NCBI GenBank assembly: GCA_014874365.1
Contig: JACWAH010000024.1
Span: forward strand, 1 to 64,000
DNA length: 64,000 bases
Direction: 5' to 3'
Source of the DNA: Thermoplasmatales archaeon
GTDB taxonomy: Archaea; Thermoplasmatota; Thermoplasmata; Thermoplasmatales; Thermoplasmataceae
A program made the position numbers and the translations under genes. Positions 1-64,000 of the stretch are shown here, one piece after another; positions within the stretch are counted from its first letter, which is position 1, and every line of letters starts with the position of its first letter. A model generated the notes under the pieces. It searched no databases, was not told the DNA's origin, and was given only the letters and a program-made list of their open reading frames with translations.

Positions 1-2091
1 CTTCTCGTAATGTGTACCTGCATCGTTGTAGTTTGATTTCAGTGCCAGGTTGATCTCTTCGAGGGCATCCTCAAGCTTTCCGGAAGTATGGAGCACTTCA
101 CCCTTGAGGGAATGGTATTCCCATCTCTCTCCAAGGCGGATCGCGTCATTGACAGCCTTCAGTGCATCAGTATATTCCTTGAATTTCACAAGCACGATTG
201 CCTTGTTGTAATGGTATGAAGGATCCTTCGGGTTTATGCGGATGGCTTCATTTAAATCCTTCAAAGCCTCGTTATCTTTATTGATCTTGTACAGACAAAC
301 GCCTCTTATGGCCTTAAGATCGGCGTTCTTGGGTTCCTTTGCAAGTACAGGAGTCAGATCCTTAATTGCTGCCTGGTAGTTTGCAAGGTCGAACAATAGC
401 TGTCCCCGGACCTTAAGATACTCAATGTTATTGGGATCTTTTTCAACAGCCATGTCCAGATCGGCAGTTGCCTGTTTCTTCTCTCCCATTCTTAGTAGAA
501 TTATTGCCTTGTTGTAGAGGTACTGCGGTTCTTCAGGGTTTGCCTTGACCGCAGTTTCATATTCATTCAGTGCCTCCTCATATTTTCCATGCTTGAGGAG
601 AATCTTTCCCTTGTTGTGCTGGTAGATCGGGTTGCTCGGATCCAGGGTAATTGCCTGTTCTATCTCGCTGATCGCCTCATCAACCTTTCCGATTTCTGCA
701 AGTATTACGCCCTTACTGGAGTGTGATTCTGCATTCTTGGGATCAATCTTGATTACAGTATCGAACTCTTCAAGAGCGTCGGTGCTCAAATTCAGTTTTG
801 TAAGTACGAGCCCCCTGCTGAGATGGTATTCTGCGTTATTCTTGCTGCCTTTAACTGCTTCAGTATATTCAACTAAAGCGTCGTTCAGTTTATCAACATC
901 TTCAAGAAGTTTACCTCTCCTGTAGTGAATATCCGGGGCGTTTGCCCCCATCTTCATGATGAAATTGTACTCCTCAATTGCCTCATCGTGCATTCTTAGT
1001 TCGTCAAGCAGCAGGGCACGGGACATCCTGTACTCCATCTTGTTTGGGTCCAGCTTTATGGCTGCCTGGAATGACTTGTCAGCTTCCTGTTTCTTGCCAA
1101 CCTTGGTAAGCACCACTCCCATTCTGTAATGCGCTTCGGCGTGCTTGGGATTAATGTCTATGGCGTTTTCGTAGGAAATTATTGCATCGTTGAATTTTGA
1201 GTTGTTTTCGAGTATTGTACCTTTTGTAAAATGAGCATCCGCTGAACCAGCGTCGAGGCGGATAGTTTCATCCAAATCCCTCAATGCTTCAGAGTACCTG
1301 TTTAGCTTGTTAAAGACCAGTGCTCTTTCGTAATGGGTGTTCGGGTCAATCGAATTGAGTTTCAATGCTTCGTTATATTCCCACAGCGACTCTTCATATC
1401 TGTTGAGGCCGTAAAGTGATACTGCAAGATCCCTGTGAAGGTCAGGATCCATCGGATCCAGGCTGACAGAGTCCTTGAATTCTTTGATCGCCTCATTTGT
1501 CTTTCCCATCTTCAGCAGGGTCTCTGCCTTGCTGTTGTGATAGTTCGGGTCCCTGGGGCTAAGGAACAGCGCTTCGTCAAACTTTTTCAGTGCTTCATCA
1601 TATTTCTTATTGTCGGAGAGAATCCTGCCGTAATCATTGTAATAATCGGGGTCCCGGGGGTTTAATTTCAAGGCTTCATTCAATTCTTTAATTGCCTCGT
1701 CTGTCCTCCCAAGCTCGTATATTACCAGTGCTCTGTTATAATGGTATGCGGCTTCTGAAGGATTCAGCCTCAATGCATAGTTGAAATCGTTAAGTGCGTC
1801 ATTTAACCTGGACGTTGTATAATAGACCAGGCCACGATTATACCTGTACGTGGGGTCTGTAGGGTTTAGCTCGATTGCCTTGTCATACTCGTTAATTGCC
1901 TCTTCGTATCTTCCAAGATTGTAAAGGACCACGCCCCTGTTATTATGAGATGAAGGGTTATCCGGTTCCTTCTGGACTTCGCGGGTATATTTCTTTAACG
2001 CTTCCCCCTGATCTTCGACATCCGCAACACTGCCTCCTCTGTTGAGAACATCATCATAAAGATCGTCGTCTTCCTGATCGTTAATCGCCAT
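1..2091 (-). CDS. Giant TPR-repeat protein (3' end outside window)
   Basis: An open frame of 697 codons runs from an ATG at 2091 off the left edge with no stop, so the C-terminus is missing. After a roughly 40-residue acidic, Asp/Glu-rich N-terminus the protein is an uninterrupted series of about 19 repeats of 34 residues (102 bases). They carry the TPR pattern: N-x-G/A-x-x-L near the start, Y-x-E/D-A-L/I in the middle, and A-I/L-x-L-N-P-x-D/N-P at the boundary. No signal peptide or membrane segment is seen. TPR arrays are protein-binding scaffolds; the partner cannot be told. It is transcribed divergently from the L3 operon. A shorter protein with the same repeat type lies at 32394-33086. 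Confidence 0.93.
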   Translation of the reverse strand, partial: MAINDQEDDDLYDDVLNRGGSVADVEDQGEALKKYTREVQKEPDNPSSHNNRGVVLYNLGRYEEAINEYDKAIELNPTDPTYRYNRGLVYYTTSRLNDALNDFNYALRLNPSEAAYHYNRALVIYELGRTDEAIKELNEALKLNPRDPDYYNDYGRILSDNKKYDEALKKFDEALFLSPRDPNYHNSKAETLLKMGKTNEAIKEFKDSVSLDPMDPDLHRDLAVSLYGLNRYEESLWEYNEALKLNSIDPNTHYERALVFNKLNRYSEALRDLDETIRLDAGSADAHFTKGTILENNSKFNDAIISYENAIDINPKHAEAHYRMGVVLTKVGKKQEADKSFQAAIKLDPNKMEYRMSRALLLDELRMHDEAIEEYNFIMKMGANAPDIHYRRGKLLEDVDKLNDALVEYTEAVKGSKNNAEYHLSRGLVLTKLNLSTDALEEFDTVIKIDPKNAESHSSKGVILAEIGKVDEAISEIEQAITLDPSNPIYQHNKGKILLKHGKYEEALNEYETAVKANPEEPQYLYNKAIILLRMGEKKQATADLDMAVEKDPNNIEYLKVRGQLLFDLANYQAAIKDLTPVLAKEPKNADLKAIRGVCLYKINKDNEALKDLNEAIRINPKDPSYHYNKAIVLVKFKEYTDALKAVNDAIRLGERWEYHSLKGEVLHTSGKLEDALEEINLALKSNYNDAGTHYEK

Positions 2092-2111
2092 TATCTCTTC
2101 GGATACTTATA

Positions 2112-2131
2112 AGACATGATATTTTAAATGT
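2112..2131 (-). promoter_or_regulatory. Putative TATA promoter of the TPR gene
   Basis: On the minus strand an A/T-rich box reading cATTTAAAATatc lies about 30 bases before the ATG at 2091. This is the spacing expected for an archaeal TATA box feeding a leaderless or nearly leaderless mRNA. A second A/T box (CTTATAAG, near 2109) is probably too close to the start. Confidence 0.4.
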
Positions 2132-2242
2132 ATCACTTCACTAACACCTTAACATGTGATGGTCCGGAAAAATAGGACCAAATTCAGTGCCAAACCCTTA
2201 AGAATTATCCATAATGCCCGGTTCGGATAATTCACGTTCCGT

Positions 2243-2262
2243 AAAAAAAGGTTTATATAACG
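2243..2262 (+). promoter_or_regulatory. TATA/BRE promoter of the ribosomal superoperon
   Basis: GTTTATATAA at 2251-2260 is a strong archaeal TATA box, directly preceded by an A-rich BRE-like stretch (GTAAAAAAAG). Transcription should start near 2283-2287. That leaves a leader of about 95-100 bases before the L3 ATG at 2382, unusually long here, where most first genes look leaderless. It is the only obvious strong promoter before the L3-Nop5 run. Confidence 0.65.
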
Positions 2263-2325
2263 CGCAAAACTCATCCTGAAGAACGAACCATACATTAAGG
2301 GCAATGCAGATGCAACCCTGTAATT

Positions 2326-2346
2326 CCAAGGCATTGTTATGCCTGG
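2326..2346 (+). promoter_or_regulatory. Hairpin in the L3 leader
   Basis: CCAAGGCAT, four loop bases TGTT, then ATGCCTGG can fold into an 8-base-pair stem with one bulged A. It sits inside the predicted transcribed leader, about 35 bases before the L3 start, and is followed by an SD-like AGGTGAAAACGA. It could be a binding site for a ribosomal protein that represses its own operon, or chance. Confidence 0.35.
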
Positions 2347-2381
2347 AACTGTAATGTAACGGTTTGCACAGGTGAAAACGA

Positions 2382-3374
2382 ATGTCAACGCCACACCACT
2401 CTAGAAGAGGGTCTAAAGCATACTATCCGAGGGTAAGAGCCAAGAGTCCAGCAGCCGCTATCAGGTCATGGCCTGAAGAAGATGGCAAGCCGAGAATACA
2501 GGCTTTTGCAGGTTACAAGGTGGGAATGACCCATGTAACTATGTCGGATTATCGCAAATTCAGCACTACTGCAGGGCAGAGCATATTTTCTGCCGCTACG
2601 GTTATAGAAGTCCCCCCAATGACCGCAATAGGGATCAGGTATTACGGGGAAGACTGGAACGGCCTCCGTTCGCTTGGCGAAACATGGGCGAAAGATATTC
2701 CTAAAGAGGTATTGGAAAAAATACCGGCAAGAAAGAAAGAAACAACCTTCGAACCCAAAGAAGTCGAAGTTTTCGATATAAGATTAATTGTTGCAACCAA
2801 CGCTACGTCGGTCACTGGAATTCCGGTCAAGGTACCAGAAATTTTTGAGACTAGGGTGTCAGGCAGTACGATGAAGGAACGAATGGAATTCGCAAAGCAG
2901 AAACTCGGAACAGAGTTAAAATTCACAGATTTTTCCAAGGCCGGAAATTTCGTGGACGTAATGGGAGTAACCAAAGGAAAGGGTTTTACCGGGCATGTTG
3001 AAAGGTTCGGTGTCAAACTGCTGCCGAGAAAGAACAGAAAGCATAGAAGGATGATCGGCACTCTGGGGCCATGGCACCCAGACTGGGTCAGGAACACTGT
3101 CCCACAGGCTGGGCAGATGGGATACCAACAGAGGACGGTCCACAACATAAGGGTATTGAGATATTCAGACAAAACCGAGGCGGATCAGATCAACGTGAAG
3201 GGCGGATATCCAGGATACGGGCTTGTCAGAAATGATTACATTCTTGTTCACGGATCTGTACCGGGCCCTTCAAAACGACTGATCAAGCTGCGTGAGCCGG
3301 CAAGGCAGAAAACGCCTTCGCTTGATGCCATCAACATTTCGTATATATCTACTGAATCCAAACAGGGTGACTGA
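2382..3374 (+). CDS. rpl3: 50S ribosomal protein L3 (uL3)
   Basis: 330 residues, the usual length for archaeal/eukaryotic L3. Family landmarks are GYKVGMTH near residue 45, the basic RKNRKHRRMIG region and the GQMGYQQRT loop that reaches toward the peptidyl-transferase centre. It binds 23S rRNA early in large-subunit assembly. The ATG is preceded by AGGTGAAAAC. It is the first gene of the superoperon, two bases before L4. Confidence 0.98.
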   Translation: MSTPHHSRRGSKAYYPRVRAKSPAAAIRSWPEEDGKPRIQAFAGYKVGMTHVTMSDYRKFSTTAGQSIFSAATVIEVPPMTAIGIRYYGEDWNGLRSLGETWAKDIPKEVLEKIPARKKETTFEPKEVEVFDIRLIVATNATSVTGIPVKVPEIFETRVSGSTMKERMEFAKQKLGTELKFTDFSKAGNFVDVMGVTKGKGFTGHVERFGVKLLPRKNRKHRRMIGTLGPWHPDWVRNTVPQAGQMGYQQRTVHNIRVLRYSDKTEADQINVKGGYPGYGLVRNDYILVHGSVPGPSKRLIKLREPARQKTPSLDAINISYISTESKQGD

Positions 3375-3376
3375 GA

Positions 3377-4138
3377 ATGGAAGTAAATTTGTATTCTGCT
3401 GAAGGAAGTGCACTTTCAAAGATTGAACTCCCGAAGATTTTCGAGTCCGAAATAAGGGAAGACCTGATCCACCAGGTTTTCAGGTCCATATCACTCTCAA
3501 TGAGGCAGCCCTGGGGTTCTTATCCCAGAGCGGGTATGAGAAGGGTGGGTCAAAATGTTGGGCCGAACCATGGTATTTCCAGGGTCCCAAGAGTTGCTGG
3601 CGGCTCAAGAGGAGTCCTGCTTGCAAGTTTCAAGGGAGGAAAGAGTGCGCATTCCCCAAGGTCTGACAGGATTTTATCCAAGAAAATCAACAAGAAAGAG
3701 AGGACTATGGCAAGGGACTCTGCGCTGTCGATGACTAAGAGCAGAGATATGGTTATTTCCAGGGGGCATAAAGTGCCTGAAGGTATCACGCTGCCCGTTG
3801 TTGTCGAGGATGGGATTGAAACCATCAGGAAAACCAAGGATGCAGTTGATTTCCTGCAGAAAATAGGGCTCTACATTGATGTGGAGAGAGCAATCTCGGG
3901 ATACAAGATAAGAGCTGGAAGGGGAAAAGCAAGAAACAGAAAGTACAGGGAACCGAAAAGCATTCTCATGGTTGGTTCCAACCAGGAAAACCTTCGCGCG
4001 TTTTCCTCGATCAGGGGAATTGAAATTGCTTCTGCAAGATCACTGAGCCTTAGAAAACTGGCACCGGGAGGAAAGGGTGGAAGACTTACGCTGTTCACGA
4101 AATCTGCCCTTGCACAACTTGAGGAGGTGACTGAATGA
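3377..4138 (+). CDS. rpl4: 50S ribosomal protein L4 (uL4)
   Basis: 253 residues, typical of archaeal L4 (formerly L4e). The conserved exit-tunnel loop is seen in RAGMRRVGQNVGPNHG (about residues 52-67), followed by RVPRVAGGSRG. It binds 23S rRNA domain I and lines the nascent-chain tunnel. It lies two bases after L3, and its stop overlaps the L23 start by four bases (ATGA), implying coupled translation. Confidence 0.97.
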   Translation: MEVNLYSAEGSALSKIELPKIFESEIREDLIHQVFRSISLSMRQPWGSYPRAGMRRVGQNVGPNHGISRVPRVAGGSRGVLLASFKGGKSAHSPRSDRILSKKINKKERTMARDSALSMTKSRDMVISRGHKVPEGITLPVVVEDGIETIRKTKDAVDFLQKIGLYIDVERAISGYKIRAGRGKARNRKYREPKSILMVGSNQENLRAFSSIRGIEIASARSLSLRKLAPGGKGGRLTLFTKSALAQLEEVTE

Positions 4139-4386
4139 ATTCAGTGATAGAAACGCCGGTAGCGACAGAAAAAACAATGCTCCTGATCGAAAAAGAGAAC
4201 AAGCTTACATTCAGGGTCGCCAGAACCGCCACGAAAAAACAGGTTGCAAAAGAGGTTGCCGAAAGGTTTTCTGTCGAGGTCGATTCGGTAAATATCCTGT
4301 TTGACAAGAAAGGGAAAAAGGCTGTAGTCAAGCTGAAAGAAGGATCTTCTGCCGAAGAGATCGGCACGAGAATAGGTATATTCTGA
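4135..4386 (+). CDS. rpl23: 50S ribosomal protein L23 (uL23)
   Basis: 83 residues, matching the short archaeal L23. It begins with the typical ...ETPVATEKTM helix start and has the RVARTATKKQVAKEVAERF core. It forms part of the tunnel-exit platform that SRP and the translocon contact. Its start overlaps the L4 stop; the preceding GAGGTGACTGA supplies the SD. Confidence 0.96.
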   Translation: MNSVIETPVATEKTMLLIEKENKLTFRVARTATKKQVAKEVAERFSVEVDSVNILFDKKGKKAVVKLKEGSSAEEIGTRIGIF

Positions 4387-4397
4387 GGTGAAATGAA

Positions 4398-5093
4398 GTG
4401 GGTAAACATATAGTTGCACAGAGAAGGGGAAGAGGGGGACTTGTTTACCGGAGTCCCAGCCACAGGCATGTTGGCAGAATTACAAACCCTCCTGCAGGTG
4501 CGTACAAGATAATTGATATTGTTCATGCTCCGGGAAGGAATAACCCTGCCCTGAAGATAACCGATGCATCTGGAAAGGGATTTTACCAGATTGCGTTTTC
4601 TGGCGCGCACGTCGGCCAGGATATCCATGTTGGAAAAAATGGTGAGGCGAAGTCCGGGAGCACAATTCCCCTGGGAAAGGTACCGGACGGATCGCTGGTT
4701 TATAATATTGAATCGCAGCCTGGTGATGGCGGGAAGTTCTGCAGGAATGCAGGATCCGCTGCGCTCGTAGTATCGCATGGAGAAGCTGTGGTATTAAAAC
4801 TTGCATCAGGAAAGACCAGGGACTTCCATGCCGACTGCATGGCGACAATGGGAACAGCGGCAGGATCAGGTGCCAGGAATGCACCTATACTCAAGGCAGG
4901 AAAGAACGTCCATTTCACTCAGAGCAGGGCCAAGAGACCCTACACAGTTAGAGGAGTGGCAATGAATGCAATTAACCACCCTCATGGCGGGGGGAACCAT
5001 CAGCATGTGGGAAGGCCGAGCACAGTAGGGGCACGGGCTCCTCCGGGCAGAAAAGTTGGAAGGTTGTCACCTAAGAAGAAGAGGAAAAGATAA
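4398..5093 (+). CDS. rpl2: 50S ribosomal protein L2 (uL2)
   Basis: 231 residues, near the archaeal norm of about 235-240. It has the N-terminal RRGRGG region, HAPGRNNP, and the C-terminal [16 protein letters not shown] motif that carries the conserved histidine near the peptidyl-transferase centre. The start is GTG at 4398, six bases after GGTGA at 4387-4391; a nearby ATG at 4393 is in another frame. Its stop overlaps the S19 ATG. Confidence 0.97.
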
Positions 5094-5554
5094 TGGCAAG
5101 CAGAACCAAGAAACAGGCATCAGTTAAGTCAATCAAGAGGAAGGCACGAAAGTCACAGAAAATAGTGATGGGAAGAGCCCGGGAGTTCCTGTATAAGGGC
5201 TTTTCTATGGAACAACTTGACGCCATGGAGTTTCCGGAACTGATCAAGATCCTTCCGTCTAGAGCAAGAAGGTCACTGACAAGGGAGATGAACCCTGAAC
5301 AGCAGCATCTGCACGAAAAGCTTCTCGGAGAGAAGGAAGAAGTCAAGACCCATGTCAGGGACATTGTTGTGCTGCCGGGATACGTCGGCAAAATAGTACA
5401 GCTATACAACGGACACAGCTACATCAAGTTTGAAGTGAAACCGGAGATGATAGGTCATTACCTCGGGGAGTTTGCTCCCACCAGGCATGATGTGAAGCAC
5501 TCCGGGCCGGGAGTAGGGGCAACCCGTTCCTCCAAGTTCATGCCGCTGAAGTGA
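5093..5554 (+). CDS. rps19: 30S ribosomal protein S19 (uS19)
   Basis: 153 residues, the archaeal/eukaryotic long form. Landmarks are EFPELIKILPSRARRSL, the central GHSYIKFEVKPEMIGHYLGEF block and KHSGPGVGATRSS. It sits in the 30S head near the A site with S13. It starts directly at the L2 stop, and its end overlaps the L22 frame by four bases. Confidence 0.97.
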   Translation: MASRTKKQASVKSIKRKARKSQKIVMGRAREFLYKGFSMEQLDAMEFPELIKILPSRARRSLTREMNPEQQHLHEKLLGEKEEVKTHVRDIVVLPGYVGKIVQLYNGHSYIKFEVKPEMIGHYLGEFAPTRHDVKHSGPGVGATRSSKFMPLK

Positions 5555-6012
5555 TGATAATGAAAGGATACACAGTTAAGGAATTTCCAGAAAAGAGTGC
5601 GCATGGCAGAATCATAGATGCGGATATTTCGTTGAAAGATGCAGTGAACATTGCACATTACCTCAGGGGGATGAAACTGTCAAGGGCAAAAGAACTGGGA
5701 GAAAGGGTCTTGAAAAAAGAAAGCCCAATAAAGTATTTCAGGTATCTTGATTCAATTTCCCACAGAACAGGAGTGGGACCGGGAAGATATCCCGTTAAGG
5801 CCATGAAAGTATTCATGGAGCTTTTCTCTAACGTGGAAGCCAACGCAGAGTTCAAAGGTCTTCAGGTTGAAAACCTTACCCTGAAGGTTATCTCTGCCGC
5901 AAAAGGCGGCATGGTTAAGAGATACCGCCCCAAGGCTTATGGAAGGGCCGGGCAGTTCTTCAAGGATCAGGTCAACATTGAAGCCGTAGTAGTGGAAGGA
6001 GGCGAAGAATGA
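5551..6012 (+). CDS. rpl22: 50S ribosomal protein L22 (uL22)
   Basis: 153 residues, the normal archaeal length. It shows [34 protein letters not shown] and the tunnel hairpin tip [12 protein letters not shown]. It binds all 23S domains and lines the exit tunnel. The annotated ATG gives [15 protein letters not shown]; the in-frame ATGs at 5551, 5554 and 5560 are all possible. Overlaps S19 and S3 by four bases each. Confidence 0.96.
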
Positions 6013-6665
6013 AGGAAAGGAAATTCGTTAATGAATCAGTGAAGAAATTACTCATTACAGAATACATACGAAAAGAAACGGACTCGGCAGGGTTTGGAGG
6101 CATGGAGATGAAGAGAACGCCATTCGGAACAAACATTATCCTGCATGTGAACAAGCCTGGTCTGGTCATCGGAAGAAAGGGAAGCAAGATTCAGGAGATT
6201 ACCAGTCATCTGGAAGGAGTCTTCGGTGTTGAAGCACCCCAGATCGAAGTAAAGGAGGTCGAGAATTCGGACCTTAACTCGCAGATTGTTGCAAAGAAAA
6301 TTGCACTTTCGCTGGAAAAAGGCTGGGCATACAGAAAAGCCGGGACCAATGCACTTAGAAGGACGCAGGAAAGCAAGGTTAGGGGCGTCATTATCAGGAT
6401 TGCAGGCAAGATATCGGGAGAAAGGGCAAGATCTCACAAATTCATATACGGAGGAATAAAGTATTCAGGACAACCGTCAATTGACGGAATGGACAGGGGA
6501 TTCGCTGTGGCCAAGCTGAAACTGGGAATAATAGGGATCAGTGTAGGCATACTGAGGAACGATTACAGGCTTCCAGACGAAATCAGGATCGACGAGAATG
6601 CATTACCGAAGGAGGTGGTAACAGCAGATGGAGCTCAGGGCAAAGGAGATACGGAAACTCAGTAA
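6009..6665 (+). CDS. rps3: 30S ribosomal protein S3 (uS3)
   Basis: 218 residues. It has a type-II KH domain with the [15 protein letters not shown] loop (about residues 49-63), and the C-terminal [27 protein letters not shown] core. It sits at the mRNA entry channel. The last 38 bases overlap the L29 gene in a different frame, so the S3 tail after about residue 206 is doubly coding. Confidence 0.97.
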
Positions 6666-6828
6666 AGACGAGAGACAGGAGAGGCTTAAGGGACTTTACG
6701 AAACGCTTCTGAAGGAGAGGGCCACCCATTCCATGGGGGGCGCTCCCGCAGATCCAGGAAAGATCAAGAGTGTGAGGAGACAGATATCGAGAATACTCAC
6801 CGTAGAAGGGGAGGAACATAAGAAATGA
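6628..6828 (+). CDS. rpl29: 50S ribosomal protein L29 (uL29)
   Basis: 66 residues, typical. It has the two-helix L29 pattern: [31 protein letters not shown], and [13 protein letters not shown]. The start is supported by GGAGGTGG shortly upstream, inside the S3 gene, giving an unusually long 38-base overlap. It helps form the tunnel-exit platform. It overlaps aIF1 by four bases. Confidence 0.94.
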
Positions 6829-7124
6829 AGGATAAGAATTTCACAGGGATTCCAAAGGAATTGCAACCATGGGAAGGATTTTCCAGGGAAGGACAGATAA
6901 TTAAGATTACTGTTGACAAGAGGAGATACGGCAAGAGCGCCACCATCATCGATGGCATCGATCCCAAGGACGAGGACATCTACCAGATTGCAAAGTTGCT
7001 TAAGAGAAAGGTTGCATCCGGCGGTACTGTGAAAGACGGAAAGCGAATTGAACTTCAGGGAGAACACAGGGCAGTGGCAAAGAAGCTGCTTGAAGACATG
7101 GGATTCAAGGTTGAGGTTGAGTAA
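6825..7124 (+). CDS. Translation initiation factor aIF1 (SUI1 family)
   Basis: 99 residues with the SUI1 fold pattern: ITVDKRRYGKSATIIDGID, then LLKRKVASGGTVKDGKRIELQGEH. The SGGTVKDG and QGEH blocks are family signatures. It binds the 30S P site and enforces correct start-codon choice. Its place between L29 and Rpp29 is conserved in many archaea. Translation is probably coupled to L29 through the ATGA overlap. Confidence 0.96.
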   Translation: MKDKNFTGIPKELQPWEGFSREGQIIKITVDKRRYGKSATIIDGIDPKDEDIYQIAKLLKRKVASGGTVKDGKRIELQGEHRAVAKKLLEDMGFKVEVE

Positions 7125-7125
7125 G

Positions 7126-7401
7126 ATGCAGGAAGATTTCGTCAATGAGTTCATAGGCAGGGAGATCGAGATAGTCGACTCCAGGGATGAAAAGATCAGG
7201 GGAATGAAATTCCATGTTATTGACGAAACCAAGAAAACCTTGACTGTGACCCAGGGGCACAGGAAGATAATGCTGATCAAGCGCAAAATCAGCTTCCGGT
7301 TAGCCGGTGGATCCACCGTTATAAACGGAAGGGCTGTCGAGTTCAGGCCTGAAGACAGATTGAAGGAAGTCAGAAAGATAAAAAAAATGATTGGTGAGTA
7401 G
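7126..7401 (+). CDS. rnp1: RNase P protein component 1 (Rpp29/Pop4)
   Basis: 91 residues from the ATG at 7126, directly after the aIF1 stop; a longer in-frame reading from 7048 lies inside aIF1 and is not needed. Features are FIGREIEIVDS, GMKFHVIDETKKTL and the Sm-like barrel ending in VNGRAVEFRPEDRLKE (here INGRAVEFRPEDRL). It is a subunit of the tRNA 5'-maturation ribonucleoprotein. It overlaps S17 by 8-11 bases. Confidence 0.95.
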   Translation: MQEDFVNEFIGREIEIVDSRDEKIRGMKFHVIDETKKTLTVTQGHRKIMLIKRKISFRLAGGSTVINGRAVEFRPEDRLKEVRKIKKMIGE

Positions 7402-7726
7402 AACGAAGAAAAATATAGGAATTGATGTGGAAGTTCCCAAGACCAAGTGTACCGACAAGAAGTGCCCTTTCCATGGAAATTTATCCGTAAGGGGACAGAT
7501 AATAGAGGGTACAGTTGAGGGTACAGGTATGATCCAGAGTGCAGTAGTGGTGAAGGAAAGGAGAGTCAAGATTCCGAAATACGAGCGATATATCAAGGCA
7601 AGATCCAGGTTCCATGCACACATTCCAAAGTGCATCACCATCTCAAAAGGCGACAGGGTCAAGATAGCAGAATGCAGGAAGTTGTCAAAGACGATCTCAT
7701 TCGTGGTAATTGGAAAGGTGAGCTGA
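7391..7726 (+). CDS. rps17: 30S ribosomal protein S17 (uS17)
   Basis: 111 residues from a TTG at 7391, or 110 from the adjacent GTG at 7394; the sequence then reads SRTKKNIGIDV. The archaeal-type DKKCPFHGNLSVRGQ block and the OB-fold end ISKGDRVKIAECRKLSKT are present. No clear GGTGA precedes it, so the exact start is open. Its TGA overlaps the L14 ATG. Confidence 0.94.
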   Translation: MVSRTKKNIGIDVEVPKTKCTDKKCPFHGNLSVRGQIIEGTVEGTGMIQSAVVVKERRVKIPKYERYIKARSRFHAHIPKCITISKGDRVKIAECRKLSKTISFVVIGKVS

Positions 7727-8124
7727 TGAAAGGAATAGCCGGAAGGCAACATCGCGGGCTCCCGCTTGGTGCAACGATTAACTGCGTTGACAACACGGGT
7801 GCCAAGATAATCAGCCTGATCAACGTTAAGGCATATCACGGAGTAGCAAGGAGGATTCCGTCCGCAGGAGTGGGCGATCTATTCATCGCAGCTGTCAAGA
7901 AAGGGACGCCGGAACTCAGGAGCAAGATCGTTTATGCAGTGGTTATCAGGCAGAGGAGACCATACAGAAGAGCTGACGGATTTATGGTTGAGTTTGAGGA
8001 CAACGCCGCAGTACTGGTCACGCCGGAAGGGGAAGTCAGGGGTTCCGAAATTAAGGGAGCAGTAGCGAGGGAAGCAACAGAAAGGTGGCCAAGGATAGCA
8101 GCCATAGCTTCTACAATAATCTAG
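7726..8124 (+). CDS. rpl14: 50S ribosomal protein L14 (uL14)
   Basis: 132 residues from the ATG at 7726, which overlaps the S17 stop and follows AAAGGTGAGCTG. Landmarks are LPLGATINCVDNTGAKI, AGVGDLFIAAVKKG, the RRPYRRADG stretch and the C-terminal RWPRIAAIASTII. It binds at the subunit interface. A longer in-frame reading from 7630 lies inside S17 and is rejected. Confidence 0.96.
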   Translation: MKGIAGRQHRGLPLGATINCVDNTGAKIISLINVKAYHGVARRIPSAGVGDLFIAAVKKGTPELRSKIVYAVVIRQRRPYRRADGFMVEFEDNAAVLVTPEGEVRGSEIKGAVAREATERWPRIAAIASTII

Positions 8125-8132
8125 GTGATGAA

Positions 8133-8630
8133 GTGATTTCAAAGGTCAACATAGCATTGAGCCGCGATCTGCGGAAGAAATACGGAGTTGCCTCACTGCC
8201 GGTGTGCAGGGGGGACATGGTAGAAATCTCAGGCGGAACCAGGAAAGGAGAGGGAGGCAAGGTAGTGGTAGTTGATCACAAGACAGGGAAGGTGATCATA
8301 GACGGAGTTTCAATTTCAAAGTCTGACGGAAAACAGAGTGAGTTTCCCGTTAATCATTCGAGACTGATAATTACGAGGATAGACGGAAGCAGGAAGGAAA
8401 GAATGGAGCGGCTCAAAGCAAAGACGGAGGCCAGGAACCTCAAGTTTGAGGAACCGGAGCCAATAGAGCCTGAAGAGGTAGAAGCACCTGCAATTGAAGA
8501 CCAGTCCGGGGAAACCGGCGAAGCAAGGACTGCAGAAACCACAGAAACCCAGGAAGAGAATGGGGTTCCGGAAGAGCAGGAAATGAAGAAGGAAGAGAAA
8601 GGAGAGGACGGAGAGAACAATGATCAATAG
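8133..8630 (+). CDS. rpl24: 50S ribosomal protein L24 (uL24) with acidic tail
   Basis: 165 residues from GTG 8133, four bases after GGTGA at 8124-8128. The KOW-type core is seen in LPVCRGDMVEISGGTRKGEGGKV (shown here in two overlapping parts: CRGDMVEISGG and GTRKGEGGKV) and continues to about residue 100. Residues 106-165 are a low-complexity tail with about 24 Asp/Glu in 60, rich also in Pro, Thr and Gln. Such a tail is odd for an rRNA-binding protein. The tail overlaps the S4e start by 11 bases. Confidence 0.93.
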   Translation: MISKVNIALSRDLRKKYGVASLPVCRGDMVEISGGTRKGEGGKVVVVDHKTGKVIIDGVSISKSDGKQSEFPVNHSRLIITRIDGSRKERMERLKAKTEARNLKFEEPEPIEPEEVEAPAIEDQSGETGEARTAETTETQEENGVPEEQEMKKEEKGEDGENNDQ

Positions 8631-9336
8631 AACCAAGAGAATGATGGTTTCCAGTGCAATCATCCTGCCCAGGAAGGAATATTTCTGGGGGGTAACGCCG
8701 AAGGAAGGGAGGCATAACAAGGAAGCTTCAATTTCCCTTCTCACGGTTCTCAGGGATTACCTGAAAATCGGGGACAAGGAAAGAGAAATTACCAGGGTAC
8801 TGCACAACGGAAGAGTTCTTGTCGATGGTAAAATCGTCAAAGACAGGCGGTTTTCCGTGGGATTCATGGATGTCATAACTGTAAAGGATACAGGCGAATC
8901 TTACAGGATAATATACGATGACAAGGGAAGACTCATCCTGGTTAAGGAGTCAGCCGAGAATTCTGACAAGAAGCCGGTGAAGGTGACCGGAAAGCACACA
9001 GCAGGCAAGGGAAAACTGCAGTTGGTATTTCACGATGGCCAGAACCTGATCTCCGACAGGAAAGACGTGCAGACCGGAGACGTTATCCTGCTTAAACTTC
9101 CCGAGAAGGAAGTAATAGATCTTTTCAAGCTGCAGCAGGGATCGAAAGTTTTCCTGACGGGCGGCAGACATGTTGGAAATACCGCAACCATAAAGGGTAT
9201 AGAAGTCAAGGAATCTTCTGCGCGAAATCTTGTCACACTGGAGGAAGGCTACGCCACAGTGGTGGACTATGCGTTTCCAATCGGTAACCAGAGAAGCACA
9301 TTTCACATGCCATCAGCTGAAGAGGCGAGTAAATGA
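8620..9336 (+). CDS. rps4e: 30S ribosomal protein S4e (eS4)
   Basis: 238 residues, the archaeal norm. It has an S4-like RNA-binding domain (VLRDYLKIGDKERE...ILHNGRVLVDG region, here LHNGRVLVDGKIVKDRR), a central S4e domain and a C-terminal KOW stretch (TGGRHVGNTATIKGIE). Archaea and eukaryotes only. The ATG 8620 follows GGAGAGAACA; in-frame ATGs a few codons later are possible. Overlaps L5 by four bases. Confidence 0.96.
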   Translation: MINRTKRMMVSSAIILPRKEYFWGVTPKEGRHNKEASISLLTVLRDYLKIGDKEREITRVLHNGRVLVDGKIVKDRRFSVGFMDVITVKDTGESYRIIYDDKGRLILVKESAENSDKKPVKVTGKHTAGKGKLQLVFHDGQNLISDRKDVQTGDVILLKLPEKEVIDLFKLQQGSKVFLTGGRHVGNTATIKGIEVKESSARNLVTLEEGYATVVDYAFPIGNQRSTFHMPSAEEASK

Positions 9337-9869
9337 ACGACATGAGAGAAGTGACAATAGACAAGGTCGTTCTGAACATTGGCGTCGGGCAGGCAGGGGA
9401 AAGACTCACCAAAGCTACGAAAGTGCTTGAACTGCTAACCAAACACAAGCCGGCCCTGACACAGTCCAAGAGAACCATAAGGGACTTTAACATAAGAACC
9501 GGGCTTACAATTGGCGCCAAGGTTACGCTGAGAAGGGGCGAGGCCGACGAGTTCCTGACAAGGGCGTTTTACGCGAAAGGAAACAAAATTCCGTATTATT
9601 CATTTGACCGGCAGGGAAACGCATATTTCGGAATACCGGATTACACTGATTTCAAAGGCATGAAATATGACCCTGAAATAGGTATATTTGGAATGGATGT
9701 GGCTATAGTACTGAAGAGGAAAGGAGGATTCAGGGTATCCAGAAGAAATCTTGAAAAGAGACCTGTTCCAGCGGGAATAAGAGTCACCCGCGATGAAGCG
9801 GAAAAATTCCTGGTAAAGAAATTCAAGATCGAAATTATAGGTGATCAATTTGGTAAGAGTGAAGCTTGA
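9333..9869 (+). CDS. rpl5: 50S ribosomal protein L5 (uL5)
   Basis: 178 residues, typical for archaea. It shows [37 protein letters not shown] and [17 protein letters not shown]. It binds 5S rRNA and forms an intersubunit bridge. The final 20 bases overlap the small S14 gene, whose SD lies inside L5. Confidence 0.97.
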
Positions 9870-10011
9870 ACCGACAAGGAAATTTGGCAGAAAAGAAGGA
9901 TGCAGAAGATGCGGCCGCAAGAGAGGAATGGTAAGACGGTACAGTCTAAGGCTCTGCAGGCAGTGTTTCAGGGACACAGCCCCGGAACTGGGCTTCAGGA
10001 AATATAGTTGA
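9850..10011 (+). CDS. rps14: 30S ribosomal protein S14, zinc form (uS14)
   Basis: A 53-residue protein between L5 and S8. It reads ...[19 protein letters not shown] and then ...[10 protein letters not shown], giving two CxxC pairs that bind one zinc, and ends GFRKYS as S14 proteins do. The chosen start is TTG 9850 because AGGTGATC (9839-9846) lies five bases ahead; GTG 9841 is in frame but has no SD, and GTG 9859 is also possible. It overlaps the end of L5 by 20 bases. Confidence 0.93.
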
Positions 10012-10020
10012 GGTGAAAAC

Positions 10021-10410
10021 ATGAGGCATGATCTTTTAAATGATGTGATAAACCAGTTAAAGAATGCATCCAAGGTTGGCTTTAAGTCCATTGAAATCAG
10101 GCCAGCCAGCCGACTGGTAGGAAGGGTGCTCAAGGTAATGCAGGCTTACAGCTACATCGACAGCTTCGAAGTAGTGAGTGGGCAGGAGAGTCCATTTTTC
10201 AAGGTGTTGCTCAATACCACCATTAACAATTGTGGAGTGATAAAGCCAAGATTCCCGGTAAAAATGGTCGACATGGAAAAATATGAATCAAGGTATTTGC
10301 CCGCACAGGATTTTGGAATATTGATACTTTCGACTACAAGAGGAGTCATGAGCCACCTCGAGGCAAGGAAATCTGGCGTAGGGGGACGTCTTCTCGCGTT
10401 TGTTTACTAG
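10021..10410 (+). CDS. rps8: 30S ribosomal protein S8 (uS8)
   Basis: 129 residues, normal for archaea. It begins with DLLNDVINQLKNASKVG and ends in GILILSTTRGVMSHLEARKSGVGG, the 16S helix-21 binding region. The ATG at 10021 follows GAGGTGAAAAC. Nine bases separate it from the S14 stop. Confidence 0.97.
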   Translation: MRHDLLNDVINQLKNASKVGFKSIEIRPASRLVGRVLKVMQAYSYIDSFEVVSGQESPFFKVLLNTTINNCGVIKPRFPVKMVDMEKYESRYLPAQDFGILILSTTRGVMSHLEARKSGVGGRLLAFVY

Positions 10411-10420
10411 GGTGAAGGAA

Positions 10421-10954
10421 ATGACAGAATATACTGAAGCTTACAGAATTGAGGTCCCCAAGGGAATCACAGTCACACTTGAAGACTACAAGTGCACGGT
10501 GAAGGGCAAACTGGGAGAAATCTCAAGAGTATTCAGGAGCAATGCCGTCAAGGTTGAACATCAGAAGAATGAAATTATTCTATCCGTTTCAAAGCAGAAC
10601 AAGAGCAGCAAAGCTGTAGCCGGCACATGGGCTTCTCTGGTTAGGGGGATGATCCATGGGGTTACGGAAGGATACCAGTATGAGATGAAAATCGATTACA
10701 CACATTTCCCGATGAGGGTATCAGTCAAGGGCAATCACGTTTTGATCGAGAATTTCCTTGGAGAACGCGCAGCCAGGGAGGCGGAGATCCTGGGCTCCTG
10801 CCAGGTTGCAGTCAAGGGGGACAGGGTAATGATTGACGGTATTGACAGGGAGCAGATTGGGAACACTGCGTCCAATATCGAAAGGGCAACCAAGATTAAG
10901 GGGTTCGACCTCAGGGTATTCCAGGACGGAATTTACATAATAGGGGGCAACTGA
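10421..10954 (+). CDS. rpl6: 50S ribosomal protein L6 (uL6)
   Basis: 177 residues from the ATG at 10421, preceded by GGGTGAAGGA; an earlier in-frame TTG at 10400 lies inside S8. Two tandem L6 folds are seen, with VPKGITVTLEDYKCTVKGK at the start and KIKGFDLRVFQDGIYI at the end. It supports the factor-binding region of the large subunit. Confidence 0.96.
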   Translation: MTEYTEAYRIEVPKGITVTLEDYKCTVKGKLGEISRVFRSNAVKVEHQKNEIILSVSKQNKSSKAVAGTWASLVRGMIHGVTEGYQYEMKIDYTHFPMRVSVKGNHVLIENFLGERAAREAEILGSCQVAVKGDRVMIDGIDREQIGNTASNIERATKIKGFDLRVFQDGIYIIGGN

Positions 10955-10955
10955 A

Positions 10956-11372
10956 ATGACTTCAATTCATAAACCTAAACTGGGCAGGAACGAAAAAAGG
11001 TTGCTTAAGAAGAAACTGGCCCTGGCGAGAGCAAGGCCACTGTTCAGGAGACAGGAGTGGTTCAGGTACGTAAAACTTGGTGATTCCTGGAGAAAACCAA
11101 GGGGCAAACATTCGAAACAGAGGGAACAGCAGGCGAGAAGAGGGCCAATAGTCGATGCAGGTTTCAGGGGACCAGTTGCGGTAAGGGGACTGCACCCATC
11201 AGGGTTCAAGGAAAAACTGGTATTCAATCTCAACGATCTTTCAAATCTTGACAGCGGAAGAGAAGCTGCAAGGATTTCATCAAAAGTCGGAGCAAGGAAA
11301 AAGGAACTGATCGAGGAGAAAGCTGAGGAACTCGGGATAAGGGTCCTGAATCCAGCAGGTGAGAAGGAATGA
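10956..11372 (+). CDS. rpl32e: 50S ribosomal protein L32e (eL32)
   Basis: 138 residues. The family block FRRQEWFRYVKLGDSWRKP (about residues 28-46) and RGLHPSGFKE are clear, followed by a conserved C-terminal domain. Found in archaea and eukaryotes only. Its ATG lies one base after the L6 stop, and it overlaps L19e by four bases. Confidence 0.96.
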   Translation: MTSIHKPKLGRNEKRLLKKKLALARARPLFRRQEWFRYVKLGDSWRKPRGKHSKQREQQARRGPIVDAGFRGPVAVRGLHPSGFKEKLVFNLNDLSNLDSGREAARISSKVGARKKELIEEKAEELGIRVLNPAGEKE

Positions 11373-11830
11373 GGATAGATACAGCAAAGAGGATCTCTGC
11401 CGATATCATGAAAGTGGGAGAGACCAGGGTATGGATGGATCAGAACAGCGTTTCCGAGATAATGGACGCTGCCACACGTTCGGATATCAAGGTCCTCATG
11501 AGAAGGCACGTCATTCAGGAGATTCCCAAGAAGGGAAATTCCGGTTACAGGTTCAGGAAAAAACTGAAGCAGATATCAAAGGGAAGAAGACGCGGACCTG
11601 GATCGGTAAGAGGTACCAGAAATGCAAGGTCAAATTCAAAGCAGGCATGGGTAAAAACCATCCGGGCATTGAGAAACGAGCTGGTTACCCTGAAGGATCA
11701 GGAAAAGATCGATAAAGTCACCTACAGGAAATATTACAGGATTACGAAGGGAGGTTCAATTCGGTCAAGGGCCCAGTTGAATACGCAGATTAAGGCAGCA
11801 GGCTTGCTGAAGAAAGGGCGGAAACGATGA
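11369..11830 (+). CDS. rpl19e: 50S ribosomal protein L19e (eL19)
   Basis: 153 residues, typical for archaeal L19e. It has RISADIMKVGETRVWMD, the glycine/basic GRRRGPGSVRGTRNAR block (about residues 73-88), and a long C-terminal helix. It forms intersubunit bridges. A second open frame in the same DNA (11359-11715) is a shadow. Overlaps L18 by four bases. Confidence 0.96.
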   Translation: MRIDTAKRISADIMKVGETRVWMDQNSVSEIMDAATRSDIKVLMRRHVIQEIPKKGNSGYRFRKKLKQISKGRRRGPGSVRGTRNARSNSKQAWVKTIRALRNELVTLKDQEKIDKVTYRKYYRITKGGSIRSRAQLNTQIKAAGLLKKGRKR

Positions 11831-12324
11831 CTACAAGACAGATATTCAGGAGAAAAAAGGAAGGCAAAACAGATTACAGGAGCAGACTCGCCCTATTGAA
11901 ATCGGGAAAGGACAGGCTCGTAATTCGCATAACAGGCAAGAACGTGATTGGGCAGGTAGTCAGGTACGGGGAAACCGGAGATCAGGTTATCTTTACTGTT
12001 ACTGACAAGACTCTTGGAAAAAAGGGTCTGCAAATAAAGGGGAATTCATCCGTGGTGTGCTATCTCGTTGGATTGGAAATTGCCAGGCTGGCAAAGGAAA
12101 AAGGGATAGAGGAAATGGTCCTGGATACGGGCAGGAGAAGGATAGTCAAGGGAGGAAGAATCGCTGCAGCCCTGAAAGGGGTAACAGACGGTGCAATTCT
12201 GGTCCCTCATGATCCGGCAATTTTCCCTGACCAGAAAAGGATCCTTGGCGGACACCTGAAGAACGGTGGATTAACAGAAGTTAAACTGAAGGATTATATC
12301 AAGAAGATCGGGGTGAAGAACTGA
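11827..12324 (+). CDS. rpl18: 50S ribosomal protein L18 (uL18)
   Basis: 165 residues. It begins RRKKEGKTDYRSRLALLKSG, the 5S rRNA-binding N-terminus, and has GRRRIVKGGRIAAALKG near residue 100. It forms the 5S particle with L5. The stop overlaps the S5 ATG by one base. Confidence 0.96.
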   Translation: MTTRQIFRRKKEGKTDYRSRLALLKSGKDRLVIRITGKNVIGQVVRYGETGDQVIFTVTDKTLGKKGLQIKGNSSVVCYLVGLEIARLAKEKGIEEMVLDTGRRRIVKGGRIAAALKGVTDGAILVPHDPAIFPDQKRILGGHLKNGGLTEVKLKDYIKKIGVKN

Positions 12325-12992
12325 TGGCAGACGTAGAGTGGATCCCAAAGACGCAGCTTGGAAAGAAAGTGGCGGCAGGAGAGATAAAGTCCATGTCTGA
12401 TGCCATACGAAGCAAGTTGCCCCTTAAGGAATTTGAGATAGTTGACATGCTTCTTCCAACTCTGAAAGACGAAGTGCTTTACATCGAAAGAGCACAGAGA
12501 ATGACCGACTCAGGAAGAAGAATGAGTTATTCGATCACCGCCGTAATCGGCAATGGAGACGGATTCGTCGGCGTTGGAAAGGGCAAGGCGAAAGAGGCTG
12601 CGCCTGCGATCAGGAAAGCCGTCAACAACGCAAAGTTGAACGTAATTGAGATAAAGAGAGGATGCGGTTCCTGGGAATGCGGCTGTGGAAGGGCGCATAC
12701 GCTCCCATTTACGGTAAACGGTTCCAGCGGATCGGTAAGAGTTAAACTGAAACCTTCCCCCAGGGGAGTAGGAAGGGCAGTAGGGGATATTGCAAAAATT
12801 ATACTTGAAATGGCCGGGATAGACGACGCCTGGGGATCTGCAAAAGGCCACACGAAGACAACAGTGAACTATGCGCTTGCAACCTTCAACGCGTTAAAGC
12901 AGACATCCGAGATGAAGCTGAACTCTGCCATAAAGTTGAGTACACCCATATACGTAGGAGGCGTTTTGAATGCTGGCAGCGATCAGAATTAG
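12324..12992 (+). CDS. rps5: 30S ribosomal protein S5 (uS5)
   Basis: 222 residues, the archaeal long form. The double-stranded RNA-binding fold shows VIGNGDGFVGVGKGKAKEA (about residues 74-92), followed by GCGSWECGCGRAHTLPF with three cysteines, seen in archaeal and eukaryotic S5. It guards decoding fidelity. Overlaps L30 by 23 bases. Confidence 0.97.
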   Translation: MADVEWIPKTQLGKKVAAGEIKSMSDAIRSKLPLKEFEIVDMLLPTLKDEVLYIERAQRMTDSGRRMSYSITAVIGNGDGFVGVGKGKAKEAAPAIRKAVNNAKLNVIEIKRGCGSWECGCGRAHTLPFTVNGSSGSVRVKLKPSPRGVGRAVGDIAKIILEMAGIDDAWGSAKGHTKTTVNYALATFNALKQTSEMKLNSAIKLSTPIYVGGVLNAGSDQN

Positions 12993-13467
12993 AGGAACAA
13001 CTGGAGTAAGGCCTACGCCTGCCAAGACAACTGAATTGCTCAACCTCAACAAGGTAAACCACATGGTTCTCCTCTCAGAAGGAAAGGAAACCGAGGGAAT
13101 GCTCAGGGCTGCGAAGGACTACATAACATGGGGAGAGATCGACAAGGAAACTCTCTCTCTTGCGCTGCAATACCGTGCGCTACTGAAAGGCAGAAAGAAA
13201 CTTGAAGAGAGTATGCTTAAGGATGCCGCAGGTACTACAAGCTTCGACAAGCTGGCTGAAAAGCTCATATCCGGTAAGATAAAGTACAAAGAGATCAAGG
13301 ACATCGTTCCCGTAATAAGACTGCACCCGCCAAGAGGAGGACTGGAATACATAAGGCAGGCCTTCGGCCACGGCGGTTCGCTTGGATACAGGGGAAAAGA
13401 GATTAACACGCTCATAAAGAAGATGCTAAAACCAGGAGAGGATCTTAATGGTAAGAAACAGGACTAA
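12970..13467 (+). CDS. rpl30: 50S ribosomal protein L30 (uL30)
   Basis: 165 residues, the archaeal/eukaryotic L7-like length. The N-terminal AAIRIRGTTGVRPTPAKTTELL and the C-terminal LHPPRGGLEYIRQAFGHGG (each conserved) are seen. The ATG 12970 lies inside S5 after a GTAGGAGGCG SD. Overlaps L15 by 20 bases. Confidence 0.96.
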   Translation: MLAAIRIRGTTGVRPTPAKTTELLNLNKVNHMVLLSEGKETEGMLRAAKDYITWGEIDKETLSLALQYRALLKGRKKLEESMLKDAAGTTSFDKLAEKLISGKIKYKEIKDIVPVIRLHPPRGGLEYIRQAFGHGGSLGYRGKEINTLIKKMLKPGEDLNGKKQD

Positions 13468-13873
13468 GAAGTACAGGGGGACTCATTACGGAAGAGGAAT
13501 GAAAGCCGGCCGAGGCAAAGGCAAGCGTGGAGGAAGCGGCAACGCCGGTCTTAACAAGCACAAGAAGATCTGGCGGATAAAGTATGAGCCTGACCATTAC
13601 GGTGGCCGAGGTTTCCACAGCCATCATTTCAGCAGGATAAGGGAGGCAATATCGCTTGGCCAGCTGGAAAGCAACCTCAATGACCTGAAGGAACGGGGAT
13701 TCGTTAACGACGTTAAGGGAGTTACCGAGATAGACCTCAAAACCGCAGGCTATGGAAAACTTCTGGGTTCCGGAACGTTCTCATTGAAAGCCAGGATAGT
13801 GGTGCCAAAAGCTACTGAAAAGGCTTTAAGTAAAATTTCTGCTATCGGTTCTACGGTAGAGCTAGATGAATGA
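13448..13873 (+). CDS. rpl15: 50S ribosomal protein L15 (uL15)
   Basis: 141 residues. It starts MVRNRTKKYRGTHYGRG and has the glycine/arginine-rich AGRGKGKRGGSGNAG stretch that threads into rRNA, and the C-terminal YGKLLGSGTFS. It is assembled late. GGAGAGGATCTT precedes the ATG. Overlaps SecY by eight bases, a common pairing. Confidence 0.96.
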   Translation: MVRNRTKKYRGTHYGRGMKAGRGKGKRGGSGNAGLNKHKKIWRIKYEPDHYGGRGFHSHHFSRIREAISLGQLESNLNDLKERGFVNDVKGVTEIDLKTAGYGKLLGSGTFSLKARIVVPKATEKALSKISAIGSTVELDE

Positions 13874-15644
13874 GGTAAACAGGAACCGCAGGGTCGCAGT
13901 CCCTGTTCTATTCTTCTATATTCTCATAATACTGGGGTTCTGGTACTTTGGGCATATTTCTGCCATATCGCTTGCAATAGCCACAGCAATACTTGCACCG
14001 GTATTCGGGCTTGTTTACCTGGTGGCGAGCTACACCGGGCCGAAACAGAGTAAACTCTATGGTCTTGAATATGTTACTTCCAAGCTTCCTGCGGTAAAGA
14101 AGGCGAAAGGACATGTTTCGTTCCGGAACAAGATGATCTGGACCGGACTGGTCGTCATCTTATATTTCCTTCTCACCAATGTTTACGTTTATGGCTTGAA
14201 CGTTCAGAATTCGATCGACGTTTTCGCGTCATTCAGGGCAATATTCGCCGGCGCACAGGGGTCTATAATGGACCTCGGGATTGGGCCAATCGTCACTGCC
14301 AGCATTGTCATGCAACTCTTTGCAGGGGCAAAGATCTTCAACATTGATCTGAAGAATTCCGAGGACAAGGCAGTTTATCAGGGAGTGCAGAAGCTTCTGA
14401 TAATCGTGATGATCTTTGTGGAAGCAATTCCACAGACATTCGGGTACCTCGTGCCGGATTCCAGCTTTGTTGCCACACTGAACGTTATTGCACCAGGATA
14501 TGGAATGTTCCTCGCACAGCTGTCCATTATCCTCCAATTGTTCGTTGGTTCCTACCTCGTTTTCCTTTTTGATGAGCTTGTATCAAAATATGGAATTGGG
14601 TCTGGAGTTTCTCTTTTCATAGCAGCGGGCGTGTCCCAGCAGTTGTTTACAGGCACATTTAACTGGCTGCCAGGATCACCATCGTTGCCTCTAAGCGTAA
14701 ATAATCCACCGGCAGGTGCGATCCCAAAAGTCATCTACCTGATAATGACACAGACTTCCCAATATCTTTACAGCAGCGGTATAGTTTCAATCCTTTTCGG
14801 CCAGAATGCCATAATACCACTGTTAGGTACAGTTTTGATATTCTTCCTGGTAGCGTACTTCCAGAGTAGCAAGCTGGAGCTGCCGATCGCACACGAACGG
14901 GTCAGAGGCGCCAGGGGGCGTTATCCAATTCAACTATTCTATGCCTCAAATATACCGGTGATCCTTGCCACCGCATTGCTTGCCAACGTTTCAATGTGGA
15001 CACTGATATTCTGGAGTAGTCCGGTACTGAGCTCGGTGCCGATCTTGGGGCACAATCCGCTTTTAGGATCTTATCCTACTGCCAACTTACTTGCACAGTA
15101 TACCAATAGTAGTGGCGTAAGCCTTATTTCCAAGACAACTCCTACCGGAGGTCTTGCATTTTACCTCTACTCACCGAACGGGCTGGCTAACTGGCTATTT
15201 CCCATACTTAGCCCTTCCGGATATGGCAATGTGCTGTTCTGGCACACCTCCCTGGAGGAAGCTATCCACATTGTGGCGTACGTTGGATTCATGGTGGTTG
15301 CCAGTGCGATTTTCGCCAAGTTCTGGATAGAGACGACTAACATGGGTTCTGCCTCAGTTGCTAAACAGATACAATCCAGCGGTATGCAGATTCCCGGGTT
15401 CAGGAGAGATCCAAAAGTCATGGAAAAAGTGCTGGACAGGTACATTCCCGCTGTTACCATATTCAGTGGCGTTGCAGTGGGTATACTTGCGGCCGGAGCG
15501 AATCTGATAGGAACTGTAGGGCAGACTAGCGGAACCGGTCTGCTGCTTGCCGTAGGCATAGTGATCCAGTTCTATGAGGCCATGGGGAGGGAACAGCTTA
15601 TGGAAATGCATCCGGTTATCAGGCAGTTCTTTGCAGGTGCTTAA
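13866..15644 (+). CDS. secY: Protein translocase subunit SecY
   Basis: 592 residues, a ten-helix channel protein at the cytoplasmic membrane. GIGSGVSLFI (near residue 240), ELPIAHERVRGARGRYPIQ and EQLMEMHPVIRQF at the C-terminus are SecY landmarks. It is about 100-150 residues longer than the usual 430-490; the extra length is mainly in a hydrophilic, Ser/Asn/Gly-rich outer loop at about residues 380-460, which faces the acidic outside. It lies between L15 and adenylate kinase, the conserved archaeal position. Confidence 0.96.
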   Translation: MNEVNRNRRVAVPVLFFYILIILGFWYFGHISAISLAIATAILAPVFGLVYLVASYTGPKQSKLYGLEYVTSKLPAVKKAKGHVSFRNKMIWTGLVVILYFLLTNVYVYGLNVQNSIDVFASFRAIFAGAQGSIMDLGIGPIVTASIVMQLFAGAKIFNIDLKNSEDKAVYQGVQKLLIIVMIFVEAIPQTFGYLVPDSSFVATLNVIAPGYGMFLAQLSIILQLFVGSYLVFLFDELVSKYGIGSGVSLFIAAGVSQQLFTGTFNWLPGSPSLPLSVNNPPAGAIPKVIYLIMTQTSQYLYSSGIVSILFGQNAIIPLLGTVLIFFLVAYFQSSKLELPIAHERVRGARGRYPIQLFYASNIPVILATALLANVSMWTLIFWSSPVLSSVPILGHNPLLGSYPTANLLAQYTNSSGVSLISKTTPTGGLAFYLYSPNGLANWLFPILSPSGYGNVLFWHTSLEEAIHIVAYVGFMVVASAIFAKFWIETTNMGSASVAKQIQSSGMQIPGFRRDPKVMEKVLDRYIPAVTIFSGVAVGILAAGANLIGTVGQTSGTGLLLAVGIVIQFYEAMGREQLMEMHPVIRQFFAGA

Positions 15645-16199
15645 ATGAGAGTAGTAATTTCCGGCGTAGCCGGTGTAGGAAAGTCTACTGTGCTTGATCT
15701 TGTTTCGAGAAAAACACACTATGACGTGATAAATTATGGTACGCTGATGTTCGAGATGGCGCATGAGATCGGCTTGGTCACCGACAGGGACGAGCTTAGA
15801 AAACTAAATGTCGATACGCAGATCAACCTGCAGAAAAAGGCGTCCCAGGCAATTGGAAAGATGGATAACGTGATTATCGACACTCACCTGGCAATTAAGA
15901 GCCCAATGGGATACCTGCCTGGTCTGCCAGAATGGGTCCTGAGGGAACTTAAAGTATCCGTTTACTTCCTTATTGAAGCAAAACCCTCGCTAATACTTGA
16001 AAGAAGGAACAAGGATAAATTGAGGAAGAGGGATGATGATACCATAGCTTTGATAACTGAACACCAGGATACCAACAGGCAGTTCGCGGTTGCTTATTCT
16101 ATTTATACTGGAGCAACGATCAACTATGTAATCAATCCGGACGGAAAGCCGGAAGTAGCTGCAGAAAATATAGCAAAAGTGTTGATGAACAATGAGTGA
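15645..16199 (+). CDS. adkA: Archaeal-type adenylate kinase
   Basis: 184 residues. It has a P-loop GVAGVGKST (residues 7-15) and the overall pattern of the archaeal AdkA family, which differs from bacterial Adk. It interconverts ATP + AMP and 2 ADP. The ATG directly abuts the SecY stop. Overlaps the next gene by eight bases. Its linkage to secY is widespread. Confidence 0.94.
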   Translation: MRVVISGVAGVGKSTVLDLVSRKTHYDVINYGTLMFEMAHEIGLVTDRDELRKLNVDTQINLQKKASQAIGKMDNVIIDTHLAIKSPMGYLPGLPEWVLRELKVSVYFLIEAKPSLILERRNKDKLRKRDDDTIALITEHQDTNRQFAVAYSIYTGATINYVINPDGKPEVAAENIAKVLMNNE

Positions 16200-16887
16200 A
16201 TCACAGAGAAGGAACCCACCTCCGCCCATAAGCGAGGCGCAAAAGAAGATGATGAAGTTCCAGATGGTCTATCTTTTGATAACTTTCCTTATGCTCATCT
16301 TCATCTCTACCCCGTCAATACGACTCGGTATCGGAAATGCAGCCAATACCGTATTTGCTCCGCTAATCGGATTTAACGGTGCTTATCCACTGCTGACAAT
16401 TGTGTCCTCAGGTATATTGATTGGGCTTATAACGTCAGTACCGAGGTATTTCTTCACAGACTGGATTAAGATGGGAGAGATACAGCACAGGAGCAGGGCT
16501 TTTGGAAAAGCTATCAGGGCAGCATACAGGAATAACGAAAGGGATAAGATCAACAGGCTCAGCAAGATGAGGACAGAAGTCATGATGGAGAGCCAGTCTG
16601 TTACAATGAACACCATGAAACCGCTGATGATCCTGACAATATTCACTCTCCTTATATTCATCTGGCTGGACGTTTTCATATATTCTCTTCCCTACGCACT
16701 CATAACCGTGCCCTGGTACGTCGGCGTGAATGTTGCTTCAGGAGAAGCATGGATCATTCCGGACTGGATTGCCATCTACATGTTTGCCTCTCTGACGGTG
16801 GGATATTTTGCAACCATGATAATCAAGTATATCGACTTCAAGTACCGGATTGAAAAGCTTGAACATTCCGAAATGGGAATGAACTGA
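16192..16887 (+). CDS. EMC3/TMCO1-like membrane insertase (DUF106)
   Basis: 231 residues with three membrane segments (about residues 25-45, 65-88 and 145-168, plus a hydrophobic stretch near 185-210) and a charged coiled-coil-like region between the first two and the third (HRSRAFGKAIRAAYRN). This is the architecture of archaeal DUF106 proteins, distant relatives of YidC and EMC3 that help insert membrane proteins. Placement after secY-adkA is typical and supports the role. Confidence 0.85.
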   Translation: MSESQRRNPPPPISEAQKKMMKFQMVYLLITFLMLIFISTPSIRLGIGNAANTVFAPLIGFNGAYPLLTIVSSGILIGLITSVPRYFFTDWIKMGEIQHRSRAFGKAIRAAYRNNERDKINRLSKMRTEVMMESQSVTMNTMKPLMILTIFTLLIFIWLDVFIYSLPYALITVPWYVGVNVASGEAWIIPDWIAIYMFASLTVGYFATMIIKYIDFKYRIEKLEHSEMGMN

Positions 16888-16888
16888 T

Positions 16889-17449
16889 TTGTCAAGGATA
16901 ACAATCAGCGGCACAATTGGCAGCGGGAAGTCAAGCACCGGCAAGGCCCTTGCTGCAAAACTTGGCTATGAATTCCTGTCTGGCGGACAGATTTTCCGGA
17001 AACAGGCTCGCGATCTCGGAATGACTCTTGAAGCGTTTGAAAAAAAGGCAGAACTGGATCCGGTTTTTGACAGAAAACAGAATGACGTTCTGGTTGAATA
17101 CCTGAAGAAAAACGATGACACAGTCATGGAGTCGAGGCTCAGTGCCTTCCTTGCAATCCAGTCCGGAATAGATTGCTTCAGGGTCTTTCTTGACGCGGAC
17201 GAGGATACAAGGATCACCCGATTTTCAGGTAGAGAACACATTGGCCTGGAAGAAAGCAGGTCCATGATACGGGAACGGGAGAAATCCGACTCTGAGAGGT
17301 TCATGGATTTCTTCGGGGTGGATCACAGAGACCCCCAACTATATAACGTGATAATAGATACAACTCGTCTTAGCGTGAAGGAGGCTGCAGAACAGATTTA
17401 TGAAAGATTCCGGGCCTGGAAGCCCAATGAACGGATTTCTGGTAATTGA
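16889..17449 (+). CDS. cmk: Cytidylate kinase (archaeal type)
   Basis: 186 residues from TTG 16889, two bases after the upstream stop. P-loop GTIGSGKSS at residues 7-15, then LSGGQIFRKQARDLGM and the C-terminal YNVIIDTTRLS pattern of archaeal CMP kinases. It phosphorylates CMP/dCMP. In many euryarchaea L34e precedes and L14e follows this gene; both are absent here. Its end overlaps cbf5 by 23 bases. Confidence 0.93.
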   Translation: MSRITISGTIGSGKSSTGKALAAKLGYEFLSGGQIFRKQARDLGMTLEAFEKKAELDPVFDRKQNDVLVEYLKKNDDTVMESRLSAFLAIQSGIDCFRVFLDADEDTRITRFSGREHIGLEESRSMIREREKSDSERFMDFFGVDHRDPQLYNVIIDTTRLSVKEAAEQIYERFRAWKPNERISGN

Positions 17450-18488
17450 CAAGCCGAAGGGCCCGAGTTCTCACCAGATCGATTTTTGGATAAAGGAGAT
17501 GATTCCCGGCACAAAGGTTGGCCATATTGGAACCCTCGATCCAATGGCAACTGGAGTTTTAGTGATGGCCATGGGGAAGGCCGTAAAGCTCATAGACGTG
17601 GCACATGAGTTTCCCAAAGAATACGTTGGAACTATGTTGCTGCACGGGAACGCTACTGATGAAGATCTGAAAGAGGCATTCCGGAAGTTCACTGGCCCAG
17701 TGTATCAGCTTCCACCATTAAGATCTGCAGTTGCCAGGAAGGTGAGGATCAGGACAATATACTCACTGGAAATTATAGAAAGAAAGGCAAAAACAGTACT
17801 CTTCAGGGTCAGGTGTGAATCGGGGACTTACGTCCGGACGCTTTGCACAGACATTGGTTCTTATCTTGGCCAGGGCGCCCAGCTTATCGATTTAAGGAGA
17901 ACGCTTACAGGGGACTTTTCAGAGTCACAACTGGTAACAATGCAGGAGATCGAAATTGCGGCTGAAATGTTCAAGAATGGATTGAAGGAAAAGCTCGAGA
18001 AAATGATTATCCCTCTGGAATTCCTTTTCAGGGGTACACCCAAGATTGTCGTTAAAGATTCCGCAATATCAAACATTTCCAGGGGTTCAGATCTTTTCCC
18101 CGGCGGAATAAGGGCGATTACTGGCAATCCTGCCAAGGGAGAAAGAGTCCTGGCAGTTTCCGAAAACAACGAGATATTAGGGACAGGTAAAATGCTCGTT
18201 TCATTATCGGAAATTTCAGATCTCAAGGTCGTAGACTTCGACAGAATCCTTATCGAACAGATACCGTTGAGGGAAAAGCGAGATGAAAGAAAGGATAACG
18301 TGGTATGGAAAGGAAGTGGGCGGAAAGAAGTTCCTGTTCAAAGGAATGAAAGAAGACCCGGTACAGGTGCTTTCAGAACTGAGAAATGGAAAGATCCAGG
18401 AACTGGAAGAGATGCAGGACCAGGATATTCCAGACCTGAGGGAAATCGCCCTCCTTTTCGCAAGAAGAAGGATAGGAGAAGAGTTTAA
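17427..18488 (+). CDS. tRNA/rRNA pseudouridine synthase Cbf5 (TruB family)
   Basis: 353 residues from the ATG at 17427. The catalytic motif GTLDPMATG puts the nucleophilic aspartate at residue 38; GTYVRTLCTDIG follows, then a PUA domain at about 215-285. It is the H/ACA guide-RNP enzyme and can also make tRNA Psi55. From about residue 286 a basic, Gly/Pro/Arg-rich tail ending in KKKDRRR is read from the same DNA as the start of nop5 in another frame (206-base overlap). The tail is not part of the usual fold. Confidence 0.94.
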   Translation: MNGFLVIDKPKGPSSHQIDFWIKEMIPGTKVGHIGTLDPMATGVLVMAMGKAVKLIDVAHEFPKEYVGTMLLHGNATDEDLKEAFRKFTGPVYQLPPLRSAVARKVRIRTIYSLEIIERKAKTVLFRVRCESGTYVRTLCTDIGSYLGQGAQLIDLRRTLTGDFSESQLVTMQEIEIAAEMFKNGLKEKLEKMIIPLEFLFRGTPKIVVKDSAISNISRGSDLFPGGIRAITGNPAKGERVLAVSENNEILGTGKMLVSLSEISDLKVVDFDRILIEQIPLREKRDERKDNVVWKGSGRKEVPVQRNERRPGTGAFRTEKWKDPGTGRDAGPGYSRPEGNRPPFRKKKDRRRV

Positions 18489-19077
18489 CAGGGAACAGTA
18501 CCTGATAAGGATACACTCTTTTAAAACAGAACTTGACAGGATAATCAACCTCTATTATGAGCAGATTCTACCGTTTGGAAACATTGTAATCGATGAAGTC
18601 CACAGAAAGGATCCGTGTTCGGCCTTCCAGATTAAGTCAGAGGATCCGTTGATTGCTGACATTTTAATGAAAGGACAGCAATTATGCCAGCTAAGGACTG
18701 CCATAAGGGAGAAAATGGAATCCGAGATAAGATCTATCATGCCTAATTCCATTGCCATAGCCGGACCAGATATCTGTCTTGACATGATTTCATCCTCCAG
18801 GTCGCTGAAGAAACTGGCTGAGTTGCCATCTGGCGCAATACAGGTCATGGGGGCCGAGAAGGCACTGTTCAAGCACAAGTCAGAAGGAACGCCTTCACCC
18901 AAACATGGAATCATATACAAATATCCAGGAATATCGTCCATAGGGAAGGTAAAGAGAGGCAGGGTCTGCAGGCTCATTGCATCGAGGCTTTCTTTCGCAT
19001 TCAGGGCTGATTATTTTGGCAGGACACTTGATGTCGAAAAAATAAAGAAGGAAATAGCAGAAAAAATGGCTCAATAG
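18283..19077 (+). CDS. Nop5/Nop56/Nop58 C/D-box RNP core protein
   Basis: 264 residues. The Nop domain is clear: PNSIAIAGPDICLDMISSS (about 149-167), then VMGAEKALFKH and GIIYKYPGISSIGKVKRG. Before it is a coiled-coil-like helix pair. The N-terminal fibrillarin-binding domain is short; archaeal Nop5 is often 350-400 residues. It scaffolds C/D guide RNPs with L7Ae and fibrillarin; fibrillarin, usually adjacent, is not in this window. The frame is closed by a TGA just before ATG 18283, so the start is there or at ATG 18346. Either way it overlaps cbf5 heavily. Confidence 0.92.
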   Translation: MKERITWYGKEVGGKKFLFKGMKEDPVQVLSELRNGKIQELEEMQDQDIPDLREIALLFARRRIGEEFNREQYLIRIHSFKTELDRIINLYYEQILPFGNIVIDEVHRKDPCSAFQIKSEDPLIADILMKGQQLCQLRTAIREKMESEIRSIMPNSIAIAGPDICLDMISSSRSLKKLAELPSGAIQVMGAEKALFKHKSEGTPSPKHGIIYKYPGISSIGKVKRGRVCRLIASRLSFAFRADYFGRTLDVEKIKKEIAEKMAQ

Positions 19078-20543
19078 CCTTCCAAGGCGGCCTGGATTTC
19101 GTAATTCTTGCCCGGTACATATGCTGGATAAAGTCCGCTGAGGCAGCCCAGGCAAAGCTGATCCTGTTCGAAGTCAATTGCTTTTGTCAGGTTTCCCATC
19201 GAAATGTATCCGAGTGAGTCTGCACCTATGGATTGCCTGATCTTTTCAACAGTTTTACCCCTTGCAAGGAAATCATCCTTTGTTTTCATGTCCACTCCAA
19301 AATAGCATGCGGAAACGATTGGAGGGCAGCCTATCCTGACATGCACTTCTGTCGCCCCAAACCTCTTCAGCAGGGCTACCAGGTGCTTCAAGGTATTTCC
19401 TCTTATCAGGCTGTCATCCACCAGCACAATCCTCTTTCCTTCAATCACCGATCTTATTGGATTGAGCTTGAGTTTTATCGCCGTTTCCCTGGTACGTTGG
19501 GAAGGCATGATGAACGTTCTTTGCGAATACCTGTTCTTTATCAGCCCCTCATCGTAAGGAATGCCCGATGCTTCAGAATAACCCAGTGCCTGGGTCCTGC
19601 CGGAATCCGGCACAGGTACCACGACATCTGCTTCAACCGGGTGCTCCTCTGCAAGCATGTGGCCTATGCGTTTCCTGACCTCGAAAACTTCCCTATTTTC
19701 AATGATGCTGTCTGGTCGGGCGAAATATACGTATTCGAACATGCAGTGAGCAGTTCTTCTGGCTGCGTAAGTGAAGTGGGATATGAACCCATTTTCCGTT
19801 AATTCAACCAGTTCTCCTGGCTTAACGTCTCTTATGAATTTTCCACCAAGCGAATCGATCGCACAACTCTCGGACGCGATCATGTAAGAACCATCAACTT
19901 CTCCAAGAACCAGCGGCCTGATTCCATAGGGGTCCCTGATGGCGAACAACCTGTTGTTTACCATTACAGAAGCCGAATATGCACCAGCCAACCTACCCAT
20001 GGAATTTCTGAACCCCCTCGGTATCCCAAATTCGGCAATATCCTTGGCGATTTCAACGAGCATGACCTCGGTATCAGAAGACGTCACGAAGGATGCACCT
20101 CTCTTCTTAAGTTCTTCCCGGAGTTTGTCAGCATTAGTTATCTCGCCGTTGTGTGAAAGAGCAACATATCCAACGGATGATGAAATCACGAACGGACCTG
20201 CATTCTCCAGGGACTTTGATCCCTGAGTTGAATACCTGGTGTGTCCTATTCCTACGTTACCAGAAAGAGTCTGGGCAAGAACTCCATCCTTTTCCTGAAA
20301 TACATCATTTACCAGCCCCATACCTTTCCTGAGGTTAATGGAGGATCCGTCATAGGTGGCAACACCTGCACTTTCCTGACCCCTATGCTGAAGGGCCTTA
20401 AGGGAGATTACAACATTGGAAAAAACCTGTTCTCTCCCAATTATGCCAATTACGGCACAATGCTCATTTAGCTTTTGCCCATTTGTAGGATCTAAGTCTT
20501 GCGGCAGGAAAGCCACAGTGTGAGCACCTCTTCTCCCTGACAT
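19071..20543 (-). CDS. purF: Amidophosphoribosyltransferase
   Basis: 490 residues. The N-terminal nucleophile glutaminase domain starts at EHCAVIGIIG, where the cysteine is residue 29, so about 28 residues must be removed as a propeptide. GHTRYSTQG, SHNGEITN and the PRPP-binding IVLVDDSLIRGNT site are present. C-terminal cysteines (CPPIVSACYFG, CLGCLSGLYP) match the 4Fe-4S type of PurF. It makes phosphoribosylamine, the first committed purine step. Converges on nop5 with a seven-base overlap. Confidence 0.97.
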   Translation of the reverse strand: MSGRRGAHTVAFLPQDLDPTNGQKLNEHCAVIGIIGREQVFSNVVISLKALQHRGQESAGVATYDGSSINLRKGMGLVNDVFQEKDGVLAQTLSGNVGIGHTRYSTQGSKSLENAGPFVISSSVGYVALSHNGEITNADKLREELKKRGASFVTSSDTEVMLVEIAKDIAEFGIPRGFRNSMGRLAGAYSASVMVNNRLFAIRDPYGIRPLVLGEVDGSYMIASESCAIDSLGGKFIRDVKPGELVELTENGFISHFTYAARRTAHCMFEYVYFARPDSIIENREVFEVRKRIGHMLAEEHPVEADVVVPVPDSGRTQALGYSEASGIPYDEGLIKNRYSQRTFIMPSQRTRETAIKLKLNPIRSVIEGKRIVLVDDSLIRGNTLKHLVALLKRFGATEVHVRIGCPPIVSACYFGVDMKTKDDFLARGKTVEKIRQSIGADSLGYISMGNLTKAIDFEQDQLCLGCLSGLYPAYVPGKNYEIQAALEGY

Positions 20544-20624
20544 GATAACTATGATGTGAACATCTCCTGCAGGTTATATGAACTTTCTTATTGTTCATCT
20601 TACCCATTACTGCTGTTCCATTAC

Positions 20625-20879
20625 TCAATTCGCATCACCTCCCGATGGGGACACATAAATTATATTGTCACCTCTTACTAGAACTCTGGTATGGATGCCT
20701 CTGCTTTCCTCATTAATTGTCTCTCCGGCATTTCTAATAACCAAATTCATGTAGACATCGTATCCTTCGAGAATACCTGAATATACTCTCTTACCTCTCA
20801 CTTCCACCATCACATTCTTCTCAAGCGATTGTCGAAGTAGATCCATTGGTCTTATAGGGGATGTTCCAGTCTTAGGCAT
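20625..20879 (-). CDS. LSm/Sm-like archaeal protein (SmAP)
   Basis: 84 residues from ATG 20879, or 86 from a TTG two codons upstream. Sm1 is seen in VMVEVRGKRVYSGILEGYDVYMNLVI (conserved G-x-L-x-x-Y/F-D-x-x-M-N) and Sm2 in TRVLVRGDNIIYVSP. These rings bind U-rich RNA. A TATA box lies 25-30 bases before. L37e, often the next gene in archaea, is absent here. Confidence 0.94.
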   Translation of the reverse strand: MPKTGTSPIRPMDLLRQSLEKNVMVEVRGKRVYSGILEGYDVYMNLVIRNAGETINEESRGIHTRVLVRGDNIIYVSPSGGDAN

Positions 20880-20902
20880 AAGCAAGCATCCCCATATTCA
20901 AA

Positions 20903-20917
20903 CACTATATAATTATG
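20903..20917 (-). promoter_or_regulatory. TATA promoter of the LSm gene
   Basis: On the minus strand the box reads cataATTATATAgtg. Its centre is about 30 bases before ATG 20879, predicting a very short or absent leader. Confidence 0.45.
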
Positions 20918-21241
20918 TTCTGAACCTGGGAGGAAAAGGAGCAATATAATTTGGTGTGGTCTCACGATGCCGCGTCGAAGATGTGCCCATCTCTGAACTC
21001 ATGGAAGAATGAAGGGTTATGTAGATGGCAGTGCCCAGTACCAGTAAACGAAACTATGGGCAACAAGACAGGTTTGGCTGGATAACAGAAAGAGGGCCGT
21101 ACATTAGCTTTATTGGTTTGGAAACGGTTTTTGGGAAGACATCATTTCGTATTAATTTCCGGGATTTGTATTTTCGAGTGCAAACACCCTTACCAGTAAG
21201 TATCTGCGTTTATTTACCCTGAAACTCTAGTATTTTATATA
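20918..21241. other. Gene-free spacer between LSm and the cupredoxin-like gene
   Basis: This 320-base stretch holds the upstream promoters of the two divergent genes. A 65-codon open frame at 21025-21222 has no recognisable protein pattern and no SD. A TATA-like GTTTATTTACC at about 21208-21218 is 27 bases before the GTG at 21242. I see nothing else. Confidence 0.4.
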
Positions 21242-21853
21242 GTGATTAAGTTGAACCTTAGGGCCTCTGCTTTCCTGATCGTGCTGCTTCTTATCGCCTT
21301 TTTCTCGGTAGGCGTTTACATTGGATATCCTGGGGTTCCCGCCAATACGCAATCAAATCCCGTTTACGATCTAAATCTAGTGATTACTAACACCAGTTCT
21401 GGGAACCAAACCATAGCGGGCCAGGACCTATTCTTTGTATATTCTGACAACACCCTCTCTTCTTCTGCGGTCATAAGGGTTCCGTTTGGGACAGAAGTGA
21501 AGATCACAATTGTGAACTACGACCATGATCTTGATCCAATTCTAACCAGTTCGGCTTCTGCTGTTAGCGGCGTACTTGGAAATGAAATTCATGTTTCTGG
21601 CTTGAATTCAGGCTTTACGGGATCTGGCACTCCAGCAATATCTATGAACTACAATACCGTATCTCCCTTTAACATTTCACACACTTTCACAACCACATCG
21701 GGAATTAACATTCCAATTGAGCCTGATTCTACCACCACTGCATTCGTAGTTTTTGATTCATACGGGAGCATTTCGTGGGCATGTATGTGTCTCTGCGGTG
21801 AGATGTCAATGCAGACTCCCGGGTGGATGATGGGAGAAATTGTTGTCTATTGA
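21242..21853 (+). CDS. Membrane-anchored cupredoxin-like protein (possible copper site)
   Basis: 203 residues, starting with GTG 21242. Residues 8-28 form an uncleaved-looking membrane anchor; the rest is outside the cell, Ser/Thr/Asn-rich, with several N-x-S/T sites. IRVPFGTEVKITIVNYD (about 78-94) resembles cupredoxin strands; SHTF gives His147; the C-terminus reads WACMCLCGEMSM then PGWMMGEIVVY, with Cys181, Cys183, Cys185 and Met190. The C-x3-C-G spacing recalls the copper loop of oxidase subunit II and the ending that of sulfocyanin/rusticyanin, but the usual histidine in the loop is missing. Function inferred; a redox role at the cell surface is possible. Confidence 0.5.
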   Translation: MIKLNLRASAFLIVLLLIAFFSVGVYIGYPGVPANTQSNPVYDLNLVITNTSSGNQTIAGQDLFFVYSDNTLSSSAVIRVPFGTEVKITIVNYDHDLDPILTSSASAVSGVLGNEIHVSGLNSGFTGSGTPAISMNYNTVSPFNISHTFTTTSGINIPIEPDSTTTAFVVFDSYGSISWACMCLCGEMSMQTPGWMMGEIVVY

Positions 21854-22187
21854 TCAATAGTTTCCGAATTGCCGGCTGATGGAAAAAATTAAATTTAGAC
21901 CTTATTAGTTTTTTTGCGTCCACATTCGGAAAAAGGGCTTGAAATAATGTATTCTTCAGATTTCCTTAGCTTCTCAATCAGAAGCAGGAAGCAGTGTTCC
22001 ATACTCGAACATGACAGCGAACTATAATTGTGCTTAATATTTTGTTATGGGCAAAACACGATTATCATGTGAAATCACATGATAAGCGAAAGGAATGATG
22101 CAGATTCGTTGAACCATCCACCATAACCCAGAAAATATGAAAGTATGCGTTCGATAAAACGGGAAGAGTGAGAGCCATTAAGCAATA
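21854..22187. other. Gene-free spacer with a perfect inverted repeat
   Basis: No convincing gene in about 330 bases. The region holds the palindrome listed separately at 22062-22085 and the promoter of the VOC gene at its right edge. Confidence 0.4.
22062..22085. repeat. Perfect 10-bp inverted repeat
   Basis: TTATCATGTG, spacer AAAT, CACATGATAA. Both arms match exactly. It is about 135 bases before the VOC gene start and 210 bases after the cupredoxin-like gene. It could be a dimeric regulator's operator or an RNA hairpin; there is no T-run right after it to support a terminator. Confidence 0.75.
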
Positions 22188-22199
22188 AATTATAAATAC
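22188..22199 (+). promoter_or_regulatory. TATA promoter of the VOC gene
   Basis: AAATTATAAATAC is centred 26 bases before ATG 22220, with no SD: a leaderless transcript is expected. Confidence 0.5.
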
Positions 22200-22219
22200 T
22201 GTACTGTAAATTATATCCT

Positions 22220-22591
22220 ATGGTTCATCAAACGGTAGTTCATTTTGAAATTCCCGCCACGAACATTGACAAACTGAAGTCTTTCTACGCGAAGTGTTTT
22301 GACTGGAAGTTTGAGAAAGCACAGATTCCAGGCATGGAATACTGGGTTATAAGGACGGGTCCGACAGGTGAAACAATTGGTGGAGGAATGTATAGGAAAG
22401 CAGGCGATGGAGATCTCCCGAGGAACTACATAGGTGTGAATAACATAGACAGAGCGATTGGAAAATTCAGGAGTGCAGGCGGAACCGAAGTTTCCGCAAA
22501 GCACGAAATTCCTGGTGAGGGATGGAGCTATATTGGCAAAGACCCGGAAGGAAACATCGTAGGCCTATTTCAGGAGGCCAGGAAGGAATAA
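22220..22591 (+). CDS. VOC-superfamily (glyoxalase/dioxygenase-like) protein
   Basis: 123 residues forming one VOC module pair: VVHFEIPATNIDKLKSFYAK at the start (beta-alpha-beta), GETIGGGMYRK, YIGVNNIDRAIGKFRSAGG, and the end DPEGNIVGLFQEA, where the glutamate is a typical metal ligand. The family includes glyoxalase I and antibiotic-resistance proteins; the substrate cannot be read from the sequence. Not in an operon. Confidence 0.8.
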   Translation: MVHQTVVHFEIPATNIDKLKSFYAKCFDWKFEKAQIPGMEYWVIRTGPTGETIGGGMYRKAGDGDLPRNYIGVNNIDRAIGKFRSAGGTEVSAKHEIPGEGWSYIGKDPEGNIVGLFQEARKE

Positions 22592-22618
22592 CCTGGTGTT
22601 CGAATCACCCGGCTTGAC
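22592..22618 (+). other. tRNA T-arm-like fragment
   Basis: CCTGGTG-TTCGAAT-CACCCGG, just after the VOC stop, has the exact TTCGAAT loop and a GGTG/CACC stem (seven pairs with one T/C mismatch). No D-arm or anticodon arm is found upstream. It may be a 3' tRNA fragment left by an integration event, or chance. Confidence 0.2.
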
Positions 22619-22708
22619 TCACAGTGGAGGCTCAAACTTAGATACTTCGGCTTTCCCTTTGGACAACAGCAGAGGAAAATGAGGAATTGCGATCTAGACG
22701 TGCAATAG

Positions 22709-22722
22709 TTATTTTAATATAT
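22709..22722 (+). promoter_or_regulatory. TATA promoter of the aIF5A gene
   Basis: TATTTTAATATATG is centred about 30 bases before ATG 22747. A GGTGA (22734-22738) also lies nine bases before the start. Confidence 0.45.
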
Positions 22723-22746
22723 GAAGTATGCACGGTGAGATAATAA

Positions 22747-23136
22747 ATGAGCTGGCAAGAAGTTGAAGTTAGAGAACTCAAGGTTGGCAGATACATGATC
22801 GTTGAAGATTCTCCTTGTAAGATTATGGACATCACCACTTCCAAACCAGGTAAGCATGGTGAAGCAAAGAGCCGGATTGTTGCCATTGGTATTTTTGATA
22901 ATCAAAAACACAGCGTTGTATTTCCGGTGAAACACAAAGTTAAGGTACCGATGATTGAAAAGAAGAATGCTCAGGTTCTCTCGATCGCAAACAAAGAGGC
23001 ACAGCTCATGGATTCGGAGACTTTTGAGACTTTTCAGGTCCCATTGAACGAGGAAGAGCTCGGTAAGATCAAGGCAGGAACAGAGGTCTCATATTGGGAA
23101 GCGATGGGCAAAAGAAAGATCATGCTACAGAACTGA
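22747..23136 (+). CDS. Translation factor aIF5A
   Basis: 129 residues, normal for archaea. The hypusine loop reads [12 protein letters not shown]; Lys36 is the residue modified with the aminobutyl group of spermidine. The N-terminal SH3-like and C-terminal OB domains are both present. It rescues stalling at proline-rich and other difficult stretches. The next gene, agmatinase, overlaps it by 43 bases and supplies the polyamine pathway that feeds hypusine. Confidence 0.97.
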
Positions 23137-23993
23137 TTGGGTTAGTTTCACCTCTGGTTCTGCCAGACTCAAAAACTGCTTATCCGGATAGCAGGTTTGT
23201 CATTTTTGGAGTTCCATACGACGGGACTTCCAGCTACCGAAAAGGCTCAAGATTTACACCTAACAGAATAAGAGAGGCATACGATAACCTGGAATCATTT
23301 GACCCGTACTATAAAACTACTTATGCTGAGTCAAGTATATGCGATCTGGGTAATATTTTCCCATCCGAGGACGCAGAGGAAAACATAGACACGGTGGAGA
23401 CCATCACCAGTTTCTTACGGAAGGATGAAAAGATACCTATTATGATTGGTGGAGAGCATTCCATTACGGTTGGAGCTGTCAGGACATTCAGTGACTCCTA
23501 CATGATCATAATCGACGCCCATGCAGATTTCCGTGCAGAATACATGGGGAATAAGTACAACCACGCGTGCGTGACGAGAAGGTCCCTGGAAATCCTGGGA
23601 AGAAACAGGATAACTTCCGTTGGGACAAGATCGGTTTCCAAAGAAGAATTTGAGTCACCTGAATACTCGAAGGTCAGGTTCGTAACAGCCGATTACGTCA
23701 GAGAAAATGGAATAAAGCAAGTTATCGATGAATTGAAGAATGAGATTCATGGCAGGAAGATCTATTTTTCCATTGATATGGATGGCATCGACCCCGCATT
23801 CGCACCAGGTGTTGGAACACCGGAACCATATGGCTTGCTGCACACTGACGTGAGGGAGTTGATACGGGCTTTTTCAAAGGAAACTGTCGGGTTTGATATT
23901 GTTGAAATCTCACCTTTGTATGACAACGGCAATACTGTAATGCTTGCAGCTAAGTTCATCCAGGACTTTATTGGATCTAATTCAATAAATTAG
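23094..23993 (+). CDS. speB: Agmatinase (ureohydrolase family)
   Basis: 299 residues from TTG 23094. Metal ligands are in GGEHS, DAHADF and [14 protein letters not shown], with GTPEPYG following, all arginase/agmatinase signatures. It converts agmatine to putrescine and urea. The TTG lies in the aIF5A gene and follows a weak GAGGT; no other ATG/GTG/TTG exists before the conserved core, so this start or a non-canonical CTG near 23133 must be used. Confidence 0.88.
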
Positions 23994-24011
23994 CGGGGAA
24001 TAATAAATCGG

Positions 24012-24542
24012 TCAGGCGCCCATTCTCTTGGCAATATCCATTCCTTTTGTAATGGTAATTCTGCATGGCGTAGGTAGTTTTATTGCAGCTTTATTTAAGA
24101 TTATCTTTAGGTCTTTGGCCTTATCGGCAGTTATTCTGGCAACCATTATTACGTCATTGGGGGCAACTCTGGCTGCAGTTCCAACGGGCCTGCCAAAAGC
24201 CATCTTCATGCCGCTGGAAATTCTGTCTGCTCCGGCTCCCGTTGCCATTTTATGTTCCCGAATGACCTGGTGCGGGTATGGTCTGATCTGAAGATAGAAT
24301 CCGTCAACTCCTGCCAAATCGCTGAGCTTTCTGTTAACCAGGACTCTTGCGGCTTCCAAGGCGATGTGCCTTATCTGGCAGGCTTCTTTCGCAATCAGCC
24401 TCATTTCCACTTCGAAATCCTTTTTCTGGTTCCCCTGCACAAAAGTGGTAATCTTAGGATAGGGAACTCCTCCCATGAACTCCCGTCTCGTATACGCCGG
24501 GCCCGAAATCTTTGAATACATTCGCGCAGGTTTGGTCACCAT
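24012..24542 (-). CDS. rpl10e: 50S ribosomal protein L10e (uL16)
   Basis: 176 residues, the archaeal/eukaryotic form of L16. It has YTRREFMGGVPYPKI, RPYPHQVIREHKMATGAGADR and GRPVGTAARV. It joins late, near the A-site tRNA. A TATA-like TTTTTTTATAAG lies roughly 30 bases before the start. It is a single gene. Confidence 0.97.
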   Translation of the reverse strand: MVTKPARMYSKISGPAYTRREFMGGVPYPKITTFVQGNQKKDFEVEMRLIAKEACQIRHIALEAARVLVNRKLSDLAGVDGFYLQIRPYPHQVIREHKMATGAGADRISSGMKMAFGRPVGTAARVAPNDVIMVARITADKAKDLKIILNKAAIKLPTPCRITITKGMDIAKRMGA

Positions 24543-24739
24543 AAAGATTCCCTCCGTAATTTAACACTTATAAAAAAAGCTATGCGAACAATCGTTTCAA
24601 ACATATTTCCGCCTGATTATCCCACTCAAATTTTTTCCTGTTCTTTGGCAATCGAGCATGACATATGGAGATTTCAGGCAAAATATGAGAGAATTTGACC
24701 CGGAATGAGTGCCATAAAATCAATTCCGGACAAAATAAA

Positions 24740-24763
24740 TAAGCCGCCTCGAAAGGCAGCTTA
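24740..24763 (-). terminator. Hairpin terminator after ftsZ
   Basis: TAAGC-C-GCCT-CGAA-AGGC-A-GCTTA folds into a nine-pair stem with one mismatch and a stable CGAA tetraloop. It lies 39 bases past the ftsZ stop and is followed on the minus strand by the T-rich ATTTATTTTG. Nothing in frame overlaps it. Confidence 0.45.
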
Positions 24764-24801
24764 CTAAAATAATTCAGCTGTTATTGGGAATTCTCTAAAA
24801 A

Positions 24802-25947
24802 TTATCTAATCAGGTCTATGTCAAAGCTGTCATCGCCGTCTCCCAGCAGCTTTTCCATCCTCTTAATGTCGTCCGGAGATCTCACGGAATATGGAGATTT
24901 AACACCAACCAGGAGAACCATCACTTTGGCTTCGCCTTTCAACTGTGGATCAATCCGCAGACCCCACCTGAGTCTCGCATCGGGGTGTAATCTGGCCTTG
25001 ATTTCATACAGCGCTTCAGTACCTTCCTTGACTGTGAGATCTCTACCGCCAACAATACTGACTATGCACCCTTTTGCCTCTGAAAGATCAGCTTCCAGCA
25101 ACGGAAAACGGATAGCCTCAATCATTGCGTTCAGGGCCTTGTTATCTCCTGACCCATGGCCAACTCCTACTACCGCAGCTCCGCCAATTTTCATCATGTT
25201 GACTACATCTGCAAAATCAATGTTGACCAGGCCAGTCTGTACAATAAGATCAGTCAGCCCACCTATAGTTTCGGTGAGCAATGAGTCCGCGTAAGCAAAT
25301 GCCTCCTCAATTTTCCTTGTTCCAGCGAGCTCTGCAACTTTATCATTCGGGATCGCAATTGTCGTATCTGAAAGTTTATAGATCCTGTCCAGTCCGTGCA
25401 GTGCTGTATTTGCCCTGAATTTTCCTTCTGACTTGAATGGCAGCGTGACAATAGAAATAACCATAGAACCTGATTCCTTTGCGGCTTTTGCCATTACTGG
25501 GGCTGAACCTGTGCCGGTACCGCCACCCAGACCGCAGGTAATGAAGGTCAAATCGGATCCTCTAAGGAATTCCCTGATCTTGGTGATTTCTTCCATAGCT
25601 GATTCTTCACCTTTCCTTGGAAGGCCACCGGTTCCATTCCCCCTGGTGGTTCTCTTTCCTATCAGCAGTTTGTATTTGGATTTCGTCTTCGTAAGAAGGT
25701 GCATAGAATCAGTGTTTACCGCCAGTAGATCTGCTCCTCCTATTGCAGCGTTGTGAATTCCGGTAACAGCATTTGAGCCCGCTCCACCGCATCCAACGAT
25801 CTTGATTTTTACCATCTTGTAAAGTTCTGCTTCTGCAATATGCCTGTCCTGAGGGCACTCGAGGCTATCTTCAATCGACAACTCATCGCCAGCAAGGTCA
25901 ACTTCCTTGCGCCGCTCACTCATTAAGAAAGGATACATGTCTTGCAT
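24802..25947 (-). CDS. ftsZ: Cell-division GTPase FtsZ
   Basis: 381 residues. The nucleotide site GGGTGTG is at 141-147, preceded by VGCGGAGSNAV (51-61) and followed by SIVTLPFKSEG. The N-terminal ~45 residues are an acidic extension; the C-terminus ends soon after the folded part (DDSFDIDLIR), without a bacterial-type conserved tail peptide. It forms the division ring. Single gene, divergent from pyrE. Confidence 0.97.
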   Translation of the reverse strand: MQDMYPFLMSERRKEVDLAGDELSIEDSLECPQDRHIAEAELYKMVKIKIVGCGGAGSNAVTGIHNAAIGGADLLAVNTDSMHLLTKTKSKYKLLIGKRTTRGNGTGGLPRKGEESAMEEITKIREFLRGSDLTFITCGLGGGTGTGSAPVMAKAAKESGSMVISIVTLPFKSEGKFRANTALHGLDRIYKLSDTTIAIPNDKVAELAGTRKIEEAFAYADSLLTETIGGLTDLIVQTGLVNIDFADVVNMMKIGGAAVVGVGHGSGDNKALNAMIEAIRFPLLEADLSEAKGCIVSIVGGRDLTVKEGTEALYEIKARLHPDARLRWGLRIDPQLKGEAKVMVLLVGVKSPYSVRSPDDIKRMEKLLGDGDDSFDIDLIR

Positions 25948-25969
25948 ACGTATGACACTATTGTCAACG

Positions 25970-26014
25970 AGCTATTTAAATGTTGTTTCAGTTAACAGAT
26001 CCTAATTAAAATAG
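25970..26014. promoter_or_regulatory. Divergent TATA promoters of ftsZ and pyrE
   Basis: On the minus strand CATTTAAATAGC (25971-25982) lies about 29 bases before the ftsZ ATG at 25947. On the plus strand TAATTAAAATAG (26003-26014) lies about 28 bases before the pyrE ATG at 26037. Neither gene has a clear SD, so both mRNAs are probably leaderless. Confidence 0.5.
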
Positions 26015-26036
26015 AGGCTAACCAATAAGGGACAGG

Positions 26037-26582
26037 ATGATTGAGTATACAGGGTCAAAGGGCGTTGAGGAAACCAGCGGGCTGGCAAAGATGCTGATTG
26101 AGAGCGATTCCATTAGATTCGGTAAGTTTACACTCACTTCTGGAAAGGAATCCAACCTGTATGTCGATATAAAAAGAGCTTATACTAATCCAACCGTGCT
26201 TCAAAGGATTGGATCGGGCATTGCAGCCATTGTGAAATCCCAGCTAATTGCGGGAGTTGAACTGGGCGCCATACCTTTGATTTCTGCGTCCTCTATCATT
26301 GGCGCTTTCCCATTTGTTATGATAAGGAAAGAGCGGGGACATGGTACAAAGGACTTACTGATCGGACCGGATGTGTCTGGAAAGACCGTTACTATAATTG
26401 AAGACGTGATTACAACAGGAGGCTCTGTGATAAAAGCCGCAGAACTCCTGAGAGAGAAGGGCGCACTGGTCAGCGAGGTTATCTGTGTCGTGGATCGCGA
26501 AGAAGGTGGTGCAGAAAACCTTTCCAATAACCGGTTGAAGCTTCGCAGCCTGGTCAAGCTTTCCGAAATTCTAAAATCATGA
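26037..26582 (+). CDS. pyrE: Orotate phosphoribosyltransferase
   Basis: 181 residues. The PRPP-binding motif is VTIIEDVITTGGSV (about 118-131), with TLTSGKESNLYVDIK near the N-terminus. It makes OMP from orotate in pyrimidine synthesis. Its last six bases overlap the stop of the converging aIF6 gene. Confidence 0.95.
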   Translation: MIEYTGSKGVEETSGLAKMLIESDSIRFGKFTLTSGKESNLYVDIKRAYTNPTVLQRIGSGIAAIVKSQLIAGVELGAIPLISASSIIGAFPFVMIRKERGHGTKDLLIGPDVSGKTVTIIEDVITTGGSVIKAAELLREKGALVSEVICVVDREEGGAENLSNNRLKLRSLVKLSEILKS

Positions 26583-27224
26583 AAGGGCTTCGTCTATCCT
26601 TCCCAATTCGATCGGGGTCGTCGCATTCCCCACTATTACCCCGGATGAGTTGGCCATCATTGCAGATCCAACATAAATGCTGCCAAAGTTGGCAGTTCCC
26701 TGTTTTATGGGCACTTTAAAAAATTGTGAAAGGGACTTCATTTCCTCCTCGCTGGTGGTTGGTGTAACAATCAATCCCTTTTTAGTCAGAACCGATACGC
26801 TGCCCACGGTCTTGATCCCTCCAACCTCGCCTTTAATGACTTCTACCCCAAGTGCATCCTGAATCCCCTTTATCGCAGTCCTGCCAAAGTTCTTGTGAAT
26901 AATTGCACCCCTGTCATTTGCCAGGATATCATTTCCCATCGCGTTGACCTTGTCTTTGAGGTAAACAACATTTCGATCATTGACCTCTTTCTTGTCAATA
27001 TAGGATTCCTTTGGCATTACAATCCCATTTGAATTCATGGAAATGAGCGAACCAGCATAGTTTATCCCGTTCAAGTCTGCGTTCACGGAACTTACCTTGA
27101 GAAATAGCGCTATGTCATTTGCTGTCTTGCTGTCGAGGTTTCTTGAAAAAATGGCGATATCGTCACCGACCCGGCCGAATAACCCAACGAAGTCGCTGCT
27201 GTCGATGTCGATCTTTCTTATCAT
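26577..27224 (-). CDS. Translation initiation factor aIF6
   Basis: 215 residues from ATG 27224, right after the L31e stop; a longer in-frame reading lies inside L31e. Five-fold pentein repeats are seen as recurring blocks such as NDILANDRGAIIH, GSVSVLTKKGLIVTP and GVIVGNATTPIELGRI. It binds the large subunit and prevents early joining. Last gene of an S19e-PDCD5-L39e-L31e cluster; L18a, often next in archaea, is missing. Confidence 0.94.
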   Translation of the reverse strand: MIRKIDIDSSDFVGLFGRVGDDIAIFSRNLDSKTANDIALFLKVSSVNADLNGINYAGSLISMNSNGIVMPKESYIDKKEVNDRNVVYLKDKVNAMGNDILANDRGAIIHKNFGRTAIKGIQDALGVEVIKGEVGGIKTVGSVSVLTKKGLIVTPTTSEEEMKSLSQFFKVPIKQGTANFGSIYVGSAMMANSSGVIVGNATTPIELGRIDEALS

Positions 27225-27229
27225 CTGGT

Positions 27230-27499
27230 CTATGGCATTATCACTTCTGTTGTTCCATCCTGGAGTTTGAGAATTCTTACTCTTACTTTGGAAGGGATTT
27301 TCTTCTTTCCCCTTTCCCATATGTTTTCGTTGACTTTTGGGTCAATCCAAACATTCTCAAGTTCAGATTTTGTCTTCCTTGCAACTTCATTCCTGATAAG
27401 CCTTATGGCCGCATCAGCTCTCCTGGTAGTGGGAACCAGCTTAGCCTTCCTTAACGGTATATTTAGAAAAATCTCTTCTGTAGCCTGCTGTTCTTCCAT
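27230..27499 (-). CDS. rpl31e: 50S ribosomal protein L31e (eL31)
   Basis: 89 residues. Family motifs are FLNIPLRKAKLVPTTRRADAA (shown in part: NIPLRKAKLVPTTRRA) and ENVWIDPKVNENIWERG, which sits near the tunnel exit. Archaea and eukaryotes only. Five bases separate its stop from aIF6, and ten separate it from L39e. Confidence 0.95.
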   Translation of the reverse strand: MEEQQATEEIFLNIPLRKAKLVPTTRRADAAIRLIRNEVARKTKSELENVWIDPKVNENIWERGKKKIPSKVRVRILKLQDGTTEVIMP

Positions 27500-27509
27500 T
27501 AGTTTTCAC

Positions 27510-27665
27510 CTAGAGTTTAAGGGAGTTCTTCCTCCAGTTTCTTCTCTTGTCGTTCTGGACAAATCTCCTGTCGGTCCTCATCATGACCCATCCCGGCACT
27601 CTTCTATTCGATTTGACCTGTTTCAATAGCCTGATCTTCCTACCTAGTTCCTTGTTTCTGCTCAT
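27510..27665 (-). CDS. rpl39e: 50S ribosomal protein L39e (eL39)
   Basis: 51 residues, one of the smallest ribosomal proteins. It begins [20 protein letters not shown], then [11 protein letters not shown] and [12 protein letters not shown] at the end, the classic basic, tryptophan-marked L39e pattern. It lines the exit tunnel. Fits between L31e and PDCD5 as in other archaea. Confidence 0.95.
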
Positions 27666-27667
27666 TA

Positions 27668-28006
27668 TTATCTCCTTTCTATCTTGGTTTCTTTCTTGGC
27701 TGAAGTTAATTTCTCAAGGATATCCTTGACATCCTCGTCCTTAACTATTCTGTTTAATCTTCCCATTTGTGCAAGCTGGATCAGTTGGTTTTCCACGTCC
27801 TCTGCCAGATCTGGTCTGACCAGCCTTACGTTGCTTAATCTGTCCCTGGCTTCCGGTGACAGGATCTGCCTCAGTAGCATCTGTCTCTTAGCTCTTTCCG
27901 TATCAGAGGCTTTCTTCCGCTCTTCGTACTGCTCCTGTGATGCTCCTCTCTGGAGCTCTTCCATTTTCCTTCTCCTCAGTTCCTCTAATTCGTCATCATT
28001 ATCCAA
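27668..28006 (-). CDS. PDCD5-family DNA-binding protein
   Basis: 112 residues. The N-terminus is a charged helix ([14 protein letters not shown]); the core has [20 protein letters not shown] and [13 protein letters not shown], the PDCD5 signature. Archaeal members bind DNA weakly and may act with chaperones; the true role is unclear. Always found between S19e and L39e in this cluster type. Confidence 0.92.
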
Positions 28007-28030
28007 GAGAGAGTCACCACCCGTATCTTC

Positions 28031-28483
28031 TTATGCCAGTTTTGCCCAGATTTCCGATTCTTTTGATTTTTCCTTTATTATTTCTTTAGAAGTCTTCGTG
28101 AGAAGCGATATGCCCTTAGGAGTCAGATATCTGCCTTTCTTGTCCTTCTTGACGTATCCCAGTGTCTCCAGGGTCTGGAGCATGTGCCTGACTATGAACC
28201 TGCTGCCCTTTGCTGGGTGATACCCTTGTGAGCCTCTGTCCACCCTGCCCCCGTAATATGCGCTGAGTCTTGAAATTCCAATCGGTCCAAATTTGCCAAT
28301 CTTCTTCAGGGTAGACGCAAGTCTTGTCTGATACCAATCCGACTGGGTCCATGCCGATTCCCTGTGTATTCCAGCCTTAAGATATTCCGTCCATTCTGGA
28401 GCCTTAACGCGATCATCCTTCTTGAATTGCTCAGCAAGTGCTCTGATAAGCAGATCATCTGGTAGGTTTCTATAGTCGACCAT
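28031..28483 (-). CDS. rps19e: 30S ribosomal protein S19e (eS19)
   Basis: 150 residues. Landmarks: VKAPEWTEYLKAGIHRES, WYQTRLASTLKKI, SRLSAYYGGRVDRGSQ and the winged-helix tail. It is needed for 30S maturation. First gene of the five-gene cluster; on the minus strand GTTAAATAAACG (about 28514-28525) is a likely TATA box. Confidence 0.95.
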   Translation of the reverse strand: MVDYRNLPDDLLIRALAEQFKKDDRVKAPEWTEYLKAGIHRESAWTQSDWYQTRLASTLKKIGKFGPIGISRLSAYYGGRVDRGSQGYHPAKGSRFIVRHMLQTLETLGYVKKDKKGRYLTPKGISLLTKTSKEIIKEKSKESEIWAKLA

Positions 28484-28672
28484 TAAACTTCACAGCAGCA
28501 GCCCATATTTATTTCGTTTATTTAACTTTGTCAATGCCTTTGAGTTTGGGACACAATTCTACGATTGATCTTTAAAGGCCAGAAAAGATCATCCCCTGTT
28601 CCACCTTCCCCTTTCTTGATCATGTTCAGCGATTTTTAATTTGTGTTCATTAACGGATTCAGTTCTGAGAGC

Positions 28673-30310
28673 TTAAAGCGTCCTGGAAAGCCTTTTCTCC
28701 TTGTTTATCACCAGCAGGACTAAAACCAGTACAATGAATTCAATGAAAAGTACCAGCAGCATTTCCTGTAAATAGGATGGGGGGGAGTTAGGCGCAAAAA
28801 GCGGGACGTAGACGCTTGAATATATCTGGAAACCCACAAGCGACGGTAACAGGTTGAGTATGAAGGTTGTGAAGAAGGTATACATCAACCCGATATTGCC
28901 TCCAAACGAATCCGGCGTAATTCTAGTGGCTTCTGGAGGTATCTTAAGGAAAAACCTTCTCAAGTTTATCATCATTGAATACGAGAACGCCAGGAAAAGT
29001 GCCGCAGGAACAAGCAGGAAATATATCCAGCCTGATGAAATAAAGTATAGCGCTGCAAAGGAAGCAGGGATCATAAAAGGAAGAAAAACTGCACTTCCAA
29101 AAATGAACTTGGAGTTTATCATTCTCTTAATTGTGACCGGGACAGTTTTCAGGACGTTGATCCCCTCTGATTCCGCGAGAAGGGACATGAATGCGAAAAA
29201 AGATGCACAGATTGCGCTCAACGACAACAATGTGAGCATGACTCCCAGCGGGTTTGCCCCTGCATAATCCCCTCCCACATATGGCACAATTATTGGAACA
29301 GTGACAAGGGCCGGAATTACCAGAAGCATGGCGTTGTAGCTGTTCCTGAGCGTGAATAAGACATCCTTTGACAACAATGTGCGAAAAATTCCCTTCCTGC
29401 TGAATGGCTTGTTTTCTACAACGCCAGCCGAGGAATAAACCGTTTCCTCAACCAGTCTGCGCGCGGCCCTCCTGGTTATCCTGTAAGCTGCAAAAACACT
29501 CACTGCCAGATAAACCAGGGAAACTATAAATCCATCTATGGCAGACAGAAGGCTATTTCCAGAGAAGAAGAGGATGTACGGAATCCCAAGTAAATACAGG
29601 AAATATGATTTAAAGCCAAAGTCAGGGATGCTGAAGTTTATGGAACCTGGTTCAAACAGTATCAGTTCCAGAAGTGAAAAGGCAGCAATTATCACAAGCA
29701 ATTTTGCCAGGGTAAATACAGTCATGGAGAATGAAACTGCAGCCTTTCTTGAACGAGAGGTGATCAATCCAATGCCAAATCCGAATATCTGGCCAAGAAA
29801 AATCATCGAAACAGACCATACTATTGCCGAAGGAAGGAAGCTAAGGGAACCAAGGTATATAGAGTCCAGAATGAAAACAGGGGCTGAAATGGAGAGAGAA
29901 GCAGATCCATAATAAATCAGGAAGCAAAGCAGCAGTATTCTTGTATTCTTTGATTGTGGAGCTATCTCAAGGGGCTTAAGGAGCCGATTGTCCATTATGG
30001 AATTGAAGAGAAGCAGGGAATTGTAACCTGAGATGAAGAAAGAATACACTATTGCGAGAAAAGTGATGTTGGAAATGCTTGCAACAGAATAATTGCCCAG
30101 GGTCTTGAAAAAGAAAATGGCTATTGATATGAAGGTAAACGATACTACTGAAACAGCATAGTTCACGGTAACATATCTTCGAAGCGACTTGCCGTTAAGG
30201 GGAGACTTCCTGAACAGACCTTTCCTGTAGTCCAGGAATCCCTTTAAGGACAGATAACGCTGTTCCACCATAATCTGCTTAGCAAGTTTTCTTTCAATTT
30301 CTGAGGTCAT
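28673..30310 (-). CDS. ABC transporter permease subunit
   Basis: 545 residues with about 12 hydrophobic segments and a cytoplasmic N-terminus, for example residues 50-75, 80-105, 125-150 and a long run in the C-terminal half. It has no family motif that I recognise and ends in the basic NKEKRLSRTL. It overlaps the ATPase gene by 17 bases, so the two form one exporter-like unit. The substrate cannot be inferred. Confidence 0.75.
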   Translation of the reverse strand: MTSEIERKLAKQIMVEQRYLSLKGFLDYRKGLFRKSPLNGKSLRRYVTVNYAVSVVSFTFISIAIFFFKTLGNYSVASISNITFLAIVYSFFISGYNSLLLFNSIMDNRLLKPLEIAPQSKNTRILLLCFLIYYGSASLSISAPVFILDSIYLGSLSFLPSAIVWSVSMIFLGQIFGFGIGLITSRSRKAAVSFSMTVFTLAKLLVIIAAFSLLELILFEPGSINFSIPDFGFKSYFLYLLGIPYILFFSGNSLLSAIDGFIVSLVYLAVSVFAAYRITRRAARRLVEETVYSSAGVVENKPFSRKGIFRTLLSKDVLFTLRNSYNAMLLVIPALVTVPIIVPYVGGDYAGANPLGVMLTLLSLSAICASFFAFMSLLAESEGINVLKTVPVTIKRMINSKFIFGSAVFLPFMIPASFAALYFISSGWIYFLLVPAALFLAFSYSMMINLRRFFLKIPPEATRITPDSFGGNIGLMYTFFTTFILNLLPSLVGFQIYSSVYVPLFAPNSPPSYLQEMLLVLFIEFIVLVLVLLVINKEKRLSRTL

Positions 30311-31097
30311 CGAAATACCTCATGACATCCTTCTGGACAGAGGTCATGTCGGACTCCCCGGTAAGCTTTATAAACAGGTCTTCTGCTGATACTCCCGTCT
30401 TGACGGCCAGGTTATTGAATGCATCATTGCTGTCAGAAAAAATAATTTTACCTTTGTAGAGGATGGAGATTCTGTCGCAAAGGGACTCTGCGATTTCAAG
30501 TATGTGTGTGGAAAATACTATGAGTCTTCCAGACTCGGAGAAAGATCTCAGCAGTCTTTTCAATAAATTGAAGGAATGAGGGTCCAACCCCTTATACGCC
30601 TCATCCATGACAATTATCTTCGGATCATGTAACAGTGCGCCAACAATTGCCACCTTCTGCTTTGTTCCGAAAGAAAGTGATCCGACAAGCTCGTCGTAGT
30701 ATTCCAACATGGAGAAACCTTTTATGAGCGAATCAGCCCTCTTCCAGGCAGCCTCCCTATCAATCTCCCGTATCACGACAAGGAAATCCAGATACTCCCT
30801 GATGGTCATGGACCCATATATTGAGGGATTTTCCTCGACAAGGCCGCAGACTTTCCTGATCTCAAGTTTATCGGTTAACGGAGATAGTCCAAGAATGCTT
30901 ACCTCACCGGACGATTGTGAGGTCACTCCTCCTATTATTCTAAGCATTGTGGTCTTGCCTGATCCATTTGGTCCAAGGATCGCATGAATCTCGCCTGAAT
31001 TAAAGGTCAGGTCTACGCCAGCAAGCGCCTCCTTTTCACCAAAAAACTTCTTGACATTGCGGAAGGCGATCTCCTGATCCACAGTCCAAAAGCTCAT
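30294..31097 (-). CDS. ABC transporter ATP-binding protein
   Basis: 267 residues from ATG 31097 (272 from ATG 31112). Walker A is GPNGSGKTT, the signature is the variant SLSFGTKQK, Walker B is IIVMDEAYKGLD, and the switch histidine is in VFSTHIL. The open frame runs further up to 31193, but that would overlap the divergent RNase HII gene. Pairs with the permease downstream. Confidence 0.88.
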   Translation of the reverse strand: MSFWTVDQEIAFRNVKKFFGEKEALAGVDLTFNSGEIHAILGPNGSGKTTMLRIIGGVTSQSSGEVSILGLSPLTDKLEIRKVCGLVEENPSIYGSMTIREYLDFLVVIREIDREAAWKRADSLIKGFSMLEYYDELVGSLSFGTKQKVAIVGALLHDPKIIVMDEAYKGLDPHSFNLLKRLLRSFSESGRLIVFSTHILEIAESLCDRISILYKGKIIFSDSNDAFNNLAVKTGVSAEDLFIKLTGESDMTSVQKDVMRYFDDLRN

Positions 31098-31126
31098 TTG
31101 TGCTATAATCATTTCCTCATCATTCA

Positions 31127-31774
31127 ATGAGTCAGAACACTGTGGGGAACTGTGGAATCGATGAGGCTGGTAGAGGGCCGGTGTTCGGTCCAATGGTCAT
31201 CTCTCTTGTTTGTGGAGACCCAGAAGAATTCCTAAAAATAGGAGTTAAGGATTCAAAGGTTCTTTCCCCTCACAGGAGAAGTGAAATCTACGAAAGTATC
31301 AGGAATTCCGCGGGAATAATTGAGGTTGAGGTCATAGATGCACCCACCATAAACAAGAAAATGAAGACCATGACACTTAACGAAATTGAATATGAGATCG
31401 TGGTCTCTCTATTGAAAAAAGCCGATAAGACAGTATACATAGATTCCTTTGACACAAACGAGAAAAGGTTGCAGGAACAACTCAGGACCCAGACAGGGAA
31501 GGATGTTATCTGCAAGCATAAGGCAGATTCAACTTATCCCTCAGTCATGGCTGCATCTATAATCAGCAAGGTAACCAGGGATTCTGTGATTGAGGAATTG
31601 CACCAGGAATATGGTGATTTTGGATCAGGTTATACTTCAGACCCCAGAACGACCAGGTTTCTCAGGGAGTCCGTTGCGTTAAAAAGGGACATATCAAGAA
31701 TAGTGAGGACTGAGTGGATTACTTACAGGAAACTCGTTGCAGGAAGAGGAAACAATAACCTTGATCGTTTCTGA
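31127..31774 (+). CDS. rnhB: Ribonuclease HII
   Basis: 215 residues. The active-site start is GIDEAGRGPVFGPMV (Asp and Glu), with VKDSK and HKADSTYPSVMAASIISKV following. It cuts RNA in RNA-DNA hybrids and removes single ribonucleotides. A TATA-like CTATAATC about 20 bases before the ATG lies in the start region of the divergent ABC gene, so the two genes share their control DNA. Confidence 0.96.
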   Translation: MSQNTVGNCGIDEAGRGPVFGPMVISLVCGDPEEFLKIGVKDSKVLSPHRRSEIYESIRNSAGIIEVEVIDAPTINKKMKTMTLNEIEYEIVVSLLKKADKTVYIDSFDTNEKRLQEQLRTQTGKDVICKHKADSTYPSVMAASIISKVTRDSVIEELHQEYGDFGSGYTSDPRTTRFLRESVALKRDISRIVRTEWITYRKLVAGRGNNNLDRF

Positions 31775-32393
31775 ATGACATTCAATTCATGCCGTTTCTA
31801 CAGGTTACGCGTTTAATGAGTCTTTTTGCAAAACTCTTGATGTCGATTTTTAAAAATATTCAACTACGCCTTGCCTCATCCGGTACATAATATCCAAATA
31901 AAAGGCGAAATTGTGTTTTTGAATTATATGATGCCTGGCAGAAATATCCTGAAAGTTGAAAACGATTAGCGTTTATCTGCATAAGAATGGGGTTTTTGAT
32001 ATATCTTCAATAGAACATAATAAGATATGCCCCGAGATTTATACGTTTTTAGACTAATAGGTTACCCAGCGTCGATACCGAGTACTTTTCAGCCTATTAG
32101 TTTCCTTACCAGTTATCATTTTACTGCCTATCTTCATGGAATCACTAAATAAGGCTGCACAGGTGGCTACAACTATAACTTATTGGATTATCAGTCAAAC
32201 GTGCCTGTAACAAAGGACTTGAAAGGAAATGCACATAAATTTACTGCACATTCTAACTCTGCAACAGCCACATAACCTGCACTGCACCAAAAAATAGGCA
32301 AAGCAGTCAATCCAGGTGAAACTCTATTTCAATCCGTTCTTTTATGTTGTTAAACTAAGTAACGTTCAAATAGTTTACCTAGTTGACAGGGGG
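31775..32393. other. Gene-free spacer with inverted repeat
   Basis: About 600 bases between RNase HII and the second TPR gene, A/T-rich. I see no coding pattern. It holds a 9-base inverted repeat (listed separately). The upstream 78 codons of the long TPR reading frame (32316-32393) also fall here and look non-coding. Confidence 0.5.
32053..32101. repeat. 9-bp inverted repeat with 31-base spacer
   Basis: ACTAATAGG at 32053-32061 and CCTATTAGT at 32093-32101 are exact complements. The spacer (TTACCCAGCGTCGATACC...) has a higher G+C content than its surroundings, which would suit a structured small RNA or a small element's ends. Confidence 0.6.
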
Positions 32394-33086
32394 ATGGCTC
32401 AAAATCCATTTCAGAAAGATAAGACAGATCAGGCAGACGATTATAATGAGAGGGGAATCTCGTTTTTCAATCTAAAGAATTATTCGGAAGCTATCAAGGA
32501 ATTCACCAGGGCTATCAAGATTTTAGGCAATGACCCGGATTATTACTACAACAGGGGACTGGCATTTTACTCAATGAAGATGCTTAAGGAAGCTGCGGAA
32601 GATTATAAAAAAGCAGTCGCGATAAACGCGGAAAATGCGGACTTCAGGAATGCGCTAGGATCTGTACTTGAAGATATGGGTAATTTGGATGAGGCACTCG
32701 TCAACTTTGAGAAAGCCATTGAAATTGAAAGTGACATTCCGGATTACTATTACAACAGAGGGAATGTGCATTACAAGAATGGGCATATGGATAAGGCACT
32801 GGCAGATTATTCGAAAGCTGTCAGCCTTAACAGTGCGGACCAGATTTTCCTGTTCAGGAGATTCAAGTTTTACACTGAAACCAATAATCACGAAGGAGCA
32901 CTTGGAGACATTGATGCACTGATCAAGCTATCTCCTTCGAATACATTCTATCTAAAGAAGAGGGTTGAGGTCCTTATCAAGATGGGCAAAAGAAAGGACG
33001 CCGAAAAAACTCTCGAACTTGCGGTGGATATCTCACCGCAGGATGAAGAGTTGCAGAAACTACAGAAAGAGATAAACAGTAGTTAA
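32394..33086 (+). CDS. TPR-repeat protein
   Basis: 230 residues from ATG 32394; the frame extends to 32316 but the earlier part has no TPR pattern. Five to six TPRs follow: YNERGISFFNLKNYSEAIKEF, YYYNRGLAFYSMKML (shown in part), FRNALGSVLEDMGNLDEALVNF (shown as ALGSVLEDMGNLDEA), YYYNRGNVHYKNGHM and so on. Repeats match the giant TPR protein at 1-2091. Its stop overlaps the converging purK stop by four bases. Confidence 0.85.
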   Translation: MAQNPFQKDKTDQADDYNERGISFFNLKNYSEAIKEFTRAIKILGNDPDYYYNRGLAFYSMKMLKEAAEDYKKAVAINAENADFRNALGSVLEDMGNLDEALVNFEKAIEIESDIPDYYYNRGNVHYKNGHMDKALADYSKAVSLNSADQIFLFRRFKFYTETNNHEGALGDIDALIKLSPSNTFYLKKRVEVLIKMGKRKDAEKTLELAVDISPQDEELQKLQKEINSS

Positions 33087-34159
33087 AAGTATAATTCAGG
33101 TTTACCCTTATAGATAATTTCTTCGACTTTGCTGATCCGCGATCTTAGCCCTTCTATTGTCTTATCAGTTATGTTGACATGTCCTAGTTTCCTTCCCTTT
33201 CTTGGAGTTTTCCCATAATTGTATAGAATTGTTTCCTCATTGGCTAATAGCGCTGTGGTCAGCTGATCGTCAATTTCCCGTCCTACAATGTTAACTATCC
33301 CGGAAGGAGTGAACTGCCTGGGCTGCAACACATTCCTGCCGGAAACCGCAAGGACATGCTGCGCAAACTGTGAAATAGAGAAGCCCATCAACGTGTGATG
33401 CCCGCCATTATGCACCCTGGGAGCAAACTCGTTGATCAGGTAATCCCTGCCGTCGAAGAAGAATTCTATCCCCATAGTTCCCACATAGTTCAGCCTGGAA
33501 ACCAATCTAGAACCAATCTCGGACATCTGTCCCGCTTCAAGAGGAGAATTTGAATGCCTCAGCTTTCCCATATAGTTGAAATTGAACGAAGGGGGGAATG
33601 ATGCGACATTACCTTCAATGTCCCTGGAAATCATGATGGAGGATTCGTACTGGAACTTGACGAATTTTTCCACCACAAATTCCTGTCCTTCCAGCTTATC
33701 TCCTGAATAGTTTCCATCAACAACATGCAGTTGACCCTTGCCATCATATCCGCTTTCAGAGGTCTTGATTATTGCATTTCCAAATTTAGCAGCCTGGTCA
33801 ACTGCGTCTTCAAAATTGTCAGTTATCGTGTAATCAGCAATTTTGAATCCATTGTCTTTCAGGAATTTCTTTTCGAGCGACCTTCTCTTCTTGATAACTA
33901 TGCTATCAAGCCCCGGTCTGAGTTTATCCTGTGACTGTGCGTACTCCAGCGCTTCTACGGGGACATTTTCAAATTCGAAGGTCACATAGTCGCACTTATC
34001 GACAAATTTTCGGAACTCGGAGACTGGATAAAACGAGTCAGCTATCCTTGCCGCGGGGCCACGGGATTCATCAAGCACATTGAATTCATAGCCGAATTTC
34101 CTCCCTTCCAGGATAAGCATCCAGCCCAGCTGGCCCGAGCCCAGTATGCCTATCCTCAT
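33083..34159 (-). CDS. purK: 5-(carboxyamino)imidazole ribonucleotide synthase
   Basis: 358 residues, ATP-grasp fold. It starts [12 protein letters not shown], has [12 protein letters not shown] and the metal-binding region [15 protein letters not shown]. It adds bicarbonate to AIR using ATP. Overlaps purE by four bases (ATGA). With PurF at 19.1 kb this covers two early purine steps in the window. Confidence 0.96.
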
Positions 34160-34629
34160 TGAATCTTGTCACCAAGAACATCCATGGTCTGTTTGTCCAT
34201 GTATGCATGCATCTTCTTCCCTAGATCTGGATACTTTAACGCCAGTATCCTGATGGCCAGAAGCGCAGCGTTTGTTGAATTTCCAATTGCCACTGTGGCT
34301 ACTGGAATCCCCTTGGGCATCTGTACTATTGATAGAAGTGAATCCATGCCATTCAGATGTTTGGAAGGTACTGGGACACCGATCACCGGTATAATAGTGT
34401 TGGATGCCACCATTCCAGGCAGATGGGCAGCGCCTCCAGCTCCAGCTATGATAACATCTATATTTTTTTCTTCTGCGGCACTGGCATAACTCATCATGAA
34501 TTTCGGAGTACGATGGGCTGACACGACCATTACTTCAGTATTGACACCGAACTCTTTCAGTGTTTTCACGGCATCCTCCAAAAACTCGTAATCATTCTTG
34601 CTACCCATTATCACTGATACCAGTGGCAT
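34156..34629 (-). CDS. purE: N5-carboxyaminoimidazole ribonucleotide mutase
   Basis: 157 residues. It has [16 protein letters not shown] at the start, SAHRTP, and [15 protein letters not shown], the class-I PurE motifs. It converts N5-CAIR to CAIR for purine synthesis. First gene of the purE-purK pair. Confidence 0.97.
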
Positions 34630-34670
34630 GGGTGTAGAATTGCTTTCAGACTATAAAGGTCACATGGAAA

Positions 34671-35732
34671 TTATAGTTCAGAGGAGGCCTTCCGGATCCT
34701 GTTCATTATAGTTATGCCGAGTCCCTCTTCCTGAAAACCGTGGATGAATGCAGAATCATAGTTTGACTGATCAAAAGCATTGAACGCCGCAAAAAGATTT
34801 CTGGCCACGCTTCTCAGGTCATACTGGCTCCCAAGTGAGATAAAATATCTATCCAGAGATTCTCCAACTTCTTCGCTGCAGATAGGGACAACGTTATCTT
34901 CAGACCTGGAAACGACTTTCTTGAATTCCAGAATGTTCTCGACGAGATATAGTGGTTTAACCGGGGAATAGTGCCTGTATTTCATCCCAGGGGTAGTTGG
35001 ATGCTCCTGATTTCCAGAGTACAGTTCAAGTTTTCCGAACACCGGCTCAAGCTCCTGCGCTGTATACGATCCAGATCTTAGAATCTTTGCAGGGGAGGAA
35101 TAAGGATCTATCACAGTGGATTCCAGTCCAAATTCCGGCTCGTCTCCCAGAATTATTGCGTCGACTTTTCCATTGAATTCCCTCAGTGCATCGCTGTTTC
35201 TCGTTATGCTTGGTCTCGAAGCCATATTGGCCGACGGTGCGGCAATGGGGATTCCCGCAAATTCGATCATCTTCCTTGCCTGCCTGTGCAGGGGCATCCT
35301 TATGCCTACAGTGTCTAGTCCCGACGTTGCAATTTTGGAAACACCAATATTCTTTAATATTACGGTCAGGGGGCCGGGCCAGACCATTGTTAGTTTTTCT
35401 TTCAGTTCCTGATCCAGTTCTGCTATTCTTTCCACCATTTCAAAAGAAGAGACATGCACTATGAGTGGGTTATCCCCTGGTCTTTTCTTCGTCAAAAATA
35501 CTTTGCTGCAAGCATTATCAGAAAGAGCATTTGCACCCAGCCCAAATACTGTTTCAGTGGGAAAAACTATGTTTCCGCCGGACCTGAATATATCTTTGAT
35601 TTCCTGGAGGCTTGCCAGATCAGGTGGTGCTGTTCTCCAGTCAATAATCTTGCTTTTCAACTTAATGCGCTCTCCTGGTTGTGACTTATCGGAGCTACCA
35701 ATATTATCTATTCGCAGTCCTGTTACATCCAT
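34671..35732 (-). CDS. Threonylcarbamoyl-AMP synthase (Sua5/TsaC)
   Basis: 353 residues, the long Sua5 form. The YrdC domain has GGNIVFPTETVFGLGANA, KKRPGDNPLIVH and PSANMASRPSITR; a short linker with HPTTPGMKYRHYSP leads to the C-terminal Sua5 domain. It makes the donor for t6A at position 37 of ANN-decoding tRNAs. Single gene, 41 bases from purE. Confidence 0.95.
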   Translation of the reverse strand: MDVTGLRIDNIGSSDKSQPGERIKLKSKIIDWRTAPPDLASLQEIKDIFRSGGNIVFPTETVFGLGANALSDNACSKVFLTKKRPGDNPLIVHVSSFEMVERIAELDQELKEKLTMVWPGPLTVILKNIGVSKIATSGLDTVGIRMPLHRQARKMIEFAGIPIAAPSANMASRPSITRNSDALREFNGKVDAIILGDEPEFGLESTVIDPYSSPAKILRSGSYTAQELEPVFGKLELYSGNQEHPTTPGMKYRHYSPVKPLYLVENILEFKKVVSRSEDNVVPICSEEVGESLDRYFISLGSQYDLRSVARNLFAAFNAFDQSNYDSAFIHGFQEEGLGITIMNRIRKASSEL

Positions 35733-35783
35733 ACTATCAGACCAGGTAGAATGATGTACACTTATTCATGGTTACTCACTTAG

Positions 35784-35796
35784 TATTTTAATATTT
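35784..35796 (+). promoter_or_regulatory. TATA promoter of the M1 aminopeptidase gene
   Basis: TATTTTAATATTT is centred about 24 bases before ATG 35813, with no SD; leaderless. Confidence 0.45.
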
Positions 35797-35812
35797 GATC
35801 GGATACTGAATT

Positions 35813-38200
35813 ATGAGTTTTTCAGTGGACAGATATGATATTTATCTGAACTTAGGTTTGAGCAGAGAAGAATATGAAGGTAATGTACACATCACCCTGA
35901 AAGGTGAAACGGATAATTTAGTACTGGATGCAAAGGGAATGACTATTAACAACGTAATCCAGGATGACAAGGAGCTGGAATTTGCCCACGACACAACTAA
36001 ATGGAAACTGACAATAAAAGGAAAGGTAGCCTCGGGAAAGAAACTCTCCATATCATTCAGGAACAAGTTATCCGAAGGTCTTCAAGGGCTATACCATGCA
36101 GGTTCTGGGGATGAGGAGATCCTCACTACCCAGTTTGAGCCGAACTCTGCAAGGGACATGATCCCATGCATCGACAACCCTTCCTTCAAGGCAGTATTTT
36201 CACTGAAAGTTGAAATTAAAAAGGATCTTGAAGCCATATCCAACATGCCCGTTAAAGAGCAGGAAGTGATGGGTTCATACAAAGTGGTCCTTTTCCAGGA
36301 CACTCCAAGAATGTCAACTTACCTTCTGTATGTTGGTGTAGGTAAATTCACATCAAAATCGAAGAAATTAGGAAATAAGGAAGTTATTCTTTCTGTTCCC
36401 GGAAAAGAGCTGAAGAGCGATGATTTTCCAATAGACACTGCCATAAAAGTCATCGAATTCTACGAGAATTATTTTGGCATCAAATACGCCCTTCCAAAAA
36501 TGCACCTTATATCTGTCCCGGATTTCGCAGCTGGAGCAATGGAGAACTGGGGAGCCATAACGTTCAGGGAAGTCCTCATTCTTACGAACGAGTCTTCTGA
36601 TGCTGAGTCACGAATAAGGGTGGCTGAGGTGATAGCGCATGAAATTGCACATCAGTGGTTTGGCGATCTAGTAACCATGAACTGGTGGAACGATCTCTGG
36701 CTTAACGAGAGTTTTGCCACCTTTATGTCCTACCTTTGCGTAAATAGCATATATCCTGAGTATGAAGTCTGGAAGACTTTCTATTCCAGTGAAACTCTCT
36801 GGGCTATGGGAGGAGATGCGCTGAAAAGTTCGCACCCCATCCAAGTTGAGGTTAAAGATCCCAGCGAAATTCAGCAGATATTCGACGAAATAAGCTACGG
36901 CAAGGGAGGCAGCATACTCAGGATGATGGAGCAATTTGTAGGACCCGAAAAATTCAGGCAGGGAACATCAAAATATCTTTCTGATTTCAAGTATTCCAAT
37001 GCCGTGGGAAAGGATTTCTGGCAGCATATTCAGGATGCTTCCGGGCAACCAGTTGTCAGGATAACGGAAAACTGGCTTGGAAAAATGGGCTATCCATTAA
37101 TTGAAGTGAAGAATGAAAACGGCACAATTTCACTGAAGCAGTCCCAGTTCCTGATGGATGGATCAACTACCGATGAAACCTGGCCTGTACCCATAATAAT
37201 CAAGAAACCTGGACACCAGGACAGAATCCTGCTGGAAAAGAAAGAGGAAACCATAAAAGCTGATCAGTTCCTTAAACTCAACTCTGATGGTTCCGGATTC
37301 TTCAAGACCCGGTACTCCCCGAACTATTACAGGAATGTGAGCCAGATTTTGCCGAACATTTCAGAAATTGACATTGCAGAAATGCTTAGCGACATCAATT
37401 CGTTCTTCGTCAGGGGAGATATCGCGATTGATGAATACTTCAGGATAATTGATGCGCTGACCCAAAAGGCGACGACACCGGCAATTAATCTGGTTGCAGC
37501 GAATCTTAGTTCACTGACACTTATCCTGAGTGACAACAAGAGCTTCAGAGAACACACGATTCAGGTTGTCAGAAGGTTCCTCAATTTACTCGGTGAGAAG
37601 AAGCCGGAAGAGGCAAAGATGATCACCATAGCAAGGAGCACTGCAATGGAAATACTCGCGCTGTTTGACCTGGATTATTCAAAAACACTTGCACCAAAAT
37701 TCGTGGACTTCCTCACACTTGACCCGAACATCAGGTCCGCGGTGGCACTGGCAAAAGCTAGGACCAGCACTGACCTGAGCGAATTGATTGCAACATACGA
37801 GAAGGCGACTCTGGACGAGGACAAGAACAGAATAATCGCTGGCTTAGGCTGGGTCGACGGCAAGGAAAATCACGAACGCATCATTCAAATGGTCATGAAT
37901 GGGCAAATTAAGAAACAGGATTCAGCAGGGGCGTTCTTCCAGCTTATCAGAAACCCGGAAGGGAGATCGTTCATGTTCGAAAGGTTTGAGGAAATGGTAC
38001 AGGTCCTCAGGAAGTTTTTCGAGGGAAGTGGGTATGCCGGCGTAGCTGTTCAAATGGCTACACCTATTCTCGGCCTTGGCAGGGTTGAGGAAATTAAGGC
38101 CTTGCTTAAGAAGATCGAGGGACCAGACGTTACCCGCGGGATATCAAAGGGACTTGAGACGCTTGGAATCTATGAAAAACTAAGATCCAGAATAAGATAA
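35813..38200 (+). CDS. M1-family aminopeptidase (tricorn interacting factor F2/F3-like)
   Basis: 795 residues. GAMENWGA near residue 242 and the zinc site HEIAHQWFGDLV (His276, His280) with NESFA (Glu299) define gluzincin M1. Length and organism match tricorn factors F2/F3 (about 780), which trim peptides from the tricorn protease or proteasome to single amino acids. The substrate preference (F2 or F3) cannot be assigned. The F1-like peptidase is at 50.9 kb; tricorn itself is not here. Confidence 0.93.
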   Translation: MSFSVDRYDIYLNLGLSREEYEGNVHITLKGETDNLVLDAKGMTINNVIQDDKELEFAHDTTKWKLTIKGKVASGKKLSISFRNKLSEGLQGLYHAGSGDEEILTTQFEPNSARDMIPCIDNPSFKAVFSLKVEIKKDLEAISNMPVKEQEVMGSYKVVLFQDTPRMSTYLLYVGVGKFTSKSKKLGNKEVILSVPGKELKSDDFPIDTAIKVIEFYENYFGIKYALPKMHLISVPDFAAGAMENWGAITFREVLILTNESSDAESRIRVAEVIAHEIAHQWFGDLVTMNWWNDLWLNESFATFMSYLCVNSIYPEYEVWKTFYSSETLWAMGGDALKSSHPIQVEVKDPSEIQQIFDEISYGKGGSILRMMEQFVGPEKFRQGTSKYLSDFKYSNAVGKDFWQHIQDASGQPVVRITENWLGKMGYPLIEVKNENGTISLKQSQFLMDGSTTDETWPVPIIIKKPGHQDRILLEKKEETIKADQFLKLNSDGSGFFKTRYSPNYYRNVSQILPNISEIDIAEMLSDINSFFVRGDIAIDEYFRIIDALTQKATTPAINLVAANLSSLTLILSDNKSFREHTIQVVRRFLNLLGEKKPEEAKMITIARSTAMEILALFDLDYSKTLAPKFVDFLTLDPNIRSAVALAKARTSTDLSELIATYEKATLDEDKNRIIAGLGWVDGKENHERIIQMVMNGQIKKQDSAGAFFQLIRNPEGRSFMFERFEEMVQVLRKFFEGSGYAGVAVQMATPILGLGRVEEIKALLKKIEGPDVTRGISKGLETLGIYEKLRSRIR

Positions 38201-38204
38201 TAAG

Positions 38205-39410
38205 ATGAGCGAGGCCGAAGATCCTCAGCGGAAGGTAACTTTCCGCTTACTCATTTTATCCAGGTCCCTGAGGAGCGTTGGAGTGATTTATGTTGTTCTT
38301 TCGCTCCCTCTTTATCTATTGAATTTTACAAACATCGTAACAATAGGTATCCTTTTTTCCATATCGGGGATTTCCACACTGCTGATCTCGTTATTTTCTG
38401 GACTCATGGGGGACAGAATTGGATACAAGAAAGTACTCATGCTTGTGGAAATACCCTCCATAATTTCAATGGTTGTGCTTGCCCTGTCGAGCAATACGCT
38501 GTTGATATTCATTGCAGTGGCAGTAGGAGGAACAGCTGGAACCCCGGGAGCAATGCGAGGGGCTTTTTCTCCCGGAGTAACTGCATACATTGCAACTCTC
38601 TGGAAAGAACGGGAGGAACGCGTAGATAAACTCTCACTGTTTACGGCTGTAGGCTCATTTTCTGCAATTGCCGGATCATTATTGTTGATAGCTAAGGGCT
38701 ACTTATTTAATGGGTTCAGTCCCGTCTATTCATACAGGATTCTTTATGGATTTTCCGCAATTATGATTCTTGTCTCCCTGCTAATGCTTTCAATGATGTT
38801 AACCGATCACCCGGTAAAAAGGCAGGTAAGGGTCATGAGGAAGAGCAGCTGGACTTACACTCTCAAGGTATCTGCTGGAAACCTGATGAACGGTATGGGT
38901 CTCGGATTGGCAATAGCCCTGCTGCCTGCCTGGTTACACTTAAGGTTCGATACATCTTCCACCACAATAGGCGAACTTTTCACCGCATCATACTTTTTTA
39001 CGGGAATTGCGTCTTTGCTTGCATCAAGTCGTTCAAATGTTGGGAGGGAAAGGCATGTCCTCATTGGAGGAATCACCAGGAGCGTTCAGGGAATATTGCT
39101 GATAGTCATTGCATTCCTTCCATCAATACTTTTCGTGGCAATAATTTATTCCATGAGGTCTATGGTGGCTGGATTCGGCGCGCCCATAAGAACCGCGGTT
39201 AACGTTGGAGGGATTTCAGAAGGGGATTACGGTTCCGCATCAAGCATCCAGGGTGTTTCCATGCGGGCCGGGCAGAGCACCTCAGCGATTTCAGGATACC
39301 TGATGTCCTACGATACTCTCCTGCCTTTGGTAGGAGGCGGATTGATACAGGGTCTTGGAGGGCTGGTGTATTACCTTATCCTGAAGTCCAGGAAATCAGT
39401 GGATGGATGA
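38205..39410 (+). CDS. MFS transporter
   Basis: 401 residues with about 12 membrane segments. The motif between helices 2 and 3 is GDRIGYKKVL, the MFS signature. It starts four bases after the aminopeptidase stop, so likely in one transcript; uptake or export of amino acids or peptides is a guess from that. Its end overlaps the converging metG stop by 15 bases. Confidence 0.85.
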   Translation: MSEAEDPQRKVTFRLLILSRSLRSVGVIYVVLSLPLYLLNFTNIVTIGILFSISGISTLLISLFSGLMGDRIGYKKVLMLVEIPSIISMVVLALSSNTLLIFIAVAVGGTAGTPGAMRGAFSPGVTAYIATLWKEREERVDKLSLFTAVGSFSAIAGSLLLIAKGYLFNGFSPVYSYRILYGFSAIMILVSLLMLSMMLTDHPVKRQVRVMRKSSWTYTLKVSAGNLMNGMGLGLAIALLPAWLHLRFDTSSTTIGELFTASYFFTGIASLLASSRSNVGRERHVLIGGITRSVQGILLIVIAFLPSILFVAIIYSMRSMVAGFGAPIRTAVNVGGISEGDYGSASSIQGVSMRAGQSTSAISGYLMSYDTLLPLVGGGLIQGLGGLVYYLILKSRKSVDG

Positions 39411-41516
39411 TCCCACGGCAGTATCCCCATCCGGCACAAGCGTATCATTATCCGCATACAGGACTTCCGTCTTGCCGTTAATATTGGCTGTGGCGACTTT
39501 TTTTGAATTTTCCTCCAGAACTTTGAGCGCAAACGATTTCAGGTCGTCTATCTCCACTGTTTCCTTACCATTGAAATGATGCTTTCCGATCCTGATGCGC
39601 GTGCCTTCGGGAGCATTTCCGCTTGGTGTGATAACTCTCGACTCGGTACCATCATCGGCTGCAAGCAGCATTCCGTTTGACTCCTCTGACCTTATCCTTG
39701 ACTTCTTGAGATTGGCAACTATAACTATCCTCTTCCCGACCAGGTCAGGAGCTGAATAGAATTTTCTTAGACCGGCAACTATCTGTCTTTCTTCTGATCC
39801 CAGGGATACCTTCAGTATGAACAGCCTATCCGCGTTCGGGTGTTCCCTGGCCTCCAGCACCTTCGCCACCACTAGATTGAGCGAATTTGGACCTTTCAGG
39901 TCCAGTGAAAGCTGTTCAAAAGGGATTTTCTCATGCACGGGATTGAATCTTACCGAACCGGCAATTATTTTCTCCGCCGTTGGAATGCTTATGTTGTCCT
40001 TTACTCCCAGTGATTTCCATATCCTTTCTGCCGAGGAGGGCAGGAAAGGGTATATTGTAAGCGTCATTATTCCTGCTATGCAGGCCAGTAAGTAAAGATC
40101 AGAGAGACATTTGCCCCTATCCTCTTTAATTGTTTTCCATGGTTGCAGCCGATTGAAGAGAGCATTACCTGTCTGAACAAAATCAACCCATCTCCTTAAT
40201 GCCTTCTTGATCTCCACGCCATCCATTAATTTGCCATATTCGACCAGGAATTCCCTTGCTTCGAGGATACCCAGTTCGAATTCCTTATTCGTGGTATGCT
40301 GCAGTACGATCTTGTTTGAAGAGATGAAGGTGGTCAGCCTGTTGATATAATTCCCGAACTTGCTAATTAATTCTGAATTTACCTTCTCCTGCAAATCCTT
40401 CAGTGAAAAATCAGCATCTCCGGTGTCAGGCAGTATTGATGCAAGGTAATATCGAAGGTAATCCATCGGAATTAGAGAAAGAGCGTCATCCACGGTGATG
40501 CCTATTCCCCTGCTTTTAGAGAAGTACTGGCCGTCCATTCTCAGATTTTCGTTCGCAGGTATATCATAAGGTAGAACAAATCGCCCATCCGCCATCAGTA
40601 CTGCAGGCCAGATTATCGAATGAAACGTGATATTATCCTTACCCAGAAAATAATAAGAACGTGTTTCCGGATCGGCCCAGTAACGCTTCCACAGTTCAGG
40701 ATCTTTCCTTTTCAGGGATAGCACTATAGAAGCAGAGATGTATCCCATCAGGGCTTCAAACCATACATAAATACGTTTATCCTCGTAACCAGGCAGGGGA
40801 ACTGTGACTCCCCAGTTTATGTCCCTTGTCACCGGACGGTCTTTGAGTCCTTCTCCTATGAATTTCAGGGTGAATGACTTAACGTTGGTTCTCCAATGGT
40901 TTTTCCTCGAAATGTATTCGTTTAATTTGGAAGAAAACAGGCTCAGCTTGAAAAACAGGTGTTCCGTCTTTCTGAATTCTGGTTCATCGTGGGATATCAC
41001 GCATAGTGGAGATTTCAGGTCCGTCGGATCAAGCGTATTGCCGCACTGGTCACACTGATCCCCTCTGGCGCTTTCGTTGCCGCAATAAGGACAAATTCCT
41101 TCGACGTACCTGTCCGGCAGGAACCTGTCACATGTCCTGCAATAAGGCGATACCATCGACCTTTTTTCAAGGTACCCATTTTCGTATAACCTAAGGAAGA
41201 TGTCGTGAACGAGTTTAGTGTGTTCCGGATAGGTAGTTCTTGAAAAAATATCAAAAGCAATATCCATGGCCCTGAATGAATTCTCATGTTCCGAATGGAA
41301 CCGATCTACTATTTCTGACGGCGGTACTTTCTGCTTATCCGCCGTAATGCTTATTGGGGTACCGTATTCATCGCTGCCGCAGATGAAGAGAACGTTATCT
41401 CCCAGCATCCTCCTATACCTGACAAATATGTCACCCGGTAAGTAAGCACCGGCAATATGTCCAAGATGCAGCGGAGCATTAGCATATGGGAGCGCGCAGC
41501 AGACTATCAGCTTCAG
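39396..41516 (-). CDS. metG: Methionyl-tRNA synthetase, apparent CTG start
   Basis: 706 residues if read from CTG 41516. The first ATG lies 36 codons in, which would delete the ATP-binding signature ALPYANAPLHLGH. Just upstream of the CTG is GAGGTGAT (41521-41528) with four bases' spacing, and an in-frame TAG directly before the CTG. Three CxxC pairs (CRTC, CPYC, CDQC) bind zinc; YFSKSRG is the KMSKS loop. After residue ~570 a C-terminal tRNA-binding OB domain (EMAPII/MetG type) is fused. Converges on the MFS gene. Confidence 0.93.
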   Translation of the reverse strand: MKLIVCCALPYANAPLHLGHIAGAYLPGDIFVRYRRMLGDNVLFICGSDEYGTPISITADKQKVPPSEIVDRFHSEHENSFRAMDIAFDIFSRTTYPEHTKLVHDIFLRLYENGYLEKRSMVSPYCRTCDRFLPDRYVEGICPYCGNESARGDQCDQCGNTLDPTDLKSPLCVISHDEPEFRKTEHLFFKLSLFSSKLNEYISRKNHWRTNVKSFTLKFIGEGLKDRPVTRDINWGVTVPLPGYEDKRIYVWFEALMGYISASIVLSLKRKDPELWKRYWADPETRSYYFLGKDNITFHSIIWPAVLMADGRFVLPYDIPANENLRMDGQYFSKSRGIGITVDDALSLIPMDYLRYYLASILPDTGDADFSLKDLQEKVNSELISKFGNYINRLTTFISSNKIVLQHTTNKEFELGILEAREFLVEYGKLMDGVEIKKALRRWVDFVQTGNALFNRLQPWKTIKEDRGKCLSDLYLLACIAGIMTLTIYPFLPSSAERIWKSLGVKDNISIPTAEKIIAGSVRFNPVHEKIPFEQLSLDLKGPNSLNLVVAKVLEAREHPNADRLFILKVSLGSEERQIVAGLRKFYSAPDLVGKRIVIVANLKKSRIRSEESNGMLLAADDGTESRVITPSGNAPEGTRIRIGKHHFNGKETVEIDDLKSFALKVLEENSKKVATANINGKTEVLYADNDTLVPDGDTAVGSSIH

Positions 41517-41599
41517 CTAGATCACCTCACTCACAATGCAACCGTATATTTTAGCATTTTATGGGAATTCATTCAAGGAATCCCTGATAAATTTGTCCA

Positions 41600-41611
41600 T
41601 ATTTATAAATA
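41600..41611 (+). promoter_or_regulatory. TATA promoter of the aIF1A-RIO1-KH operon
   Basis: TATTTATAAATAA is centred 27 bases before ATG 41633; leaderless first gene. Confidence 0.5.
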
Positions 41612-41632
41612 AGTAAGCGATCTCCCAAGTGA

Positions 41633-41965
41633 ATGCCGGAAGCAGGAACCGAAAACAGCATCGAAAGCATGAACGCACGAACAGTTATGCCTAATCGAAG
41701 AAAGGGAGAAATGTTCGGAATCGTAGAGAAGCTGCTAGGTGCCTCCAGAATGATGGTGATGTGTGAAGATGGTGTATCCAGGCTCACCAGAATCCCCGGT
41801 AAGATGAAACGAAGAATGTGGATAAGGGAAAGAGACCTCGTCATTATCAAGCCCTGGGATTTCCAGAGGGAGAAAGCCGACGTTGTTTACAGATTTACCC
41901 AGACACAGGCCAACTATCTCAGCAGAGGCAGCAAACTTCCTGAATTAATCAACATTTTCAAGTGA
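41633..41965 (+). CDS. Translation initiation factor aIF1A
   Basis: 110 residues. The OB fold shows MPNRRKGEMFGIVEKLLG, RLTRIPGKMKRRMWIR and DLVIIKPWDFQ. It binds the 30S A site during initiation. First gene of a cluster with RIO1 and a KH protein, as in other archaea. The cluster uses a strong TATA box. Confidence 0.96.
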   Translation: MPEAGTENSIESMNARTVMPNRRKGEMFGIVEKLLGASRMMVMCEDGVSRLTRIPGKMKRRMWIRERDLVIIKPWDFQREKADVVYRFTQTQANYLSRGSKLPELINIFK

Positions 41966-42041
41966 GATCAGGTGATCTGTTTTAGAGAAAAGTGACCCTT
42001 CCGCCCTTAAACAACTGATTGAACAAAAGGCGTTCAGGAAT

Positions 42042-42749
42042 GTGGAAGGTCTTGACAGAAAGACTGAGTCCCTTGTATTTGATAAGCGAACGATGACCGC
42101 CCTTTATAAAATAATGGAGGACCTGTCTATCGGCTACATTGATTATCCAGTATCGTCGGGAAAGGAATCTGTGGTTTTCAAGGCATTCATGAAGAAAAAA
42201 CCAGTTGCCTTGAAGATTTTCAAAATATCAACCATCAAGTTCTCGACTCTTGAAAAGTACATTTACGGTGACAGAAGGTTTGAGAAAGAACGAAAAGACA
42301 GATCAACGAGGGTATTCCTTTGGTGCAGGAAGGAATTCATCAACCTTCAGGAACTGCATAAAGCAGGGGTAAACGCTCCTATCCCAATTGGGTACAACAA
42401 GAACGTTCTTGTGATGCAATATCTCGGATCTGCCAAGAGTCCAGCTCCACTTCTGAAAAACTGCGATGGGGACTTCGACTCCCTTTTCAAAGTTATAAAG
42501 AATCAGATGTGGACAATGTACAACAAAGCAAGACTGGTGCACGCCGATCTGAGCGAATACAACATACTGGTGCATAAAGGAAAACCATACTTTATTGATG
42601 TTGGCCAGACGGTTGACAGAGATCATCCGTCCGCTGATGAGTTCCTGGAACGGGATATTTTTAATATCTGTAATTTCTTTAGAAGAAAAGGAGTCCCGGC
42701 AGACGCAAAAGAGTTGCTCAAATTCTTGAACGGTGAAAAGGTTGAATGA
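42042..42749 (+). CDS. RIO1-family protein kinase
   Basis: 235 residues from GTG 42042. ATP-site VSSGKESVVFKAF, catalytic LVHADLSEYNIL and metal-binding FIDVGQTV match RIO1. It matures the small subunit. The frame is open back to 41976 and codes for a RIO1-like helix; AGGTGATC at 41970-41977 lies before it, but only GTT or TTA are near, so a longer, non-canonically started form is possible. Confidence 0.92.
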   Translation: MEGLDRKTESLVFDKRTMTALYKIMEDLSIGYIDYPVSSGKESVVFKAFMKKKPVALKIFKISTIKFSTLEKYIYGDRRFEKERKDRSTRVFLWCRKEFINLQELHKAGVNAPIPIGYNKNVLVMQYLGSAKSPAPLLKNCDGDFDSLFKVIKNQMWTMYNKARLVHADLSEYNILVHKGKPYFIDVGQTVDRDHPSADEFLERDIFNICNFFRRKGVPADAKELLKFLNGEKVE

Positions 42750-43296
42750 AGAAATAAGGATCCCGAAAGAGAGAATTCCTGTCTTGATAGGAAAGGGTGG
42801 AGAAGCCAAGAGAAAACTGGAAGAACTTGGCAAATCTGATATAACTGTTAACTCTTCAACGGGTGATGTTTTTATCAGGGGACGCGAAGATGCCCTCCTG
42901 ACGCAAAGCACTTTCGAGGCAGTTAAAGCAATAGGGAGAGGATTTTCATTCGAGAAATCTCTTGCTCTTTACAATGATGGGATACAACTTGCAGTGATTT
43001 CGCTGAGGGAATTTGCAAAAGCGAAATCACACAGGTTACATGAGATGAGGGCCAGGCTCATAGGGAAAGATGGTAGAACCAGGGAGATCATGGAAGAACT
43101 TACCGGAACTAACATTTGTGTTTATGGAGACACAGTCTCTGTAATCGGGGATTTAATTCCAATACAGTACGCAATTCATGGTATTGAGATGATAGTTAAC
43201 GGGAGAAAGCAGAGAACTGTCTATCAGTTCCTAGAAAAAGCCACCAGGGAGATCAAGACCAAGAGACTGGAACAGTCCTTTGACGGAACTCCCTGA
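42742..43296 (+). CDS. KH-domain RNA-binding protein (Dim2/Pno1-like)
   Basis: 184 residues from TTG 42742, five bases after GGTGA (42732-42736). Two KH folds: IPVLIGKGGEAKRKLEELG and ARLIGKDGRTREIMEELTG. Dim2/Pno1 helps 16S rRNA maturation. Overlaps RIO1 by eight bases. The frame could extend to GTG 42733, but the SD fits the TTG. Confidence 0.92.
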   Translation: MNEEIRIPKERIPVLIGKGGEAKRKLEELGKSDITVNSSTGDVFIRGREDALLTQSTFEAVKAIGRGFSFEKSLALYNDGIQLAVISLREFAKAKSHRLHEMRARLIGKDGRTREIMEELTGTNICVYGDTVSVIGDLIPIQYAIHGIEMIVNGRKQRTVYQFLEKATREIKTKRLEQSFDGTP

Positions 43297-43396
43297 TTTC
43301 TGTCTGTGATTTTTGAGATGCCGCTTCTGGATTCGTCCAGATGGTAAACCATTGATTTTGGCAATTCCGTAACCGCAAAAGCTGGAAATCACAAAG

Positions 43397-43409
43397 AAAT
43401 TTTATATTG
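43397..43409 (+). promoter_or_regulatory. TATA promoter of initiator tRNA
   Basis: AATTTTATATTGA is centred about 28 bases before the tRNA's first base. Confidence 0.5.
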
Positions 43410-43431
43410 ACAGCGCGAATGGGGTTAAAGA

Positions 43432-43506
43432 AGCGGGGTAGGGTAGTTAGGAAATCCCGACGGGCTCATAACCCGTAGACCAATGGTTCAAATCCATTCC
43501 CCGCTA
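43432..43506 (+). tRNA. Initiator tRNA-Met (CAT)
   Basis: Acceptor arms AGCGGGG/CCCCGCT pair fully. The anticodon arm is ACGGG-CTCATAA-CCCGT, anticodon CAT. The three G-C pairs at the stem's base and the A1-U72 pair are archaeal initiator marks. The T-arm is AATGG-TTCAAAT-CCATT. No intron; CCA is not encoded. Discriminator A at 43506. Confidence 0.95.
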
Positions 43507-43533
43507 TTCTAATTTTTGCATATTTTTGCTTTT
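43507..43533 (+). terminator. T-run terminator of the initiator tRNA
   Basis: Three T-runs (43513-43517, 43523-43527, 43530-43533) directly follow the tRNA. They also encode the Lys-rich C-terminus of the converging hemD gene, so one stretch serves both genes. Confidence 0.4.
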
Positions 43534-44213
43534 ATGATTTCCAGCGCATCGCGGAAGCTTGAATTGGGAATTTCAGATCCAGGCGCCTTTCCCATTTTGA
43601 GAAGAAAATCAGCAGTAGTTTTGCCTATCGCAAATAATTCAGGAGTTTTTCCGTTTGTGGAGGAAAGAAAATCCAGCACAATCGATGCTTCAAAGGAGGA
43701 AGTGATCAATACCCCCTTGCAATCTGGAGATAACAGCATGGAAAGGTCCGGTTGCAATCTTTCAACTGTATAAACAACGAATTCCTTAAAATTGTAATTG
43801 CCTGAAGATAAGAAATCCAGGAGTTCATTCGATCCTTTATTGCTTCTGATCAAGGCAATCTTTTCTTTCGTGAAGCGGTTGCTGATAATTTTCTGTATGC
43901 CATAGCTGTCAAATGTGTCCGGCAATAAAGGATTGAAACCTGCATTAATAAGTGGTTCTGCAGTGTGGTCTCCTATTGCAATTATTCCTCTGCCTTCCAG
44001 CACTTTTTTCCCGAAGTGATCAAGGTATGATTTTACCCCCGTGGAGCTGGTGAATACACATACTTCCGGATCGAATTTGATGAATTCTTCAATTTTAAAT
44101 TCAGGTTCCTCAACAATCTTCGTAACCGGTATGTTTACCAGCCTGAAACAGTATTTTCCGGCAGGATCTCTGTACTTTGCAGCCGGTCTGGTAGAAACGA
44201 TTATGCTATCCAC
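43509..44213 (-). CDS. hemD: Uroporphyrinogen-III synthase
   Basis: 234 residues, two lobes typical of the family. Sequence is weakly conserved; EFVVYTVERLQPD, GVLITSSFEASIVLDF and FAIGKTTADFL fit HemD. Its place behind hemC with an eight-base overlap supports the call. It closes and flips ring D. The stop is two bases from the converging tRNA. Confidence 0.87.
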   Translation of the reverse strand: MDSIIVSTRPAAKYRDPAGKYCFRLVNIPVTKIVEEPEFKIEEFIKFDPEVCVFTSSTGVKSYLDHFGKKVLEGRGIIAIGDHTAEPLINAGFNPLLPDTFDSYGIQKIISNRFTKEKIALIRSNKGSNELLDFLSSGNYNFKEFVVYTVERLQPDLSMLLSPDCKGVLITSSFEASIVLDFLSSTNGKTPELFAIGKTTADFLLKMGKAPGSEIPNSSFRDALEIIKAKICKN

Positions 44214-45066
44214 TTATGATCCTCTTAATCTCGGTTAGAATTTCTTTCAACGAGCCCAGGTCGTTGAAGTGCTCTATTGAGTTTAACACCCTTTTTCCTC
44301 CTTCGTCAAACAGTCGGAGTTGGATACGGAAGTGCGATCCGCTGCTTTTCACTAATATTCCAATTGGCTTTGAGCACCCCAGACCGAGAAATCCCATTGC
44401 ATATCTCTCGAATTCCAGGATTTTCCTGTCTTCCGGGTTAAGGGTCTTCAGGAAATCAAAATCAGAATCTTTTCTCGTCATTCCAATCACAAATCCCTGG
44501 TTCGGGGACGGCACCATTTCATTTTCCGAAAAAGGATGATTTATCACATTGAGTTTCAATCTCTCTATGGCCACACGGGCCATCACGATGCCATCAAATT
44601 CAGAATTAATCCTGGAAATGCGGGTACCTATGTTTCCCCTCAAGTTCTCAATCTTTAAATCCTGCCGCAATTCCAGCAGCTGGAATTTCCTTCTTGTTGA
44701 TGAAGTGCCGACGGTCGAACCTACAGGCATATCTTTCAAAGTAAACTTTGATACCAGTGTATCCCTGGGGTCACCACGTTTCGTAACGTATGCAAGTTCA
44801 AGGTCTTTGTTGTATTCAGCAGGTAAGTCCTTTGCGCTGTGCACTGCTATATCAATCTCGCGTTTCAGTAAAGATTCATTTATTGAGTCAACAAACACTC
44901 CCTCTCCGGCATTAAACAGCGGGGATTTCTGATCCATGTCCCCTGTGTTTTTGATCCAGTGGTACTGAGGTAAGAAATCGTTCTCTTCCAGTATTGATCC
45001 CACCATCCGGGCCTGGATCCTTGAAAGTTCACTTCCTCTTGCGCCGATCCTCACTGACTTTGTCAA
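44206..45066 (-). CDS. hemC: Porphobilinogen deaminase
   Basis: 286 residues. The N-terminus RIGARGSELSRIQARMV, KDLPAEY and the dipyrromethane-cofactor loop GLGCSKPIG (Cys231) are family marks. It joins four porphobilinogens. The start could be ATG 45066 or the in-frame GTG 45054; both overlap hemL (38 or 26 bases). Confidence 0.95.
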   Translation of the reverse strand: MTKSVRIGARGSELSRIQARMVGSILEENDFLPQYHWIKNTGDMDQKSPLFNAGEGVFVDSINESLLKREIDIAVHSAKDLPAEYNKDLELAYVTKRGDPRDTLVSKFTLKDMPVGSTVGTSSTRRKFQLLELRQDLKIENLRGNIGTRISRINSEFDGIVMARVAIERLKLNVINHPFSENEMVPSPNQGFVIGMTRKDSDFDFLKTLNPEDRKILEFERYAMGFLGLGCSKPIGILVKSSGSHFRIQLRLFDEGGKRVLNSIEHFNDLGSLKEILTEIKRIISG

Positions 45067-46315
45067 TCGATTTCACCATCCTTTCAACTGTTTCCCTAAT
45101 AATATCCGGAGTATGCGAGAAACTAACGAAATTCGTCTCGTACTGGCCGGGTGCAAGGAATACACCATTGCTCAGTGCTTCCCTGAAGATATCCATATAC
45201 AAAGGAGCGTCTGACATTGTGGCTTCTGAATAGCTTCTTACTTTCCTGTTGGTCAGGAAGAACTGAAACATGCTTCCAATTCTGTTACCGGTCGCCTTGA
45301 TTCCAGCATTTTCCAGAGCATTTAAAAGTGAAGTCAGCAGTGTGTCAGTGAGTAAGTCTATCCTGGAGTAATCCTCACTTCTTAGGACTTCAAGGGCAGC
45401 AGTACCTGCTTTCATTGATACCGGATTTCCGGCAAACGTGCCTGCCTCGTAAACCTTCCCTGAAGGCGAGAAATTTCTCATAATTTCCGACGGTCCCGTT
45501 ATGGCGCCAATCGGCATCCCCCCTCCAATGATTTTTCCGTATGTTGTTAAATCTGCTTTTACACCAGCAAGTTGCTGATAGCTCCCGTAATGGAACCTGA
45601 ATCCTGTGATCACTTCATCGAAGATCAGTAATGCACCGTATTTGTCACACAGATTTCTCAAGCCCATCAGGAATCCGTCTTCCGGGAGAATTACCCCCGC
45701 ATTTCCCATTACCGGTTCGGCTATCACTGCAGCTATCTCCTTGCCTTTGAGCTTGAATATTTCTTCAATTTGAGGCAGGTCGTTGAACGACACCGGTATC
45801 ACTGTGCTGGAAACTTCCTCAGGTATTCCATCAGAACTTGGCACACCGAACGTGAGGTTACCGCTGCCGCTCTTAATCAGCGAATAGTCGTGTGAACCAT
45901 GATATCCCCCTTCCATTTTTATTATAATCTTGCGCTTATTGTAACCCCGGGCAAGGCGAATGACATGCATTGTTGCTTCGGTCCCTGAATTTGTGAACCT
46001 GATCTGATCCTCTTTTACTGCATCGAGGATAGCAGAACCAAGTTCCTGCTCCGCCCGGTTCACAGTGCCCGGTGAAATGATATCTTTTACCTGTTTGGTA
46101 ATGCTGTTAACTATAGAGGGATGGCTGTGACCGAGTATGTGAGGTCCAAAACCCAAGCAGTAATCTATGTATTCCCTGTCATCCTCATCCCTGATTTTTG
46201 CACCAGAACCGCTTTTTATGAATATGGGAAACGGATCATAATATCGAACCGGAGAGTTTACCCCTCCAGGGAATATCCTCCTGGATGTTTCAAAGAGTTT
46301 TTCGGACGCGCTCAC
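45029..46315 (-). CDS. hemL: Glutamate-1-semialdehyde 2,1-aminomutase
   Basis: 428 residues from GTG 46315. Motifs FTNSGTEATMHVIRLARG, DEVITGFRFHYG and the PLP lysine in TYGKIIGGGMPIG. It makes 5-aminolevulinate in the C5 route. hemA and hemB, often beside it, are not present; a transposase remnant starts eight bases upstream. Confidence 0.97.
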   Translation of the reverse strand: MSASEKLFETSRRIFPGGVNSPVRYYDPFPIFIKSGSGAKIRDEDDREYIDYCLGFGPHILGHSHPSIVNSITKQVKDIISPGTVNRAEQELGSAILDAVKEDQIRFTNSGTEATMHVIRLARGYNKRKIIIKMEGGYHGSHDYSLIKSGSGNLTFGVPSSDGIPEEVSSTVIPVSFNDLPQIEEIFKLKGKEIAAVIAEPVMGNAGVILPEDGFLMGLRNLCDKYGALLIFDEVITGFRFHYGSYQQLAGVKADLTTYGKIIGGGMPIGAITGPSEIMRNFSPSGKVYEAGTFAGNPVSMKAGTAALEVLRSEDYSRIDLLTDTLLTSLLNALENAGIKATGNRIGSMFQFFLTNRKVRSYSEATMSDAPLYMDIFREALSNGVFLAPGQYETNFVSFSHTPDIIRETVERMVKSIDKVSEDRRKRK

Positions 46316-46755
46316 TGACAGGTATGCTGTCTCCGGATTTTACCCTTATCGGACATCGTCAATAGATGCAAAGTTGGAAGAGCATCTGGACATGGCAAAG
46401 ATGCTGGCCAGGTAAATGTTATTCCAGAACGAGACGAACCTGAAGAGACCCGGAAAGAACGGTGATCCCGTCAGGAAACTCGCTGAATGCAGGAGTGAAA
46501 AAGAGATCGTCGGGATCATGCTGGACGAAATCGGGAGCCATTACTGTGAGGACAGGATCATGGCAGGCTTCCTTTCATTAGTGAAGAGGGACAGGAAGGA
46601 GGCATTCCTGTATCTTAGTGACCCCAAGGTGGAGAAGACATCAGACAAGGCGGAACGGCATTTTCCCATACAGTCATGGCTGTTGAAGCATAGGTTCAAG
46701 ACAAAGGAAGGAGTGTTGAGAACTTTCTACTTGTGCCACGAACTATCAATGGAAA
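46311..46755 (+). pseudogene. Transposase C-terminal remnant
   Basis: An open reading frame continuous except for a TAA at 46413-46415. Before the stop it reads YAVSGFYPYRTSSIDAKLEE; after it, FQNETNLKRPGKNGDPVRKL and the C-terminal KVEKTSDKAERHFPIQSWLL plus KHRFKTKEGVLRTFYL, a pattern common at the C-terminus of archaeal transposases (family not assigned). The N-terminal catalytic part and terminal repeats are missing. The frame then runs, still open, into the secreted gene that starts at 46809. Confidence 0.5.
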
Positions 46756-46776
46756 GTTTACTGTCTCCCTCCACTA

Positions 46777-46790
46777 AATGTTTATGTATA
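46777..46790 (+). promoter_or_regulatory. TATA-like box of the secreted gene
   Basis: ATGTTTATGTATAT lies about 26 bases before ATG 46809, arguing that the secreted gene is expressed by itself and not as a fusion with the transposase remnant. Confidence 0.4.
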
Positions 46791-46808
46791 TCATTGAGTT
46801 ATTTTTAT

Positions 46809-48560
46809 ATGTCGCTGTCGAGAAAGGAGAAGACAGTAATCAGCGTAATTATTGCGTTTGCCATGATTTCAGCCTCCTTTGCCATTCTTGACATTAACGG
46901 CAATAATCATGGAACGATTGCGAAACCCGTCGCGGACCTCGGTCCCAGACTGGATCTTTCCCTGGCTGGCCGTGGAAATTTATCACCCATGGCCAACGTT
47001 ACCGAATCCGTCCAGATCATGGGCGTTGATCCCTCCTACCTTTGGTCTGCAGGGTCATCGCCCTATGGAGGCGCGAATCTTTCCCCGGCTGCATACATGA
47101 ACCTGTTCAAAGGATCATACTTTCCTTCGCTTCCAGGAAACATGACCCTGAAGGGATTCCTGAACGATAACTTCTCTAAGATCGTTGCAGGATGGAAGGA
47201 ATATTACCAGAAGGAGGGAAGTTACGCCCAATCAGCCTCCCTGACAATAGAATCCACCTTTTCTGTTGTGATCAATGGTAATCTTTCAGTATTCTCATAT
47301 TATAATAACCTGCCATTCAGCTCTTCCGGGATGAGCCTCGTGAAATACGGGAACAGCACGAATTCAACACTTACCGGGTGGTTCAACGGCACTGCCGTGA
47401 ACCCGTCTTCCTATCAATCCCTCTATTTCATCCCCGTTGCCTTCAACTTAACCCCTTCCTTTGACCTTGCCAGCCCTGCCTACACCGCACAGGTAAACAA
47501 TACATCTTCCCTTGGCACATCTTCGACCCCAACCTACTCCCCGGATAGAATTATCGGTAAATGCGATCCAGGCACATGGTATGTTGCACAGTGGACAAAA
47601 ACCCTCTACGGCCCAGACCCCATGGTGACAGTGCACATAAACGGGAATTATCCACCTGAGAATAATTTTCTGGGCATAGAAGATTCGTTAGGTTGGTCTT
47701 CTGTGGAAATGTACATGAATTCCGACCAGACTGGAGTGACATCCGGAGGTAGCGTCACTGACCAGATGAGCACCAGCCCGTCATGGAGCGGAACAGGAAA
47801 TTTCGGTGGTGGCCTAGCCACATGGGTGGCCTATCCGGATAATTCCTCTATTGTCGGCGGAAACGCAGGAATCAATGACACGTCTGCAATCATTTATATT
47901 TCTAACGCAACTTTCTCAATCACTCACTACAACATCTACTACGTCTGGGGCGATTATACCGATTGTCATGATATTTACCTTGGAAATACAACGTCTGTCG
48001 AACTGGCTTCCATCAACGCATCAAATGGATACTACAAGATTGGTTACGGTTTTGTCCCCATAGAATTCTACTATGTCCTCCAGAACATTACCAGCGGTTC
48101 CAAGGTTACCAATCTGGGATCGCTTCCCGGCGCTTGGGGGATAGAGGGTGGCCAGATATGGGGTGACACCACCGGGTACTCCAACGGCGCCAGGGTGATC
48201 GCGGATGCCAGTAAGGCAATGTCTACATTTGCCGCCGCGCTTGGAGTTGCAGTTGCTTTCATAGATTTCACGGCAGCATTGAACGGTGTGGACTATGACG
48301 CGAGCGAGAGTGCAGTCGTGGATACATCTCTTGGGCTCATAGATGCTTCCCTTGGGCTGAAAATTACCCTGGTCGCGGACTTCAGCTCGATCTCCTTCTC
48401 CACCGACAGCCCCTTTGGCTTATACGATATAACAAGCGAACCTGGAAACAGTTACGCATACAACCTGACAGACTTTCAATCTCCAAATCCGGTAACCTTT
48501 AGCTTGAATGGAAACAATTACCAGTTTACTGCCCCATCCAACTTCATCGTTGCCTTGTGA
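46809..48560 (+). CDS. Secreted, probably glycosylated protein of unknown function
   Basis: 583 residues from ATG 46809. Residues 1-10 are basic and 11-30 hydrophobic (TVISVIIAFAMISASFAIL), a signal peptide or anchor. The rest is rich in Ser, Thr, Asn, Gly and Tyr, with more than a dozen N-x-S/T sequons. A hydrophobic stretch (about 480-500) may contact membrane. Two cysteine positions (KCDPGTWY; DYTDCHDIY) may form a disulfide. I do not recognise the family; an S-layer, pilin-like or peptidase-like surface role cannot be told apart. Confidence 0.7.
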   Translation: MSLSRKEKTVISVIIAFAMISASFAILDINGNNHGTIAKPVADLGPRLDLSLAGRGNLSPMANVTESVQIMGVDPSYLWSAGSSPYGGANLSPAAYMNLFKGSYFPSLPGNMTLKGFLNDNFSKIVAGWKEYYQKEGSYAQSASLTIESTFSVVINGNLSVFSYYNNLPFSSSGMSLVKYGNSTNSTLTGWFNGTAVNPSSYQSLYFIPVAFNLTPSFDLASPAYTAQVNNTSSLGTSSTPTYSPDRIIGKCDPGTWYVAQWTKTLYGPDPMVTVHINGNYPPENNFLGIEDSLGWSSVEMYMNSDQTGVTSGGSVTDQMSTSPSWSGTGNFGGGLATWVAYPDNSSIVGGNAGINDTSAIIYISNATFSITHYNIYYVWGDYTDCHDIYLGNTTSVELASINASNGYYKIGYGFVPIEFYYVLQNITSGSKVTNLGSLPGAWGIEGGQIWGDTTGYSNGARVIADASKAMSTFAAALGVAVAFIDFTAALNGVDYDASESAVVDTSLGLIDASLGLKITLVADFSSISFSTDSPFGLYDITSEPGNSYAYNLTDFQSPNPVTFSLNGNNYQFTAPSNFIVAL

Positions 48561-49107
48561 GGCCACACCAAATTATATTGCTCCATTTCTCACCATTGTA
48601 CCTTCAATAAACGGCAGGAAACTCCACATTCAACGGAACCTGTCGATGTTCAGTTTCGCGTATTGGGCGTCTCAGCGGTTTCCAATTCCTGACAGGGATA
48701 AAACATTTCCAGGTTTTCTGGGATACCCACATGCAGGGAACGTGGGTGCCTATACGTGAACATCTTCCAGCGTGAGACATTTGGGATAATAATTTCTAAA
48801 GAACCATGAAGAACCTGTCTCAGTTGAAACGGAAAGGATGAAGAAGCTGAAATGCGATCCTGAAGGACTCAGGAGAGCAATCATGGGATAGAGACTTCAG
48901 TTACCAGCTCAACGTAGAGTCTTAGTGAACCGGGTTTTTTCGATCCTTGACCATAATTTTCCGGAACACTTTTCCTGTGAGCCTCTCCTCTCCATGTTCG
49001 GTCTCTTTTGTCTTCCGTTCATCTTTGAGATTCGATTTCAGCTAATGTACCGGGGCTCACACCTATGGGGATCTAGAAATGCACAGTTAAGAGTGAATTT
49101 CTCCTTA
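48561..49107. other. Gene-poor spacer in accessory island
   Basis: Nearly 550 bases without a convincing gene. Around 48795-48890 a short coding-like stretch reads HEEPVSVETERMKKLKCDPE before a stop, possibly another decayed gene. Part of an open frame at 48925-49290 runs antisense to the next gene and is not credible. Confidence 0.4.
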
Positions 49108-49863
49108 TCAGCCGCGGACTCTTTTCAAAAGCACTGCTCCAATAACAATGGCATCCAGCGCAGTCAAGGCACCGCCGATTATATACAGATTATTTCCGGC
49201 AAGGTAATTGTTCAGATTGTTGACAAGGCTGAATTGTGTCGCGGGAACGTTTGTTTTCACCAGGGTAATGTTAATGAATATTTTCATTGAAGAATCGTAA
49301 ATACTGGCGCTTGCAAAAACCCCGTTCATTGCGTCTATAAGCGCAGTAGCCTGCAGCGTACTGGAAGCTAAGCTCACATTATACCCGCTGAAAGTTCCGG
49401 CAGGAGTTTTTACCAGTTGAACTGAACTTATTGTAAGATTAACGTTTAAGCCAGTAGCGTTGGAAATCAATGATCCAAATGGTAGGATTGCTGCAACTGT
49501 AGGCGATATTGCCAGGAAAGGCATCGGAATCATGAACGAACTTTGGTTACCGGGGAGCAATTGTTGTGACAGGCTTGCTATATGAGATGACCCTGTTCCG
49601 GAAGCCAGGACAGTAAAGCTCTGGTTGGAAGGGTTTACGTCCACAATGGTTAAATTTGTGTTAACCTGGGACAATGTACCGTTGATTTTCATTGTGCCAT
49701 TATAAACCTCATATGAACCGTTGAAAGCCCATACCGGCGGAGTGCTTGTAAGCCCATTGAGCGAGAATCCAGACAAGGAATGACCCGCAGCTAAAGTCGC
49801 GGTTCCCGGAACCGCAATTAGGAAAGCTGTAATCAACAGCACCGACATCTGAAACTGTCGCAT
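49108..49863 (-). CDS. Secreted, C-terminally anchored protein of unknown function
   Basis: 251 residues. An N-terminal signal (SVLLITAFLIAVPGTATLAA), a Ser/Asn/Thr-rich middle with many N-x-S/T sequons, and a C-terminal membrane segment (IIGGALTALDAIVIGAVLL) followed by KRVRG. This is a single-pass surface-protein layout. No family recognised. It is in the same island as the other secreted protein. Confidence 0.7.
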   Translation of the reverse strand: MRQFQMSVLLITAFLIAVPGTATLAAGHSLSGFSLNGLTSTPPVWAFNGSYEVYNGTMKINGTLSQVNTNLTIVDVNPSNQSFTVLASGTGSSHIASLSQQLLPGNQSSFMIPMPFLAISPTVAAILPFGSLISNATGLNVNLTISSVQLVKTPAGTFSGYNVSLASSTLQATALIDAMNGVFASASIYDSSMKIFINITLVKTNVPATQFSLVNNLNNYLAGNNLYIIGGALTALDAIVIGAVLLKRVRG

Positions 49864-49917
49864 AAGTATGACAATCTATAAGGCTTAAAAATACTTCCAT
49901 TCAATAGCCGATCCAGC

Positions 49918-51876
<1,959 letters not shown>

Positions 51877-51893
51877 TCTACCAATGCCCGATT

Positions 51894-53225
51894 ATGGATA
51901 GAATTGCTTCGAAGATCATCCAGTTTTCGTCCGAAACAAATTGGTCAATCATTTCTGATCAGGCCAAGGACGAGATTAAGAAAAGGATCATGGATTCCTT
52001 CATAACCTCTTACGCAGCATTCGGATCGAAACCGGTAGAAATAATGCGAAATACCTTGCTACCCGAAACTGCAGCAATTAACTCTTCAGTCTATTTTACG
52101 AAACAAAAAGCTGCACCTGAAATTGCCACTTTTATTAATGGCACAATGACAAGATACCATGATTATAACGATACCTACCTGTCAAAGGAAGCCCTGCATC
52201 CTTCGGACAATATCCCGCCCCTGCTTGCAATGGCAGAGGCAAATGGTAAAAGTGGCAGGGAACTGATATCTGCCATTGCAGTTTCTTACGGAGTCATAGC
52301 GGGGCTTTCAGATGCAGTGTGTATCAGGGACCTTGGATGGGATCATGTTACCTACATATCTATTTCTGCTGCCGCAGGACTTGGTCATCTTCTATCTCTC
52401 AACGCAGACCAGTTCGAGAATGCTTTGAGCCTGGCGATCAACAACAATATCAGCCTCAGGCAAACGAGGGCCGGAGAGCTAAGCATGTGGAAAGGTGCGA
52501 CTGCCGCAAATGCTTCAAGAAACAGTGTTTTCGCGGTTCGTCTGGCGCAGGGAGGAATGTCAGGCCCTTTTGAAATATTTACCGGGGAAATGGGATTCTT
52601 CAAGCAGGTTTCAGGGCCGTTCGATCTGAATCTAGACAGGGACGCAGTTCTCCGAACCATGATAAAGAATTATCCTGTTGAATATCATTCAATGAGTGCT
52701 GCGGAAGTCGCCGTTGAGCTGAAAAAGAAGATTAATTCACCCATAAAGAAAGTGAGGATAGATACTTTCTCAGTTGCATACAAGATCATCGTCAAGGATC
52801 CGGAAAAGCTCAGGCCAAAGACAAAAGAGACCGCAGACCACAGTTTACCCTATATTGTTGCATATTCCCTCCTCTATGGAGAACCAGATATCAGGAGTTA
52901 TTCTGACCGGTTCCTATCTGACAGACGAATCCTGGATTTAATTGATAAGACCGAAATACAGGTTGACAGAAACTTTGACGATGTCTACCCCGCAAATTTA
53001 CCGGTCAGGATCACTGTAACCACTGAAGAAGGCGAAATTTCCCAGGAGATGCAGTATCCCAAGGGTCACTACAGGAATCCCTATGATTGGAAAGACCTGA
53101 GGAGAAAAGGAGAAGGCGTAATGGGGAAGGAAGCCTACAGTAAAATTGAAGGCAAGGTCAGAAAACTGGAATCGATTGACGTAGAAGAATTAACAGAGGT
53201 GATAAGGAATGTCAAAGTTGAGTGA
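51894..53225 (+). CDS. prpD: 2-methylcitrate dehydratase (MmgE/PrpD family)
   Basis: 443 residues. MTRYHDYNDTYLS, HPSDNIPPLLAMAEANGKSG and ELSMWKGATAANASRN are MmgE/PrpD marks. It converts 2-methylcitrate to 2-methylaconitate in the methylcitrate cycle. First in an operon with prpB and prpC, overlapping prpB by 17 bases. The next enzyme, an aconitase-like hydratase, is not in the window. Confidence 0.93.
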   Translation: MDRIASKIIQFSSETNWSIISDQAKDEIKKRIMDSFITSYAAFGSKPVEIMRNTLLPETAAINSSVYFTKQKAAPEIATFINGTMTRYHDYNDTYLSKEALHPSDNIPPLLAMAEANGKSGRELISAIAVSYGVIAGLSDAVCIRDLGWDHVTYISISAAAGLGHLLSLNADQFENALSLAINNNISLRQTRAGELSMWKGATAANASRNSVFAVRLAQGGMSGPFEIFTGEMGFFKQVSGPFDLNLDRDAVLRTMIKNYPVEYHSMSAAEVAVELKKKINSPIKKVRIDTFSVAYKIIVKDPEKLRPKTKETADHSLPYIVAYSLLYGEPDIRSYSDRFLSDRRILDLIDKTEIQVDRNFDDVYPANLPVRITVTTEEGEISQEMQYPKGHYRNPYDWKDLRRKGEGVMGKEAYSKIEGKVRKLESIDVEELTEVIRNVKVE

Positions 53226-54105
53226 AAACAGGAATCTTGGCCCTTCACAATTAAGGAAACTCATTTCAGGGAAGAAGATAGTAAGATCTGCCGGGGTATT
53301 CAACGGAATCAGCGCTTTGCTTGCAGAATCAGCCGGGTTTGGCTGCCTTTATCTCTCTGGCTCTGGAGTAGCAGGCAACATGGGGTTGCCAGACCTTTCC
53401 CTTACCACATTGCATGAAGTAAAAAATGAGGCCGAACGCATCACCAGAATAGCTAAAAGCCCACTTGTTGTGGATGTGGATACCGGTTTTGGAGAATCTC
53501 TCAATGTTATGCGTACTGTCAGGGAGATGGAGTCTGCAGGTGTTGCAGGCATTCATATCGAGGACCAGGTTCTGCCAAAGAAATGCGGGCATCTGGCAGG
53601 AAAGGAACTGGTGTCAAGGGAAGAGATGACTTCGAAGATCAGAGCTGCCGTTGCGTCAAGAGAAAGCGATGATTTTGTGGTCATAGCAAGGACCGATTCA
53701 ATTGAAGTTGAAGGGATAGATGCTGCAATCGAAAGATCTAACCTATATGGAGAGGAAGGCGCAGACATGATCTTCACGGAAGCACCCCGTTCAGTCGAAG
53801 AATTCAAAATGCTTGCTTCTAAAATTAAAAAACCACTTCTTGCAAACATGACCGAATTCGGTAAATCTCCTTTAATCACAGCAGAACAGCTGGAAAAGAT
53901 AGGATACAGCATGGTAATTTATCCGCTGACCGCATTCCGGGCTACACTGCTGACAATCCAGAATATTTATAAAAAACTGATGGCAGATGGTACGCAGAAT
54001 GGAATCATGGACAGGCTCATGACAAGGGAAGCGTACTACGAACTCATAGGCTATTATGATTATGAAAAAGAGGATAAGGAATTTAGCATAAATAAAGGTG
54101 AATAA
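53209..54105 (+). CDS. prpB: 2-methylisocitrate lyase
   Basis: 298 residues. Metal-site VDVDTGFG, IHIEDQVLPKKCGHLAG with the catalytic cysteine, and ARTDS. It splits 2-methylisocitrate to pyruvate and succinate. An isocitrate or related lyase is possible by fold, but the operon points to PrpB. Confidence 0.93.
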   Translation: MSKLSENRNLGPSQLRKLISGKKIVRSAGVFNGISALLAESAGFGCLYLSGSGVAGNMGLPDLSLTTLHEVKNEAERITRIAKSPLVVDVDTGFGESLNVMRTVREMESAGVAGIHIEDQVLPKKCGHLAGKELVSREEMTSKIRAAVASRESDDFVVIARTDSIEVEGIDAAIERSNLYGEEGADMIFTEAPRSVEEFKMLASKIKKPLLANMTEFGKSPLITAEQLEKIGYSMVIYPLTAFRATLLTIQNIYKKLMADGTQNGIMDRLMTREAYYELIGYYDYEKEDKEFSINKGE

Positions 54106-54107
54106 TT

Positions 54108-55157
54108 ATGCAGGAATTAGCGCCCAAAGGGCTCGAAGGTGTATATGTTGATAAGAGCGAAATTGCAACAACTGACAAGACGGGAAACCTGGTTTACCGC
54201 GGTTACAAAGTAATAGACATCTCAGACAGGCTGAGTTTTGAACAGATAGCATATTTGGTCGATTATGGAAAACTCCCCACGAGCGATGAACTGAAAACTT
54301 TCTCTAAGTTTCTTTTAGATAATTCGAGGTTATCGGAAGGTTCGGTAAAGATTGCAGAGCTGATGAAAGGTAGAAATCTCATCGACATCCTGAGAACTGT
54401 GGTTTCATCACTGCAGGTAGATTCCGTGGATGCGGAGTCCCTGGTCTCTATTGCCGCAAAATTCCCGGAGATCATTTATTGCGGTGCAAATGGTGGCTCT
54501 CCCCCAAAAATCAAGGGGAACAGCTACAGAGAAAGGTTCTACTATCTTCTGACTGGAACCGACGATCCTGAGAAAGGCAAACTATTGGAAAAGATCCTGA
54601 TTATGTACATGGAACACGAGTTCAATGCTTCCACCTTTGCACTGAGGGTAACAGCGTCGACTCTTGCAGATCCTGTTTGCGCATTTACTACTGCGCTGGC
54701 AACACTTAAGGGACCTTTGCATGGTGGCGCAAATTCCGAAGTGCTCAGGTTCCTGCTCAAGATCAGAAATAATGAGGAAGTGAGGAAGTACGTTGATACA
54801 GCAATGGAAAAGAAGGAAAAGATCATGGGTTTCGGTCACAGAGTATACAAGGACAAAGATCCAAGGGCCCAGTACATTAAGGGAATCCTCGTTAAAACCT
54901 TCCCGGACAACCTGGCAGTCAGGAATGCTGTTTTCATGGAGGAGTACATATGGGAAAAGAAGAAGCTGGCCGCAAACCTGGACTTCTACGGTGCACTGTA
55001 TCTGCATCTTCTTGGTATTGAAGAAAAGTACTACCTGTCAATATTTGCAGCTGCGAGAGTTTTCGGCTGGGTCGCGCATTATTCTGAACAGAGGTCAAAT
55101 AATAAAATAATAAGACCCCTGGCTCTTTACACGGGGAAAACTGACCTGAATCTGTGA
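54108..55157 (+). CDS. prpC: 2-methylcitrate synthase / citrate synthase
   Basis: 349 residues. Catalytic residues in LKGPLHGGANSEV, GFGHRVYKDKDPRA and NLDFYGAL. It condenses propionyl- or acetyl-CoA with oxaloacetate. By position the methylcitrate role is preferred; dual use is common. A TATA-free junction two bases after prpB supports one transcript. Confidence 0.92.
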   Translation: MQELAPKGLEGVYVDKSEIATTDKTGNLVYRGYKVIDISDRLSFEQIAYLVDYGKLPTSDELKTFSKFLLDNSRLSEGSVKIAELMKGRNLIDILRTVVSSLQVDSVDAESLVSIAAKFPEIIYCGANGGSPPKIKGNSYRERFYYLLTGTDDPEKGKLLEKILIMYMEHEFNASTFALRVTASTLADPVCAFTTALATLKGPLHGGANSEVLRFLLKIRNNEEVRKYVDTAMEKKEKIMGFGHRVYKDKDPRAQYIKGILVKTFPDNLAVRNAVFMEEYIWEKKKLAANLDFYGALYLHLLGIEEKYYLSIFAAARVFGWVAHYSEQRSNNKIIRPLALYTGKTDLNL

Positions 55158-55175
55158 ACGTTTTACCCACATTCT

Positions 55176-55538
55176 TCAGAGCAAGTTTATGCTGACTTTT
55201 TCACTTTTCCTGTTGAAGGCATTGTAGTTAGTCAGCCCGTAAGGGTAACCCACAATTATGTGAAGTGCACCAGTATTTGAGAACATGGTTCTGTCTGCAT
55301 CGGAAGGGAGGCAAACTCCGGACGGGTGCGAATGAATACTACCGATAATTGATAGGTCGATCGGTTTATTCCACATCTGGAAAATCGTGTGGCGATCGCC
55401 GAAAATTGTTCCTGGAAGTATTGCAATTTCGTAAATTATCTCATTTTCCGCTTTTAAGAAAGCTCCAAATTCATTTGGGTAACAATCTTTCGATGCTTCA
55501 AGCACCATCTGCAGTACTTTCCTTCTAATCGACCACAT
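55176..55538 (-). CDS. JAMM/MPN+ metalloprotease
   Basis: 120 residues. The JAMM site is HSHPSGVCLPSDADR with His69, His71, Ser79 and Asp82; Glu23 is the general base. Archaeal JAMMs (HvJAMM1-like) cut off ubiquitin-like SAMP proteins. No SAMP gene is seen near. It overlaps NAD kinase by 14 bases at the end of the S13 cluster. Confidence 0.92.
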   Translation of the reverse strand: MWSIRRKVLQMVLEASKDCYPNEFGAFLKAENEIIYEIAILPGTIFGDRHTIFQMWNKPIDLSIIGSIHSHPSGVCLPSDADRTMFSNTGALHIIVGYPYGLTNYNAFNRKSEKVSINLL

Positions 55539-56352
55539 TCTTGATCAGTTTGTCCCTCATTCTTTCAAAGAATGTCCTTCCAATATTCACAAAGGCTGCT
55601 TTATTTTCTGATATTGAAATCCTTATGTCATCCGATGGCGTGACTTTTATGGTCTCCTGCCCGTCGAGCACCATAACGCAATCCTGATCCTTTCCTATAA
55701 TCTTGACTGTGATTTCCTGGTCCGTTGGTATGACTATTGATCTTGTTCTAGATATGAAAGGGGCAAGATAAGTAATTACTGCTGAATTAAGAGTAGGGTA
55801 AATTATTGGACCGCCGGCACTGAAAGAATAGGAAGTGGACCCAACCGGGGTCGCCACAACAATCCCGTCCGCTGCTGCAAGGTCGATGAAATTATCGCTC
55901 GTGTATATGCCGAAACGCCTTATCTTGGCGATCCTGTCCGAGTGGATCAGTACTTCGTTGGTGCAGTCAAACTGTCTCTTGCCATTGACCATTACCTTCA
56001 GCTTGATGCTGTTCTCAATCCGATATGATTTTCTGGCCAGTTTGTAGATGGTGTTTTCAACATTCCCCAATTCAACTTCTGAGAGGAATCCGAGTCCACC
56101 CATATTAATGCCCAGCACAGGCCCGTTTGCTCGCTGGAGTGTCCTTAACACGGTACCATCTCCACCTATTGTAATAATTATGTCTGCCTTGATTTTGTCA
56201 AGCTTCTTTCCGGGCAATTTGAGAATGTTTGCTACTTCTTCCTCAAAAATAAGATTCCAGTCGCTTGGAACTATTTCCAGTATGCGCTTGACAACCGATG
56301 CACATCTGGTGCAATCCCGCCTTATTATAAAGGCAACGTCCAGACGACTCAC
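55525..56352 (-). CDS. NAD kinase
   Basis: 275 residues. GGDGT (63-67) and GINMGGLGFLSEV are NAD kinase signatures, with a C-terminal GxxT/S-type site in PVGSTSYSFSAGGPI. It makes NADP. Six bases after RpoD; follows that cluster where L18e-L13 often stand. Confidence 0.94.
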   Translation of the reverse strand: MSRLDVAFIIRRDCTRCASVVKRILEIVPSDWNLIFEEEVANILKLPGKKLDKIKADIIITIGGDGTVLRTLQRANGPVLGINMGGLGFLSEVELGNVENTIYKLARKSYRIENSIKLKVMVNGKRQFDCTNEVLIHSDRIAKIRRFGIYTSDNFIDLAAADGIVVATPVGSTSYSFSAGGPIIYPTLNSAVITYLAPFISRTRSIVIPTDQEITVKIIGKDQDCVMVLDGQETIKVTPSDDIRISISENKAAFVNIGRTFFERMRDKLIKNVVD

Positions 56353-56358
56353 CCCGGC

Positions 56359-57180
56359 CTAATCCGGCGCAACTAGACTGTCCAACATTATGTTAAGTCG
56401 CTGCGGTAGTCTCTTCAGTGCATATTCCAGGGTTTCAATTGCCTGGAGAGACCCATCAGTCTCAAATTTGAAGATGAAGTTGGTGTTTTCTTCCCTTATT
56501 TCCACTCCCGGAAATTCAAAAAGTTGTGCCACTCCTCTAACGCCATAATCGTCAGTGAAAACAATCTCCTTGTCATTCTCTTTCAATACGGATTTTTCAT
56601 ACAATTTCTTGTATTTTTCCCAATCGGTAATCAGATTTTTCTTCAGGATAAATTCCCTGTGATATTTATGGGAAACCCCATTTGCCACCTGCCATTTACT
56701 GTGAGTTGAACCCCTTCCCATGACTGCATCGGCACTAATCAGCAAAGCTTGCTTCGGTCCCAGTTTGACAATGGGAATGTTGGTGTCAGCTATGGTCGCT
56801 TCAGGGTTGCTTACCGGTTTTATATCCGAAGAATAGACTACACAGGGACCAAGTTTGTTAATCGAGAAAGTGGCTGTACACAACGCACATCCCTGCCCGT
56901 TGCAGCTACACTCTTCCCGGAAATTCATCTTGAGATCGGTTCTTATGGGAACCATTGCTATTCGTTGAGCTACAACTTCGTCAAACAATGGGAGTGAGGA
57001 ATCGTACTGGTGATTTTCCATGTCTCTGATTTGTCCGTGATGGATTACAACTTTATCGATCGCAAGTTTAGGAATGTCCGCAATTAAAGTTCTCCTGATT
57101 GAGTTCGCAATAGAGGGAGTTATATCCGATATGCTGAATCTTACAAATCTCTCTTTGAGTTCAATAATCTTTAATTCCAT
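56359..57180 (-). CDS. rpoD: DNA-directed RNA polymerase subunit D
   Basis: 273 residues, the archaeal Rpb3/alpha homologue. The N-terminal dimerisation part has FVRFSISDITPSIANSIRRTL (in part ISDITPSIANSIRRTL). A cysteine cluster ECSCNGQGCALC (Cys91, 93, 98, 101) fits the Fe-S site of many archaeal D subunits. Starts in the S11 stop (TAATG). Confidence 0.96.
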   Translation of the reverse strand: MELKIIELKERFVRFSISDITPSIANSIRRTLIADIPKLAIDKVVIHHGQIRDMENHQYDSSLPLFDEVVAQRIAMVPIRTDLKMNFREECSCNGQGCALCTATFSINKLGPCVVYSSDIKPVSNPEATIADTNIPIVKLGPKQALLISADAVMGRGSTHSKWQVANGVSHKYHREFILKKNLITDWEKYKKLYEKSVLKENDKEIVFTDDYGVRGVAQLFEFPGVEIREENTNFIFKFETDGSLQAIETLEYALKRLPQRLNIMLDSLVAPD

Positions 57181-57563
57181 TATACTCTCCTTCCCCTCTT
57201 TCCACCTTTCTTCTTGGTACCATCGTGAGGATTAGGGGTAACTTCTTCAATTCTGACAATCTTGAAGCCTGCCCTGGAAAGTGCCCTTATCGCCGATTGG
57301 GCACCAGGACCGGGTATTCTGGACTTGTTCCCACCGGGTGCCCTGACACGAATTATCAGGTCGGTAATTTCTTTCTCTTTGAGGGCCTCGGCAACAAGGT
57401 CAGCTGCCTTCATTGCGGCATAAGGACTGGATTCATCCCTGTCGTTCTTTACGACCATACCGCCAGAGGCCTTAGCAAGGGTTTCTGCCCCTGTAGAATC
57501 TGTTACGAGAATTATTGTGTTGTTCTGGGAGGCGAATATGTGCGCTACTCCTACTCTGGTCAT
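57180..57563 (-). CDS. rps11: 30S ribosomal protein S11 (uS11)
   Basis: 127 residues. Key motifs: [19 protein letters not shown] and [16 protein letters not shown], ending in the basic [10 protein letters not shown]. It lies on the platform near the E site. Overlaps S4 by four bases. Confidence 0.97.
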
Positions 57564-58174
57564 TTCTTCTCCTCCTGTACCACTGTTTCTTCAGAAACCG
57601 CAGCTTCAACGTTTTCCGGCTGCCCTTCTTCCGCGGATTCAGCCTCCTTTTCAAACGATTTTCTGATCGGATGATCTGGATCTGCAATTGGCGATCTGCC
57701 AAAGTACGCAACGGAATCTTCGCTTGATCCTTCCACTAAAATGCCGGGAATGCTGACTCTTCTTCCGTTAACTGTTATGTGTCCATGAGTGATAAGCTGC
57801 CTCGCCTGCTTCACCGTCCTGGCCAGGCTCTTCCTGTGGGCAATGGTCTGGAGTCTTCTGTCAAGCACACTTTCAATGGGTAATGAAAGTACATCGTCAA
57901 GGCTCGCTTGGCTTCCAAGAATCTTATACCTGTTGAGCCTGTTAATCAATTTCTGGAAGGAGTCACCGGCCTTTGGATCATTAACTCTCATTTTCGCCTG
58001 TAGACTCCGTGCCTGCATCCTGAAGGAATCAAGAATTGCCTGGGTCTTCCAGAGTTCCCTCTTGTTCTTTAAGCCGTATTTGAAAACTAATTCATTTTCG
58101 GCATCTATTCTAACTTTGTCCCATGGGTGCCTTGGCGCAGAATACGATTTTTTCCCGAATTTTGGATCTCCCAT
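57560..58174 (-). CDS. rps4: 30S ribosomal protein S4 (uS4)
   Basis: 204 residues. The S4 RNA-binding domain is near residues 105-165, with [20 protein letters not shown] and [18 protein letters not shown]. It begins 16S assembly. A Glu-rich tail (roughly residues 180-204) follows, with a mild resemblance to the L24 tail. Four bases from S13. Confidence 0.96.
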
Positions 58175-58178
58175 TCAT

Positions 58179-58922
58179 TCACTCCTTCTTCTCTGGTACC
58201 GGGGTACCTTCTTTCTTCTTTATTACACCAACAGCAAGACCTTTTCTACCATTTGACCTGGTTCTCTGTCCCCTTACCTTATGTCCGGTCTCATGCCTTA
58301 CTCCCTTATACGACCTGGTTTTCCTCATATAATTTATGTCATCCTGAAGCTGAATATCCAGGTCGTTTGAAACCAGATTCAAATTCTTGCCTGAAACGAT
58401 CTCATTTCTATGGTTAAGGAGCCATGATGGAATATCAGGAAATTCCTTTGCCTCTACATAATTTTTGAGTTTTTCTATTTTCTCCTCCCCTATACTTCCT
58501 ATCATTGCCCTGGGATCTATGCCAACTTTTCTTGAAATAATATCAGCGAGCCTGAAGCCAACGCCTTTAAGCTCCGAAAGGGCCAGCCTCACGGATTTTT
58601 CTCCGGCAAGATCCTTGCTCGCAATTCTCACAATGTACAGTAGATTTTCATCAACTTTTACCTTCTTGGAAGCAGGGACAGGTTTTGTTTCCTCAGTCTC
58701 TTTTGGTGCTTTTCCCCCTTTAGTTACTTTTGAGTCCTTGGTCTCTTTGGATTGCTTTGGTTCTTTCTTTTCCTTGCTTACTTTTGATTCTTTTGGACTG
58801 GCGGTGTTGGCAGCTTCCTTTTGTGCCTTCGCCTTCTTCGGTTCCTTGGCAACCTTGGTCTCTTTAGCATCTTCAGGTGCTGCTTTGGCCTTGGTTTGAT
58901 CCTCATTTTCCTTTTTTACCAT
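58179..58922 (-). CDS. rps13: 30S ribosomal protein S13 (uS13) with long basic extension
   Basis: 247 residues; the ribosomal fold is only about residues 91-247. It has LLYIVRIASKDLAGEKSV, ELKGVGFRLADIISRKVG and the C-terminal HETGHKVRGQRTRSNGRKG. The first 90 residues are low-complexity, with about 27 lysines plus Glu, Ala, Thr and Pro (KAKAQKEA, KESKVSKEKKEPKQ), like a histone H1 tail. First gene of the cluster. Confidence 0.95.
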   Translation of the reverse strand: MVKKENEDQTKAKAAPEDAKETKVAKEPKKAKAQKEAANTASPKESKVSKEKKEPKQSKETKDSKVTKGGKAPKETEETKPVPASKKVKVDENLLYIVRIASKDLAGEKSVRLALSELKGVGFRLADIISRKVGIDPRAMIGSIGEEKIEKLKNYVEAKEFPDIPSWLLNHRNEIVSGKNLNLVSNDLDIQLQDDINYMRKTRSYKGVRHETGHKVRGQRTRSNGRKGLAVGVIKKKEGTPVPEKKE

Positions 58923-59048
58923 AATTATCTGACCTTAAATTGGTAATAGTTTATCGGAATTATGAACTCCTTAAAAGCTTATTCGATTGAAAAAATACTG
59001 AAGAGTGTGCTATTCCTCAATTTTCCGGAGACCCCATGGTCAAAATAC

Positions 59049-59420
59049 CTATTTAAATAGCGTAAAATTAGTATGATCCCCTGAAACGTCAAACAACCCC
59101 ACTCTTGCTCCAGAGTCTATCCAGCCATAAGCGTAGTTGATAGCTGAAATACACTTTACTAGGTCTCCTTTCTCGAAGAGGTATTTGGCATCCTGAACAT
59201 AGCTCTTTATCATAGTCATAAAATCATTTGCCAGAGTCTCAAGGTAGGAATCTATGGGTACAGAAATACTCAATTTTGACAATGCCTCATCTGACTTGGC
59301 AATGTATTTTTTGCACACTTCTACCAGATCATCGTTCATTTTGCCATATTGTGAAGGTATTGAATAAGTCTGTTTTTGCTTTTGGAGGCTGACTGAAGAA
59401 ATATCCGCGACGCTGTCCAT
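59049..59420 (-). CDS. DUF357-family protein
   Basis: 123 residues from ATG 59420; the family part begins at about residue 28 (MNDDLVEVCKKYIAKSDEAL) and ends in YAYGWIDSGARVGLFDV, the DUF357 mark. It is all-helical; function unknown. A TATA-like TTATCAAT is 26 bases before 59420; ATG 59339 is the alternative start. Confidence 0.78.
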   Translation of the reverse strand: MDSVADISSVSLQKQKQTYSIPSQYGKMNDDLVEVCKKYIAKSDEALSKLSISVPIDSYLETLANDFMTMIKSYVQDAKYLFEKGDLVKCISAINYAYGWIDSGARVGLFDVSGDHTNFTLFK

Positions 59421-59583
59421 GGGAAACAGCTCTCCATCACGGATTGATAAATGGGCATAGGGAATGAGCGTTTTTCGAAAATCAAACTCCCTGAGAAAAT
59501 GAAATGTGAATCATTAACGGCATAATCAGAAAATTTAGTCCAAACCTGTTCTTCCAATACCCATTGGAGCACACCGACATAAC

Positions 59584-59594
59584 ATATTTATAGC
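59584..59594 (+). promoter_or_regulatory. TATA promoter of the small-protein pair
   Basis: ATATTTATAGC is about 28 bases before ATG 59618. Confidence 0.45.
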
Positions 59595-59617
59595 GACTAC
59601 CGATAGTTACAAACTAA

Positions 59618-59923
59618 ATGAATAATAGATTCAAACGGAAGAACACAAATTATTACCAGAAGATAGACAACAGTCAGCCGCGATCCAAAAAGCTTGACAT
59701 GAGGAAAACTGAAGAATTTCAATATCTTCTTTCAAGGGCAGTGGAAACCTTGCCAGACAGTCTTAGAGGAGCAATAAAAGGGAGCGTTTACGCAATTGCA
59801 TCCCGCAAAGGGACAAAAGAAGCTAAAGACTATATCGTTCAGAAACGCGAAGAAGGAATAATCGATATTAACCTTGAAAAGAAACTGATCGATCTGGTTT
59901 TTGATTACAGCAAATACAGTTGA
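59618..59923 (+). CDS. Small basic protein of unknown function
   Basis: 101 residues. The first 30 are basic and Asn/Lys/Arg-rich, probably disordered; the rest is helical with SLRGAIKGSVYAIASRKG and ending LIDLVFDYSKYS. No family recognised. It overlaps the next gene by four bases, so the two are probably translated together. Coding is supported by a TATA box at the right distance and even codon use. Confidence 0.6.
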   Translation: MNNRFKRKNTNYYQKIDNSQPRSKKLDMRKTEEFQYLLSRAVETLPDSLRGAIKGSVYAIASRKGTKEAKDYIVQKREEGIIDINLEKKLIDLVFDYSKYS

Positions 59924-60483
59924 TTCAAGTGATTCCAGAATTCATTTGTTTCTATAGCAGCCAATCTGAATATGCTACTGGGTTTTCCATGGATGAAGTT
60001 CATAAAAGTGTTGTGGAAGCACGAAAACACATTGTACCAGTATCTATTGAAAATTACCAGAGCATGTTTAAGATAGATCAACCCCTTAAAGAGAATCTCA
60101 AAAGCATTTCAGCCTCAGCCGGAATCCCCCTGTCTGAGGTAGTGATCGATGGATCGGAATTTATGCCTGACTCCGTGAAAAAGCTATTCTCAGAACATCC
60201 AGATCATATGAGCGTGACCAGAAGAAACATAATCGAAATGGTTGACAGTGCCATTTTCTCGTTTCTTAAACTGCCGCCCGCGGGAAAGTTTGATTCCACT
60301 GAAGTAGACGCAATTTTTCATGCAAAACATGATCTCCTTCTGGGTATGCTTCCAGAAATAGAAAAAGGGTGGAGAGACATCTGCGAGACTGTATACCAAA
60401 AGATTAGGGAATTGTCAACCGAAGATTTGATTGTAGTTATGAACCTTGAATTACGATATGCAGTAGAACCCAAATTTAAGTGA
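59920..60483 (+). CDS. Protein of unknown function, partner of the preceding gene
   Basis: 187 residues from TTG 59920 (or GTG 59929). Mostly helical, acidic, without cysteine clusters or membrane segments. Recognisable stretches such as KKLFSEHPDHMSVTRRNI and LLGMLPEIEKGWRDICETVY fit no family I know. Likely an operon partner of the 101-residue gene. Followed by the S8e promoter. Confidence 0.6.
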   Translation: MIQVIPEFICFYSSQSEYATGFSMDEVHKSVVEARKHIVPVSIENYQSMFKIDQPLKENLKSISASAGIPLSEVVIDGSEFMPDSVKKLFSEHPDHMSVTRRNIIEMVDSAIFSFLKLPPAGKFDSTEVDAIFHAKHDLLLGMLPEIEKGWRDICETVYQKIRELSTEDLIVVMNLELRYAVEPKFK

Positions 60484-60569
60484 ACTGTATATTTAAAAAA
60501 AGTGAACCCGAGCGGATTCACTCTCTTTGCGTTGGATCATCTTCGCTTACAAATTTGTTATGGGCTGAT

Positions 60570-60580
60570 TTGTTTATATA
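60570..60580 (+). promoter_or_regulatory. TATA promoter of the S8e-SRP19 operon
   Basis: TTGTTTATATA is about 27 bases before ATG 60603; leaderless. Confidence 0.5.
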
Positions 60581-60602
60581 TCTGTCACCAATTCGGTCTT
60601 AG

Positions 60603-60983
60603 ATGACCATATTTCAGGGAAAGAGCCATAAAAAACCCTCTGGCGGTAAGAGACGATCTGCCAGAATCAAGAGGAGATACGAACTTGGGAGAGAACCCAC
60701 TCTTACAAGAATTGGCCCGGTTGCAGTCAAGAAATTGAAAACATTGGGCGGTAATCAGAAAATGGTTGTTATGAGATCGGATCTGGTCAATCTGTACAAT
60801 CCAAAAGATAAGTCAAGAAAAAATACAAAGCTAGTTACAGTCAAGGAGAACCCGTCTAATTCCCATTACGTTCAGAGAAACATAATGAATAAGGGTACAA
60901 TCGTAATGACTGAAGCTGGTCTGGCCAGAATCACTTCAAGGCCTGGGCAAGAAGGATCAATAAACGCAGTTTTGATAGATTGA
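60603..60983 (+). CDS. rps8e: 30S ribosomal protein S8e (eS8)
   Basis: 126 residues. It begins FQGKSHKKPSGGKRRSARIK, has NPSNSHYVQRNIMNKG and ends TSRPGQEGSINAVLI, the archaeal S8e form. First of an S8e-SRP19 pair with a four-base overlap. Confidence 0.96.
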   Translation: MTIFQGKSHKKPSGGKRRSARIKRRYELGREPTLTRIGPVAVKKLKTLGGNQKMVVMRSDLVNLYNPKDKSRKNTKLVTVKENPSNSHYVQRNIMNKGTIVMTEAGLARITSRPGQEGSINAVLID

Positions 60984-61237
60984 AATTTATACTTTTCCCG
61001 GAATATTTCGATCCAAGGCTTTCTCGGAAATCAGGCAGAAGAATAAAGAAAATCAATCGAAAGTCCTTCTCATCTTCCGACCTTCAGGAGACCCTGAAAT
61101 CACTCAATATCAAGTTCGCCGTAAGGAATGCCAGATATCCACGAGTACCATGGCAGGAATCTTCAATTTTTGACATAGATTCTGAAGTCAGGAAAGGCAC
61201 ATTGATGAAAATGATAGAGCGCAAGATTTTACAGTAA
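60980..61237 (+). CDS. srp19: Signal recognition particle 19 kDa protein
   Basis: 85 residues. LFPEYFDPRLSRKSGRRI is the SRP19 signature; NARYPRVPWQ follows. It binds helices 6 and 8 of 7S RNA so SRP54 can join. No 7S RNA gene was seen in the window. Confidence 0.95.
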   Translation: MKFILFPEYFDPRLSRKSGRRIKKINRKSFSSSDLQETLKSLNIKFAVRNARYPRVPWQESSIFDIDSEVRKGTLMKMIERKILQ

Positions 61238-61242
61238 GAGAA

Positions 61243-62253
61243 TTACTTCTTGGATTCGCTTCTGGATGATTTTTTGATTTCGTAATATCTCATGGGGTGC
61301 TTCAGCCACTCCGTGTTGCACAGTGGATCTTCCCCCTTGTAACACAGGTGATTGGACTGCAGGTTAACGCATTTAGGCGGTGAATACTGAGTTCCGGAGG
61401 TTTCCCCTGTTATATGGTTTACCTGGTAAGTGGTTACCTTTTCATTGAAATCCGGAGCGGTCTTGAATATGTCCATTATTTTCTGGTTTTCCAGGCCTAT
61501 TTTGTGAAGGAAACTTACCATGGTGAACCTTGCCATGTGCGGTATGTTCACCCCTTCCGATACCTGCTTTATGTATTCCTTAATGCAAGGCGGGAACTTA
61601 GTTGATTCCACTTCGCCAAGTTCAGGAGATGTGAGACCAGCCTTGCTTTTAAAAAGTTCCTTTGCAGTATCGGTCGCCTTTGCAAACGGCGAGGTTATGT
61701 CCCTGGCTTTATCAGCTGGCATTTCGTCATAGAAATTTTTCATGTTGCTGTAGAAGTACTCCCTTATCAGCTTAAGCACGTGTTCCCTGTCGACAAAAAT
61801 TCTGCCGTGCCGAATGTCCTGGTAAACAAGTCTGTAGGTTGATCCGGAAATCCTTCCGGCAATGCCGAGGTAATCCTTCAGGCTAACTGATATCATTTCA
61901 TCCTCGAATTCCATATTTGCATCCATTCCGAGTTTCTTGGAGTATTCTTCTATCTCCTCCAATGGCAGATCCCTGCATTTCTTCTCTATTTCTTTCCTGT
62001 AGGTTATGAGTATCCTGTTAGTAAGGACGTTTTCGTCAACTGCCCTGAGAAATGTAAGAAGTATTGCCAGAAACCTGTCGGATATATAGGAGAGAAGTTC
62101 CGGTTCCCCTTTTTCTATGAATTCCAGTGCAAGATTGATTGCTGAGATCACCTCGTCCGTGTCCTTCTGTGAATAGGAATGGAATAAATTTTCCAATGAT
62201 TGAGTAGTGAATGTTTCCCGAAACAACACCGGAAGAGACGAGTTGCCCATCAT
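61243..62253 (-). CDS. priL: DNA primase large subunit
   Basis: 336 residues. The C-terminal domain holds four cysteines (Cys223, 295, 304, 312) that bind a 4Fe-4S cluster, with PPCIKEYIK and SPPKCVNLQSNHLCYKGED. It helps PriS start primers. Overlaps the M24 gene by four bases. PriS is not in the window. Confidence 0.94.
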   Translation of the reverse strand: MMGNSSLPVLFRETFTTQSLENLFHSYSQKDTDEVISAINLALEFIEKGEPELLSYISDRFLAILLTFLRAVDENVLTNRILITYRKEIEKKCRDLPLEEIEEYSKKLGMDANMEFEDEMISVSLKDYLGIAGRISGSTYRLVYQDIRHGRIFVDREHVLKLIREYFYSNMKNFYDEMPADKARDITSPFAKATDTAKELFKSKAGLTSPELGEVESTKFPPCIKEYIKQVSEGVNIPHMARFTMVSFLHKIGLENQKIMDIFKTAPDFNEKVTTYQVNHITGETSGTQYSPPKCVNLQSNHLCYKGEDPLCNTEWLKHPMRYYEIKKSSRSESKK

Positions 62254-63329
62254 GAAATTTCTATCAAATCCCTGGTGGCCGTGGTGATTTTTTCGAAACC
62301 ATCCTTTTTCACTATGACGTCGTCCTCGATCCTGACTCCACCGAATCCAGGAACGTATATGCCCGGTTCAACAGTTACAACCATGTTCTCCTTCAATGGA
62401 AGATCAAATCCAGGGCTCAGAGCAGGGTGGTCATGGACATTCATCCCCAATCCATGCCCGAGTGAATGAATGAAAGTATCCTTGTATTTTGTTGAATCAA
62501 TTATGTCCCTTGCTATCTTGTCTACGTCCTTTCCATTTATGTTGGCCCTGATTGCGTTCATCGAATTTTCCTGTGCTTCCTTCACCACTGAATATATCTC
62601 TTTCTGCTCTTCAGACGCTTTACCGAACACCAGGGTCCTTGTAACATCTGAGCAGTACCTTTCATAAAGCGCTCCGAAATCCATGAGTACGTAGTCGTTC
62701 TTCTTCAATTTCCTGTCCCCAGGACTGTAGTGGGGAAGAGAGCTGTTGGAGCCGAACGCAATTATGCTGCTGAACGATGGTTCAGAAGCGCCGTGCCTGA
62801 GCATCTGGTAAACTAGTTCGGAGGCCAGTTCTGTTTCTTTCATACCTTCCTTTATCCTGCCGATGACTGCTTCAAAGGACTCACTTGCAATTTTTGCAGC
62901 TTCCCTCAATTTTGACAACTCCCCGGGGGTTTTAATGCGTCTTGCCTCCTGGATTGATACGGAAACGTCGACGAACCTCTTGTCGGGAATCATCTTGCTT
63001 AGTTCAGTGTAATCGCTTAGAGTAATAGCTTCATAATTCAATCCCACAACATCCACGTTCTTCAATTCTGACTGTAGAATTTTCTCTATCTCCTTCTTCT
63101 TGTGTATTGCAAGAACTTCCAATCCGGTCTCCTTTGCTGCCTGCTCTTCGAGGATAGAGGTCAATATCTTGATTTCCGTTGGTTTCACTATTAACATTGA
63201 CCCTTCGAAAACACCGCTTTTAACCTGGGTCAGGTAAAAGAAGTTCTTGTCAATGGCGTTTTCTCCGCCATTCACAATCAGTATAGTGTCTACTTCCCTT
63301 GCGTAGTCAAAAATGTGCTTATACTCCAT
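62250..63329 (-). CDS. Xaa-Pro dipeptidase / M24-family aminopeptidase
   Basis: 359 residues. The N-terminal creatinase-like domain ends near 130; the pita-bread fold has metal ligands in MDFGALYERYCSDVTR, HSLGHGLGMNVHDHP and VTVEPGIYVPGFGGVRIED (shown in pieces). It cleaves Xaa-Pro bonds, finishing peptide breakdown with the F1-like and M1 enzymes. Confidence 0.93.
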   Translation of the reverse strand: MEYKHIFDYAREVDTILIVNGGENAIDKNFFYLTQVKSGVFEGSMLIVKPTEIKILTSILEEQAAKETGLEVLAIHKKKEIEKILQSELKNVDVVGLNYEAITLSDYTELSKMIPDKRFVDVSVSIQEARRIKTPGELSKLREAAKIASESFEAVIGRIKEGMKETELASELVYQMLRHGASEPSFSSIIAFGSNSSLPHYSPGDRKLKKNDYVLMDFGALYERYCSDVTRTLVFGKASEEQKEIYSVVKEAQENSMNAIRANINGKDVDKIARDIIDSTKYKDTFIHSLGHGLGMNVHDHPALSPGFDLPLKENMVVTVEPGIYVPGFGGVRIEDDVIVKKDGFEKITTATRDLIEIS

Positions 63330-63402
63330 ATTAGTGAATATGCAACGACATTATTAGTTATGCGGCTTTTGATAGAATAATAAGCTGCGTGTTATTACCT
63401 GA

Positions 63403-64000
63403 ATGTTGTTAATAACTGAAACTTTCCACAGCATACAGGGAGAAGGGGTATACTCCGGAATACCCATGTTCTTTATCAGAACTAACAGGTGCAATCTCAG
63501 ATGCACGTGGTGTGATTCCACTTACTCATTCTATGGAGGAAAGGAAATACCCCTTGCTGAACTTTATGCCGATGTGGATAACGCGAAGGAAGAATGGGTC
63601 TGCTTTACCGGAGGCGAACCACTGATTCAGGCTGAAGCTTACGAATTCCTGGAGCACATGTCCGGTACTGGAAAGAAAACGCTCATCGAAACATCCGGGT
63701 CCATAGACATCGGAAAATATTCCGTACTAAGAAATGTATATTTTGATATGGATATCAAGGTGCCTTCTTCAAATGAGGAGGGTTCCTTCCTGGAGAAAAA
63801 TATCAAGGCATTGAAACGGGATGATTATGTCAAATTCGTGATCAAGGATCAAAAGGACTATGACTTTGCCAGGAGTAAAGTCTCCAATCTTGGTAACATT
63901 GAGGTCGTGTTCCAGCCATGTTATGGGACCAGCCTCAAGTGGCTTGCAGAGTCTGTGCTTGCCGATGGACTGAATGTCAGGGTCATGCCTCAATTGCACA
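63403..64000 (+). CDS. queE: 7-carboxy-7-deazaguanine synthase QueE (3' end outside window)
   Basis: 199 codons up to the right edge with no stop. Radical-SAM cluster C-x3-C-x2-C at Cys30, Cys34, Cys37 (CNLRCTWCD), then FTGGEPLIQ. IQGEGVYSG at the start is typical of QueE. In archaea it leads to archaeosine at tRNA position 15. The start ATG 63403 fits the family N-terminus. Confidence 0.93.
   Translation, partial: MLLITETFHSIQGEGVYSGIPMFFIRTNRCNLRCTWCDSTYSFYGGKEIPLAELYADVDNAKEEWVCFTGGEPLIQAEAYEFLEHMSGTGKKTLIETSGSIDIGKYSVLRNVYFDMDIKVPSSNEEGSFLEKNIKALKRDDYVKFVIKDQKDYDFARSKVSNLGNIEVVFQPCYGTSLKWLAESVLADGLNVRVMPQLH

Follow-up and report, generated by a model that had tools for sequence, protein, structure and literature searches.

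The window analysed here, a stretch of 64,000 nucleotides from a Thermoplasmatales archaeon, carries on its forward strand two adjacent genes for protein components of guide-RNA ribonucleoproteins (RNPs). The upstream gene, cbf5 (17427..18488, + strand), encodes the H/ACA pseudouridine synthase, 353 amino acids from ATG 17427 to the stop codon TAA at 18486-18488. The open reading frame (ORF) extends back to ATG 17400, but ATG 17427 is the better start; the preceding cytidylate kinase gene (16889..17449) is overlapped by 23 nt from the latter codon and by 50 nt from the former. The protein exceeds the equivalog cut-offs of NF003280 (351.2 bits, cut-off 242) and TIGR00425 (284.4 bits, cut-off 238.15) and possesses the catalytic GTLDP motif with its aspartate, whose residues G35 to P39 are invariant in 17 family members. 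A PUA domain (PF01472, E 2e-12) occupies residues 205-273 of 353, counted from 17427 (18039..18245, + strand). It is followed by a basic tail of 75 residues (18261..18485, + strand) which, as a comparison with the tails of relatives and the ends of outgroup proteins indicates, stands in place of the outgroup YPxxWK end. At the opposite terminus, Cbf5 of this family begins about 23-31 positions into the family model, and most of the N-terminal DKCLD region is missing (17427-17480 in the window, and in family alignments); the proteins of outgroup families f4 and f5 are likewise shortened. In known Cbf5 structures, this N-terminal region packs on the PUA domain.

The downstream gene, nop5 (18283..19077, + strand), encodes the core protein of C/D RNPs with 264 amino acids. 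Its Nop domain is recognized by PF01798 (E 4e-27; 95.7 bits versus 25.4), and both an alignment with relatives and solved Nop5 chains support the assignment. Against NF011121, the equivalog model of full-length aNOP56, the protein scores 121 bits (cut-off 452), and it represents a short form. The conserved WYG motif, residues 7-9 (18301..18309, + strand), lies within the DNA shared with cbf5, and W7 and G9 are invariant in an alignment of 20 Nop5 proteins. A mispredicted start can therefore be rejected: initiation at ATG 18346 would remove both invariant residues, and ATG 18283 is, judged from the sequence, the best nop5 start. The first-pass annotation had placed a TGA directly before this codon; the in-frame stop that closes the nop5 frame is instead TGA 18268-18270 (+ strand), 12 nt upstream of the ATG. 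A weak Shine-Dalgarno-like site, GAGG (18269..18272, + strand), lies before nop5 and inside cbf5. Such sites precede nop5 in many genomes and in most of the genera with the overlap, and relatives have stronger ones, GGAGG in Thermoplasma and GGTGAT in genus g26 being examples; the window has only GAGG.

As the first-pass annotation had noted from the ORF coordinates, which are borne out here, the two genes share 206 nt in two frames. In this dual-coding overlap (18283..18488, + strand), the codon grid of nop5 runs one base after that of cbf5, so that Cbf5 codon positions 1, 2 and 3 correspond to Nop5 positions 3, 1 and 2. Among 43 co-directional gene pairs in the window, cbf5-nop5 is the only one with an overlap of at least 60 nt.

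The family to which the window belongs comprises acid-loving archaea. Whole-genome searches for cbf5 and nop5 found both genes in 77 family genomes, in nearly all of which they adjoin, and the pair was measured in 69. A long overlap of about 180-250 nt, always in the same phase, is present in 42 genomes of 12 genera, including those that we take to be Thermoplasma acidophilum, T. volcanium and Ferroplasma acidiphilum. In the other 27 genomes, which belong to six genera (g3, g7, g12, g13, g14 and g16), the genes share no more than about 50 nt or simply abut; the genome that is presumably Cuniculiplasma divulgatum lacks the long overlap. The Cbf5 stop codon falls at Nop5 codons 65-75 in 11 of the 12 overlap genera; Thermoplasma has it at codon 75 or 89. 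Since the overlap occurs in 12 genera and in single-contig genomes, the sequencing frameshift that the first-pass annotation had considered as a trivial explanation for the long tail is excluded; nor does Cbf5 of any relative within the family stop soon after the PUA domain, as it had also considered.

The tail itself is more widespread than the overlap. A basic tail with few hydrophobic residues ends Cbf5 in all 69 family genomes examined, with genus means of 27-38% lysine plus arginine and 7-15% aspartate plus glutamate, and with lengths of 21-108 residues (65-108 in the overlap genera) or, in g3, about 280. The g3 tails (loci L092, L095 and L096) have a very high content of Arg, Lys, Gly, Ser and Asn, come close to the enzyme itself in length, and are encoded upstream of nop5. 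None of 15 Cbf5 proteins from five other families of the order has a basic tail; most of these outgroup proteins end in YPxxWK or a close variant, and in outgroup family f4 cbf5 is followed by nop5 without a long overlap. Hence, the tail is a trait of the family, whereas the overlap is not. The N-terminal part of Nop5 encoded by the overlapped DNA is conserved in genomes with and without the overlap.

How selection acts on the Cbf5 frame was assessed with a null model in which the Nop5 protein is held fixed and synonymous codons are redrawn with the codon usage of the genus, over about 60 codons. The 42 overlap genomes contain no stop in the Cbf5 frame, versus 2.5-6.1 expected; because these genomes were sorted by openness, the zero holds partly by definition, and the weight of the result lies in the per-genome P values (0.0001-0.055) recurring in distant genera. 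For the 27 non-overlap genomes, the 1-9 stops present are at the level that the same resampling predicts (3.4-8.1). The Cbf5 frame carries a net charge of +8 to +16, compared with null means of about +2 to +9; this excess is clear in most genera and not significant under the same null in Thermoplasma, g24 and g26. Synonymous constraint within the overlap, which the first-pass annotation had proposed to compute, turns out strongly positive: in 11 independent within-genus pairs, nop5 differs at 64 of 370 synonymous sites inside the overlap (17%) versus 582 of 1380 outside it (42%; p 5e-20). For eight control pairs without the overlap, the corresponding values are 122 of 280 (43%) and 408 of 1011 (40%; p 0.34).

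The nop5-synonymous changes that did occur lead mostly to R/G swaps in Cbf5. Six of them result in an acidic residue or a stop, versus about 19 expected (p 1e-4), and with stops left out, 6 acidic outcomes stand against 12.9 expected (p 0.018). A preference for conservative replacements in the Cbf5 tail, scored by BLOSUM, is not significant (p 0.19). Taken together with the R/G swaps and the avoidance of acidic residues and stops, this indicates that what is preserved is the composition, as a disordered basic tail would lead one to expect. The avoidance of stops, the avoidance of acidic residues and the synonymous constraint on nop5 show the Cbf5 frame to be under purifying selection as a protein, and we regard dual coding under selection as nearly certain. 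The overprinted basic tail, born from a frame already under selection, that the first-pass annotation had suggested is thus supported by its presence in 12 genera and by the synonymous constraint.

The overlap could be seen as a functionless accident, a neutral read-through extension at the 3' end of cbf5 of the kind classed as misannotation in an earlier survey (PMC2478687). In a single genome, this would not look unreasonable: the Cbf5-type phase stays open for 180 nt or more in 5 of the window's 71 main ORFs, and an open run of such length after a gene start is unremarkable there. Yet the extension is conserved in 12 genera, and its neutrality is contradicted by a synonymous constraint on nop5 that is restricted to the overlap genera; conservation and constraint across genera put the overlap far beyond chance, and we give an accidental origin hardly any credence. 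Having been measured on nucleotides, the constraint might alternatively reflect an mRNA structure or a regulatory element instead of a protein. However, the overlap has no match in Rfam and its fold z-score is only -1.2, and the constraint coincides with the avoidance of stops and with amino-acid class in the Cbf5 frame, and the non-overlap clades lack it; an RNA element was rejected as very improbable.

A further alternative concerns the order of events. It is conceivable that the tail first arose on DNA of its own and that the overlap formed later, several times, by deletion of intergenic DNA. Six genera indeed have basic tails without the overlap, and in a smaller tree of Cbf5 and Nop5, which is less decisive, the non-overlap clade of g3 and g13 is basal. 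A larger tree, built from the ribosomal-protein/secY/adk/cmk operon together with cbf5 and nop5 (3952 columns; supports of 63-99 at the backbone nodes), instead nests both non-overlap clades among overlap lineages with supports of 89-100. Parsimony requires two changes if the overlap was present at the family root and four if it was absent. The nearly uniform position of the Cbf5 stop and the identical phase everywhere likewise speak against repeated formation, to which we assign a minor share of the probability. The most parsimonious reading is an ancestral overlap and its loss in two clades (six genera), in which the tail was retained on DNA of its own. In a last alternative, coordinated translation of the two RNP proteins would be what maintains the overlap, and the Cbf5 tail would be a tolerated by-product; the adjacency of the genes, which throughout the family overlap or abut with few exceptions, would agree with it. 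But the tail is retained in clades without the long overlap, its open frame and composition are under selection, and Cbf5 (H/ACA) and Nop5 (C/D) belong to different RNPs. Moreover, with its start about 200 nt ahead of the cbf5 stop, nop5 cannot be served by termination-reinitiation there. As a reason for the overlap, the coupled translation that the first-pass annotation had mentioned therefore finds no support, and we consider this explanation improbable.

The explanation that best accounts for the data as a whole, and the one in which we place considerable confidence, is a true same-strand dual-coding region that arose by 3' extension of cbf5. In the ancestor of the family, cbf5 would have lost its canonical YPxxWK end and stop codon, and its frame would then have continued, one base ahead of that of nop5, through roughly the first 65-75 codons of this neighbouring gene, resulting in a basic and probably disordered Cbf5 tail. 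Selection since then would have prevented stops in the Cbf5 frame and maintained its richness in Arg, Lys, Gly and Asn and its scarcity of acidic residues, with the N-terminal part of Nop5 still encoded in the other frame. Two clades would later have shifted the tail to DNA of its own; as they kept it, selection needs the tail and not the overlap. An ancestral origin by overprinting is the reading we favour. Birth by this route, already suggested by the first-pass annotation, fits the placement at the root by parsimony and the outgroups, which have neither the tail nor a long overlap. As for the exit from the overlap, a tandem duplication of the start of nop5 was considered; by eye, the non-overlap tails are unlike the overlapped ones.

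A ribosome translating cbf5 would meet no stop before 18486. With no stop ahead of the tail in its frame, any in-frame translation of cbf5 must also yield the tail, and we infer from the sequence that it is made. Translation of nop5 probably starts at an internal ribosome site of its own within the region that encodes the Cbf5 tail. Regarding function, the PUA domain binds the ACA end of the guide RNA (PMC7991803), and electrostatic RNA binding is the likeliest role of a basic tail that follows this domain. The tail would bind guide RNA or rRNA beside the PUA domain and thereby aid RNP assembly or pseudouridylation; its composition and the analogy with other tails make RNA binding somewhat more plausible than its opposite. 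In yeast, removal of the Lys-rich Cbf5 tail affects rRNA pseudouridylation (PMC11528048). The archaeal tail would most likely be similar to this eukaryotic one in what it does. The idea that the tail substitutes for a missing Gar1 was rejected, given that Gar1 matches (mostly weak) and Nop10 were found across the family. The full scenario, in which an RNA-binding tail was born by overprinting at the family root, was held in at least 12 genera and was twice released onto its own DNA, has in our judgement slightly better than even prospects.

Overlapping genes as such are known, but long co-directional overlaps between well-characterised prokaryotic genes had been judged unreal: in a manual survey of 715 prokaryotic co-directional overlaps longer than 60 bp, none was considered real, all being attributed to misannotation, and the longest accepted overlap measured 56 bp (PMC2478687). 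Like cbf5-nop5, the known conserved same-strand overlaps of 32-56 bp join two unrelated conserved genes, C-terminus over N-terminus, across genera. The present case differs in its length of about 180-250 nt, in its measured synonymous constraint and in the loss of the overlap from sister clades. Its likely origin, by stop loss and read-through into the next gene, is shared with long unidirectional overlaps in which the upstream gene was extended at its 3' end (PMC3887535); most of those reported are not conserved, whereas that of cbf5-nop5 is family-wide and its extension is under selection. The short overlaps (4 nt and similar) that couple genes of heteromeric complexes in archaea and bacteria are also co-directional, and the phase of cbf5-nop5 (206 mod 3 = 2) is the dominant one among the longer overlaps of that study; cbf5-nop5 is about fifty times longer than the coupling overlaps, and reinitiation at the upstream stop is impossible (PMC10666635). 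The eukaryotic proteins Cbf5, Nop56 and Nop58 carry Lys-rich (KKE/D) C-terminal tails, which are likewise charged and of low complexity and in Cbf5 lie beyond the PUA domain (PMC11528048). Unlike these, the tail of the archaeal family has no KKE/D repeats and few acidic residues, is rich in Arg, Gly and Asn, and overlaps another gene. Because the outgroup archaeal Cbf5 proteins examined have no tail, its origin is independent of the eukaryotic one. This indicates that a charged tail evolved separately in eukaryotes and in some archaeal Cbf5 proteins, a point relevant to the roles of such tails in RNA-modifying RNPs.

The literature found within the library searched does not mention the cbf5-nop5 overlap. 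Set against a survey that found none real, it links two core RNP genes over about 200 nt, is conserved, and shows strong evidence of selection. It would be deleted by annotation rules under which long overlaps are trimmed or flagged. The two escaped clades serve as internal controls, so that the origin, the cost and the resolution of dual coding become directly testable; if the interpretation is true, the locus represents a natural experiment on how overlapping genes are born and decoupled in cellular life.

Elsewhere in the window, the gene at 38205-39410 has no stop in the Cbf5-type phase over its first 423 nt, more than any other of the 71 main ORFs, and a gene of the ribosomal-protein operon (11369-11830) has 345 nt open in the same alternative phase. 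One family genome contains a second Nop-domain match (G085:C99:14579-14989), which resembles those of another family of the order and possibly stems from contamination of the assembly.

Follow-up and report, generated by a model that had tools for sequence, protein, structure and literature searches.

An apparent CTG start codon behind an extended Shine-Dalgarno sequence in the methionyl-tRNA synthetase gene of a Thermoplasmatales archaeon and its relatives

The window, by which we mean the whole 64,000-nucleotide stretch of DNA analysed, carries on its minus strand metG, the one copy of this gene found in the genome (G000). The features of its 5' end are collected in Table 1. The product combines a full class I catalytic domain (Pfam tRNA-synt_1g, E 3e-149, residues 4-394, profile positions 2-390) bearing a HIGH-like signature with a tRNA-binding C-domain (tRNA_bind, residues 548-640), as in an archaeal-type methionyl-tRNA synthetase (MetRS), and scores 652.7 bits against the NCBIfam methionine--tRNA ligase model NF001100, for which the cut-off is 587. 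In the best solved structure, 1rqg, chain residue 4 aligns with residue 3 of the protein read from CTG, so that the product of this reading would be essentially full length.

Table 1. Coordinates of the metG features in the window, and of a HAM1-type gene
Feature	Coordinates	Strand	Remarks
metG, methionyl-tRNA synthetase	39396..41516	-	706 codons counted from CTG, plus stop
CTG, putative start codon	41514..41516	-	sole near-cognate codon at Shine-Dalgarno spacing; CTG in G001/G002, ATG aligned in G003
In-frame TAG directly 5' of CTG	41517..41519	-	TAA in G001 and G002
Extended Shine-Dalgarno GAGGTGATC	41520..41528	-	perfect 9-nt complement to 16S 3' end (GATCACCTC)
HLGH signature, codons 17-20	41457..41468	-	absent from the product if the first ATG is used
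First canonical start, ATG, codon 37	41406..41408	-	rejected as main start: codons 2-37 under synonymous selection
TAAAATA, candidate TATA-like box	41547..41553	-	-37 to -31 from CTG
HAM1-type XTP/dITP diphosphatase	C19:119861-120472 (L166:15861-16472)	-	CTG start

Read on the minus strand, the 5' end of metG runs GAGGTGATC-TAG-CTG-AAG-CTG-ATA, and the bases of TAG overlap the end of the Shine-Dalgarno (SD) spacer. GAGGTGAT lies at 41528-41521, CTAG at 41520-41517 and CTG at 41516-41514, which confirms the spacing of four bases between SD and CTG given in a preliminary description of this DNA. Downstream of CTG, the gene continues with AAG CTG ATA GTC TGC TGC GCG CTC CCA TAT GCT AAT GCT CCG CTG CAT CTT GGA CAT. 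There is no ATG, GTG or TTG in the metG frame between TAG and codon 37, and hence no usable canonical start upstream of the conserved N-terminus. As TAG is in frame with metG, any start further upstream would need recoding. The 3' tail of this genome's own 16S rRNA is GGATCACCTCC, to which GAGGTGATC is a perfect 9-nt SD at proper spacing. The duplex at the metG CTG has 9 contiguous matches and an energy of -16.3 kcal/mol, the strongest at any potential non-canonical start codon in 675 kb of G000 with 541 gene-like ORFs. The stretch around TAAAATA is alike among four genus members, and TAAAATA may be the metG promoter, giving a very short leader that bears the SD.

The same arrangement was found in two other species of the genus, and this conservation, with the strength of the SD, indicates that it did not arise by chance. 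In G001, whose MetRS is 75% identical, GGTGAT is followed by TAA-CTG-AAG-CTG-ATT, and in G002 (79% over a fragment) by TAA-CTG-AAG-TTG-ATT, both with the spacing seen in G000. In G003 (67% identical), ATG-AAG-GCG-ATC stands at the position aligned with the CTG of G000. A fourth CTG at the aligned start was found in another genus, in G009 (AAGGAGGAGAGAAAT-CTG-AAG-ATA). The preliminary description had named an ATG at this site in close relatives as evidence against its CTG start. This comparison mostly favours CTG, which is kept in two of the three same-genus species (G001 and G002), and the objection holds for G003 only. With TAG directly before CTG, no ATG, GTG or TTG for 36 codons and CTG kept in sister species, the proposed start is strongly supported.

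A start slightly further into the gene, at another non-standard codon (CTG at codon 3, or ATA/ATT at codon 4), would shorten the enzyme a little. The AAG-CTG-ATA after the start does offer a second CTG at codon 3, with TTG there in G002 as a weaker alternative. However, the downstream codons would have an SD spacing 6-9 nt longer than that of codon 1, near-cognate starts in the family share a single spacing (6-8 in the units of the SD survey), and codon 1 is where the ATG of G003 falls in the alignment. We regard such a start as improbable. Still less probable is an artefact of sequencing, assembly or a single strain, in which the true base would be A and the start ATG. Although the genus members are all metagenome assemblies and one of them, G003, has ATG, the retention of CTG in two sister species, with ATG aligned in the third, argues that CTG is not a base error. 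These two species (75-79% protein identity) and the separate genus each have CTG in their own stop and SD context, and a HAM1 gene shows the identical CTG pattern in eight genomes. Readthrough of TAG/TAA from an upstream GTG (GTG-AGT-GAG-GTG-ATC-TAG), for which G000 does have a short GTG-started frame ahead of TAG, or a frameshift from an upstream ATG, has hardly any probability, as G001 and G002 have TAA for a stop, the upstream region differs from G003 by indels and lacks protein-like conservation, and relatives do not share the small ATG ORF found upstream in G000. Sequencing error, readthrough and upstream frameshift ORFs were all rejected.

Codon comparison extends the coding region to CTG itself. 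Over codons 2-37, synonymous and non-synonymous codon differences numbered 17 and 3 against G001, 21 and 3 against G002, and 21 and 1 against G003, and they fall mostly in third positions. Since the differences are mostly synonymous, this region appears to be translated right up to CTG. That metG begins at ATG 41408, its first canonical start codon, or that the gene is decaying, is accordingly extremely improbable: such a start would remove HLGH and Pfam positions 2-33 (the match would start only at profile position 34, not 2, and its score would fall from 497 to 441 bits), and synonymous constraint on codons 2-37 is strong in what is the sole metG copy found. Annotation programs limited to ATG, GTG and TTG would cut 36 residues off MetRS, an essential enzyme, through the active-site motif, and the same limit would also damage HAM1-type genes.

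The collection searched contains 77 Thermoplasmataceae genomes, and the metG start was assigned by hand in the 64 where it could be aligned to the family N-terminus x-K-I-L-V-N-C-A. The aligned codon was ATG in 40 genomes, TTG in 10, GTG in 1, CTG in 4, ATA in 4, ATC in 4 and ACG in 1. In six genomes the conserved core is preceded by no canonical codon whatsoever; the number rises to eight with G002 and G025, in which the canonical alternatives lie too far from the SD. Five Thermoplasma genomes show GAGGTGGT-NNNN-ATC/ATA or AAGGTGAT-NNNN-ATA. The alternative in Thermoplasma is a GTG inside the SD, with SD energies of its own of -2.1, -2.0 and -6.6 kcal/mol vs -14.5, -14.5 and -10.9 for the near-cognate codon. 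Because this GTG has little SD of its own, near-cognate metG starts are likely, although not certain, in the five genomes.

The SD duplex follows the class of the codon. For the 13 near-cognate starts the median energy was -12.3 kcal/mol, compared with -9.8 at the 11 GTG/TTG starts and -3.9 at the 40 ATG starts. The difference between near-cognate and ATG starts was significant (Mann-Whitney p 2.7e-7, and 3.4e-5 without Thermoplasma), as was that between non-ATG and ATG starts on genus medians (p 1.5e-4), a level at which relatedness is only partly removed. Read directly from the aligned sequences, non-ATG metG starts accompany strong SDs across the family. One archaeal family offers a natural series of ATG, GTG, TTG, CTG, ATA, ATC and ACG at one metG position, with SD strengths matched. 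This series makes archaeal start-codon stringency directly testable, and it includes cultured Thermoplasma species.

The CTG start is not peculiar to metG: a HAM1-type XTP/dITP diphosphatase gene in the same genus also uses CTG, and it is the clean second case. Of 34 family genomes, 8, belonging to three genera, have CTG as its start, while ATG, GTG or TTG occupies precisely this position elsewhere, and its leader, GGAGGAG-(A/G)TA-(T/C)GT, is nearly identical in most. Two control genes, LeuRS and aIF2-gamma, start canonically in all 30 genomes each. Compared with these controls, metG and HAM1 stand out as unusual, with Fisher tests giving 0.006 for metG (8/64) and 0.0002 for HAM1, the latter value being descriptive, as HAM1 was chosen for being unusual, and genomes of one genus not being independent. 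Further non-standard starts are probably present elsewhere in the genus.

A relaxed start code throughout G000 was considered and rejected. As a class, near-cognate codons show no SD enrichment in this genome (3.4%, with 12.8% at canonical codons and 3.6% at the remaining ones), which indicates that odd starts are confined to a few genes rather than being genome-wide. Absence of the fidelity factor aIF1 was likewise rejected as a cause, since aIF1 was found in G000; a search of 41 genomes recovered it in 39.

The literature agrees with the preliminary description that CTG starts are rare. Only 2 of 61,358 ancestral AUG starts had switched to CUG in a survey of 36 prokaryote groups (PMC5622118), whereas metG retains its CTG in more than one species, and CTG starts appear again in another genus and in a second gene. 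Loss of AUG in prokaryotic start-codon switches tends to accompany a stronger SD (PMC5622118). A review of archaeal translation names AUG, GUG and UUG as the sole archaeal start codons (PMC7531240). The components of SD-led archaeal initiation (SD, aIF1, aIF1A and an initiator-type tRNA) are all present here, yet CUG lies outside the reviewed start set (PMC7531240). No report of an archaeal CTG start was found in the open-access literature.

In bacteria, near-cognate starts behind strong SDs have been described. The infC gene (IF3), with its AUU/AUA start, likewise is conserved and belongs to the initiation apparatus, and its near-cognate codon follows a strong SD; an AUA start with an extended SD has been reported for infC of S. 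aureus (PMC13009471). In contrast to infC, the gene described here is an archaeal MetRS gene, its codon is CUG and varies between genera, and an autoregulatory factor would be hypothetical. In reporters, S. aureus cvfC1 (AUU) and ccpN (AUA), both with an extended SD, reached roughly 10% of the level of AUG, and ccpN rose to 30% when the medium was rich (PMC13009471). In these genes an extended SD-antiSD duplex helps the weak codon, as we propose for metG, although the S. aureus cases are bacterial and experimentally mapped, while the CTG start of metG is predicted from sequence. The text of that study has 0 matches for CUG. Given that the archaeal review names only three start codons and that AUG to CUG switches are so few, the conserved CTG of metG, together with the recurrence of other near-cognate codons at its start, appears to be new for archaea as far as the open-access literature shows.

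Taken together, these findings suggest that metG is very probably translated from CUG, with the extended SD offsetting the weak codon. The 9-nt SD-antiSD duplex would place the 30S subunit on the metG mRNA so that CUG is left in the P site, where initiator Met-tRNA would presumably read it through a first-position mismatch, giving full-length MetRS. Weak codon and strong SD would thereby compensate each other. We infer from this arrangement that initiation does occur at CUG and that Met is the first residue; any effect on expression level would likewise be conjectural. The preliminary description suggested that a CTG start could give low, tuned expression, but the SD is exceptionally strong and might make up for the weak codon. 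In the family, the metG start may have repeatedly drifted or been selected among ATG, TTG and GTG and, in several genera, CUG, AUA, AUC or ACG, the odd codons staying functional where the SD is strong. In Sulfolobus, aIF1 has been reported to discriminate against non-canonical start codons (PMC6237735). Since aIF1 is present here as well, the strong SD of metG probably offsets this penalty.

A regulatory role may be added to initiation at CUG and would not replace it. The near-cognate start could be a device that makes MetRS output sensitive to initiation stringency or to the supply of initiator Met-tRNA, as with the AUU/AUA start of infC, and we consider this attractive but doubtful. Near-cognate metG starts do recur in five genera (g6 being ambiguous) vs 0 of 60 control genes, and genes for aIF1A and an initiator-type tRNA-Met adjoin metG in G000. 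However, HAM1 starts in the same way although no feedback role is obvious for it, close relatives carry ATG in metG, neither G003 nor G002 shares the metG neighbourhood, and a signal of low Met-tRNA would reduce MetRS rather than increase it. By analogy with infC autoregulation, the wider proposal that the Thermoplasmataceae metG start is a control point, at which output follows initiation stringency or the charging of initiator Met-tRNA and codon and SD strength co-evolve to set it, and thus an archaeal counterpart of that system, seems slightly less likely again.

The tRNA-Met(CAT) gene at window positions 43432-43506 (plus strand) has initiator-type features (5' A, GGG/CCC anticodon stem). 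Near it lie aIF1A (41633-41965), rio1, a gene for an archaeal KH protein (42733-43296) and metG. The proximity of rio1 to the initiator tRNA gene is also seen in G003, where metG sits elsewhere. A palindromic TATTTATAAATA occurs at 41598-41609, about 30 bases ahead of the aIF1A ATG (41633); at this distance, aIF1A may be leaderless, with metG using its own TAAAATA instead.

Other genes with possible odd starts came from an ortholog comparison of G000 with G003 (334 pairs, at least 45% identity). In four genes only, metG, the HAM1-type gene, rio1 and a phosphoesterase gene (C19:211483, a further candidate for a non-standard start), the first canonical start lies at least 20 codons inside a convincingly conserved coding block. 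Most of the 57 G000 candidates were local alignments that extended into the leader ahead of a common ATG, and were discarded by eye. A CTG in the Lhr helicase gene (C3:29998) was dropped, as relatives differ at the site. A B12-binding radical SAM protein gene of G000 (C4:48954-50423; L188:8954-10423) has CTG-AAA-ATA vs ATG-AAA/AAG-ATA in relatives, and an ABC ATPase gene at C19:74374 has a possible ACG start that is kept in G003. In rio1 (plus-strand frame 41976-42746 of the window), the first canonical start is at about GTG 42045-42047, some 20 codons into the conserved block. Its leader (41970-41984) reads AGGTGATC and then, at fixed spacing, TTA (41982-41984). This TTA behind GGTGAT is kept in 4 of 4 genus members, with ATA in G008 and ATG in G007 and G009; a UUA start of rio1, if used, would be stranger than CUG.
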